From Burkholderiaceae bacterium (lineage in GTDB: Bacteria; Pseudomonadota; Gammaproteobacteria; Burkholderiales; Burkholderiaceae): a stretch of 35,639 bases of DNA. The notes under the pieces were generated by a model. It was not told the origin of the DNA and did not search any database. It saw only the letters and a program-made list of their open reading frames with translations. Shown here one piece after another: positions 1-35,639 of the stretch. Position 1 is the first letter of the stretch, and each line of letters opens with the position of its first letter. The translations under genes were made by a program, and so were the position numbers. The DNA is taken from positions 1-35,639 of the forward strand of contig CANCBK010000014.1 in assembly GCA_947374315.1 (NCBI GenBank), written 5' to 3'.

Positions 1-1
1 A

Positions 2-685
2 AATCAAATGAATTGCGTTAACTGCCACTTAGATAGAGGCAGACTTGCGAATTCTTCGCCAATGTGGGCGGCCTATCCAATGTATCCAGCCTATCGCAAG
101 AAAAATAATAAGGTGAACACCTATGCTGAACGCCTTCAGGGGTGCTTCACCTTTAGCATGAATGGCACACCGCCACCTGCAGACAGTGAAGTGATTCTTG
201 CATTGACTACTTATTCGTATTGGCTTTCTACTGGTGCGCCAATAGGTAAGACCCTTCCAGGACGTGGATTTGATGAACCCTCCCCACCTAAAGGCGGGTT
301 TAATAATGCTCGCGGTAAAGTAGTTTACGAGCAGCAGTGTCAGATTTGCCATGGCTCAAATGGAGAGGGTCAAAAGGTTGGCGCAAATTATGTATTTCCA
401 CCGCTGTGGGGAAAAGACTCCTATAACTGGGGCGCCGGCATGCATCGCATTAACACCGCAGCCGGCTTTATTCAGCACAACATGCCCCTAGGTCGCGGTG
501 AGACCTTAAGCGATCTCGAGTCCTGGGATGTGGCCGCATTTGTAAATATGCACGAACGACCACAAGATCCTAGATTAATCGATGGGGATATAGAAAAAAC
601 TCGAAAACGCTTCCATGCAGACGACGGAGTAAATCTTTATGGGACTACGATTGACGGCGTTCTGATTGGTCAAGGAACAAAATAA
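2..685 (+). CDS. tsdA: TsdA-like di-haem cytochrome c (thiosulfate dehydrogenase), 5' end missing
   Basis: The reading frame is open to the window edge, so the start and any signal peptide lie outside; the ATG at 8 is internal. Two c-type haem motifs are visible: CVNCH just inside the edge (residues 3-7 counted from that ATG) and CQICH at 111-115. Between them is GCFTFSMNG with Cys46, placed like the unusual cysteine axial ligand of haem 1 in TsdA. HNMP near 157-160 offers a methionine ligand for haem 2, and the MHERPQDPR stretch near 180 is typical of TsdA. Known for the family: periplasmic oxidation of two thiosulfates to tetrathionate, with electrons passed to the respiratory chain. A related di-haem cytochrome of the SoxX/SoxA type is the alternative, but the family-specific motifs make TsdA the better call. 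The orientation is away from everything else in the window. Confidence 0.8.
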   Translation, partial: NQMNCVNCHLDRGRLANSSPMWAAYPMYPAYRKKNNKVNTYAERLQGCFTFSMNGTPPPADSEVILALTTYSYWLSTGAPIGKTLPGRGFDEPSPPKGGFNNARGKVVYEQQCQICHGSNGEGQKVGANYVFPPLWGKDSYNWGAGMHRINTAAGFIQHNMPLGRGETLSDLESWDVAAFVNMHERPQDPRLIDGDIEKTRKRFHADDGVNLYGTTIDGVLIGQGTK

Positions 686-853
686 AAGGTTAAAAGCTTT
701 CACCTTTGAGGGGACAAGCGCCACCAATGCAGACAGAGCTGCCATTCTCGGTGGCAACGCCGCTCACTTATTAAACTTAAAACTCAGCTAACCAACTAAG
801 TCGGGGGTTGAATCTTTTCTTTTCACTCCAATATCTTTGCGGAAATGGACACC

Positions 854-1660
854 CTAAGACGACTCACTCAGGAGAAGATGCAATTCTTCGGGCGTAAATC
901 CCGCTTGCTTGCGAGCTTCCATGTTAAATGGACCCCTTAATACCGGAGCGCAATACTTTCTGGCCAATTCTTTATATGCTGTGATAGGAGATAAACCTTC
1001 GCGATCGCATAAGAAATTGAACCAGCGGTTACCAATTGCGACATGCCCTATTTCATCCCCAAGGATGATCTCCAGTATTTCAACCGCCTTAGCTTCCTTG
1101 ATTTGCTTGAAGCGATCCCGAATCTTCGGCACTGCGTCTAAGCCTCTAGCCTCCATAGTTCTGGGAACCAAAGCCATCCTGGCAATCACTGCATCAGAAG
1201 TCCTCTCAACCATTTCCCACAAACTATTATGCGCAGGAAAATCTCCGTAAGAAAATCCAAATGATTGAATGTGCTCCTCAACCAAGCTAAAGTGAAGCGC
1301 CTCTTCTTTGGCAACCTTTAACCAATCCTCATAGTACTGTTGAGGCATTTCTGGGAAGCGCCAAATTGCATCCAGCGCCAGATTCATTGCATTAAATTCA
1401 ATATGGGCAAGTGAGTGCAATAAAGAGACCCTGCCCTCAAGGGTAGCCATCCTTCGTTTGGGGACCGTTAGGGGTGGTACCAGTTCTGGCCTTTGTGGGC
1501 GCCCGGGAAGACTGAGAAGATTGGCATCGAACATCATCAAAACATCTAGGGCGATATTTCCATGGTGGTATTCGTCAAATAGAGCATAAACCTGGGAGAC
1601 CTTCGTCCGAGCATCAGTACTAGCGAGTATTTCAAGGGCGGATTGGCGTAATTCATTCAT
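854..1660 (-). CDS. DUF455 family ferritin-like protein
   Basis: A 268-residue protein recognised as DUF455, a ferritin-like family distantly related to the tRNA hydroxylase MiaE. Carboxylate and histidine motifs expected for a di-iron four-helix bundle are present: SLAHIEFNAMNLALD around 85-99, KEEALHFSLVEEHI around 118-131, and LGDEIGHVAIGNRWF around 200-214. No signal peptide is seen, so it is probably cytoplasmic. The biochemical role of the family is not established and I assign no substrate. It ends about 170 bp from the tsdA-like stop, convergently, and its start faces the DUF4239 gene across a 242-bp divergent gap in which I see no clear operator. The ribosome-binding site is weak. 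Confidence 0.85.
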   Translation of the reverse strand: MNELRQSALEILASTDARTKVSQVYALFDEYHHGNIALDVLMMFDANLLSLPGRPQRPELVPPLTVPKRRMATLEGRVSLLHSLAHIEFNAMNLALDAIWRFPEMPQQYYEDWLKVAKEEALHFSLVEEHIQSFGFSYGDFPAHNSLWEMVERTSDAVIARMALVPRTMEARGLDAVPKIRDRFKQIKEAKAVEILEIILGDEIGHVAIGNRWFNFLCDREGLSPITAYKELARKYCAPVLRGPFNMEARKQAGFTPEELHLLLSESS

Positions 1661-1902
1661 GTATAAAATGGGGCGCCTTAATGCGCATATGGCTACTTAA
1701 TATTGATATAACAGTCATTTCTGGGCTATAGCGAATAGGCTTATCGGCACAATCTTCATTGGGCCATTTTAGAGAAGATTTGATAAAAAACATCGAGAAA
1801 GCTTCCTGCAAGTGAATGCATAAAGACTTTTTGTTATTTTCAAGCAAAATGCTTTAGGCTATGGGCTAGCCATTCAGCCACCCTCATTACCGGATTACGC
1901 AC

Positions 1903-2697
1903 ATGAACATGACCCTTTTGCGACTCTCGCTGAACACCTCCGACATCATTCTGCGCTTGGAGCTCAGCTTTGCGGTGCTATCCATTTGCTTTCTGGTCTT
2001 CTTTATTTTTCAGAAATTCCTACCCAATTTTTTGTTTGGGGAAGATGCGCAATATGCGGGATATATTTACAACGCCATGGGGGTAGTCTTTAGCATTGTG
2101 TTTGCCTTTATTACAGTACTTGTATGGCAAAACTATAACAATGTTGATGATGCGATAACCAAAGAGTCCAATAATTTAAATAGTATCTATCGACTCTTTT
2201 CGGCCTTCCCACCCGAGGTGGAGCGCAATGGGAGGGATGCCCTGAGAGATTATACAAAGACGGCCATTGAAGAAGAGTGGCCTTTATTAAGCAATGATCA
2301 ATTTAGTATTGAGGCCTATAAAAAATTTCTCATAATAGAAAATTTGATTATTCAAATTCAACCTCAAAATATCGGACAATCAAACGCACATCAGCAAATT
2401 TTGCATTTGATGACTCAGTCAGCTGAACTGCGTCGCAGTCGTATTTACAACGCTAAATTTGCCCTAGCGCCACCCGCCTGGATCGGACTGATCAGTAGCT
2501 CGATGATTTTTTTGGTGTTTTCATGTCTCTTTAGAATGAAGTCCACACAAACCCATCTGATATTGATTTTATTCTTGGGCTTAACTATTGTGGGCGTGCT
2601 CTATTTCCTGATGTTATTTATACATCCGTTTTTAGGTCCCATGGCCATCAGACCAGATGCCTTCAGCAATCTACTGAAGTCTGCCTGGACTTATTAA
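1903..2697 (+). CDS. DUF4239 (bestrophin-like) membrane protein
   Basis: A 264-residue integral membrane protein. Two hydrophobic helices lie at about 19-43 and 52-76, followed by a soluble central domain (about 85-190) and two more helices at about 193-212 and 217-243. The arrangement, together with the WQNYNNVDDAITKESNNLN segment right after helix 2, matches the DUF4239 family, sometimes called bestrophin-like. Its function is unknown. Two ATGs are possible (1903 and 1909), neither with a strong ribosome-binding site. The stop codon overlaps that of the convergent Mg2+ ATPase within the tetranucleotide TTAA, so the two 3' ends share four bases and any transcription past the stop is antisense to the neighbour. 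Confidence 0.8.
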   Translation: MNMTLLRLSLNTSDIILRLELSFAVLSICFLVFFIFQKFLPNFLFGEDAQYAGYIYNAMGVVFSIVFAFITVLVWQNYNNVDDAITKESNNLNSIYRLFSAFPPEVERNGRDALRDYTKTAIEEEWPLLSNDQFSIEAYKKFLIIENLIIQIQPQNIGQSNAHQQILHLMTQSAELRRSRIYNAKFALAPPAWIGLISSSMIFLVFSCLFRMKSTQTHLILILFLGLTIVGVLYFLMLFIHPFLGPMAIRPDAFSNLLKSAWTY

Positions 2698-5279
2698 ACA
2701 AGGCCCCATTTTTTAATAAACCACATCTTCATTAACTGGGTTGTTAATAAATAACAGGGGAGCAATAAAGCAAGACCAAGCCAATATAGCTGTGGCGGTG
2801 GCGTCATCTGGAATCCATCGCCAACAAGGGTGAATGGTAACACTACACCAACAGCACAAATCACCAAGGTGGTCATCACCAGGGGCCAACTTGGAACGCT
2901 TTCTTTAAATGGAATTTTTCCGGTCCTAATGACATACACAATCAAAGTCTGCGAGAGCAAGGACTCGATAAACCATCCAGTTTGAAACACAGGAGATAAC
3001 TCTGGCGTATTTGCTTTAAGCACAAACCACATAAAAGCAAATGTTAAGTAATCAAATATAGAGCTAATGGGGCCAATGCAAAAAATATATCGGGCAAGAC
3101 CACGCACATCCCAAGCCCTTGGGCTTTCTAAATACTCCGCATCCACTAAATCAGTTGGCACCGCGGTTTGAGAAAAGTCATACAACAAATTATTAAGCAA
3201 GATCTGCACAGGCGCCATTGGCAAAAACGGTAACAAAGCGCTAGCCCCCAGCATGCTAAACATATTGCCAAAATTAGAGCTTGCTGACATTTTGATGTAC
3301 TTCATAATGTTACCGAAAACGCGTCTACCTTCAATCACCCCTTGATAAAGAACCATTAAGCTTTTCTCAAGCAAAATAATATCGGCCGACTCCTTGGCAA
3401 TGTCCACTGCTGAGTCAACAGAAATGCTGACATCTGCGGACTTGAGGCCAGGACCATCATTAATACCATCCCCCAAGTACCCCACTACATGACCTTGAGA
3501 TTGCAGGACTCGAATAACCCTAGCCTTTTGCTGAGGCGTCATCTTCGCAAAAATCCCAGTGACTGCAAGCCTACTGACAAGCTGCGTGTCATCAAAGGCA
3601 TCGATCTGAGATCCCAACATCACTTGGTTGATGGGCAGCCCCACATCGCCACACACCTTGCGAGTAATGCGCTCGTTATCCCCAGTCAAAATTTTGACCT
3701 CTACCCCACAAGCTCGCAAGGCTTCAATGGCTGGCTTGGCAGATTCCTTAGGGGGATCCAGAAATGCGACATACCCGAGCAATATGAGGTCAGACTCATC
3801 AGAAATGCTGTATGGCCTATCACTCATCGATCCCTCTCGAATAGCAACAGCAATCACCCGGAATCCATCATTATTGAGTGCATCAACCACATTTTGTAGG
3901 GTGGCCTGGTGATCTTTGCCAAGTTCGATTAAATCATTTCCAACTTGAGCATATTTACATTGCAAAATAATTTCCTCTACAGCCCCCTTGCAAATCAAAA
4001 TATCTTCCTGGTTATTTCTCCGAACGACAACCGACATGCGGCGCCTCTCAAAATCAAAGGGAATCTCATCAATCTTCTGATATGTATTGGCATCATGCAG
4101 CTTTTCATGTACGTCAACATGCTTCAGAATGGCTACATCCAATAGATTTTTTAGTCCGGCTTGATAGTGGCTATTTAAGTACGCGTACTCCAAAACCCGC
4201 GCATCCTCCTTGCCGTTCACATCTATATGTTTCTCTAAGATAATTTGATCCTGCGTCAGGGTGCCCGTTTTATCGGTACACAAAATATTCATAGCGCCTA
4301 AATTTTGAACGGCGTTAAGCCGCTTCACAATCACCCGCCTCTTTGACAGGGCAATGGCACCTTTAGCCAAATTAATTGTTACCAGCATGGGCAGCATTTC
4401 TGGCGCAAGTCCAACACCTACCGCAATCGCGAATAAGGCCGCCTCCAGCCAGTCGCCCTTTACCAACCCATTAATCAGAAAAACCGCGGGAATCATTGCC
4501 GCCATCAGACGGATCATGAGCCAAGTAAAGCGATCAATGCCTTGATCAAAACTGGATTTCTTTGTCTGGGTAGTGGTCTCGCGCGCAACTTGCCCAAAAA
4601 AACTGGCATTCCCTGTTTTTAAAACCAAGGCCTCGCCCATCCCAGAAACAACATGGCTGCCCATATAAGCCAAATTCATCCAATCAAAGGACGAGGCTGC
4701 GGCCAATGCGGTGGAGAGGTGGGATTTTTCGGTGGGAAGCGACTCGCCTGTTAATGAAGCTTGATTAATAAAGAGATCCTTACTACTAATGATCCGCACA
4801 TCCGCGGGAATCAGGTCGCCAACAGAGAGGCGAACTACATCACCAGGCACAACCTGAGCCAAATCAACTTCGGATTCGATCCCGGACCGAAGTACCAGCA
4901 CTTTTGTACTGACTAACGATTGCAATATTTTCGCGGCTTTATTAGATTTATATTCCTGAAAAAATGTGAGAGAAGCAGATAAGAAAACCATCAGAGCAAT
5001 AAGAATTGCCCCTCTTTGCTCACCAGTCAAATAAGAAGTGAGCGATAAAACCAACAACAAGATAGCAAGTGGAGAAAAGAATAATTTGATGAATTGAAAT
5101 ACCGGCGATATTTCTTTCCCAAAATTAAAACGATTGGGTCCGTATGCCGCATAATTTTTTCGCCATTGCTCAAGCGATAAGCCAGAAGAGGAGGAGTTCA
5201 AATTGGCATACAGCGAAGTCAAATCTGATAAGGCCAGCTCTTTGATTGCCGATGCGGCAGTAGTGTCTTTATTCATCAT
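2694..5279 (-). CDS. mgtA: Magnesium-translocating P-type ATPase (P3B type)
   Basis: An 861-residue P-type ATPase close to the usual length of MgtA/MgtB. In order: an N-terminal cation-ATPase segment, TM1-2 at about 60-110, an actuator domain with TGES at 177-180, the PEMLP helix signature (293-297) typical of the Mg2+ group, the phosphorylation motif DKTGTLT with Asp336, the nucleotide-binding domain, GDGINDGP at 603-610, and six C-terminal helices. Known role: ATP-driven Mg2+ import across the inner membrane, usually induced at low Mg2+. The ATG at 5276 is an equally possible start; no good ribosome-binding site precedes either. The 240-bp upstream gap holds two inverted repeats (5308-5335 and 5359-5377) that could be part of its leader or promoter. 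I see no PhoP box that I can support. Confidence 0.93.
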   Translation of the reverse strand: MMNKDTTAASAIKELALSDLTSLYANLNSSSSGLSLEQWRKNYAAYGPNRFNFGKEISPVFQFIKLFFSPLAILLLVLSLTSYLTGEQRGAILIALMVFLSASLTFFQEYKSNKAAKILQSLVSTKVLVLRSGIESEVDLAQVVPGDVVRLSVGDLIPADVRIISSKDLFINQASLTGESLPTEKSHLSTALAAASSFDWMNLAYMGSHVVSGMGEALVLKTGNASFFGQVARETTTQTKKSSFDQGIDRFTWLMIRLMAAMIPAVFLINGLVKGDWLEAALFAIAVGVGLAPEMLPMLVTINLAKGAIALSKRRVIVKRLNAVQNLGAMNILCTDKTGTLTQDQIILEKHIDVNGKEDARVLEYAYLNSHYQAGLKNLLDVAILKHVDVHEKLHDANTYQKIDEIPFDFERRRMSVVVRRNNQEDILICKGAVEEIILQCKYAQVGNDLIELGKDHQATLQNVVDALNNDGFRVIAVAIREGSMSDRPYSISDESDLILLGYVAFLDPPKESAKPAIEALRACGVEVKILTGDNERITRKVCGDVGLPINQVMLGSQIDAFDDTQLVSRLAVTGIFAKMTPQQKARVIRVLQSQGHVVGYLGDGINDGPGLKSADVSISVDSAVDIAKESADIILLEKSLMVLYQGVIEGRRVFGNIMKYIKMSASSNFGNMFSMLGASALLPFLPMAPVQILLNNLLYDFSQTAVPTDLVDAEYLESPRAWDVRGLARYIFCIGPISSIFDYLTFAFMWFVLKANTPELSPVFQTGWFIESLLSQTLIVYVIRTGKIPFKESVPSWPLVMTTLVICAVGVVLPFTLVGDGFQMTPPPQLYWLGLALLLPCYLLTTQLMKMWFIKKWGLV

Positions 5280-5307
5280 ATAAATATTCTATGCTCTATA
5301 GACATTA

Positions 5308-5335
5308 CCTGGCTTGTCTAGCTAACAAAACCAGG
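5308..5335 (-). promoter_or_regulatory. Hairpin in the putative mgtA leader
   Basis: The plus-strand sequence has CCTGG (5308-5312) paired with CCAGG (5331-5335) and inside it TTGT (5314-5317) paired with ACAA (5325-5328), with a small asymmetric bulge and a 7-nt loop. It begins 28 bases upstream of the mgtA start, so in an mgtA transcript it would sit just 5' of the initiation region. Whether it folds or regulates is inference. Confidence 0.35.
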
Positions 5336-5358
5336 AATCCTAAGACGAGGCAAATGCG

Positions 5359-5377
5359 AGGTTTTAATATAAAACCT
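5359..5377. promoter_or_regulatory. Perfect inverted repeat AGGTTTT-N5-AAAACCT
   Basis: Seven-base arms (5359-5365 and 5371-5377) around an AATAT spacer, about 80 bp upstream of the mgtA start and about 145 bp upstream of the deacylase start. The AT-rich centre and position in the divergent gap suit an operator or a promoter-proximal site, but no regulator can be named. Confidence 0.4.
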
Positions 5378-5520
5378 ATAGCTAACCTCTATTGGAGAGC
5401 GTATATGTCGATTTTTGCTTGTATACGCCGAAAGATCAGGGCACTATTTGCTCTATATCAAATTCCGATAGTGGCCCTGGGTTCATACTTTAAAGCTGTG
5501 ATCAATTTCAAGGAATAAGC

Positions 5521-6447
5521 TTGCCTTCCGCCTTCATAACCCATGCAGACTGCAGTCGCCATGAGATGGGATCTTGCCATCCAGAATGCCCTGAGCGACT
5601 GAGCGCAATTAATGATCAACTGCTGATCACGGGCTACCTGAATTTCATGGATGCCTATGATGCTCCACTCGCTAGCGTTGAACAAATCAGCAGAGCGCAT
5701 TCCTCTCTATATGTTCAAGAACTAATAGCCCAGTCCCCCAAAGAAGGATATCAGCAGGTTGACCCCGATACTAGAATGAATCCTTACTCCATCAATGCTG
5801 CATTACGCGCAGCGGGAGCAGTCATCCAAGCGACCGACTTAGTTTTAGATGGCAAAGCATCTAATGCATTTTGTTGTGTGAGGCCACCCGGTCATCATGC
5901 GGAACATGATGCGGCAATGGGATTCTGTTTTTTTAACAATGTTGCTGTTGGGATTCGACATGCACTAGATGTTCGAGGCATTCAAAAGGTGGCGTTAATT
6001 GATTTTGATGTTCATCACGGTAATGGTAGCGAAGATATCTTTCGCGATGATGATCGCGTCATGATGTGCTCCATCTTTGAAAAGGATTTATATCCATTTA
6101 CCGGGGAATTTATTCCCGAAAAGAGAATGGTGAACATCGGCTTGCCAACGAGATCCAAAAGCGAGGCCTTTAGAGAAGTCGTTGAGAAGTTCTGGATTCC
6201 AGCTCTTGAGCAGTTTCAACCGGAGATGATCTATATATCCGCAGGGTTTGATGCTCACCGGGAGGATGATATGGGTAATCTAGGGCTTGTTGAAGCTGAT
6301 TATGAATGGGTCACCAAACAAATTGTTGAGTTTGCCCAACTGCATTGCCAAGGTCGCATTGTTTCATGTCTAGAGGGTGGTTATGTATTAAGCCCCCTAG
6401 CCCGAAGTGTTGCTGTGCATATTAAAGTGTTGATTGGGGCTGACTAA
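5521..6447 (+). CDS. HDAC-family zinc-dependent deacylase (AcuC/acetylpolyamine amidohydrolase-like)
   Basis: A 308-residue protein with all catalytic elements of the class I/II histone-deacetylase fold: the His dyad in RPPGHHAEH (His125, His126), zinc ligands Asp163 and His165 in DFDVHHGNG, Asp244 in SAGFDAH, and the active-site tyrosine in LEGGY (Tyr288). Bacterial members remove acyl groups from lysines or polyamines in the cytoplasm. The start is TTG at 5521: AAGGA (5510-5514) is spaced 6 nt before it, and no ATG occurs until codon 16. The stop overlaps or nearly touches the next gene, a protein acetyltransferase, suggesting translational coupling. By analogy to Bacillus AcuC and Rhodopseudomonas LdaA it may reverse acetylation made by that neighbour; acetylpolyamine or acetoin-related substrates remain possible. 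Confidence 0.85.
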   Translation: MPSAFITHADCSRHEMGSCHPECPERLSAINDQLLITGYLNFMDAYDAPLASVEQISRAHSSLYVQELIAQSPKEGYQQVDPDTRMNPYSINAALRAAGAVIQATDLVLDGKASNAFCCVRPPGHHAEHDAAMGFCFFNNVAVGIRHALDVRGIQKVALIDFDVHHGNGSEDIFRDDDRVMMCSIFEKDLYPFTGEFIPEKRMVNIGLPTRSKSEAFREVVEKFWIPALEQFQPEMIYISAGFDAHREDDMGNLGLVEADYEWVTKQIVEFAQLHCQGRIVSCLEGGYVLSPLARSVAVHIKVLIGAD

Positions 6448-9136
6448 ATTGGAAAAACATTATTTAAACTCGCTACTTGACCCTAGCTCTATATCCATTC
6501 TGACGAATTCACAAAAACCTAGAGATGCCAACCCCTATTTAGATATCTTTTTGAAGCTGTTTGAGCAAGACAGCTATTCTGGGACGCTTGAGTGGATAGA
6601 CACTAGCGCGAAGCTTGCGCCAAGCGCTACAAACAGCCAGCCCAGAGACCTGGCTATTATTGCTCTAGCCCCAGACGAGTTGCTTTTCGCTTTGGATTTG
6701 GCGGGTCGCCTCAAACATCACTCAGCACTATTGATCTCCACTGGCATCAATAGGGTCATTGCTGACGAACTAAAAAATGTAGCGCGACACTATGGCATGA
6801 AACTACTGGGGCCCAATAGCATGGGTTTTCAAAGACCATTCCGCCATTTAAACGCAAGCGTGTTGGGGGATTTAGCGGCCCCCGGTCCGCTGGCTCTGAT
6901 TGCTCAATCTGGCGCCCTAACGGCTGCCATGCTGGACTGGGCCAAAACCAATGGCGTTGGCTTTTCATTTGTTGCTGCTGTTGGGCAAAATACTTCGATA
7001 GATATTGCTCAATTACTAGATTTCTTAGGCAATGATGCCAAGACGCAAAGCATTGTTCTGTATCTAGAAGGAATTACGAATTCCAGAAAGTTTATGAGCG
7101 CATTACGTGCTGCCGCGAATATGAAGCCTGTCATCATCCTGAAGTCTGGCCACAAAACTGCAGGCAATGAAGCGGCGAAAACCCACTGCGGCACCATCGT
7201 TGGAACGGATGCCGCATTTGATGCCGCTATCCGGCGTGCAGGTGCGGTAAGAGTCAAGTCTTTCGTTGAGCTCTTTTCTGCCGCTAAATGTTTAGCATCC
7301 AGCTATCGTCCTGTAGGCAATCGATTGGCAGTCATTACAAATGGGGGTGGTCCTGGAGTCTTGGCAGCGGATCGGATTAGTGAGAATGATTTAATTCTAG
7401 CTAAGCTGTCGCCAGAACTTACCGAGCAACTTCAATCAGAACTGTCGCCATTCGCATCTCTAGAGAATTTAGTTGATGTATCCGAAGAAGCTACGCCAGA
7501 GCAATATTGCGCAGCGATCAATGCCGCCAATAGTGATTCAAATATAGATGGCATCTTGGTGATCTATTCACCAAAGCCATCTGTAGATAGCTACAAGGTT
7601 GCCAGTGCAATTGCTGCAATGAAAAAACAGATTAATAAGCCATTATTAAGTTGTTGGATGGGTGATTCATCCGTAGGTGAAAGCAGACTTTTACTTGCCA
7701 ATGCAAATATTCCCACCTTCAGAACTCCTGAGGCTGCTGTAGGCGCCTTTGGCAATATCTCTAGTTTCTACACCAATCAAAAACTGCTCCAGCAAACTCC
7801 GCCGCCGCTTTCGAAGTCCTCGAGTCCTGACCTAGATGGGGCAAAACTCATTATTGAGAATGTGTTGGCATCCAAGCGAACCGTCTTCACCGAAATGGAA
7901 TCTAAGGCCCTGCTTTCGGCCTTTCATATTCCGATTACACAAACTATTCTTGCTAGGAGCGTGAATGACGCCATCATGATTGCCAATCAAATTGGCTACC
8001 CGGTTGTTTTAAAGATTGATTCACCCGATATTAGCCATAAATCTGATGTCAATGGCGTAGCGCTAGATGTGATGAACGCAATGGGTGTGAGGGATGTCTA
8101 TGCGCATATGATGCAAGCCGTCACGCGCCTCGCTCCAGAGGCCCGCATCAATGGCATCACCATTCAGAAAATGGTTCGTAATAAACGTGGGCGTGAAATC
8201 TATATCGGGCTCGTGAATGAAGAGCCCTTTGGGCCAGTGATTGCATTCGGTGCTGGCGGCACCATGATTGAGCTTTTAAATGACCAATCCATGGAGCTGC
8301 CCCCTCTGAATCAATACTTGGCAAAACAACTTATCAAGCGCTCACGCATTGCGCAAACTCTGAAGGAATGGCGTGGCGCACCAGCCGTCAATGAAGAGGC
8401 CATTGAGCACATCCTATTGCGGGTCTCTGAAATGGCTTGTGAGCTACCCCAACTCCTTGAAATGGATATCAACCCCATTATTGTTGATGAGTCAGGAGCC
8501 ATCGCTGTAGATGCACGGATCGTCATTAGCGATTCTCACAGTCTGAACAATACTCCAGCAGGCTTATACACACACTTGGCAATCCTGCCCTATCCACATC
8601 AGTATGAAAATATCTACCCCCTTAAGGATGGCGAAGAATATTTAGTAAGGCCAATACACCCAGATGATGCAGATATGCTTAAAGCATTCTATAAAACGCT
8701 CTCGGCTGAGACTCGCTATTTTAGATTTATCTCGAATTCTCCAGAGCTAGCACCATCGATGGCAGCCAAATTCACACTCATTGATTACGATAGCGAAATG
8801 GCCTTGGTTGCACTCATCCGAGAAACGCAATTATTGGAAGATGGAGCCTGGCACGAGAGCGAAAAGATTATCGGAGTATCTCGTTACAGCACCAATCCAG
8901 ATAAGGCTAGCTGCGAGTTTTCGCTGGTAGTGGCCGATGATTTTGGTGGGCAAGGCATTGGGTCTCGCTTGATGACCAGCATTATGGAAGTCGCCCGCGA
9001 CAAAGGCTTATCTGAAATTGATGGCCTCGTTCTCTCTAAAAATCCGAGTATGCTCAAACTGATGCGTAACCTAGGATTTTCAGTAGAGAGCATGGTCGAT
9101 GATACTGACTTCAAACTTGTCCGGAAAAAACTGTAA
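6434..9136 (+). CDS. PatZ-type protein lysine acetyltransferase (acyl-CoA synthetase-like plus GNAT)
   Basis: A 900-residue multidomain protein of PatZ/Pat length. Domains in order: CoA-binding domain (about 10-130), succinyl-CoA-ligase-like domains (about 145-450), ATP-grasp domain (about 483-705), and a C-terminal GNAT acetyltransferase (about 735-895) with DDFGGQGIG as the acetyl-CoA loop and Glu828 in CEFSLVV as the likely catalytic base. Known for the family: acetylation and inactivation of acetyl-CoA synthetase and other enzymes. The ligase part keeps a histidine (His251 in THCGTIVG) at the place of the phosphorylated histidine of ADP-forming acyl-CoA synthetases, which Salmonella Pat is reported to lack, so a synthetase activity cannot be excluded. 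The start is uncertain: TTG at 6434 overlaps the deacylase by 14 bases, while TTG at 6449 lies 1 base past its stop and has GGGG upstream. Confidence 0.88.
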   Translation: MGLTKLEKHYLNSLLDPSSISILTNSQKPRDANPYLDIFLKLFEQDSYSGTLEWIDTSAKLAPSATNSQPRDLAIIALAPDELLFALDLAGRLKHHSALLISTGINRVIADELKNVARHYGMKLLGPNSMGFQRPFRHLNASVLGDLAAPGPLALIAQSGALTAAMLDWAKTNGVGFSFVAAVGQNTSIDIAQLLDFLGNDAKTQSIVLYLEGITNSRKFMSALRAAANMKPVIILKSGHKTAGNEAAKTHCGTIVGTDAAFDAAIRRAGAVRVKSFVELFSAAKCLASSYRPVGNRLAVITNGGGPGVLAADRISENDLILAKLSPELTEQLQSELSPFASLENLVDVSEEATPEQYCAAINAANSDSNIDGILVIYSPKPSVDSYKVASAIAAMKKQINKPLLSCWMGDSSVGESRLLLANANIPTFRTPEAAVGAFGNISSFYTNQKLLQQTPPPLSKSSSPDLDGAKLIIENVLASKRTVFTEMESKALLSAFHIPITQTILARSVNDAIMIANQIGYPVVLKIDSPDISHKSDVNGVALDVMNAMGVRDVYAHMMQAVTRLAPEARINGITIQKMVRNKRGREIYIGLVNEEPFGPVIAFGAGGTMIELLNDQSMELPPLNQYLAKQLIKRSRIAQTLKEWRGAPAVNEEAIEHILLRVSEMACELPQLLEMDINPIIVDESGAIAVDARIVISDSHSLNNTPAGLYTHLAILPYPHQYENIYPLKDGEEYLVRPIHPDDADMLKAFYKTLSAETRYFRFISNSPELAPSMAAKFTLIDYDSEMALVALIRETQLLEDGAWHESEKIIGVSRYSTNPDKASCEFSLVVADDFGGQGIGSRLMTSIMEVARDKGLSEIDGLVLSKNPSMLKLMRNLGFSVESMVDDTDFKLVRKKL

Positions 9137-9185
9137 TTCATCAAAATCGGTAAATCCTCATCTCAGAACGTCTGATATGGAACAT

Positions 9186-9218
9186 AAATAAGCCCTTCTT
9201 ACGTGGGGCTTATTTTTT
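9186..9218 (+). terminator. Rho-independent terminator of the deacylase-acetyltransferase operon
   Basis: AAATAAGCCC (9186-9195) pairs perfectly with GGGCTTATTT (9206-9215) over a 10-nt loop, and the T-run continues to 9218. It lies 50 bp after the acetyltransferase stop. Confidence 0.85.
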
Positions 9219-9251
9219 GATCTAGGCCCTGGTAGTTAGGCACCCTATATT

Positions 9252-9277
9252 GATCTATATTATCGATAATACATATC
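9252..9277. promoter_or_regulatory. 26-bp dyad upstream of ahpC, possible redox-regulator operator
   Basis: The core TATTATCGATAATA (9258-9271) is a perfect 14-bp palindrome. The symmetry extends to 26 bp (9252-9277) with two mismatched pairs. It lies about 87 bp before the ahpC start. CTAT-N7-ATAA within it resembles the central half-sites of an OxyR site, but the outer half-sites are not recognisable, so the regulator is left open. Confidence 0.5.
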
Positions 9278-9363
9278 ATATTTATTCATTATGCAAATAA
9301 ATAAATAAGGCCTAGAATGACTCCTGTTGTGAACCCACTTTTTTATTTTTATCAGGAGAAATC

Positions 9364-9927
9364 ATGTCACTAATCAACACACTAATTCCACCATTTAAAG
9401 CCCAAGCTTTCCACAATGGCAAGTTCATCACTGTTTCCGATCAGACCCTCAAAGGAAAATGGTCTGTATTAATTTTCATGCCAGCAGCGTTCACATTCAA
9501 CTGCCCTACAGAAATTGAAGATGCGGCTGATAACTATGCTGAATTCCAGAAGATGGGTGCAGAGGTATACATCGTTACTACTGATACTCATTTCTCACAC
9601 AAAGTGTGGCACGAAACTTCACCAGCAGTAGGTAAAGCGAAGTTCCCATTGGTTGGAGATCCAGCGCATGTTCTAACCCATGCCTTTGATGTGCATATTG
9701 ACGAAGAAGGTTTAGCATTGCGCGGTACTTTCATCATCAATCCAGAAGGCATTATCAAAACCGCTGAAATTCACTCTAATGAAATCGCTCGCGATATCTC
9801 TGAGACATTGCGCAAACTCAAGGCTGCACAGTACACAGCGGCTCACCCAGGCGAAGTGTGCCCAGCCAAGTGGAAAGAAGGCGCAGCGACATTGACTCCA
9901 TCTTTAGATCTCGTAGGCAAGATCTAA
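9364..9927 (+). CDS. ahpC: AhpC peroxiredoxin (alkyl hydroperoxide reductase subunit C)
   Basis: A 187-residue typical 2-Cys peroxiredoxin of the AhpC class, same length as the enterobacterial protein. The peroxidatic cysteine is Cys47 in FTFNCPTE and the resolving cysteine is Cys166 in HPGEVCPAKW. It reduces H2O2, organic peroxides and peroxynitrite in the cytoplasm and is itself recycled by AhpF, whose gene follows 119 bp downstream. A strong ribosome-binding site (AGGAG, about 5 nt before the ATG) is present, as expected for a highly expressed protein. The peroxidatic loop reads PAAFTFNCP instead of the common PADFTFVCP, a change at two positions next to the active site. The start lies behind a palindromic candidate operator at 9252-9277. 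Confidence 0.95.
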   Translation: MSLINTLIPPFKAQAFHNGKFITVSDQTLKGKWSVLIFMPAAFTFNCPTEIEDAADNYAEFQKMGAEVYIVTTDTHFSHKVWHETSPAVGKAKFPLVGDPAHVLTHAFDVHIDEEGLALRGTFIINPEGIIKTAEIHSNEIARDISETLRKLKAAQYTAAHPGEVCPAKWKEGAATLTPSLDLVGKI

Positions 9928-9953
9928 ACAAGTAGTCAGTAGTCAGTTGTAAG

Positions 9954-10018
9954 CAATAGACTCTCTTCGGAGAGTCTATTGGAGAGGAAGGGATTAACGC
10001 CTCCTGCCCAATAGACTC
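9954..10018 (+). promoter_or_regulatory. ahpC-ahpF intergenic RNA with two mutually exclusive stem-loops
   Basis: Segment A CAATAGACTCTC (9954-9965) and segment B GAGAGTCTATTG (9970-9981) form a perfect 12-bp stem closed by a TTCG tetraloop. A third segment C, CCAATAGACTC (10008-10018), is a copy of A's CAATAGACTC plus one base and can pair 11 bp with the same B bases (9972-9982), enclosing a possible GAGG/CCTC inner stem (9984-9987 with 10000-10003). A-B and B-C cannot coexist fully. Neither is followed by a T-run. Segment C ends 28 nt before the ahpF start. The A-B hairpin alone would make a good 3' end stabiliser for ahpC mRNA. Confidence 0.6.
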
Positions 10019-10046
10019 ATCAAGAATTTATACCAAGGAAGTAACC

Positions 10047-11591
10047 ATGTTAGATACCAATATCCAATCGCAGTTAAAGGTGTATTTTGAAAAGATAGTG
10101 AACCCTATCGTTCTCGAAGCCACCCTAGACGACAGCCCTCAGTCGGCCCAGATGCTAGAACTCTTAAATGAAGTTGCCGAGCAATCTGAGCAGATCACCG
10201 TGAGCACTGCTGGTAAAAGTAAAAATATTCCCAGCTTCACAGTGGGTAAAGTCGATGAAGTCGCTCGTATTGCATTCTCGGGCCTGCCAATGGGTCATGA
10301 AATGACTTCATTCATCTTGGCAATTTTGCAGGTTAGCGGCTACCCACCAAAAGTTGAGCAAGATGTCATCCAGAGCATCCGTAGCCTAGATAGCAAGATG
10401 CGTTTTCAGACATTTATTTCCCTGTCTTGCCACAACTGTCCGGATGTGGTGCAGGCCCTGAACCTGATGGCCGCCCTCAATCCCAATATAGAACACGAGA
10501 TGATTGATGGCGCCCTCTTCCAAGAATTGGTGGATGAATACCAAATCATGGCGGTTCCCACGGTCATTCTGAATGGCGTCGTATTTGGTCAGGGTCGCAT
10601 GAGTGTTGAAGAAATTGTGGCGAAGCTCGATACCAACTCCTCAGCACGCGATGCAGAAAAGATGAATGCCAAGGCATTCTTCGATTCATTAATCATTGGC
10701 GGAGGGCCCGCAGGTGCTTCCGCGGCAATCTACTCTGCCAGAAAAGGCATCAGAACCGGCATTGTTGCGCAGCGCTTTGGCGGCCAAGTTGCCGACACTG
10801 TTGGCATTGAGAACTTTATCTCGGTTAAAGAAACTGAAGGCCCAAAATTAGTCATGGCACTTGAGCAGCATGTGAAGGCATACGATGTTGACGTCATGAA
10901 TCTGCAAACAGCGAAAAGCCTCAGTAAGACTGGTGATGAGATTGAAATCACCCTAGAGAACGGCGCTACCCTTAAAAGTAAAACGGTGATTTTAAGTACC
11001 GGAGCACGCTGGCGCGAAATGAATGTGCCGGGCGAACAGGAATACCGCGGCAAGGGTGTAGCCTACTGCCCTCACTGTGATGGTCCTTTGTATAAAGGTA
11101 AACGAGTGGCAGTGATTGGTGGTGGTAACTCAGGAGTTGAGGCGGCGATTGACTTAGCAGGTATCGTCAGTCATGTCACCTTGGTTGAGTTTGACACTAA
11201 ATTGCGTGCAGATGCCGTACTTCAAAAGAAGCTTCATAGTCTCGCTAATGTGACCGTGATCACCAATGCATTAAGTAAAGAGGTTTTGGGTGCCGATAGC
11301 AAAGTCACTACCTTGAGATACGAAGATCGCGCCAATCATCAGATGCATGACATCGCGCTTGAAGGCATCTTTGTTCAAATTGGATTGCTGCCAAATACAG
11401 ATTGGCTCAAAGGCGTGATTGACCTATCACCACGCGGCGAGGTCATCATTGATCAAAAAGGTGAAACTTCAATGCCTGGTGTCTTTGCTGCTGGTGATTG
11501 CACAACAGTGCCGTATAAACAAATCATCATCGCGATGGGTGAAGGTGCCAAAGCATCACTCTCTGCGTTTGACTATCTCATTCGTTCTTGA
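10047..11591 (+). CDS. ahpF: AhpF, NADH-dependent peroxiredoxin reductase
   Basis: A 514-residue flavoprotein of the usual AhpF length. The N-terminal double-thioredoxin-fold domain (about 1-200) carries the CHNC redox centre at Cys128/Cys131. The C-terminal thioredoxin-reductase-like part has the FAD-binding [10 protein letters not shown] (about 218-227), the catalytic CPHC (Cys341/Cys344), the NAD(P)-binding [10 protein letters not shown] (about 358-367) and the late FAD motif FAAGDCT. Electrons go from NADH through FAD and both disulfides to AhpC. The ATG at 10047 is preceded by AAGGAAG. It sits in one transcription unit with ahpC unless the intervening RNA structure interrupts transcription, and it ends at a strong terminator shared with the convergent gene. 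Confidence 0.95.
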
Positions 11592-11610
11592 GTTCAATGA
11601 GCTCCAATTA

Positions 11611-11642
11611 AAAAGCCCCGAACTTCCATTCGGGGCTTTTTT
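11611..11642. terminator. Bidirectional terminator between ahpF and the FAD/Fe-S dehydrogenase
   Basis: AAAAGCCCCGAA (11611-11622) pairs with TTCGGGGCTTTT (11629-11640) across a 6-nt loop, with T bases after it on the plus strand and an A-rich start that gives a T-run on the minus strand. It fills the gap between two convergent genes. Confidence 0.85.
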
Positions 11643-11644
11643 CT

Positions 11645-14587
11645 TCAGCTAATCTCAGCTACTTCTTGGATTGATTTCATTATGTTTGGTGATTTAGCTT
11701 TATGGGCCATCTGCAAGAGCTCAGCGAGATGCTTTACCTTGCGTCCCGTCTCTTGCTCTATCTGCTCTCGACAACTGAAGCCATTGGTCAGAATGATCGT
11801 ATCTTGATCAGACGATCGGATCGCTGGTAGCAGCACCAATTCACCAACCGCCTTGGAGATTTCTATGTGCTCAGGATTAAACCCGAATGAGCCTGCCATG
11901 CCGCAACAACCGCTATCAATAAAGTTTGCCTTGGCGCCTAATGCAGATAGAAGCGCGACATCTCCCTTGGTTCCAAATAAAGACTTCTGATGGCAATGGG
12001 AGTGCACCAAGACATTGCAATCTAGTGGAGGCGGTGTATAGCCATGCTCATGCAAAAAATCCCCTAGTAAGTAAGTGCTTGATGAGAGCAACTGAGCCCG
12101 AGGATCGTTAGGGAAAAACTTCAGCAACTCATCCTTGAACACCGACATGCAGCCAGGCTCAAGACCCACTACCGCTATTGGAGAGTGTTCATCTGCGCCG
12201 ATCTGATCGCTGATGGCATCCAAAATTTTCTCCAACTTTTGTTTGGCCAAATCCAGATAGCCGAAGTCATATAAAGGGCGTCCACAGCACAATGGGGTCT
12301 TTGGCAAGGTCGCCTCAAATCCAGCATAACCAAGCACTTCAACAGCTGCATTAGCTACCTCTGGATGAAAGTGCTCACAGAAAGTATCCACCCAGAGAAT
12401 AACTTTTTTCTGCCCCAGGTTTGCGTGCTGCGTACTCTTGAACTGCTTCCTAAAAGACTGGCTTGCAAATATTGGCAGACTACGCTCTTGAGCTACACCG
12501 CCAACCCACTTAGCAACGCTGGATAAGAGCGGCATCTGCATCACCCCATTCACCAACCAGGAGATCCTGCTAGCTAAAGGCGCCCAATCACCAATACGCC
12601 CCATCGTTAAAGCCTGGCGAGGCCTACCGTGCTTCTCGTGATAATGCGATAGGAATTCCGCCTTATAAGAAGCCATATCGACGTGAGCTGGACAATCACT
12701 CTTGCAACCCTTACAAGAGAGGCAGGTATCAAGCGCCTCTTTTAGCTCATTGCTTTCCCAACCATCCGTGATGACCTCTCCCTGCAACATTTCCCAAAAG
12801 AGTCTTGAGCGTCCACGAGTAGAGAAACGCTCCTCTTTGGTGGCGCGATAGCTTGGACACATAGTGCCCACTTTTTCACTGCGGCATTTACCCATACCAA
12901 CGCAGCGCTCAACCGCCCTTTGAAAGCCATTGCCCTCTTGGCTTAGGAAATTCAGGCGAGTGTTGATATTGACCACTTTATATTCTGGGCCCATACGCAG
13001 GTTTTCATCAACGCGATATGGATGAACGACTTTGCCAGGATTGAGCTTGTTCTGCGGATCCCAAATGCGCTTGAACTCATGCATGGCACCCATCAACTCT
13101 TCACCAAACATAATGGGCAAAAATTCCGCTCTTGCCTGGCCATCACCGTGCTCACCAGTTAATGAACCGCCGAACTCTACAACCAGCGTAGCCGCATCGC
13201 GAATAAAGGATCTAAATTTCGTGACCCCTTCTGCCGTGCGTAAGTTAAAGGTAATGCGCGCATGCACGCAACCATCACCAAAATGCCCATAGAGAGATGT
13301 TTCATAGTCATATGAATCCACCAAAGCCTGAAACGCGCGGAGGTAATCACCCAAACGCGTTGGATCTACTGCGGCGTCTTCCCAACCCACCACTGGGTCA
13401 GGAGAATTGGGGTCAATGGAGAGATGGGTTGCTGAAGCGCCATTTTCCCGAATAGACCAAATGCGTTTTTGTAATTGCGGATCTGGCACGAGCCAAGTGG
13501 ATGGCTGAGGTCCCTGAGTTCTGGCTTTGAAATACTGCTCCGCCTTTTCAGCTTGAGCCACCGCACCCTCCAGCGTGTCATCACCAAACTCCACCACCAC
13601 CCATGCATTTCCCGGCGGCAATAAATCAATCTCAGCCTTAGCTAAATTGCGCTGCTGCAAGCCACGGATAATTTTGTAATCTAAGCCTTCGATTGCGATA
13701 GGATTAAATGATTGGTATTCAGGCACGGCATCGCCTGCTACATAAATGTCCTCAAAACCTAAAACCAAGACAACGCGTTTAGCCGGACTCTTCACGAGCC
13801 TGACTTTTGCAGCAAGTGTTAACGCACAAGTTCCCTCAGTTCCAACCAATGCACGGGCAACATTAAAGCCATTCTCTGGCAAAAGTTGATCCAAGTTATA
13901 ACCGGATACGCGACGCTTAATATTAGGAAAGCGCGCCCGAATGAGGTCGGCATATCGGTCCCGTAGGGTAAGCAAATCTTGATAGATCTGACCCTTTCGC
14001 CCACCAGCAGCAATGATCTCCCCCAACTCTTGATCGGAGGTTGGGCCAACCCAAAAACGTTCACCGTCGTAAGTGAGGATTTCTAGAGCTTCGGTGTTCT
14101 CAAGCGTCTTTCCCGCCATCACCGAATGCGCACCACAAGAGTTATTGGCAACCATGCCACCTAAAGTACAACGACTATGAGTGGAAGGATCTGGCGCAAA
14201 AGTGAGGCCATGCAGCTCTGCAGCATCGCGCAAAGAATCGCAAATAACACCCGGCTCAACAGTAGCATCACCCGCTACAGGATCCAAGGAAAGAATATGG
14301 TTGCAGTACTTCGAGATATCAAATACCACTGCATTGTTCACTGTCTGGCCATTCATGGAAGTGCCGGCACCACGCATCAATACTGGCGCTTTATTGCGAT
14401 GGCAAATCTCAATGCCCTTTACAAACTCTTCCGTATTTTTGGGGGTCACAACCCCAATCGGAATTTGACGGTAATTGGACGCCTCTGAGGCATATACGGC
14501 TTGATGGGCTGTATCGAAATGAACCGAGCTTCCTAAAGCTGCCGTCAGCTCTACATTGAGCTGCTCCCACTGAGAAATACCACCCAT
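11645..14587 (-). CDS. FAD-binding and Fe-S-binding 2-hydroxyacid dehydrogenase, YdiJ type
   Basis: A 980-residue fused flavoprotein. An FAD-binding type 4 domain (about 40-215, with the glycine-rich loop MRGAGTSMNGQ and PDPSTHSRCTLGG), then a C-terminal FAD-oxidase domain (about 260-530), a ferredoxin-like region with two cysteine sets (CVGMGKC near 564 and CLSCKGCKSDCP near 620), and two CCG repeats (CCGRPLY near 762, CCGMAGSFG near 894) of the GlpC/heterodisulfide-reductase kind. Related to D-lactate and D-2-hydroxyglutarate dehydrogenases; E. coli YdiJ acts on D-2-hydroxyglutarate. Substrate here is not decidable from sequence. The ATG has AAGGA about 7 nt upstream. It is probably a peripheral inner-membrane enzyme that passes electrons towards quinone. 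Confidence 0.88.
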   Translation of the reverse strand: MGGISQWEQLNVELTAALGSSVHFDTAHQAVYASEASNYRQIPIGVVTPKNTEEFVKGIEICHRNKAPVLMRGAGTSMNGQTVNNAVVFDISKYCNHILSLDPVAGDATVEPGVICDSLRDAAELHGLTFAPDPSTHSRCTLGGMVANNSCGAHSVMAGKTLENTEALEILTYDGERFWVGPTSDQELGEIIAAGGRKGQIYQDLLTLRDRYADLIRARFPNIKRRVSGYNLDQLLPENGFNVARALVGTEGTCALTLAAKVRLVKSPAKRVVLVLGFEDIYVAGDAVPEYQSFNPIAIEGLDYKIIRGLQQRNLAKAEIDLLPPGNAWVVVEFGDDTLEGAVAQAEKAEQYFKARTQGPQPSTWLVPDPQLQKRIWSIRENGASATHLSIDPNSPDPVVGWEDAAVDPTRLGDYLRAFQALVDSYDYETSLYGHFGDGCVHARITFNLRTAEGVTKFRSFIRDAATLVVEFGGSLTGEHGDGQARAEFLPIMFGEELMGAMHEFKRIWDPQNKLNPGKVVHPYRVDENLRMGPEYKVVNINTRLNFLSQEGNGFQRAVERCVGMGKCRSEKVGTMCPSYRATKEERFSTRGRSRLFWEMLQGEVITDGWESNELKEALDTCLSCKGCKSDCPAHVDMASYKAEFLSHYHEKHGRPRQALTMGRIGDWAPLASRISWLVNGVMQMPLLSSVAKWVGGVAQERSLPIFASQSFRKQFKSTQHANLGQKKVILWVDTFCEHFHPEVANAAVEVLGYAGFEATLPKTPLCCGRPLYDFGYLDLAKQKLEKILDAISDQIGADEHSPIAVVGLEPGCMSVFKDELLKFFPNDPRAQLLSSSTYLLGDFLHEHGYTPPPLDCNVLVHSHCHQKSLFGTKGDVALLSALGAKANFIDSGCCGMAGSFGFNPEHIEISKAVGELVLLPAIRSSDQDTIILTNGFSCREQIEQETGRKVKHLAELLQMAHKAKSPNIMKSIQEVAEIS

Positions 14588-14610
14588 ATTTAATCCTTGT
14601 TAGATGCAAT

Positions 14611-14626
14611 TGCCCCTTCTGGGGCA
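14611..14626 (-). other. Short hairpin in the leader of the FAD/Fe-S dehydrogenase
   Basis: TGCCCC (14611-14616) pairs with GGGGCA (14621-14626) over a TTCT loop, 24 bp upstream of the start codon. No T-run follows on the minus strand, so it is not a typical terminator; it may end phasin mRNA or shape the leader. Confidence 0.35.
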
Positions 14627-14671
14627 TCGTTCATTCTAACAATTCTTAGCGTTTTGTGAGTGATGGGTAGT

Positions 14672-14691
14672 CGCCCCTGGTAAGGGGGGCG
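14672..14691 (-). terminator. GC-rich hairpin just downstream of the phasin gene
   Basis: CGCCCC (14672-14677) pairs with GGGGCG (14686-14691) over an 8-nt loop, 13 bp past the phasin stop. There is no T-run, so intrinsic termination is doubtful; a 3' stabilising hairpin is the other reading. Confidence 0.35.
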
Positions 14692-14703
14692 CCCAGGCTA
14701 GCG

Positions 14704-15273
14704 CTATTTCTTTGTAGACTTTTTGGCTACCCCGGATGCACCCTTTTGGACACCCGAAAGGTTATTCATGTTTTCCACGTTTTTCTCGAAATTAACAAAT
14801 GAGTCTGCCATGGCCGCACGGATTAATTCAAAATTCTGGAGGGCGCTGTTAAATGAAGTCTTAAACACTGAGGTATAGGGCTCAGTTCCCGCGGGCGCAT
14901 TTTGAGTGGCTTCATTTACAAAATGGATTAAATCGTGCTGAGACTCTTTGATCATCGATTCTGCAATCTTGGCTATTTCCTTGTTCCCACTCGCCAAAGC
15001 TTGGAAGAGTTGCGCCTGATAATCGGCCACCTCTTTTGCAGCCTCTTGCAATACATCCGCATGCACATAATCAAATGCTGCTTTAGGATCCTGAGTTTTC
15101 ATCAACTCGGCAACTTTCGCTTGCAAGCGGGTGGCAAGCTCCTGCGCGGCCTGTTGGTTCAGTTGGGCAATCGCCTGGGCACTAGTTAGCGCAACCTGAC
15201 CAACCGCCTTAGCAGCTTCCACCCCTTTAGCATGGTTCGCCATTGCGCTTAAATCAAATGGATTCTTACTCAT
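14704..15273 (-). CDS. Phasin family protein
   Basis: A 189-residue, mostly helical, alanine- and glutamine-rich protein of the phasin family, which coats polyhydroxyalkanoate granules and controls their size and number. The opening SKNPFDLSAMANHAKG and the long amphipathic helices (about 20-115) are family-like. The C-terminal tail (GVQKGASGVAKKSTKK) is basic and low-complexity, as in PhaP proteins that bind DNA or granule surfaces through such tails. AGGGAG 6 nt before the ATG is a strong ribosome-binding site. No PHA synthase gene is in the window, so granule formation in this organism is inferred from the family alone. Confidence 0.85.
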   Translation of the reverse strand: MSKNPFDLSAMANHAKGVEAAKAVGQVALTSAQAIAQLNQQAAQELATRLQAKVAELMKTQDPKAAFDYVHADVLQEAAKEVADYQAQLFQALASGNKEIAKIAESMIKESQHDLIHFVNEATQNAPAGTEPYTSVFKTSFNSALQNFELIRAAMADSFVNFEKNVENMNNLSGVQKGASGVAKKSTKK

Positions 15274-15369
15274 CGCTATCTCCCTTAGTCATTCAGTCAA
15301 TTATTTAATCTACTCCCGATTGAGCAACATTCAGATAGAGGAATACCACTAGGGAGCGCCCTGAAATAC

Positions 15370-15395
15370 AAAAGAGCGCCCTAGGACGCTCTTTT
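15370..15395 (-). terminator. Rho-independent terminator of the parvulin gene
   Basis: AAAAGAGCG (15370-15378) pairs with CGCTCTTTT (15387-15395); the loop contains CCTAGG. Read on the minus strand it lies 18 bp past the parvulin stop and ends in TTTT, and it also insulates the phasin promoter region. Confidence 0.8.
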
Positions 15396-15413
15396 CTTGG
15401 ATCTAAGGGTCTT

Positions 15414-16232
15414 TTACTGAACCACGATATTGGCACCTTGGCGCAATTGGGACAAGAATTCAAATTGCTTACGCTGAATTAAGCCATTACGAATAGCTGC
15501 CTGAGCCTGTTCAAAAGCTGGAGGTTTGCTAGATCTTTTATCTTCCAATTTAATCAGATACCAACCTTCAGGCATCTGAATCGGTGTTGGGGAAACCTGG
15601 CCCTTGGACAGGGTGGTGAGGACAGCGGCAATCTGCGGCAAAGTTTGCCCAGCTTGAACCCAGCCCACAGCTCCGCCTTGAACCTTATTTGGCGCTAATG
15701 AAGCGCTCTTAGCCACCTTCTCAAAAGGCTCCCCTTTTTTAATTCTAGTCAAGACAGCTTGTGCATCCGCTTCCGTGGCAACAGCAATATCACTGACCTT
15801 GTATTCCACTATCGTGCCCTGTGGACCTAGGGAAGCAATCTCACGGTTATATTCAGATTGAACATCAGCTTCGCTCACCGGATTTTTCGACATAAAAGTA
15901 GCTAGTTCTAAATCAGCTAAATAGTTTTGGCGGATGAGCGCTAACTGTCGATTGGCCTTGTCGGAGTTCGCAAGACCATCCTTATCGGCCTGCTGAGACA
16001 AGAGTGCAATTTCAATCATTTTTCCAAGCACTGCTTTACGCAACTCCGGAGAATCTTTTTGACCCTGAGCTAATGCCGCCTGAATACCCTGCTCTACTGC
16101 CTCATTTGGAATAATTACGCCATTCACTGATGCCGCTGCGTTGATGGGTAATGCATTCTGAGCGTGTGCGCCGGCTAATAAGCCCAAGCTTAATGCAGAT
16201 GTCGCTAGCAAGCGAAGGAGATGTAATTTCAT
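15414..16232 (-). CDS. Periplasmic parvulin-type peptidyl-prolyl cis-trans isomerase
   Basis: A 272-residue exported protein. The N-terminus has two basic residues, a hydrophobic core and an AHA cleavage site, giving a Sec signal peptide of about 24 residues. An N-terminal SurA-like helical region (about 35-125) is followed by a rotamase/PpiC domain (about 140-235) with GGAVGWVQAGQ and the strand EGWYLIKLEDK. Such proteins help fold outer-membrane and periplasmic proteins. It is shorter than SurA and has a single parvulin domain, like the betaproteobacterial PpiC-like proteins. A small secreted protein is encoded immediately upstream on the same strand and may be cotranscribed. Confidence 0.88.
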   Translation of the reverse strand: MKLHLLRLLATSALSLGLLAGAHAQNALPINAAASVNGVIIPNEAVEQGIQAALAQGQKDSPELRKAVLGKMIEIALLSQQADKDGLANSDKANRQLALIRQNYLADLELATFMSKNPVSEADVQSEYNREIASLGPQGTIVEYKVSDIAVATEADAQAVLTRIKKGEPFEKVAKSASLAPNKVQGGAVGWVQAGQTLPQIAAVLTTLSKGQVSPTPIQMPEGWYLIKLEDKRSSKPPAFEQAQAAIRNGLIQRKQFEFLSQLRQGANIVVQ

Positions 16233-16289
16233 AAATAACTCTTTTCTAAAATGTAGAAGTAATAGTACCAGTTGCCTGCCACGCCTTTA

Positions 16290-16604
16290 CTAGAAACTAA
16301 AAGTAGCAGGTATTGGCTCAAAAGGTGCATCAGATTCTTCACCTTGCGCTTCAGCCTGCTCTTCGCCCTCCGGGTTCTTAATATAACCTGCGCCTAATGG
16401 CAGTTTTTTACCCTGAGCTATCGGAACCATACTCGGATAAACGGGACCCAAAGGACTCTCTGCTGGTGAGATGGGTTGACTATTGAATTCCTGTATTTGC
16501 TCAGGCGTATAAGGTGAAAAAGTTTGCCCTAGCGCGAGAGTGGACATCAAGCTCAAAGTGATTGTCAAAACCTGAATGGCCCTGGGTTGAATATGAACGC
16601 GCAT
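16290..16604 (-). CDS. Small secreted hypothetical protein
   Basis: A 104-residue protein not assigned to any family. The first 26 residues form a signal peptide (basic start, hydrophobic VLTITLSLMSTLALG, then Q). The mature part is short, rich in proline and glutamate, with an acidic stretch at about 79-92 (EGEEQAEAQGEESD) and an aromatic C-terminus FSF. GAGAG lies 4 to 8 nt before the ATG, supporting translation. It is 57 bp upstream of the parvulin gene on the same strand, so an envelope role or a client relationship is possible, but that is only context. No lipobox cysteine is seen. Confidence 0.65.
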   Translation of the reverse strand: MRVHIQPRAIQVLTITLSLMSTLALGQTFSPYTPEQIQEFNSQPISPAESPLGPVYPSMVPIAQGKKLPLGAGYIKNPEGEEQAEAQGEESDAPFEPIPATFSF

Positions 16605-16782
16605 CTATCTCTCTTAATGATTCCTAGGCAAAAAGCCGTCAGCGTTATATTTTACGCTCGCATTGAAGTGAATCAACATTGCCCAAATCCCAGCTTTAAG
16701 GAAGTTTTAGCGCTAGTGAAGTAATAGAGCTGGGCTAGCGAGACTTTATTTGCTATTCTGCAGAATCACTTAAAGGATAAAT

Positions 16783-17001
16783 ATGAGCAACGACACTCCA
16801 GCCCAAAACGACGAAGATTTTGACTATGGATGCGAATGCGCCATGACACTTTTAAATGAGCCGACAGAAGATTGCTTAAACGATCTGATTGATGAGCTTG
16901 ATGAAGATGGCATGATCGCTACCGAAGTTGTCTATGGACTTCTTGCCACTATCCTCATGAGCATTACCTCTGAGGACGAAGGCGACGAAGAGGTTCAGTA
17001 A
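16783..17001 (+). CDS. Very acidic 72-residue hypothetical protein
   Basis: By count, 22 of 72 residues are Asp or Glu and there is no Lys, Arg or His at all. Three cysteines (17, 19, 31) fall in the N-terminal half, in a CEC motif and alone; a moderately hydrophobic stretch (about 49-61, VVYGLLATILMSI) follows. AAAGGA about 6 nt before the ATG supports it as a real gene. I recognise no family. The composition could mean a metal- or protein-binding factor or a DNA-mimic-like protein, but nothing in the sequence decides this. It is convergent with phhB, with only 6 bp between the stops. Confidence 0.65.
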   Translation: MSNDTPAQNDEDFDYGCECAMTLLNEPTEDCLNDLIDELDEDGMIATEVVYGLLATILMSITSEDEGDEEVQ

Positions 17002-17007
17002 AGCTCC

Positions 17008-17322
17008 CTACGATTCCAAGACCTGACAAGCAAATTGATCCATGGCATGTGCCATGGTGATATCTAACTCAGTCAAAGCTTTAACTGAATGAGTACTTAG
17101 GCGAACAGCTACCTTACCTCCAGAATGGGTCCAATCAGGGTGGTGATCTAATTTTTCCGCAAAGTTTGCACAAAGCGTCATAAATTGAAAAGCGCTTTTG
17201 AAATCTTTAAATACAAATACCCTTACCAATTCTTGATTTTCTGAATTGACCTGCCAGTTGGGGACGGCCCCCTCATAATCAAAATCTTTTGTAAGCGGCT
17301 GGACCTTATCCAATGAGAGCAT
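17008..17322 (-). CDS. phhB: Pterin-4a-carbinolamine dehydratase
   Basis: A 104-residue protein with the PCD/DCoH signature HHPDW at 60-64 followed by VAVRLSTHSVKALTELD, where His60, His61 and the later His are the dehydratase histidines. It converts 4a-hydroxytetrahydrobiopterin to the quinonoid pterin, normally to recycle the cofactor of phenylalanine hydroxylase. I chose the ATG at 17322, which has TAAGAG just upstream; an in-frame GTG at 17328 would add two residues. The gene begins inside the last codons of the upstream pseudouridine synthase (17-bp overlap), so the two are translationally linked. No phhA is in the window. Confidence 0.85.
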   Translation of the reverse strand: MLSLDKVQPLTKDFDYEGAVPNWQVNSENQELVRVFVFKDFKSAFQFMTLCANFAEKLDHHPDWTHSGGKVAVRLSTHSVKALTELDITMAHAMDQFACQVLES

Positions 17323-18040
17323 CCACACTCTTAGCCAACTTCTGCAAGTCTTCCGGGTAAAGCCAACGCCACTCGCCCTCCGCCAAATCAGCCGGCATCA
17401 CATACTGCCCGATCTCAGTACGATGCAACAAAGAAACATGATTCCCCACTGCAGCCATCATGCGCTTCACCTGATGGTAGCGCCCCTCGACGATCGTCAT
17501 TGCTAAAGTGTTCTCGCCAAGTTGCTTGCAAGCGCTAGCAAAACACGGCTTCGGATCGTCATCGAGCACCACTCCTTTTAGCAGATGCTCGATCTGCTGT
17601 TGGGTGATAGGCTCTGGGGTAGTGATTTCATATACCTTGCCAATATTTTTCTTGGGCGTAGTCATCTTATGAATAAATTGACCATCATCAGAAATCAAAA
17701 TTAAGCCAGTAGTATCAAAATCTAGGCGTCCTACGCATTGCAAACCACGCTCTACAAATGGCTTAGGCAGCAAGCTATACACGCTTGGGTGATGGGTCGT
17801 CTTGTGGGAGCACTCATAATTGGGTGGTTTGTTAAAAGCGATATAGGCTTTTTCATGAAACTCCCAATCTTTCCCCTCCACATTGAGCATCAAGCCCTCA
17901 GTAGCGATTCGCTCTTCCGGGTCATCGGCTAAAACACCATTCACACGGACTAGCTCCGCATAGACCAAATCACTGCAATAGCGTCGCGTGCCAAAGCCTT
18001 GACTAAATAATATTTTTTCGAGGGAGATCGGTTTAGCCAT
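17306..18040 (-). CDS. RsuA/RluB-family pseudouridine synthase
   Basis: A 244-residue enzyme with an N-terminal S4 RNA-binding domain (about 3-50), then the catalytic domain with GRLDFDTTGLILISDDG, where Asp107 is the nucleophile, and the C-terminal EGRYHQVKRMMAAVGN motif. The length is close to that of 16S rRNA pseudouridine-516 synthase RsuA; RluE or RluF specificity cannot be excluded from sequence alone. It is followed by phhB with overlapping frames. Start ATG at 18040 with AGGGAG in the preceding bases on the minus strand. Divergent from the DUF2889 gene across about 100 bp. Confidence 0.85.
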   Translation of the reverse strand: MAKPISLEKILFSQGFGTRRYCSDLVYAELVRVNGVLADDPEERIATEGLMLNVEGKDWEFHEKAYIAFNKPPNYECSHKTTHHPSVYSLLPKPFVERGLQCVGRLDFDTTGLILISDDGQFIHKMTTPKKNIGKVYEITTPEPITQQQIEHLLKGVVLDDDPKPCFASACKQLGENTLAMTIVEGRYHQVKRMMAAVGNHVSLLHRTEIGQYVMPADLAEGEWRWLYPEDLQKLAKSVDALIG

Positions 18041-18143
18041 ATATGCAGCAGAGAATACTACAAAGCAAAAAGGCTTAGTACCCCTGAATTGAAGCCATTA
18101 TGATGAGCCTATCATTCTTTTATTTTCTACTAATCCATCACTC

Positions 18144-18686
18144 ATGACGCTTTCAACCCCAGCCCCTAGAAAACCACTGCATACCCGTGAGATTATTTTT
18201 CAAGGCTTTGCCCGTGAGGATGGCCTATGGGATATTGAGGCCCATTTACGAGACTTTAAATTTCAACCATTTACTACTGGCGCGAAGACCTGGGAGCCCG
18301 GAGAAGCATTTCACGACATGTGGGTGCGCATCACTGTAAATACAGCATTAGTCATCCAGGCAATTGAAGTTGTCATGGATAGTCACCCTCACCCCGAGTG
18401 CCCTCAAGTCATCCCTCCAATGGATGCACTGATAGGGGCGCAACTGGGGAAAGGTTGGCGCAAAACCATTAGCGAACACTTGGGAGGCATTAAGGGATGC
18501 ACCCATCTACGTGAACTGCTGGCAAATATTGCTACAGCAGCGTTTCAGTCGATTCCAGGAGCATTATTTGATCCCAATGACAATAAGCCACCCCTCTATT
18601 TGGGCACCTGTAAATCCTGGGATTTTGACGGGCCGGTAGTGATGCGCGTCTATCCCCAGTTTTACAAATGGAAGCCCAAAATTTAG
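18144..18686 (+). CDS. DUF2889 family protein
   Basis: A 180-residue protein matching DUF2889: REIIFQGFAREDGLWDIEAHLRD at the N-terminus (shown by its key residues R16, G21, D26, W29, E32), a central MDSHPHPECPQ segment and GCTHLRELL near 133-141. No signal peptide or membrane helix is seen, so it is cytoplasmic. Function unknown; the family is widespread in Burkholderiales. Its ATG has no obvious ribosome-binding site. It is convergent with the SDR gene, 7 bp apart. Confidence 0.8.
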   Translation: MTLSTPAPRKPLHTREIIFQGFAREDGLWDIEAHLRDFKFQPFTTGAKTWEPGEAFHDMWVRITVNTALVIQAIEVVMDSHPHPECPQVIPPMDALIGAQLGKGWRKTISEHLGGIKGCTHLRELLANIATAAFQSIPGALFDPNDNKPPLYLGTCKSWDFDGPVVMRVYPQFYKWKPKI

Positions 18687-18693
18687 GTCGATC

Positions 18694-19464
18694 CTAAAAT
18701 TCCCCTCGGTGTACATTGAAAGCATTGAAGGCTTGCTGTACGGGCATCAGCTCCACCAAATTGATATTCATATGACTGGGTAAATTGGCCGACCAATAAA
18801 TCGCTTCAGCCACATCATCGGCACTTAATGCCTTTACACCCGAATACACTTGGCCGGCTTTATCGTCATCACCCTTAAAGCGCACATTGGAAAATTCTGT
18901 CCCAGAGCACATCCCCGGCTCAACACAGGTCACGCGCACTGGCGTACCAATTAAATCCGCTCTTAAGTTCAAACTAAATTGCTGAACAAACGCTTTAGTT
19001 CCACCATAGACATTGCCGCCTGGGTAGGGATAGTTCGCTGCCACAGAGCCCAGATTAATGACATGACCGCACTTACGCTCAACCATTCCCGGCAAGAAAG
19101 CACGAGTCATGTGCACCAAGCCCTTGATATTGGTATCAATCATGCGATCCCAATCGGATAAGAATGCTTGATGTGCCGGCTCTAGACCCAGCGCTAAGCC
19201 AGCGTTATTGACCAGTACGGTCACCTGAGCAAACTCGGGCGGTAGAGTAGCGGCCAGACCATCCACCTTCTGACTATCGCAAACATCTACTGATAAAGTC
19301 AGCAATTTACCCTGCTGCTCCTGCGGAAGGGATGTCCTGAGGGCATCCAAGCGCTCCACCCTTCTACCGAGCGCAATCACTTTATGACCCTGCGCCAGAA
19401 AACGACGGGCAGTAGCCTCACCAAACCCAGCTGTTGCGCCGGTTACTAAAACGGTATGTTCCAT
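18694..19464 (-). CDS. SDR-family NAD(P)-dependent oxidoreductase (YdfG-like)
   Basis: A 256-residue classical short-chain dehydrogenase. The Rossmann motif TGATAGFGEA is at 8-17, NNAG at 86-89, and the catalytic set is Ser140, Tyr153 and Lys157 (YGGTK). The GRRVERLD segment (33-40) after strand 2, with two arginines, suggests NADP(H) preference. The closest characterised group is YdfG, a 3-hydroxy acid (L-allo-threonine, malonic semialdehyde) dehydrogenase; substrate here is an inference. Divergent from an outer-membrane-like protein across 68 bp. Confidence 0.85.
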   Translation of the reverse strand: MEHTVLVTGATAGFGEATARRFLAQGHKVIALGRRVERLDALRTSLPQEQQGKLLTLSVDVCDSQKVDGLAATLPPEFAQVTVLVNNAGLALGLEPAHQAFLSDWDRMIDTNIKGLVHMTRAFLPGMVERKCGHVINLGSVAANYPYPGGNVYGGTKAFVQQFSLNLRADLIGTPVRVTCVEPGMCSGTEFSNVRFKGDDDKAGQVYSGVKALSADDVAEAIYWSANLPSHMNINLVELMPVQQAFNAFNVHRGEF

Positions 19465-19532
19465 ATTTTCTCTATTGATTTATCTGTAAATGGCTTAGTT
19501 CTTAAACTGAGTCATTTAATATTAATGCCTCC

Positions 19533-20366
19533 ATGACATTCTTGCGGATTATTACCCATCTCTTGACGCTATTAATCCTATTGGGGTCAGTGGGCAGGGC
19601 TATAGCCGATGAGAGTAAGTTTTCAGGAGGCTTTTTAAATTTAGAAAGTGCATCAGACCAACTCTCCAATAAGCATATTTTAGAGTTTTGGGGTTATCAC
19701 AACACTACTGGTGAGCAAGCCCAGAACGATACCCTGAAATTGCGCTATTACCAGCCACTGCAGTTCGATCAATGGCATGGCACTATGCGGATGGATACGT
19801 CCTATGTATCCACTTATGGGCCTTCGCTACCCCAGCAGTCTTCGGGAACCTATAGCGCCGGCAACACTTTGCTCACCATCTGGGGAAATCACCCCAATAT
19901 CTTAAAAAGCTGGGAGGGCACCTTAGGCGGAAGAATAGTTTTTCCATTTGGCAATAACGGTCAATGGGCGGTGGGGCCTCAAATAGGCAGCGCCTTTGTA
20001 CCCACAGAAGGCAGCAAATCTAGACTCTCAGACTTTTCCCCTTTGGTGCGCTATATGTATGGCTTTAATACCAAGGGAAATTCGTGGGCCAATAACCCAA
20101 ACCAGCCACCCTTGGTACGAAATCTCAACCTCTATCCCACCTTGGGTTTTGAGATCGTACCCGGCACTCAAATTCGGTTTTGGGATGAAAACGGTATCAC
20201 CTGGAATACCGGCGGAGGTGGTGGATGGTTTGTACCGATTGACGCCATGGTGACCCATCGCATCAATCAGCATTTCTTATTTGCAGTTGGTGCTAGCAAG
20301 CAAGTTGTACAAAGCTATCCAATCTACGACTGGTCGTTTTACGGAAAGCTATCGTTCAACTTCTAA
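19533..20366 (+). CDS. Outer-membrane beta-barrel-like protein
   Basis: A 277-residue exported protein. A signal peptide covers about residues 1-25, ending in AIA. The mature part alternates aromatic and glycine residues, contains repeated predicted beta strands with periodic tryptophans and tyrosines, and ends in LSFNF: a C-terminal phenylalanine of the kind recognised by the BAM complex. I recognise no specific family beyond barrels of the transporter/phenol-meta-pathway kind. A role as a passive channel or a surface protein is possible. No partner gene is adjacent in the same direction. Confidence 0.65.
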   Translation: MTFLRIITHLLTLLILLGSVGRAIADESKFSGGFLNLESASDQLSNKHILEFWGYHNTTGEQAQNDTLKLRYYQPLQFDQWHGTMRMDTSYVSTYGPSLPQQSSGTYSAGNTLLTIWGNHPNILKSWEGTLGGRIVFPFGNNGQWAVGPQIGSAFVPTEGSKSRLSDFSPLVRYMYGFNTKGNSWANNPNQPPLVRNLNLYPTLGFEIVPGTQIRFWDENGITWNTGGGGGWFVPIDAMVTHRINQHFLFAVGASKQVVQSYPIYDWSFYGKLSFNF

Positions 20367-20373
20367 TGGCCGC

Positions 20374-21312
20374 TTAATCGAGGTTGACTAAATGCCCTTG
20401 CTCGATCATTGCGGCCTTGGACTTCACAAGAGCCTGCGGTAGCCATTCTTGAAAATCCTCAATAGGCATGTTGAGCTGCTTGCATATATTTCTCAGGACG
20501 GGAGTAGTGGCAATCCATTCCTGAGCCGCCTTCATTTCCACGCTACGCCACTCCAGCAATTTGTATTTCAGTAGCACCTTGGCGCCATGCCGCGCATTTC
20601 GCTCGATATCGCTGGATAAATAATCTAAGCGGGACTTTGCGATAGCGATAGCCTGCTTCACGTCGGTAAAAGGCTTCCCATGACCAGGAATGACCAAAGA
20701 CACTGGAAGACTGTCAATCAACTCTAAGGTCTCCGCCACCTCTTCAAAGCCACCCTCGCCCCAAAGCTCTGGAAAAATGACTCCAAACCCCTCTTCCCAA
20801 AGCGCATCCGCAGAAATCAAGATGCGATGCTCCTCTTGATACAACATGATCGAATGGTTGTCATGGCCTGGCGCGGCAAGGATGTGCCACCAATAGCGGC
20901 CCAGAAAAATCGTTTGGCCCGGTACAAGCAAACCTTGATGCGTAAAGCGAGGACACTCCTGTCCGAGGTTTTGATAGCTTAATAAATCCTCATCCCAATT
21001 CTGCACAGCAATCGCCTCAGCCTCGGGTATCCAAATCTCACAGTGAAATTGTTCTGATAACACCGCATTGCCACCGCAATGATCTGAATGCAAATGGGTA
21101 TTAACAATTTTGTTGAGCCCAGACAAACCATGCGCCTTTAGTGAGTTGGCTACCAAGTCCACTGTCAATTTTTGATGGGCGCAATATCCCGTATCCACTA
21201 GAGATACATCCTCATCACCATAAAGAAAAACATTGTTCGCAGAGAGCCATCCGCGCTCAAAGATATTCACCCCTGGGGGTAGCAGGTAGTCGCCAATGCG
21301 CTTGTCTGTCAT
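20374..21312 (-). CDS. MBL-fold metallo-hydrolase
   Basis: A 312-residue metallo-beta-lactamase-fold enzyme. The metal-binding signature HLHSDH is at 73-78, followed by the GHDNHS histidine (about 168-173), the bridging aspartate in ISADAL (about 187-192) and GHGKPF near 234. The C-terminal region (about 245-312) contains an additional helical domain of the kind seen in the glyoxalase II-like and lactamase B2-type proteins. The substrate is not evident. One base separates it from the downstream lipocalin ORF's longest version, but its direction puts it after the msrP-msrQ-lipocalin group, so it could be the last gene of that unit. Confidence 0.83.
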   Translation of the reverse strand: MTDKRIGDYLLPPGVNIFERGWLSANNVFLYGDEDVSLVDTGYCAHQKLTVDLVANSLKAHGLSGLNKIVNTHLHSDHCGGNAVLSEQFHCEIWIPEAEAIAVQNWDEDLLSYQNLGQECPRFTHQGLLVPGQTIFLGRYWWHILAAPGHDNHSIMLYQEEHRILISADALWEEGFGVIFPELWGEGGFEEVAETLELIDSLPVSLVIPGHGKPFTDVKQAIAIAKSRLDYLSSDIERNARHGAKVLLKYKLLEWRSVEMKAAQEWIATTPVLRNICKQLNMPIEDFQEWLPQALVKSKAAMIEQGHLVNLD

Positions 21313-21313
21313 G

Positions 21314-21889
21314 CTAATTTTTCTGAGAGGTGGGCTCGAGTTTGCGAATATCGAATTGCTGCTGCTTTAAGCGCTGCAATAGGTCATCATAGACTTTTGG
21401 GTCAAGCTGTGGCGTTCTCGATAGGACCCAGAGGTATTCTCTTCTTGGATCGCTGACTGCGGCAACTTGATATTGCGGATCTAAATCAATCACCCAATAG
21501 TCGCCCCATACAAAAGGCAAGAATGAGAGCCACTCCGGGGCAAAACGCACTTCCAGCTTAGGTGAATCTTTAGCGCCCATCTGACGAGCCGTACCCTCCG
21601 CCTCGGATATCTCGCCACTAGCTGTTTTACAGCTATTGAGAACCTGAAGATTGCCATCGGACTTTAGCGAGTACACCGCCTTGGTATTACCCACACATTT
21701 CTTCTGGAACCAATTAGGAAATTTGGCAATTTCATACCAAGTACCCAGGTAACGAGGAACATCTAAAGCGGCGATCACCTTCACAGGCCGCTCACCTTGC
21801 TGTGCAAAGGCCTGAGAGGTGCTCATGCCAATCAGCAGTAAGCCCAATAAAGAAACTAGTAAATGACGGAGTTGAGAAAGTATGGCCAT
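21314..21889 (-). CDS. Blc-type lipocalin
   Basis: I chose the ATG at 21889, giving 191 residues that begin with a clean signal peptide (hydrophobic LLVSLLGLLLIG, cleavage after AFA near 29). The frame is open further upstream, to 22012, but that would overlap msrQ by more than 100 bp and put odd sequence before the signal peptide. The lipocalin signature GTWYEIAKFPNWFQ follows at about 49-62, with YSLKSDG and the GDYWVIDLD and YLWVLSRTP strands typical of bacterial lipocalin Blc. There is no lipobox cysteine at the cleavage site, so it is periplasmic rather than a lipoprotein. Blc-type proteins bind fatty acids or lysophospholipids. Its start is 13 bp past the msrQ stop. Confidence 0.82.
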   Translation of the reverse strand: MAILSQLRHLLVSLLGLLLIGMSTSQAFAQQGERPVKVIAALDVPRYLGTWYEIAKFPNWFQKKCVGNTKAVYSLKSDGNLQVLNSCKTASGEISEAEGTARQMGAKDSPKLEVRFAPEWLSFLPFVWGDYWVIDLDPQYQVAAVSDPRREYLWVLSRTPQLDPKVYDDLLQRLKQQQFDIRKLEPTSQKN

Positions 21890-21902
21890 AAGAGATGTGG
21901 CT

Positions 21903-22496
21903 TTAGATATTAGGTTTGGGCATGAGGCGCAAGTGATTGCGGATAAAGGGGATCCTACAGCATAGGAGCAAAGCCAAAATAACCGCATAAATACTGACTG
22001 TTGATAAATCATTCTTTCCCGCTTTATGCCACCAGTAATGCAGAATCACCGTACAGGCTACAAGATAAATAATGCGATGTAGCTGTGCCCAGCGGCGCCC
22101 GAGTTTTCTTTGCGCCCAATGGTTCGATGTGATTGCCAAGGGAATGAGCAAAGCAAAACTGATGAAACCCATGGTAATAAATGGCCGCTTGACTACATCC
22201 TTCAACATTGCCGTCAAATCAAATCCTTGGTCTAGCCACAGCCAGATAGCAAAATGAAGGCAGGCATAGAAAAAACTAAATAACCCCAACATTCGGCGAT
22301 ATCGAATCCAAGTCGATGAATTCGTGATCAAGCGTAGGGGTGTCATGGATAAGGTCAAACATAAAAAGACTAAAGCCCAAGTTCCCGTTGAGCGAGTAAT
22401 GAACTCAATCGGATTGGCACCCAATCCATCTGTAAAGCCCAGCCAAATCAAACGATCAAGCGGCAAGAGTGCCAGAAGAAAAATCAATGCCCTCAT
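21903..22496 (-). CDS. msrQ: MsrQ, haem-binding membrane subunit of periplasmic methionine sulfoxide reductase
   Basis: A 197-residue membrane protein with about five to six helices of the ferric-reductase-like transmembrane fold. Histidines placed for haem b are visible, notably in ACLHFAIWLWL (about 79-90), RRWAQLHRIIY and VILHYWWHKAG. MsrQ passes electrons from the quinone pool or a flavin reductase to MsrP. AAGGAT precedes the ATG. It lies downstream of msrP in the usual order, but with a 104-bp gap in which I see no terminator, and is followed by a lipocalin gene. Confidence 0.87.
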   Translation of the reverse strand: MRALIFLLALLPLDRLIWLGFTDGLGANPIEFITRSTGTWALVFLCLTLSMTPLRLITNSSTWIRYRRMLGLFSFFYACLHFAIWLWLDQGFDLTAMLKDVVKRPFITMGFISFALLIPLAITSNHWAQRKLGRRWAQLHRIIYLVACTVILHYWWHKAGKNDLSTVSIYAVILALLLCCRIPFIRNHLRLMPKPNI

Positions 22497-22600
22497 CGAA
22501 GCAAATCCTTAACCATGAATTAATAGAATTTCTTCAAATCCATACCGGTATATAGACTAGCTACCTGATCCCCATAACCATTAAACATTTGCGTTTTAAT

Positions 22601-23482
22601 CTAAGGGGCAAATACTCCTTTCGGATCACCAATCCGCCGCTCAGTCGCCTGACTCCAGCGTGGGTGGTCCACCAAAGGATTGACATTAGAATAAAAACCA
22701 TACTCCCTAGAATCAAACTGACTCCAGCTTGTCTTTGGCATTTCTTCAGTCAAGCGAATTTTAACAATCGACTTTGCACTCTTAAAACCATACTTCCAAG
22801 GCACCACGATGCGCACGGGCGCTCCATTTTGCTTTGGCAGCGTCTCACCATATAGGCCAAAGGTTAAGAGTGTCAGGGGATTCATTGCCTCATCTAAACG
22901 CAAGCCCTCACGATAAGGCCACTCAATAATCTGACTATTAATGCCAGGCATTTGCTTACGATCCGCTAAGGAAATAAATTCCACATATTTTGCAGATCCT
23001 AAAGGCTGAACCTGATTTAATAATTTTGATAAAGAATAGCCATCCCAAGGAATCACCATCGACCAGCCTTCAACGCAGCGCATGCGATAGATTCGTTCTT
23101 CCATCGGGGCTAGCTTTAATAGCGCATCGATATCTAAAGTCATTGGCTTTTTAACGAGGCCTTCAATCGATACTGTCCATGGACGGGTTTGCAAACTATC
23201 GGCATGGGCAGATGGGTCGGTTTTATCAGTACCAAACTCATAGAAGTTGTTGTAGCCGGTCACATACTTATAACTAGTGGAATCCTCTTTGGATGTGAAA
23301 TTCGGATTGGGTGTGGCAATCAATTTATCGGGAGTGGCGGCTAGGGCTTCGCGAGAAAACCACGGCGCAAGGGCTAAACCAAAAGCACCAGCAGCCGCAC
23401 TTTTAATTAGCTCACGACGACCCTCAAAAACCGCCTTAGGGGTAATTTCTTGAGAAAGCATCTTCTGATCATTTGAGGGCAT
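22601..23482 (-). CDS. msrP: MsrP, molybdopterin methionine sulfoxide reductase catalytic subunit
   Basis: I chose the ATG at 23482, preceded by AAGGAG at good spacing, giving 293 residues; the open frame goes to 23530 but without such a site. The protein has a twin-arginine signal ([15 protein letters not shown], Arg22-Arg23), the molybdenum-ligating cysteine Cys136 in MRCVEGWSM, and the oxidoreductase molybdopterin-binding domain through [17 protein letters not shown]. Known role: repair of oxidised methionines in periplasmic proteins. It is exported folded by Tat, with MsrQ as its electron donor. Confidence 0.92.
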
Positions 23483-23676
23483 AAGGGATCTCCTTGAATA
23501 AGGGATTTGAGTAATGGGGATATTAATCATTCTCCTACTCTTATCAGTTTATTGCTGAGGCAGTTAAATAGTAAGGTCAGCTCTAGTATGGGCGCACAAT
23601 AGAAACTGGTCAAATCCAATGCCCTTATTGATGGGATCGCCATGGTAGCCTCCCGCTAAATGGGCGGAGGGATAAG

Positions 23677-23708
23677 AAAAAAGGCAAACCGACTAGTTTG
23701 CCTTTTTT
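23677..23708 (-). terminator. Rho-independent terminator of the isocitrate dehydrogenase gene
   Basis: AAAAAAGGCAAAC (23677-23689) pairs perfectly over 13 bp with GTTTGCCTTTTTT (23696-23708), 6-nt loop. Read on the minus strand it ends in a T-run about 25 bp past the icd stop. Confidence 0.9.
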
Positions 23709-23732
23709 GTGGAACTCACTTCACTTACCCAA

Positions 23733-25970
23733 TTAAGCCACTTGCGCAGCCTTCAAGATTTCATTCAGGGTTGCGCTTGGGCGCATCACTGCCTTGCACT
23801 TCTCTGGATCAGCCACAAAGTAACCACCGATATCCGCCGGCTTGCCTTGAACCGCCTTCAGCTCTGCAGTAATCTTTTGCTCATTATCTGTCAATGCTTT
23901 AGCGATAGGAGCGAAATGGGCCTGCAATTCTTTATCCTCAGTTTGTGCAGCCAAGGCTTGCGCCCAATACATCGCCAAATAGAACTGGCTACCGCGGTTA
24001 TCCAACTCGCCTGTTCGTGGCGATGGTGACTTATTGTTATCCAATAATGTGCCGGTCGCTTCATCCAAGGTACGAGCCAAAATCTTCACTTTTTGATTGC
24101 CAGTTTTATCGCCAATATCCTCTAAGGAAACTGCCAAGGCCAAGAACTCACCTAAAGAATCCCAACGCAAATGGTTTTCTTCAATCAATTGCTGAACATG
24201 CTTAGGAGCAGAACCACCAGCACCCGTTTCAAAGAGACCGCCACCCGCCATCAAAGGCACGATAGACAACATCTTCGCACTAGTGCCAAGCTCCATGATT
24301 GGGAACAAGTCAGTGAGGTAGTCACGCAAAATATTACCGGTAACGGAGATCGTATCTTTACCGCGAATGACGCGCTCTAGCGTGAAACGCATTGCACGAG
24401 TCTGCGACATGATCTGAATATCCACACCTGTTAAGTCGTAATCTTTGAGATAGGTTTGAACTTTCTTGATCAGCTCAGCTTCATGTGGGCGGTACTCATC
24501 CAACCAAAATACTGCTGGGGTACCAGAAAGACGCGCACGGTTTACCGCCAATTTTACCCAGTCACGAATCGGCGCATCCTTAACCTGGCACATGCGCCAA
24601 ATATCACCCTCTTCTACATTCTGCTCCAGCAATACTGTGCCGTCATCTGCAACAATCCGCGCAACACCAGCCTCAGGAATCTCAAAAGTCTTATCGTGTG
24701 AGCCATACTCTTCAGCCTGCTGAGCCATCAAGCCCACATTTGGCACGGTACCCATCGTCGTTGGATCAAAGTTACCGTGAGTCTTGCAGAAGTTAATCAT
24801 CTCTTGGTAAATACGGGCAAAGGTACTTTCTGGAATCACTGCTTTAGTGTCATGCAAGCGACCGTCAGCACCCCACATCTTGCCACCCACACGAATCATC
24901 GCTGGCATAGATGCATCAACGATCACATCACTTGGTGAATGCAGATTGGTAATGCCTTTAGCAGAGTCAACCATCGCCAATGCGGGACGGTGCTCATGGC
25001 ACGCATGCAGATCTTGAATGATTTCTTCGCGCTTAGATTCTGGCAACGTTTTGATCTTGTCGTATAAGCTGCTCATGCCATTGTTTGGATTAACACCCAA
25101 CTCTTCAAACAACTTGGCATGCTTTTCAAATGCATCTTTGTAGAAAATCTTCACAGCGTGACCAAATACGATCGGGTGCGAGACTTTCATCATGGTTGCC
25201 TTCACATGCAAGGACAACATCATGCCAGTCTTGTAAGCATCTTCGATTTCTTTTTCATAGAACTCGCAGAGCGCTTTTTTGCTCATGAACATGCTATCGA
25301 TAATTTCACCAGCGAGCAAAGAGACCTTGGGTTTCAAAACAATCGTTTTGCCACTTTTCGTAAGCAAATCCATCTTGACATCACACGCCTTGGTCAGCGT
25401 CATTGACTTCTCACCTGCGTAGAAGTCACCCCCATGCATATGGGATACGTGCGTACGGGAAGCCTGGCTCCACTCACCCATAGAATGGGGGTTCTTGCGG
25501 GCATACCGCTTTACCGCATTGGGTGCGCGGCGATCAGAGTTGCCTTCACGCAATACGGGGTTTACTGCGCTACCCAAACATTTAGAGTAACGAGTACGAA
25601 TAGATTTTTCAGCATCATTTTTAGGATCATCTGGAAAATCTGGAATCTTGTAACCTTTGGCTTGCAACTCTTTAATAGCGGCAAGCAACTGAGGAACAGA
25701 GGCGCTGATGTTGGGCAATTTAATGATGTTGGTATCTGGCAATAAAGTCATGCGACCCAACTCAGCCAAATTATCGGGAACTTTTTGCTCTTCAGTCAGA
25801 CAATCTGAAAACTCAGACAAGATACGCGCCGCAACAGAAATGTCGCTCTTCACAATCTGAACTCCAGCCGGCGCTGTAAAGGTGCGAATGATCGGCAAAA
25901 ATGCACAGGTCGCCAATAATGGCGCTTCATCCGTCAGCGTGTAAATGATCTTTGATTTCTCTGAAGCCAT
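23733..25970 (-). CDS. icd: Monomeric NADP-dependent isocitrate dehydrogenase
   Basis: A 745-residue protein matching the large monomeric IDH-II type, about 740 residues, unrelated in length to the dimeric enzyme. I chose ATG at 25970 because GAGGAA lies 6-7 nt before it and because the family starts with the segment [14 protein letters not shown]; the frame is open to 26042. Recognisable blocks include the central [22 protein letters not shown] and the later [18 protein letters not shown]. It catalyses the oxidative decarboxylation of isocitrate to 2-oxoglutarate with NADPH in the TCA cycle. Single-gene unit with its own terminator. Confidence 0.95.
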
Positions 25971-26220
25971 TGATGTTTCCTCGATATTGATAAATATTAG
26001 GGTTCGGTCTATACCGAGCCTCTCTCGCATTCCGCACGCCACACGTCAGATGCTTTTGACCGTCTTTTGTGTAATTTCACGCGCTGGACCAAGGCCACCA
26101 TTTTAAATCATGGACCCTAGCAATTTAAGGGGATTTAGGCCCCAAAGTGGACGAAGCAAGCCAATGTAAGGGAATCCACCAACACAATCTCACTTTCGAA
26201 TACACCGTAAACTGCCATAC

Positions 26221-27414
26221 ATGACTAGCAAGCACCCCTTACTCAATAAAAACCTCGTGCTACTCATTCTCTGTCAGGGCTTATTTCTGACCAATAATGT
26301 GACGTTTATAGCGATCAATGGTCTGGTTGGCCTAAGCCTTAGCCCCGTAGCTTGGATGGCTACCTTGCCCGTAATGGGCTATGTTGTCGGCGCCGCCTTT
26401 TCGACATCCATCGTTGCCAAAACCCAAAATTACTTTGGCCGTAAGATTTCCTTTCAACTAGGACTCTTAATAGCTGTCTTCTCAGCCCTGCTCTGCGCCT
26501 ATGCCGCCATTTCCAAAAACTTTTGGCTCTTGGTGCTAGGCACCTTCATTGCGGGCTATTACAGTGCCAATGGTCAACTCTACCGATTTGCCGCAGCCGA
26601 ACTCACCGTGGCTAGCCAGAGAGACAAAGCAGTCTCTTGGGTGTTGGCTGGCGGAATTCTGGGTGCAGTCATCGGCCCAAACCTAGCCTCTTGGACCAGG
26701 AATCTCTTTGATACCCCCTTCTTGGGAGCCTATCTCTCCCTCTCCGTTGCCGGGCTCATTGGCATCATCGTGATGCAGTTCATCCACTTCCCTGAAGAAT
26801 TCAAAACCCACCATTCCCTGTCAGATGGTAGGGACCTCAAAACCATCCTCAGGCAACCCGTCTTTATGGTGGCCATTATTGGCGCCGCCCTCGGTTACGG
26901 GGTCATGAATTTATTAATGGCAGCCACTCCACTAGCGATGCAAATGTGTGGCCTGCCATTCTCCGATACTGCTTTGGTGCTGGAGTGGCATGTCATTGGC
27001 ATGTTTGCCCCAGGCTTTTTAACTGGCTCACTGATTCAGCGCTTTGGCGCTCTCAAAATCATGGGTGTCGGGGTCATGCTAAACCTACTATGCATTGCGA
27101 TCGCCTTGACTGGGGTTGATTTCCATCAGTATTTAATTGCACTGTTGTTCTTAGGCGTCGGCTGGAACTTTTTATTTACCGGCGCCACCTCATTGGCTAT
27201 GACGGCTTATCGGCCAGAAGAGCGCGACAAAGCGCAGGCAGCCATTAACTTCTTTGTCTTTGGAACAATGGCATTTACTTCATTTGGCTCAGGCGCCCTC
27301 ATTACCTCTCAAGGCTGGGATATCCTGAATCTTGGCTCATTGCTTCCCGTCACCGTTACCGCAGGAGCATTGATTTGGCTTAGCGCCAAGCGAAGAAAAT
27401 GGACTCGCCCTTAA
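26221..27414 (+). CDS. MFS transporter
   Basis: A 397-residue major-facilitator protein with about 12 hydrophobic helices. The loop between helices 2 and 3 reads KTQNYFGRKISF, a recognisable variant of the GxxxDRxGRR signature, and the second half begins near residue 210. The substrate is not evident; the family resembles drug/metabolite exporters of the YfkF or BCR kind. No good ribosome-binding site precedes the ATG. The last four bases overlap those of the convergent DUF6352-type gene within TTAA. The 250 bp upstream of it, towards icd, holds the icd leader and nothing else that I can support. Confidence 0.85.
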   Translation: MTSKHPLLNKNLVLLILCQGLFLTNNVTFIAINGLVGLSLSPVAWMATLPVMGYVVGAAFSTSIVAKTQNYFGRKISFQLGLLIAVFSALLCAYAAISKNFWLLVLGTFIAGYYSANGQLYRFAAAELTVASQRDKAVSWVLAGGILGAVIGPNLASWTRNLFDTPFLGAYLSLSVAGLIGIIVMQFIHFPEEFKTHHSLSDGRDLKTILRQPVFMVAIIGAALGYGVMNLLMAATPLAMQMCGLPFSDTALVLEWHVIGMFAPGFLTGSLIQRFGALKIMGVGVMLNLLCIAIALTGVDFHQYLIALLFLGVGWNFLFTGATSLAMTAYRPEERDKAQAAINFFVFGTMAFTSFGSGALITSQGWDILNLGSLLPVTVTAGALIWLSAKRRKWTRP

Positions 27415-28427
27415 GATGTTTTTGCCAAGGGCAAGTTGAACAACAGATTCTGGGGCTTTAGCTTCAATTCAGACTGGTCATTCATGGCGATTCCTAGATA
27501 CACTGGCTTGCCAGCTTGCGCTTTCGATACGGCAGCTTCATCAATAAAGTCCAGGCGGAACAAGCAGATAATTTTCTCTAGCTCTTCAGCATCCACCGCA
27601 TCTTTGTTGTAAAGCTTATTCAAGATCTCAGTTGCGCTGGCATCTAGACCCACATGCCACGACCACTTGGGATCAGTAATTTGCTGCATAGGGGTAATGC
27701 GTATCTGCGCCCCTAAAAAATGCTCTACCCACCTCTCTAGCACGCGACAAAAATGATTGATAGGGGGTTGGCCAAAATTGAGTTGCACCGCAAAATCATG
27801 CGCCTCGTCTCTCTCCCAGTAAAGATCGGCATTGTCTTCATGCAAGACATCTAAATCGATTGAGCGCATGGCCATCGAATTGCCCTTGAGAAGATCCATG
27901 ATGTTGCCAGTCTCACCAGCCTGCGCATTGCGGGCCACGATCTCATCGTCCGCCCCCATGACAACACCTTCCTCAAGGACGCTGATCTTTTGCGTCCGAA
28001 AGAAGAGCTCGCCCATACGAGCATCTAGCGGATGGCAATCTTCACCCAAAATATGTCTGATAAAGATTTGGGCTAATTGCGCAATGAATAGGGGTGGCAC
28101 ATCAACACCCTCACCCTTAAATAAACCCATATAAAAGCTCTCTAAGGAGCTGGTTGCTAATAGCTTGGCGCGATATCGCAACCAGACCTGATAATTCGCC
28201 TGAATATCAGGATCCGCCATCGCCGCAATGTCAGCATCGGAAATGGCCGCACGAGGATTCTCGGTTAAGCGCTGATGCAGGGTACGCTCAGCATCACAAG
28301 ACTCCGGCACCAAATGTAATTCTGGCCGCAACAAATATGTCCGCAAAAAATCATCGGTCACTAGCAATTGATTGTCCGAGCCTACCTCGAGGGTTTTATA
28401 AGCTGAATGGGGCCAGAAGTTTGTCAT
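27411..28427 (-). CDS. DUF6352-type hypothetical protein
   Basis: A 338-residue soluble protein of a Burkholderiales family I recognise as DUF6352, function unknown. I chose ATG at 28427 (NFWPHSAYKTL); the frame extends six codons further upstream. The N-terminal part resembles descriptions in which WPHSAY-KTL is followed by a D-F-L-R-x-Y-x-x-R-P-E-L segment. The acidic, tryptophan-rich sequence (PKWSWHVGLDASATEILN near 257-274) has no catalytic motif that I can name. It is divergent from an FKBP gene with about 75 bp between starts, so promoters probably overlap. Confidence 0.65.
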   Translation of the reverse strand: MTNFWPHSAYKTLEVGSDNQLLVTDDFLRTYLLRPELHLVPESCDAERTLHQRLTENPRAAISDADIAAMADPDIQANYQVWLRYRAKLLATSSLESFYMGLFKGEGVDVPPLFIAQLAQIFIRHILGEDCHPLDARMGELFFRTQKISVLEEGVVMGADDEIVARNAQAGETGNIMDLLKGNSMAMRSIDLDVLHEDNADLYWERDEAHDFAVQLNFGQPPINHFCRVLERWVEHFLGAQIRITPMQQITDPKWSWHVGLDASATEILNKLYNKDAVDAEELEKIICLFRLDFIDEAAVSKAQAGKPVYLGIAMNDQSELKLKPQNLLFNLPLAKTS

Positions 28428-28502
28428 GTTGGTGCGCTCGAACAAAAAGATAAGGCTCAGAATATACTAGCCGTTCAATTTCAGCCAAAGAGGAAGATAA
28501 GC

Positions 28503-28850
28503 ATGAGCGAACTTAAAAAAATAGATACCGTTGTAGGTGATGGCCAAGAAGCTGTTGCTGGCAACGCAGTCGATGTCCATTACACCGGCTGGTTGTTTGA
28601 TGAGAATGCGCCTGACAACAAGGGCCAGAAGTTTGATAGTTCCCTCGATCGCGGCCAACTGTTTAGCTTTCCCTTAGGTGCTGGCCATGTCATTAAGGGT
28701 TGGGATCAAGGCGTGCAAGGCATGAAGATTGGCGGCAAGCGCACCCTGATCATCCCATCTGAAATGGGGTATGGTGCACGCGGCGCTGGTGGCGTCATTC
28801 CGCCAAATGCAACACTCGTTTTTGATGTGGAGCTGCACGGCGTCAATTAA
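28503..28850 (+). CDS. FKBP-type peptidyl-prolyl cis-trans isomerase
   Basis: A 115-residue single-domain FKBP. The start is the ATG at 28503, preceded by AGAGGAAG; the open frame reaches 28407, but that would overlap the divergent gene. FKBP features: VDVHYTGWL, FDSS, GHVIKGWDQGVQGMKIGG and the C-terminal GVIPPNATLVFDVEL strand. No signal peptide, so cytoplasmic. It folds proline-containing proteins; FKBPs of this size are common and highly conserved in Burkholderiales. Confidence 0.92.
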   Translation: MSELKKIDTVVGDGQEAVAGNAVDVHYTGWLFDENAPDNKGQKFDSSLDRGQLFSFPLGAGHVIKGWDQGVQGMKIGGKRTLIIPSEMGYGARGAGGVIPPNATLVFDVELHGVN

Positions 28851-28877
28851 TTTAGCCTAGAGCAGGATCCTAGAAGC

Positions 28878-28910
28878 AATAAGGCCACTCAATTGAGCGG
28901 CCTTATTTTT
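28878..28910 (+). terminator. Rho-independent terminator of the FKBP gene
   Basis: AATAAGGCC (28878-28886) pairs with GGCCTTATT (28899-28907); the internal CTCAATTGAG is itself a palindrome, so the stem is nearly continuous. T-run to 28910. It also separates the convergent lytic transglycosylase gene. Confidence 0.87.
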
Positions 28911-28931
28911 GACTGTTTCAGTTCAACAAAA

Positions 28932-29915
28932 TTATGAGCGGACATCCTTGCCGTTCAATGTCAATCTAGTAGGTGAATGCGTTTGGCACAAACCAATTAA
29001 ACGATTTCTTTCGGCCATCACCTTGTCGGCGTAACCACCATCGTTATCTGCGTTCGCTGCACCTACGTAATACTTCAAGCCATTACGCAGTGAGCCGCTG
29101 GTAGCAATCAAATATTTCAAGATGTACGCGCCCACCCGAATATTGACCTCAGGTTTCACTGCATCCGTTGCGCCACCATAGAGGGCATATTTATCCTTAT
29201 GAATTGCGGTCATCACTTGCATTAAGCCTTCCGCACCAGCCTCACTCTTCGTCAAGGGATTGAAGTTGGACTCTACTGAAATCACAGCGAGCAACAACAC
29301 TGGATCAATATTGACTTCTTTTGCAATCAATACGGTATTTGAAACATATTCCTCAATCTTGGCGCGATCAAGTTTGTATTTCTTCTCAAAGAAGTCGGCA
29401 ACCGCGCGTTGATTTTGGATGGGCACCATCAATTTAGAGTCGAGGGCCTGTGGGTCAATTTTTGATGTGGGAATTTGATCCGATAAATGCGAAATCGGCC
29501 GTACTTTTGCCTGGGCAACCGAAGGCATTAAGAGCGCAACTGTTTGTTGCTTCGCGCTCATCAAGCCACGATTAGGGCTGACTGAATTCTTTCCATAAAT
29601 GACGTTGGCAATTTCTTTATCGGCAACTGCCTTTGGAGCTTCAGCTTGATATTGATCGAGCATGGCAAAGCCGTTATGCCAAACCATGTGGCGAGCTTCG
29701 TCAGGAACGAGAATGCGGGCCAGGTCAAAGGCACCTGCTTGGGTGCCATTACCAGAAAGCCAAAGTCCAACAATCATGAAAACAGTGACAATCAATATGC
29801 CATTCATCACCCGATACACCGGCGATAGAGCATGAACTAGCGACGCTTTAGCGCTAGCCCTTGCAGGCTGCACTAGCGGTAAGTCACTCGAATTTGCTGA
29901 AAAACAATTAATCAT
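28932..29915 (-). CDS. Lytic transglycosylase (SLT domain)
   Basis: A 327-residue protein with an N-terminal membrane anchor (about 38-54, ILIVTVFMIVGLWLSG) and a C-terminal SLT domain (about 195-300). The catalytic glutamate sits in AVISVESNFNP, followed by EAGAEGLMQVMTAIH and the AYILKYLI segment. It cleaves peptidoglycan between MurNAc and GlcNAc with 1,6-anhydro product formation. The first 37 residues are cytoplasmic and unrelated to the domain. The unusual helix position suggests a type II membrane protein, not a cleaved signal. Confidence 0.85.
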   Translation of the reverse strand: MINCFSANSSDLPLVQPARASAKASLVHALSPVYRVMNGILIVTVFMIVGLWLSGNGTQAGAFDLARILVPDEARHMVWHNGFAMLDQYQAEAPKAVADKEIANVIYGKNSVSPNRGLMSAKQQTVALLMPSVAQAKVRPISHLSDQIPTSKIDPQALDSKLMVPIQNQRAVADFFEKKYKLDRAKIEEYVSNTVLIAKEVNIDPVLLLAVISVESNFNPLTKSEAGAEGLMQVMTAIHKDKYALYGGATDAVKPEVNIRVGAYILKYLIATSGSLRNGLKYYVGAANADNDGGYADKVMAERNRLIGLCQTHSPTRLTLNGKDVRS

Positions 29916-30144
29916 TCATGGTCTTGCAGTACCCCAAAAAACTAAACTTCTAATTTATGTTGCACTGCAATAAGTAATAAACATGTGCCATCCTAAGAAG
30001 GTTCTTATATCAAGTCAAGAATAAGGAAAGTGATTTCTATAACTTATAGGTCTTGAAATAAGCAAGATCCCTACCTTCATCCTGAGATTAGATATTTAAC
30101 CCTTTAAATTCAATCACTTAATGAAGTTAGTAGGCGCTTATTCC

Positions 30145-30184
30145 ATAGTATAAAAAAGGGCTCTAAAAGTAACTTTTTTACTAT
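30145..30184 (+). terminator. Terminator-like hairpin in the 519-bp gap
   Basis: ATAGT (30145-30149) pairs with ACTAT (30180-30184) and AAAAAAG (30152-30158) with CTTTTTT (30173-30179), with a 2-nt bulge and a 14-nt loop, followed by TTTT. No gene ends just upstream on the plus strand, so it would terminate an unannotated transcript; on the minus strand it would precede the transglycosylase. Confidence 0.4.
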
Positions 30185-30354
30185 TTTGAGCTTGGGAAGG
30201 AGTGCTCAGGCCCATACATCTAGTATTTAAGGTGATCTCTTTTTCTACCTGTAGTGGTCCTTGGTCATTCCAAGCAAATTGAAATTCATCAAGAGCAAGG
30301 GCTGCAGTCTTTCATCAAGCCCAGCAATTCAAGACTTGAAACGCTAGATAAAGA

Positions 30355-30370
30355 CTAGCTCTAGAGCTAG
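30355..30370. promoter_or_regulatory. Perfect 16-bp palindrome CTAGCTCTAGAGCTAG
   Basis: The sequence equals its own reverse complement and contains three CTAG tetranucleotides, which are generally rare in bacterial DNA. It lies 64 bp before the endonuclease start, in operator range. Confidence 0.45.
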
Positions 30371-30434
30371 CTAGGGCGATCGAAAAGCGAATAGTTTCAC
30401 TTCCCCCCGTCAGCACTGATTACACTGGTATCCG

Positions 30435-31454
30435 ATGAAATGGCTAGCCAAACTCTTCTTACTTGTCATGCTTGGAGCGCCACTGAGTGCCTCCGCTCTA
30501 TTTGATCAATGCAAGGAATTGTTTCCAGCCCAGCAAATCCCTACTACCTCACAACTGGGTAGAGACCTTTGCTTTGATGACTTTGCTATCTACTACTCTC
30601 CCGCAGATAAGAAGCCGATATATACAGTGGAGAGGCTTAATGGAGCGCAACTGCAGGCACCGCACCCTCGTCGCACCAATCAATTTTATGAGGAAGCAAG
30701 GCTGCCTTTCCATGAGAGAGCCTTATTAGCTGACTATCGCGGCAGCGGCTATGACCGGGGACATAACGTGCCTGCAGGAGATATGACCCGGGAGCGAGGC
30801 ATGGCCCAGTCCTTCTCCCTGGCAAATATGATGCCGCAAGCCAGACAAAACAATCAGGGCATTTGGGCAAAACGGGTTGAAGAGCCGACCAGGATGTACA
30901 TCAAGCGCGCCCAGGGCGAGGTTTATGTCTTTACTGGATCCACTGGCCAGATTGGCAGCATGGGGAGAAGCAGGGTCACGATTCCAGAGCATCTTTATAA
31001 GTTGGTATATGACCCCAATAAAAAAACAGCATGGGCTTACTGGGTTGATAACACCGATGATGCGCAAATGAGCCCACCCATCTCTTATGCGGAGCTCATC
31101 CAAAAAACCGGCATCGACTTTCATCTCCCTATTGAGGCCAATGAAGATGGCCTGACTAAACATCCTGAAAAGAGCCCATCGAAAACGAAGCAGTTAGTAG
31201 GCGACTGGTATCCCGTCTTTTTCGATCAGTACTCACCAGATAAGGTAGCAGCCATTGTTTCCAATATCAAAGCAGCTAGGGTTGCCAATATTCAAATTCA
31301 GTATGACCGCAACGTGGAATTAGCTCAAAAGTTGGCGCAAGAGATTCAAGCGCAAAGCTTCATGCAGGCGACTCTTTTACAAAATAGTCCCCCAGACTCG
31401 CCTGGGGTTAGCTATGAACGCAATCGCGTGACAGCAATAGTGCACTCCAAATAA
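30435..31454 (+). CDS. Exported DNA/RNA non-specific endonuclease
   Basis: A 339-residue protein with a signal peptide (about 1-21, ending SASA) and a beta-beta-alpha-metal nuclease domain (about 45-235). The catalytic motif DRGH is at 107-110 in YDRGHNVPAGDM, and LANMMPQARQNNQGIW supplies the metal-binding asparagine near 139. The family (NucA, Serratia nuclease) degrades both DNA and RNA outside the cytoplasm, for nutrient scavenging or defence of the periplasm. The C-terminal third (about 240-339) is helical and not part of the domain. A 519-bp gap with a palindrome precedes it. The ATG has no strong ribosome-binding site. Confidence 0.85.
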   Translation: MKWLAKLFLLVMLGAPLSASALFDQCKELFPAQQIPTTSQLGRDLCFDDFAIYYSPADKKPIYTVERLNGAQLQAPHPRRTNQFYEEARLPFHERALLADYRGSGYDRGHNVPAGDMTRERGMAQSFSLANMMPQARQNNQGIWAKRVEEPTRMYIKRAQGEVYVFTGSTGQIGSMGRSRVTIPEHLYKLVYDPNKKTAWAYWVDNTDDAQMSPPISYAELIQKTGIDFHLPIEANEDGLTKHPEKSPSKTKQLVGDWYPVFFDQYSPDKVAAIVSNIKAARVANIQIQYDRNVELAQKLAQEIQAQSFMQATLLQNSPPDSPGVSYERNRVTAIVHSK

Positions 31455-31463
31455 GTTAGCCAG

Positions 31464-31706
31464 TTAGTGCTCGCGAAAGCGAGATTGAATGCCATGCGCC
31501 CGCTGGATTGGGCCTAATAGCCCCCGCAAACCATTGTGATCCAGGGTATGCATCAACTCTAGCAACTCCCCAAGCTCACCCTTCGGAAATCCTTCGCGCG
31601 CAAACCACGCCAAGTAATTGCCCGGCAAATCAGCCAAAGCGCGCCCCGCATGCTTGCCAAAGGGCATTTTCATCATGACTAGTTTTTCAAGGGCTTCCGA
31701 GTTCAT
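31464..31706 (-). CDS. DUF3820 family protein
   Basis: An 80-residue protein matching DUF3820: the MPFGKHAGRALADLPGNYLAWF block (key residues F15, G16, K17, H18, G20, L24, P27, Y30, W33) followed by a helical L-G-E-L-L-E-L segment. The family is annotated in places as a quorum-sensing-regulated virulence factor, but a biochemical function is not established. I chose the ATG at 31706; an in-frame GTG at 31736 is possible. It is convergent with the endonuclease, 9 bp apart, and divergent from the Fur-type promoter, so its own promoter overlaps that region. Confidence 0.7.
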   Translation of the reverse strand: MNSEALEKLVMMKMPFGKHAGRALADLPGNYLAWFAREGFPKGELGELLELMHTLDHNGLRGLLGPIQRAHGIQSRFREH

Positions 31707-31776
31707 AGGCCAAATATTACAAGGTTGCGTCAACACGCAATTCCAACACCGGGCTCAATGTGGTCTTTTTCCTTTA

Positions 31777-31805
31777 TTGATAACGATTCTCATCTACTGT
31801 ATATT
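31777..31805 (+). promoter_or_regulatory. Sigma70-like promoter of the flavin electron-transfer operon
   Basis: TTGATA (31777-31782) is followed after exactly 17 bp by TATATT (31800-31805), each with one or two differences from consensus. Transcription would begin near 31812, giving a leader of about 35 nt before the barrel gene at 31847. Fur-box-like sites cover the -35 element and the start region. Confidence 0.65.
31779..31794. promoter_or_regulatory. Fur-box-like site 1 over the -35 element
   Basis: GATAACGATTCTCATC agrees with the Fur-box core GATAATGATTATCATT at 13 of 16 positions by count. The GATTCTCAT half is the form common in proteobacterial Fur sites. Binding would block RNA polymerase when iron is plentiful. 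Confidence 0.7.
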
Positions 31806-31821
31806 GCGAATGGTTCTCATT
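31806..31821. promoter_or_regulatory. Fur-box-like site 2 over the transcription start
   Basis: GCGAATGGTTCTCATT agrees with the same core at 12 of 16 positions. It starts 27 bp after site 1 and immediately follows the -10 element. Confidence 0.6.
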
Positions 31822-31846
31822 TACTTTATCAACCACCCTTAACAAT

Positions 31847-32761
31847 ATGACACTGACCATTAAACGAATCGCCCTCTTCGCCGCCCTGCTAGCCACAGCC
31901 CTGCATTTTTCCTTCGCCAATGCGGGTGAAGGTGCTTTTGGTTGGATCTATACCCTAGACCTTCAGCCAAAAGGAAAGCTGGAGTTTGAGCAACGCTTAC
32001 AGCTGAATAAGCAACAAGCTACAGGGTCATATAACGCATGGGCATCAAGATCTGAGTTGGAATATGGAGTCACGAATGACTTTCAAGTCGCCGGTTACCT
32101 GAATGCCTACTATGTCAATGCGAATCAAAATTACACCAATCCAGAAGCTTGCGGTGATAGCCCCACCTGCACTGGCGGACAACCTGTTCCAGGGTCACAT
32201 GATCCAACAACAGCATATAGAAAAGGTGGGGTTGAAGGTGGATCTCTAGAGGCGATTTATCGAATCACCAATCCAGTGACATCCCCAGTCGGAGTCGGAC
32301 TCTATTTAGAGCCTACGCTTGGAAAAAATAAGAATGAACTTGAGGCGCGACTATTGCTGCAGTCAAACTTTATCGATGACAAATTGGTATTAGCTGGCAA
32401 CGTTGTTGTCGCCAATGAACAATTAAAGTTTGTGGGCAATGGCAATGTTCCCGAGTCGATGATGGATTTTCTCGTGGGAGCAAGTTACCGATTTGCGCCC
32501 AAATGGTCAGGTGGTGTTGAAGCCCGTTTTCATAATGACTATTCCAGCTATAACCTTCAAAATCAAACCCAAAAAGCGACATTTGTTGGGCCGAACTTAC
32601 ATTACGCGGAAAAAGACTGGTGGGTTACGGGTGCCTGGCGTTATCAGTTAAAAGGCAACACTTGCATGGGTGATGGTACCGCCGAATGCTCCAATGCCCG
32701 CGTTTGGGATAGCCACTCCGTAAATGAATTTATTGTCAAAGTGGGCTTTCCGCTCAACTAA
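31847..32761 (+). CDS. DUF6662-like outer-membrane protein, first gene of the Fur-type operon
   Basis: A 304-residue exported protein. The signal peptide (about 1-26) ends in ANA-G. The mature part begins GEGAFGWIYTLDLQPKGKLEFEQR, recognisable by the LDLQPKGKLEFEQ block as the DUF6662 kind, and continues with alternating polar/aromatic beta strands. Two cysteine pairs (ACGDSPTC near 101-108 and TCMG/ECSN near 269-277) may form external loop disulfides. A barrel or surface role follows from this. It is the promoter-proximal gene behind two Fur-type sites, so it is expected to be made at low iron; whether it moves iron, flavin or another substrate cannot be told. Confidence 0.65.
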   Translation: MTLTIKRIALFAALLATALHFSFANAGEGAFGWIYTLDLQPKGKLEFEQRLQLNKQQATGSYNAWASRSELEYGVTNDFQVAGYLNAYYVNANQNYTNPEACGDSPTCTGGQPVPGSHDPTTAYRKGGVEGGSLEAIYRITNPVTSPVGVGLYLEPTLGKNKNELEARLLLQSNFIDDKLVLAGNVVVANEQLKFVGNGNVPESMMDFLVGASYRFAPKWSGGVEARFHNDYSSYNLQNQTQKATFVGPNLHYAEKDWWVTGAWRYQLKGNTCMGDGTAECSNARVWDSHSVNEFIVKVGFPLN

Positions 32762-32795
32762 AAGAGCATCTCGCAATCTTCAGAAAAGGGCAAGC

Positions 32796-32975
32796 ATGGA
32801 AAAGCAAAATTTATTAATGGCGGCACTCATACACCTGGTTAAGTTTCAGTCGACCCACTGCGCAACTGCGAAAGAAAGGGCTCTGATGATGTTTGAGGCA
32901 TTGTCAGAATTAAAAGAAACCAGTCCCGAACTTGAAGATCTTTGCCTTCAAGCCAATGAATTATTAGTTAACTAA
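32796..32975 (+). CDS. 59-residue hypothetical protein in the Fur-type operon
   Basis: The ATG at 32796 has AAGGG upstream and lies 34 bp after the barrel gene; the next gene starts 37 bp past its stop. The frame continues upstream to 32724, inside the previous gene, which I do not count. The protein is helical and leucine-rich with an acidic middle (ELKETSPELEDL), two cysteines (22 and 50) and no signal peptide or membrane helix, so it is probably cytoplasmic. I know no family for it. Its fixed place between exported components suggests a regulatory or assembly role, which is inference from position. Confidence 0.6.
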   Translation: MEKQNLLMAALIHLVKFQSTHCATAKERALMMFEALSELKETSPELEDLCLQANELLVN

Positions 32976-33012
32976 CTCATCCATCCCCCGCTTCAATAAA
33001 AGAAATCTAATC

Positions 33013-33567
33013 ATGTACTGGAAACCCAACCCCCTACTCATCATCGGCTTAGCCGCGGCATCAGCACCCATCATTGCGCAAGCCAAGATTTATGTATCCG
33101 TTGAGCAAGCTCAAAAAATATTGCTTCCCAATAAGTCACTCACCAAGAACCCCATCATCATCACAGATGAACTACAAGACAAAATGCGCTCAGCATCCAG
33201 CGTTCGCCAAACCTTTCATGGAGATCGCATCTGGAGAGCGGGTGACGGTAGCTGGTTTATTGTGGATGAAGTTGTAGGTAAACATGAAATGATTACTTAT
33301 GCGGTGGCATTAAGCCCATCAGGCGCCGTTACCGGCATTGAGATTCTGGATTACGTTGAATCCTATGGTTATGAGGTAGCTGAAGTGCAGTGGCGCAATC
33401 AGTTCATTGGCAAGACAGCGGCAGATCCTATTAAGCTAAATCAAGATATTCAGAATATTGGTGGAGCGACACTCTCCTGCAAGCATTTAACAGATGGAGT
33501 CAAGCGCATAGCGGTCCTTTATGACATAGCACTCAAAAATCAAGCTCAAACCCCTAAAGCAAAATGA
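33013..33567 (+). CDS. Exported FMN-binding domain protein
   Basis: A 184-residue protein with a signal peptide (about 1-24, cleavage after AQA) and an FMN_bind domain (about 80-172). The covalent flavin site is expected at Thr153 in GGATLSC, by comparison with SGATLT in NqrC, where FMN is joined by a phosphoester bond to the last Thr of S-G-A-T. Here the usual Ser is Gly and the Asp six residues before Thr is Gln, so the site deviates from the consensus. The next gene, overlapping by ATGA, encodes the flavin transferase ApbE that makes this bond. It should be a periplasmic one- or two-electron carrier. Confidence 0.85.
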   Translation: MYWKPNPLLIIGLAAASAPIIAQAKIYVSVEQAQKILLPNKSLTKNPIIITDELQDKMRSASSVRQTFHGDRIWRAGDGSWFIVDEVVGKHEMITYAVALSPSGAVTGIEILDYVESYGYEVAEVQWRNQFIGKTAADPIKLNQDIQNIGGATLSCKHLTDGVKRIAVLYDIALKNQAQTPKAK

Positions 33568-34391
33568 TTCGCTGCAAACCTCTCTTAGGCACCTTCGTTG
33601 AAATATCCACTGAAGATGGAATGGATTCATCTTATGCGATAGAGGCGGCGTTCTCAACCATTGAAAAAGTTCAGTGGCTCATGGGTTTTCATAATACCGA
33701 GAGTGAACTTTCTCAAATCAATGCCCGCTCTTATCTAGAGTCCGTTCGCATTCATTCTTGGACAGCCGAAGTACTGACAATAGCCCAAGAGATTTATCGC
33801 CAATCCAATGGGATTTTCAATTGCGGTATTGGGCATCGTCTAGTAGCAGCAGGTCTTCTCCCGAACCACTCCACCATCAATGTGGATGCATTTGGAGGGA
33901 TCGAAGACGTGTTATTTTTAGAATCAGATCTCATCATGTCTCGTTTGCCACTCTGCCTTGATCTGGGTGGTATTGCTAAAGGATATGCCGTAGATAGAGC
34001 AGTCGAGACCTTGCAAGCTTATGGTATTCGTTCTGGTTCCGTAAATGCCGGCGGTGATATGCGAGTTTTTGGTGAAGTAGCCCAAGTGATTCAAATCAGA
34101 AGCCCAAGTAGTCCTCAAGCACTCATTCAGGTGGGCAGTATGAAGCAAGGCGCTATTGCTACAAGCGGTCTTTATTTTTCAAAACGGGATACCAGTGTAA
34201 AAAGTTATATGGTCAACCCCTTAAATCAACATCACATGGAGTTTTCAGAATCCTATTCAGTGATTGCCCCTGAATGCGTCTATGCCGATGCCCTCACCAA
34301 GGTGGTGAGCATTACCGGAAATATTCATCATCCCTGTTTAGGACAATTCTCAGCTCAGGCCATGATGATTCCAGCTATGGTTACGCCATGA
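33564..34391 (+). CDS. apbE: ApbE, FAD:protein FMN transferase
   Basis: A 275-residue ApbE, shorter than the roughly 350-residue enterobacterial lipoprotein. Motifs: LGTFVEI at the start, LDLGGIAKGYAVD near 132-144, NAGGDM near 160-165 and DALTKV in the C-terminal part, all typical of the Mg2+ and FAD-binding fold. It transfers FMN from FAD to Thr or Ser of FMN_bind proteins. The start ATG overlaps the stop of the FMN-binding gene (ATGA). It has no signal peptide: the sequence starts with the domain itself (MIRCKPLLGTF). That contrasts with its exported substrate and suggests either a cytoplasmic enzyme acting before export, or a missing leader. Confidence 0.9.
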   Translation: MIRCKPLLGTFVEISTEDGMDSSYAIEAAFSTIEKVQWLMGFHNTESELSQINARSYLESVRIHSWTAEVLTIAQEIYRQSNGIFNCGIGHRLVAAGLLPNHSTINVDAFGGIEDVLFLESDLIMSRLPLCLDLGGIAKGYAVDRAVETLQAYGIRSGSVNAGGDMRVFGEVAQVIQIRSPSSPQALIQVGSMKQGAIATSGLYFSKRDTSVKSYMVNPLNQHHMEFSESYSVIAPECVYADALTKVVSITGNIHHPCLGQFSAQAMMIPAMVTP

Positions 34392-34834
34392 AAAATACTA
34401 GCCGCCTAGGAAAGATGCCGCAATGGCAAAGAAATTTCGTCCTCATTGGCATGTTGGCTTGCTCGCTCACTGGAACGGCTTATTTACTGGGTCATGAGTT
34501 TTCTATTCAGCACACTCTCTTTGGAACACATTCGATATTGATTTGGCATGGAGTGACGGCAATGCTGGCCATGCTCGCCCTAGGCTCAGTGCTGCCCTTT
34601 CATATCAAAGCTGGCCTGAAGTCCAAGCGAAAGTTGTGGAGCGGCCTAAGTCAGTTAGCGTTTCTATTTACCCTACTAGTCTCGGGCGCCCTGCTCTATT
34701 ACGGACCAGAAGAGATTCGGGATGCAGTCATCACAACCCACTGGGTGATTGGCCTTGCATTCTTTGCCATCTTTTTGCTGCATGGCGTTTATTCCAAAAA
34801 GGTTCCAGCCTTCAATGGCAATAAGGCGCATTGA
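34388..34834 (+). CDS. Four-helix membrane protein, cytochrome b-like
   Basis: The ATG at 34388 overlaps the apbE stop (ATGA); 148 residues. Four helices lie at about 17-36, 51-70, 84-104 and 115-134. Positive charges put the N-terminus, the helix 2-3 loop (KAGLKSKRK) and the C-terminus in the cytoplasm. Helix 2 has His54 near the periplasmic and His72 near the cytoplasmic face; helix 4 has His118 and His132 in the same pattern. Two histidines per leaflet is the layout of two b-type haems in a four-helix bundle. This would let it carry electrons from quinol to the FMN protein. Haem binding is an inference from His placement; no family name is claimed. Confidence 0.7.
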   Translation: MKNTSRLGKMPQWQRNFVLIGMLACSLTGTAYLLGHEFSIQHTLFGTHSILIWHGVTAMLAMLALGSVLPFHIKAGLKSKRKLWSGLSQLAFLFTLLVSGALLYYGPEEIRDAVITTHWVIGLAFFAIFLLHGVYSKKVPAFNGNKAH

Positions 34835-34857
34835 GTGATCATTCTCAATACGCCTTA
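34822..34857. terminator. Hairpin at the end of the Fur-type operon
   Basis: TAAGGCG (34822-34828) pairs with CGCCTTA (34851-34857) and ATTGAG (34830-34835) with CTCAAT (34844-34849), with one C/A mismatch. The left arm runs through the stop codon of the membrane protein gene. No clear T-run exists on either strand, so termination strength is uncertain; it lies between convergent genes. Confidence 0.5.
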
Positions 34858-34894
34858 ATGAGTCTGAAGTCAGCTCAAGCAAACTCAAGAAAAC

Positions 34895-35107
34895 TTATTT
34901 ACAGCAAGAGTCTTTTCCACAAGAGTTGCCACAGGAATTCATTCCTAGAATTGAATAGGCTGGGCAGAAACGGATGATGCCCGTTGCCAAGGGGATTACG
35001 CCAAGCCAGCCCCACCAGCCAATAGTTCCATTGCCTGCGAGCGCTACTAGCACTATGCCGACAATAATTCTTAAAGTGCGATCAATACCACCAAGGTTAC
35101 ATTTCAT
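34895..35107 (-). CDS. DUF2892 small membrane protein
   Basis: A 70-residue protein of the DUF2892 type: NLGGIDRTLRIIVGIVLVAL gives helix 1 and GWWGWLGVIPLATGII helix 2, followed by RFCPAYSILGM. The tail has a run of cysteines (48, 59, 63, 68, 69) ending in CCK, suiting metal or sulfane-sulfur contact. AAAGGAG before the ATG is a strong ribosome-binding site. In E. coli the same domain is fused to the rhodanese YgaP, next to its ArsR-type regulator YgaV; here the ArsR gene is immediately upstream, 39 bp away. Confidence 0.85.
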   Translation of the reverse strand: MKCNLGGIDRTLRIIVGIVLVALAGNGTIGWWGWLGVIPLATGIIRFCPAYSILGMNSCGNSCGKDSCCK

Positions 35108-35146
35108 GTTCCACTCCTTTGAAAACGATTAACTGATTTTTGACTT

Positions 35147-35488
35147 CTACTTCTTGCAGTAATGCTTGTAAAGTAAACCCATTACAGATACGACAATCTG
35201 ACTTGATAGGGAGTAGTAAATCTGCTTTCCCTCTCTGCGCGTTTTAACCAGCTTCTCCTTGCGCAGCACAGTGAGCTGCTGAGAAAGCGTTGGCTGATGT
35301 AAATCGAGCGCCGCCTCTAACTCACCTACACACTTTTCCCCTTGGCCGATTTCGCATAACAGCATCATGCGATCCCGATTAGATAAGACCTTCATGAGTT
35401 TGCAGGCTTCATCAGCCGAAGACTGCATCTTCTTTAATTCTGCTTTAGAAATAGGCGCATTCATAGCGGAGACCAGCTCAGAGGGCAT
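35147..35488 (-). CDS. ArsR-family repressor, BigR/SqrR/YgaV-like
   Basis: A 113-residue winged-helix regulator with the ArsR core (VLSNRDRMMLLCEI, then LHQPTLSQQLTVLRKEKLVKTRREGKQIYYSL, cited here by its key residues P66, S69, H64 and R84). Cys45 in helix alpha2 and Cys111 at the C-terminal helix sit where BigR and SqrR have their persulfide-sensing cysteine pair (Cys42/Cys108 numbering in BigR). Metal-binding ArsR motifs (ELCVCDL) are absent. I therefore read it as a sulfane-sulfur sensor, not an arsenic sensor. The ATG at 35488 overlaps the upstream gene's stop by 11 bp; the ATG at 35464 would lie after it. Confidence 0.82.
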   Translation of the reverse strand: MPSELVSAMNAPISKAELKKMQSSADEACKLMKVLSNRDRMMLLCEIGQGEKCVGELEAALDLHQPTLSQQLTVLRKEKLVKTRREGKQIYYSLSSQIVVSVMGLLYKHYCKK

Positions 35489-35639
35489 TCAAGGGGATTT
35501 TTAAATATGAAATCCCACTGGCATCTGGCTCGGGGAAATGTCCAGCCCGAATGTTTACTTGAATAGATGGCAATATCAAAGTGGGCATCTCCAGAGTGTT
35601 ATCCCGTGCAGTACGCATCTTGACGAATTGCTCTTCTGT
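35478..35639 (-). CDS. C-terminus of an MBL-fold persulfide dioxygenase-like protein (partial)
   Basis: The minus-strand frame is open from the right window edge to the TGA at 35478-35480, giving 53 residues without a start. They include TEEQFVKMR, LEMPTLILPS, VNIRAGHFPEP and the end YLKIPLNAL, which I recognise as the C-terminal end of ETHE1/Blh-like sulfur dioxygenases that oxidise glutathione persulfide to sulfite. The frame was too short for a usual ORF search. It directly precedes and overlaps the BigR-like repressor, matching known bigR operon organisation (repressor with beta-lactamase-like hydrolase). Confidence 0.75.
   Translation of the reverse strand, partial: TEEQFVKMRTARDNTLEMPTLILPSIQVNIRAGHFPEPDASGISYLKIPLNAL

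Follow-up and report, generated by a model that had tools for sequence, protein, structure and literature searches.

A putative Fur-repressed, flavin-based iron-assimilation operon with an atypical ApbE in Polynucleobacter

What would an exported FMN-binding protein, an ApbE-family enzyme and a small membrane cytochrome do together behind a promoter with Fur-type sites? The question is raised by five co-directional genes at 31847-34834 on the forward strand of the window, the whole 35,639-nucleotide stretch of DNA analyzed here, which is from Polynucleobacter, a common freshwater genus. The answer we favor, with a probability of roughly 0.65, is that the genes form a Fur-repressed, flavin-based iron-assimilation operon. 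ORF calls and site scans recovered the layout given in the original prediction, five genes in one direction behind a single promoter with two Fur-type sites, and the ORF coordinates confirmed that the last three overlap by ATGA, at both the FMN_bind/ApbE and the ApbE/membrane protein junctions (Table 1).

Table 1. Coordinates of the operon features in the window, with the basis of each assignment
Feature	Position	Strand	Length	Basis
Sigma-70-type promoter-like site, TTGATA-17-TATATT	31777-31805	+		consensus match alone, 10/12
Fur-type site 1, overlying the -35 element	31776-31794	+		15/19, beta-type consensus
Fur-type site 2, overlying the end of the -10 element and extending past it	31803-31821	+		16/19 (better strand), beta-type consensus
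Predicted outer-membrane 12-stranded barrel, DUF6662 (PF20367)	31847-32761	+	304 aa	Pfam 36.8 bits, cut-off 27
Small protein, Polynucleobacter-specific operon insert	32796-32975	+	59 aa	in 21/80 loci
Exported FMN_bind protein	33013-33567	+	184 aa	PF04205 36.8 bits, cut-off 22; hydrophobic N-terminus
Probable Sec-type signal peptide, residues 1-24, ending AQA/K	33013-33084	+		sequence reading, hydropathy
Flavinylation-type motif D-I-Q-N-I-G-G-A-T	33445-33471	+		T153 is the expected FMN site
ApbE-family FAD:protein FMN transferase, without signal peptide	33564-34391	+	275 aa	PF02424 134.7 bits vs 25.6
ApbE Y215, aligned with reported catalytic His257	34206-34208	+		75-sequence alignment
ApbE K246, replacing the usual Thr/Ser of the D-A-L-x-T region	34299-34301	+		alignment
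Four-helix membrane protein, DUF4405/cytochrome b561-like, two predicted haem b sites	34388-34834	+	148 aa	AlphaFold, family scores of relatives
H54, TM2	34547-34549	+		72/72
H72, TM2	34601-34603	+		72/72
H118, TM4	34739-34741	+		72/72
H132, TM4	34781-34783	+		71/72, one gap

The order barrel, FMN_bind, ApbE, membrane protein is kept across betaproteobacteria and a few other bacteria, recurring in Azonexaceae, Aquabacterium, Methyloversatilis, Duganella and others. Among 80 loci, a barrel gene is present and precedes FMN_bind in 79 (the single miss is at a contig end), ApbE is found in 77 and the membrane protein in 71; away from contig ends, a membrane-protein match is absent from four (L075, L077, L078 and L079), and L079 also lacks ApbE. 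An unrelated barrel occupies the DUF6662 place in L101, L103, L104 and L105. The 59-residue protein has no Pfam match over cut-off, but its gene is real and under purifying selection (pN/pS about 0.11 over 21 full-length copies, window included). Its relatives number 252; the 120 listed are all 59-78 residues long, and wherever an organism is named it is Polynucleobacter or beta proteobacterium CB. Of the five-gene set originally proposed, locus comparison retains a four-gene core that recurs beyond Polynucleobacter (DUF6662 barrel, exported FMN_bind protein, ApbE and four-helix membrane protein), whereas the 59-residue gene is an addition restricted to Polynucleobacter-type loci. At all 15 places where a profile of the membrane protein matched in 398 Pseudomonadota genomes, FMN_bind lay no further than about 2 kb away, with ApbE at 13 of them, and in 101 genomes of the genus group FMN_bind and ApbE lay within 1.5 kb of each other in 73, were both missing from 25 and occurred one without the other in 3.

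Promoter-like sites were fewer in the scanned region (3) than in its shuffles (mean 6.1), so the promoter match listed in Table 1 is weak when taken alone. Within the 35.6 kb, at least 14 matches to a beta-type Fur consensus occur only at the two listed sites, site 2 being the best place in the window, and the promoter's forward score of 15 was reached by 2 of 2000 promoter shuffles. The E. coli Fur consensus makes a weaker case: the best forward score is 13, reached by 38 of 2000 shuffles, another place in the window (25983) scores 14, and a search allowing up to three mismatches to this consensus found nothing. Across relatives, a pair of Fur-type sites matching the consensus was present in every one of 60 Polynucleobacter-type promoters, against 4 of 2215 control stretches. 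More distantly, 16 of 23 promoters keep one site, at scores reached by at most 2 of 200 shuffles; the other seven, including that of the Feo-linked Azonexaceae locus L060, have no convincing one. Conserved Fur boxes at the promoter, as expected of a Fur regulon member, are found by consensus match in all of these promoters except the seven.

The hydrophobic N-terminus of the FMN_bind protein fits the export given in the original prediction, and its probable signal region begins with a conserved M-x-W-x-P. D145, N148, G151, A152 and T153 are conserved in 78 of 78 sequences, in an alignment that is RnfG-like. The motif does not match the canonical seven-residue D-x-x-[ST]-G-A-[ST] letter for letter: GAT is present in all 78, but the Asp lies two residues further upstream, like the acidic residue of RnfG, and the fourth position holds Gly in the window and Ser or Ala in distant relatives. 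FMN would be bound covalently, with T153 as its expected site.

The membrane protein of the window has no Pfam match over cut-off and none to DUF4405 (PF14358), which is matched at E <= 0.1 by 18 of 37 relatives; one relative, L103, passes the DUF4405 cut-off (30.0 vs 26.7). The AlphaFold model has four long helices (pLDDT 87.8), with diheme cytochromes among the top structural matches. Only four of its eight histidines are conserved, those in Table 1. Conserved histidines, model and family scores of relatives together support the earlier view of a predicted four-helix protein with two b haems.

The iron-assimilation reading rests on these Fur-type sites and the conserved gene order, on the pairing of FMN_bind with the membrane-protein profile and with ApbE, on the diheme structural matches, and on ferrous-uptake genes beside relatives of the operon. 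In L060, the same strand continues downstream with a barrel-like-looking gene that has no Pfam match and then with FeoB (151.5 bits) and FeoA (28.1). In L105, beside fur, a single run holds P19, an OprB porin, a ferritin-like protein, a cupredoxin, FTR1, Fer4_5, Porin_O_P, FMN_bind and the membrane protein. FeoB is present in 55 of 73 operon carriers and 3 of 25 non-carriers overall, but within the main clade the figures are 46 of 60 and 3 of 4, and because this co-occurrence is confounded by clade we left it out of the argument. Fur-type sites, gene set, motif, histidines and the link to ferrous-uptake genes in relatives are what the sequence comparison provides, and by that measure the predicted Fur control and role in iron are well supported. 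Related precedents are Fur-repressed PepSY-like flavinylation clusters linked to iron (PMC8238504; PMC12004947) and Bifidobacterium breve, in which, according to the available part of PMC5449479, an apbE mutant suffered only when ferrous chelators were present and SifE, which binds FMN, is predicted to be a ferric reductase.

We propose that iron shortage would switch the operon on and that ApbE would flavinylate the FMN_bind protein at Thr153, the FMN_bind protein acting in the periplasm. The four-helix protein would hold two haems b, with H54/H118 toward the periplasm and H72/H132 toward the cytoplasm, and would supply the FMN with electrons from a donor in the membrane or cytoplasm, the quinol pool being the simplest choice. 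Reduced FMN could then reduce periplasmic ferric iron or a chelate of it, the ferrous product being taken up by Feo, FTR1/P19 or perhaps ZIP, while the DUF6662 barrel might serve as the outer-membrane channel admitting the iron species. A TonB-dependent receptor was rejected as the identity of the barrel, which has no plug match in Pfam and 12 strands.

Several observations count against iron assimilation: the seven promoters without a site, the FeoB confounding, 17 carriers without detected FeoB (drafts, possibly incomplete), the four loci without the membrane protein, the inexact motif and the atypical ApbE described below. The same would hold, should P. asymbioticus carry the operon, for the transcriptome paper on that species (PMC6629928), whose available text states that ferrous uptake is its one known route and that it cannot draw on ferric iron in the medium. 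An iron-sparing or stress-related envelope electron chain, switched on at low iron and ending in a thiol, methionine sulfoxide, peroxide or another protein, would share Fur control and need no tie to a single importer, in keeping with the carriers that lack detectable FeoB; flavin carriers have also been discussed as favorable in iron-poor settings (PMC8238504, in part). Such a chain would, however, spend two haems, ferrous-uptake genes are neighbors in two relatives, and the window encodes its own MsrPQ elsewhere, all of which make it unlikely. Far less probable is a flavin conduit across the outer membrane, with the FMN protein lodged inside or beneath the barrel and ferric iron reduced by it on the surface of the cell; the near-constant barrel gene before FMN_bind and its substitution by unrelated barrels would fit, but by structural comparison the 12-strand barrel resembles small channels and would be too narrow for a folded FMN domain.

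The original prediction had taken ApbE for an ordinary enzyme, and this part did not hold. By hydropathy, its N-terminus has no hydrophobic stretch and lacks the signal peptide or lipobox of a periplasmic ApbE; cytosolic ApbEs are known (PMC12052999). Of the reported catalytic triad Asp285-Ser241-His257 (PMC12052999), Asp is kept in 75 of 75 sequences and Ser in 74, but the His position reads H in 30, Y in 22 (the window among them), A in 14, F in 6, P in 2 and Q in 1. K246 is Lys in all 75 and in 8 of 8 further relatives, and in none of five readable other ApbEs. The enzyme is best classed from its sequence as an ApbE-family protein, not a canonical ApbE. The variable His position, the Lys for Thr beside the kept Asp and the missing signal peptide could mean that it is no longer a flavin transferase and that FMN_bind holds FMN non-covalently or not at all. 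We consider this improbable: DLGGIAKG, NAGGD, the TSG Ser and the Asp285 equivalent are all kept, 71 of 73 carriers have no other ApbE locus, the gene adjoins FMN_bind in all 73, and the available text of PMC12052999 reports that H257G decreases the activity of V. cholerae ApbE but does not abolish it.

The missing signal peptide and atypical active site put in question the compartment in which the exported substrate is flavinylated. We suggest, as a speculation less likely to be right than wrong by a wide margin, that a separate ApbE branch flavinylates a single substrate in the cytoplasm before export, and that the loaded flavoprotein works with an outer-membrane barrel that can be exchanged and a four-helix diheme cytochrome of minimal size as a ferric reductase under Fur control, whose reach might extend to the outer membrane. 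This ApbE makes the site of flavinylation of an exported protein directly testable, and a survey limited to proteins with a predicted signal peptide, as that of PMC8238504 was, would miss it. For species carrying it, the operon would supply the missing ferric-to-ferrous reduction step, and DUF6662 and a cytochrome family that has no name would gain a function in iron assimilation.

Machines of this kind are already known, but the literature we searched held no description of this gene set or its unusual ApbE. PepSY-like, NapH-like, MsrQ-like, DsbD and NQR/RNF-like systems were rejected, as none of their defining membrane Pfam domains appears at E <= 1 in the five genes. DUF3570-ApbE-DsbD systems (PMC8238504) likewise have an ApbE without evident signal peptide beside a DUF3570 gene, as in L110, but, from the part of that source available, differ in substrate, membrane partner and ApbE active-site motif. 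DUF4405-type flavinylation-associated cytochromes (PMC11334425) are also small multi-His membrane proteins encoded with apbE and share the four central conserved histidines, but have six transmembrane helices instead of four, and the available portion of that source names Flavodoxin_4 as partner, where the window has FMN_bind, and yielded neither the Fur control nor the barrel seen here. In P19-FTR1 iron assimilation with an FMN-binding protein (PMC8238504, in part), FMN_bind likewise serves iron uptake, and the L105 relatives of FMN_bind and the membrane protein sit inside such a cluster, whereas the window operon has neither P19 nor FTR1. The PepSY-like/DUF2271/ApbE systems (PMC8238504; Caulobacter CCNA_03155-03159, PMC12004947), as described in the available text, are likewise flavinylation clusters under Fur control that include a haem membrane protein and are proposed to reduce ferric iron in the periplasm; unlike them, the window operon by Pfam has no PepSY, DUF2271 or DUF4198.

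The window carries the five co-directional genes of the original prediction: a DUF6662 barrel, a 59-residue protein, FMN_bind (the expected exported flavin carrier), ApbE (FAD:protein FMN transferase family) and a four-helix membrane protein with four conserved histidines, with ATGA overlaps connecting the last three. The predicted promoter with two Fur-type sites was also found. No other window position reaches at least 14/19 matches to a beta-type Fur consensus, and the promoter stands out less when scored with the E. coli consensus.

Features of the operon and its promoter
Feature	Position	Strand	Basis
sigma-70-type site	31777-31805	+	consensus match
Fur-type site 1	31776-31794	+	at least 14/19 to beta-type consensus; overlaps sigma-70-type site
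Fur-type site 2	31803-31821	+	at least 14/19 to beta-type consensus; overlaps sigma-70-type site
five-gene operon	31847-34834	+	ORFs read from sequence

A search pattern matched 142 stretches, of which 120 encoded a relative of the window FMN_bind gene; the best 80 were retained as loci. Since the 16 closest FMN_bind relatives among these best 80 of 120 are Polynucleobacter or Burkholderiaceae MAGs (84-90% identity), we assign the window to Polynucleobacter. Downstream of the operon (34895-35488) lie an opposite-strand gene for a membrane protein resembling YgaP and a gene for a regulator of the ArsR type, a pair also found 3' of the operon in many Polynucleobacter loci and without a match in the distant loci. 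Away from the operon, at 21903-23530, the window encodes MsrQ (178.9 bits) and MsrP (432.2 bits), the former a second haem protein of the membrane that works for a reductase in the periplasm.

Two non-overlapping Fur-type sites (at least 13/19, within 200 bases) occur in 60/60 Polynucleobacter-type promoters (L001-L059, L064 and L068, where the barrel gene is present), a figure that measures conservation rather than independent events because these loci are interrelated. Random 200-base stretches of the same loci contained at least one site in 145/2215 cases and two in 4/2215. Among distant carriers, 16 of 23 promoters hold a Fur-type site matched by at most 2 of 200 shuffles; such a site is absent from the promoters of L060, L079, L100, L103, L104, L105 and L109. 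These 23 comprise 13 of the 19 distant loci among the 80 (L062, L067, L070, L073, L075 and L077 were set aside because they lie at contig ends or nearly duplicate other loci), together with the ten further regions L100-L109 in full.

The expected conservation of gene order held for barrel, FMN_bind, ApbE and membrane protein, but not for the 59-residue gene, which is present in 21/80 loci, all Polynucleobacter-type. The loci, selected for FMN_bind (80), contain the barrel in 79, ApbE in 77 and the membrane protein in 71. Contig ends account for the missing barrel in L057, ApbE in L059 and L064, and membrane protein in L042, L055, L056, L059 and L064; within the contig, no membrane-protein match was found in L075, L077 and L078, and neither it nor ApbE in L079. 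Where L001-L064 lack the 59-residue gene, the barrel-FMN_bind gap is at most 41 bases, save 133 in L015. In 398 Pseudomonadota genomes, the membrane-protein profile matched 15 places in 14 genomes, with FMN_bind nearby in 15/15 and ApbE in 13/15. The barrel upstream of FMN_bind is of another kind in L101, L103, L104 and L105: Porin_O_P by domain scan in L103 and L105, with which those of L101 and L104 group by BLAST.

Several loci depart from this arrangement. In L015 (Polynucleobacter necessarius isolate PPGSP2), the FMN_bind frame stops early (6001-6093) and the barrel frame is shorter (5079-5867); this operon may be decaying, or the record may contain errors. An HbpS-like gene, assigned by a scan of L078 only (7605-8021), follows the operon where the membrane protein is missing, likewise in L075 and L077. 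L075, labelled Thermoflexus, is probably mis-binned, since its parts nearly equal those of betaproteobacterial L077 and L078. Genome G150 carries, besides a full gene set (L102), an additional barrel-FMN_bind pair and, convergent to it, a cytochrome gene, with no adjoining ApbE (L101, 7519-9699).

Three neighbourhoods, each a single case, link the operon to the import of iron. Downstream of the Azonexaceae L060 operon, and co-directional with it, come one gene (7820-8689) and then FeoB and FeoA. In L105, a run of P19, OprB porin, ferritin-like, cupredoxin, FTR1, Fer4_5 membrane protein, Porin_O_P, FMN_bind and membrane-protein genes, where no ApbE was found, adjoins a divergent fur gene. In Duganella L072, TonB-dependent receptor genes flank the operon on either side within about 5 kb. 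The intervening L060 gene, which had no Pfam match, encodes an exported protein that looks barrel-like by eye. Genome-wide FeoB presence was discarded as support because its distribution follows clade.

The operon ApbE begins directly at its domain, with a short preceding open frame in many loci, and its median peak hydropathy over the first 40 residues is 1.17, versus 2.21 for FMN_bind. An exported FMN_bind protein and a predicted cytosolic ApbE imply that modification would precede export. The FMN_bind protein of L106 has a Tat-like RRQFIK start, which would fit this order; the remaining starts seen are Sec-type. The window FMN_bind signal region (33013-33084) begins M-x-W-x-P, unusual for a signal peptide and kept in most relatives listed.

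The threonine four residues after the ApbE Asp285 position binds the metal, and it is replaced by lysine in 75/75 aligned operon ApbEs. This lysine also occurs in 8 further distant members of the group and was seen solely in this group, being absent from the 5 readable sequences among 6 other ApbEs (from G018, which lacks the operon, and from operon-carrying genomes); these 5 have the histidine discussed below. No signal peptide is evident at the start of at least three of these other ApbEs (L110, L111, L114), and a predicted cytosolic location is therefore not confined to the operon group; L112 has a lipobox-like start. The L110 ApbE lies in G018 with a thioredoxin-like gene, DUF3570 and a gene recognised as DsbD-looking by eye only (5998-10680). 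Among the residues named in a review (PMC12052999), the Ser241 position is kept in 74/75 operon ApbEs and Asp285 in 75/75; His257 is histidine in just 30/75.

FMN_bind and ApbE lie at most 1.5 kb apart in 73 of 101 genus-group genomes and are both absent from 25; the exceptions have ApbE alone (G018, G067) or FMN_bind alone (G039). Both genes are present twice in G020 and G050. For the 71 remaining carriers the operon ApbE is the sole ApbE locus found, and it should therefore be what modifies their FMN_bind protein, if that protein is flavinylated at all.

Comparison among loci supports the predicted regulation, the parts and the iron context of the operon. The best-supported account, to which we give a probability of about 0.65, is a route under Fur control in which a membrane donor would hand electrons to two haems b, these to covalent FMN, and the flavin in turn to ferric iron; the resulting reduced iron would feed ferrous import. 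Here we infer the electron donor, acceptor and cofactors, as well as the barrel cargo.

Earlier papers describe flavinylation in iron assimilation, Fur-repressed PepSY-like clusters included (PMC8238504; PMC12004947), and DUF4405 cytochromes encoded with apbE (PMC11334425). PMC8238504 discarded genes without a predicted signal peptide, a filter that would drop the operon ApbE from such a survey. The literature searched yielded no mention of DUF6662 and no report of the joint occurrence of these operon parts.
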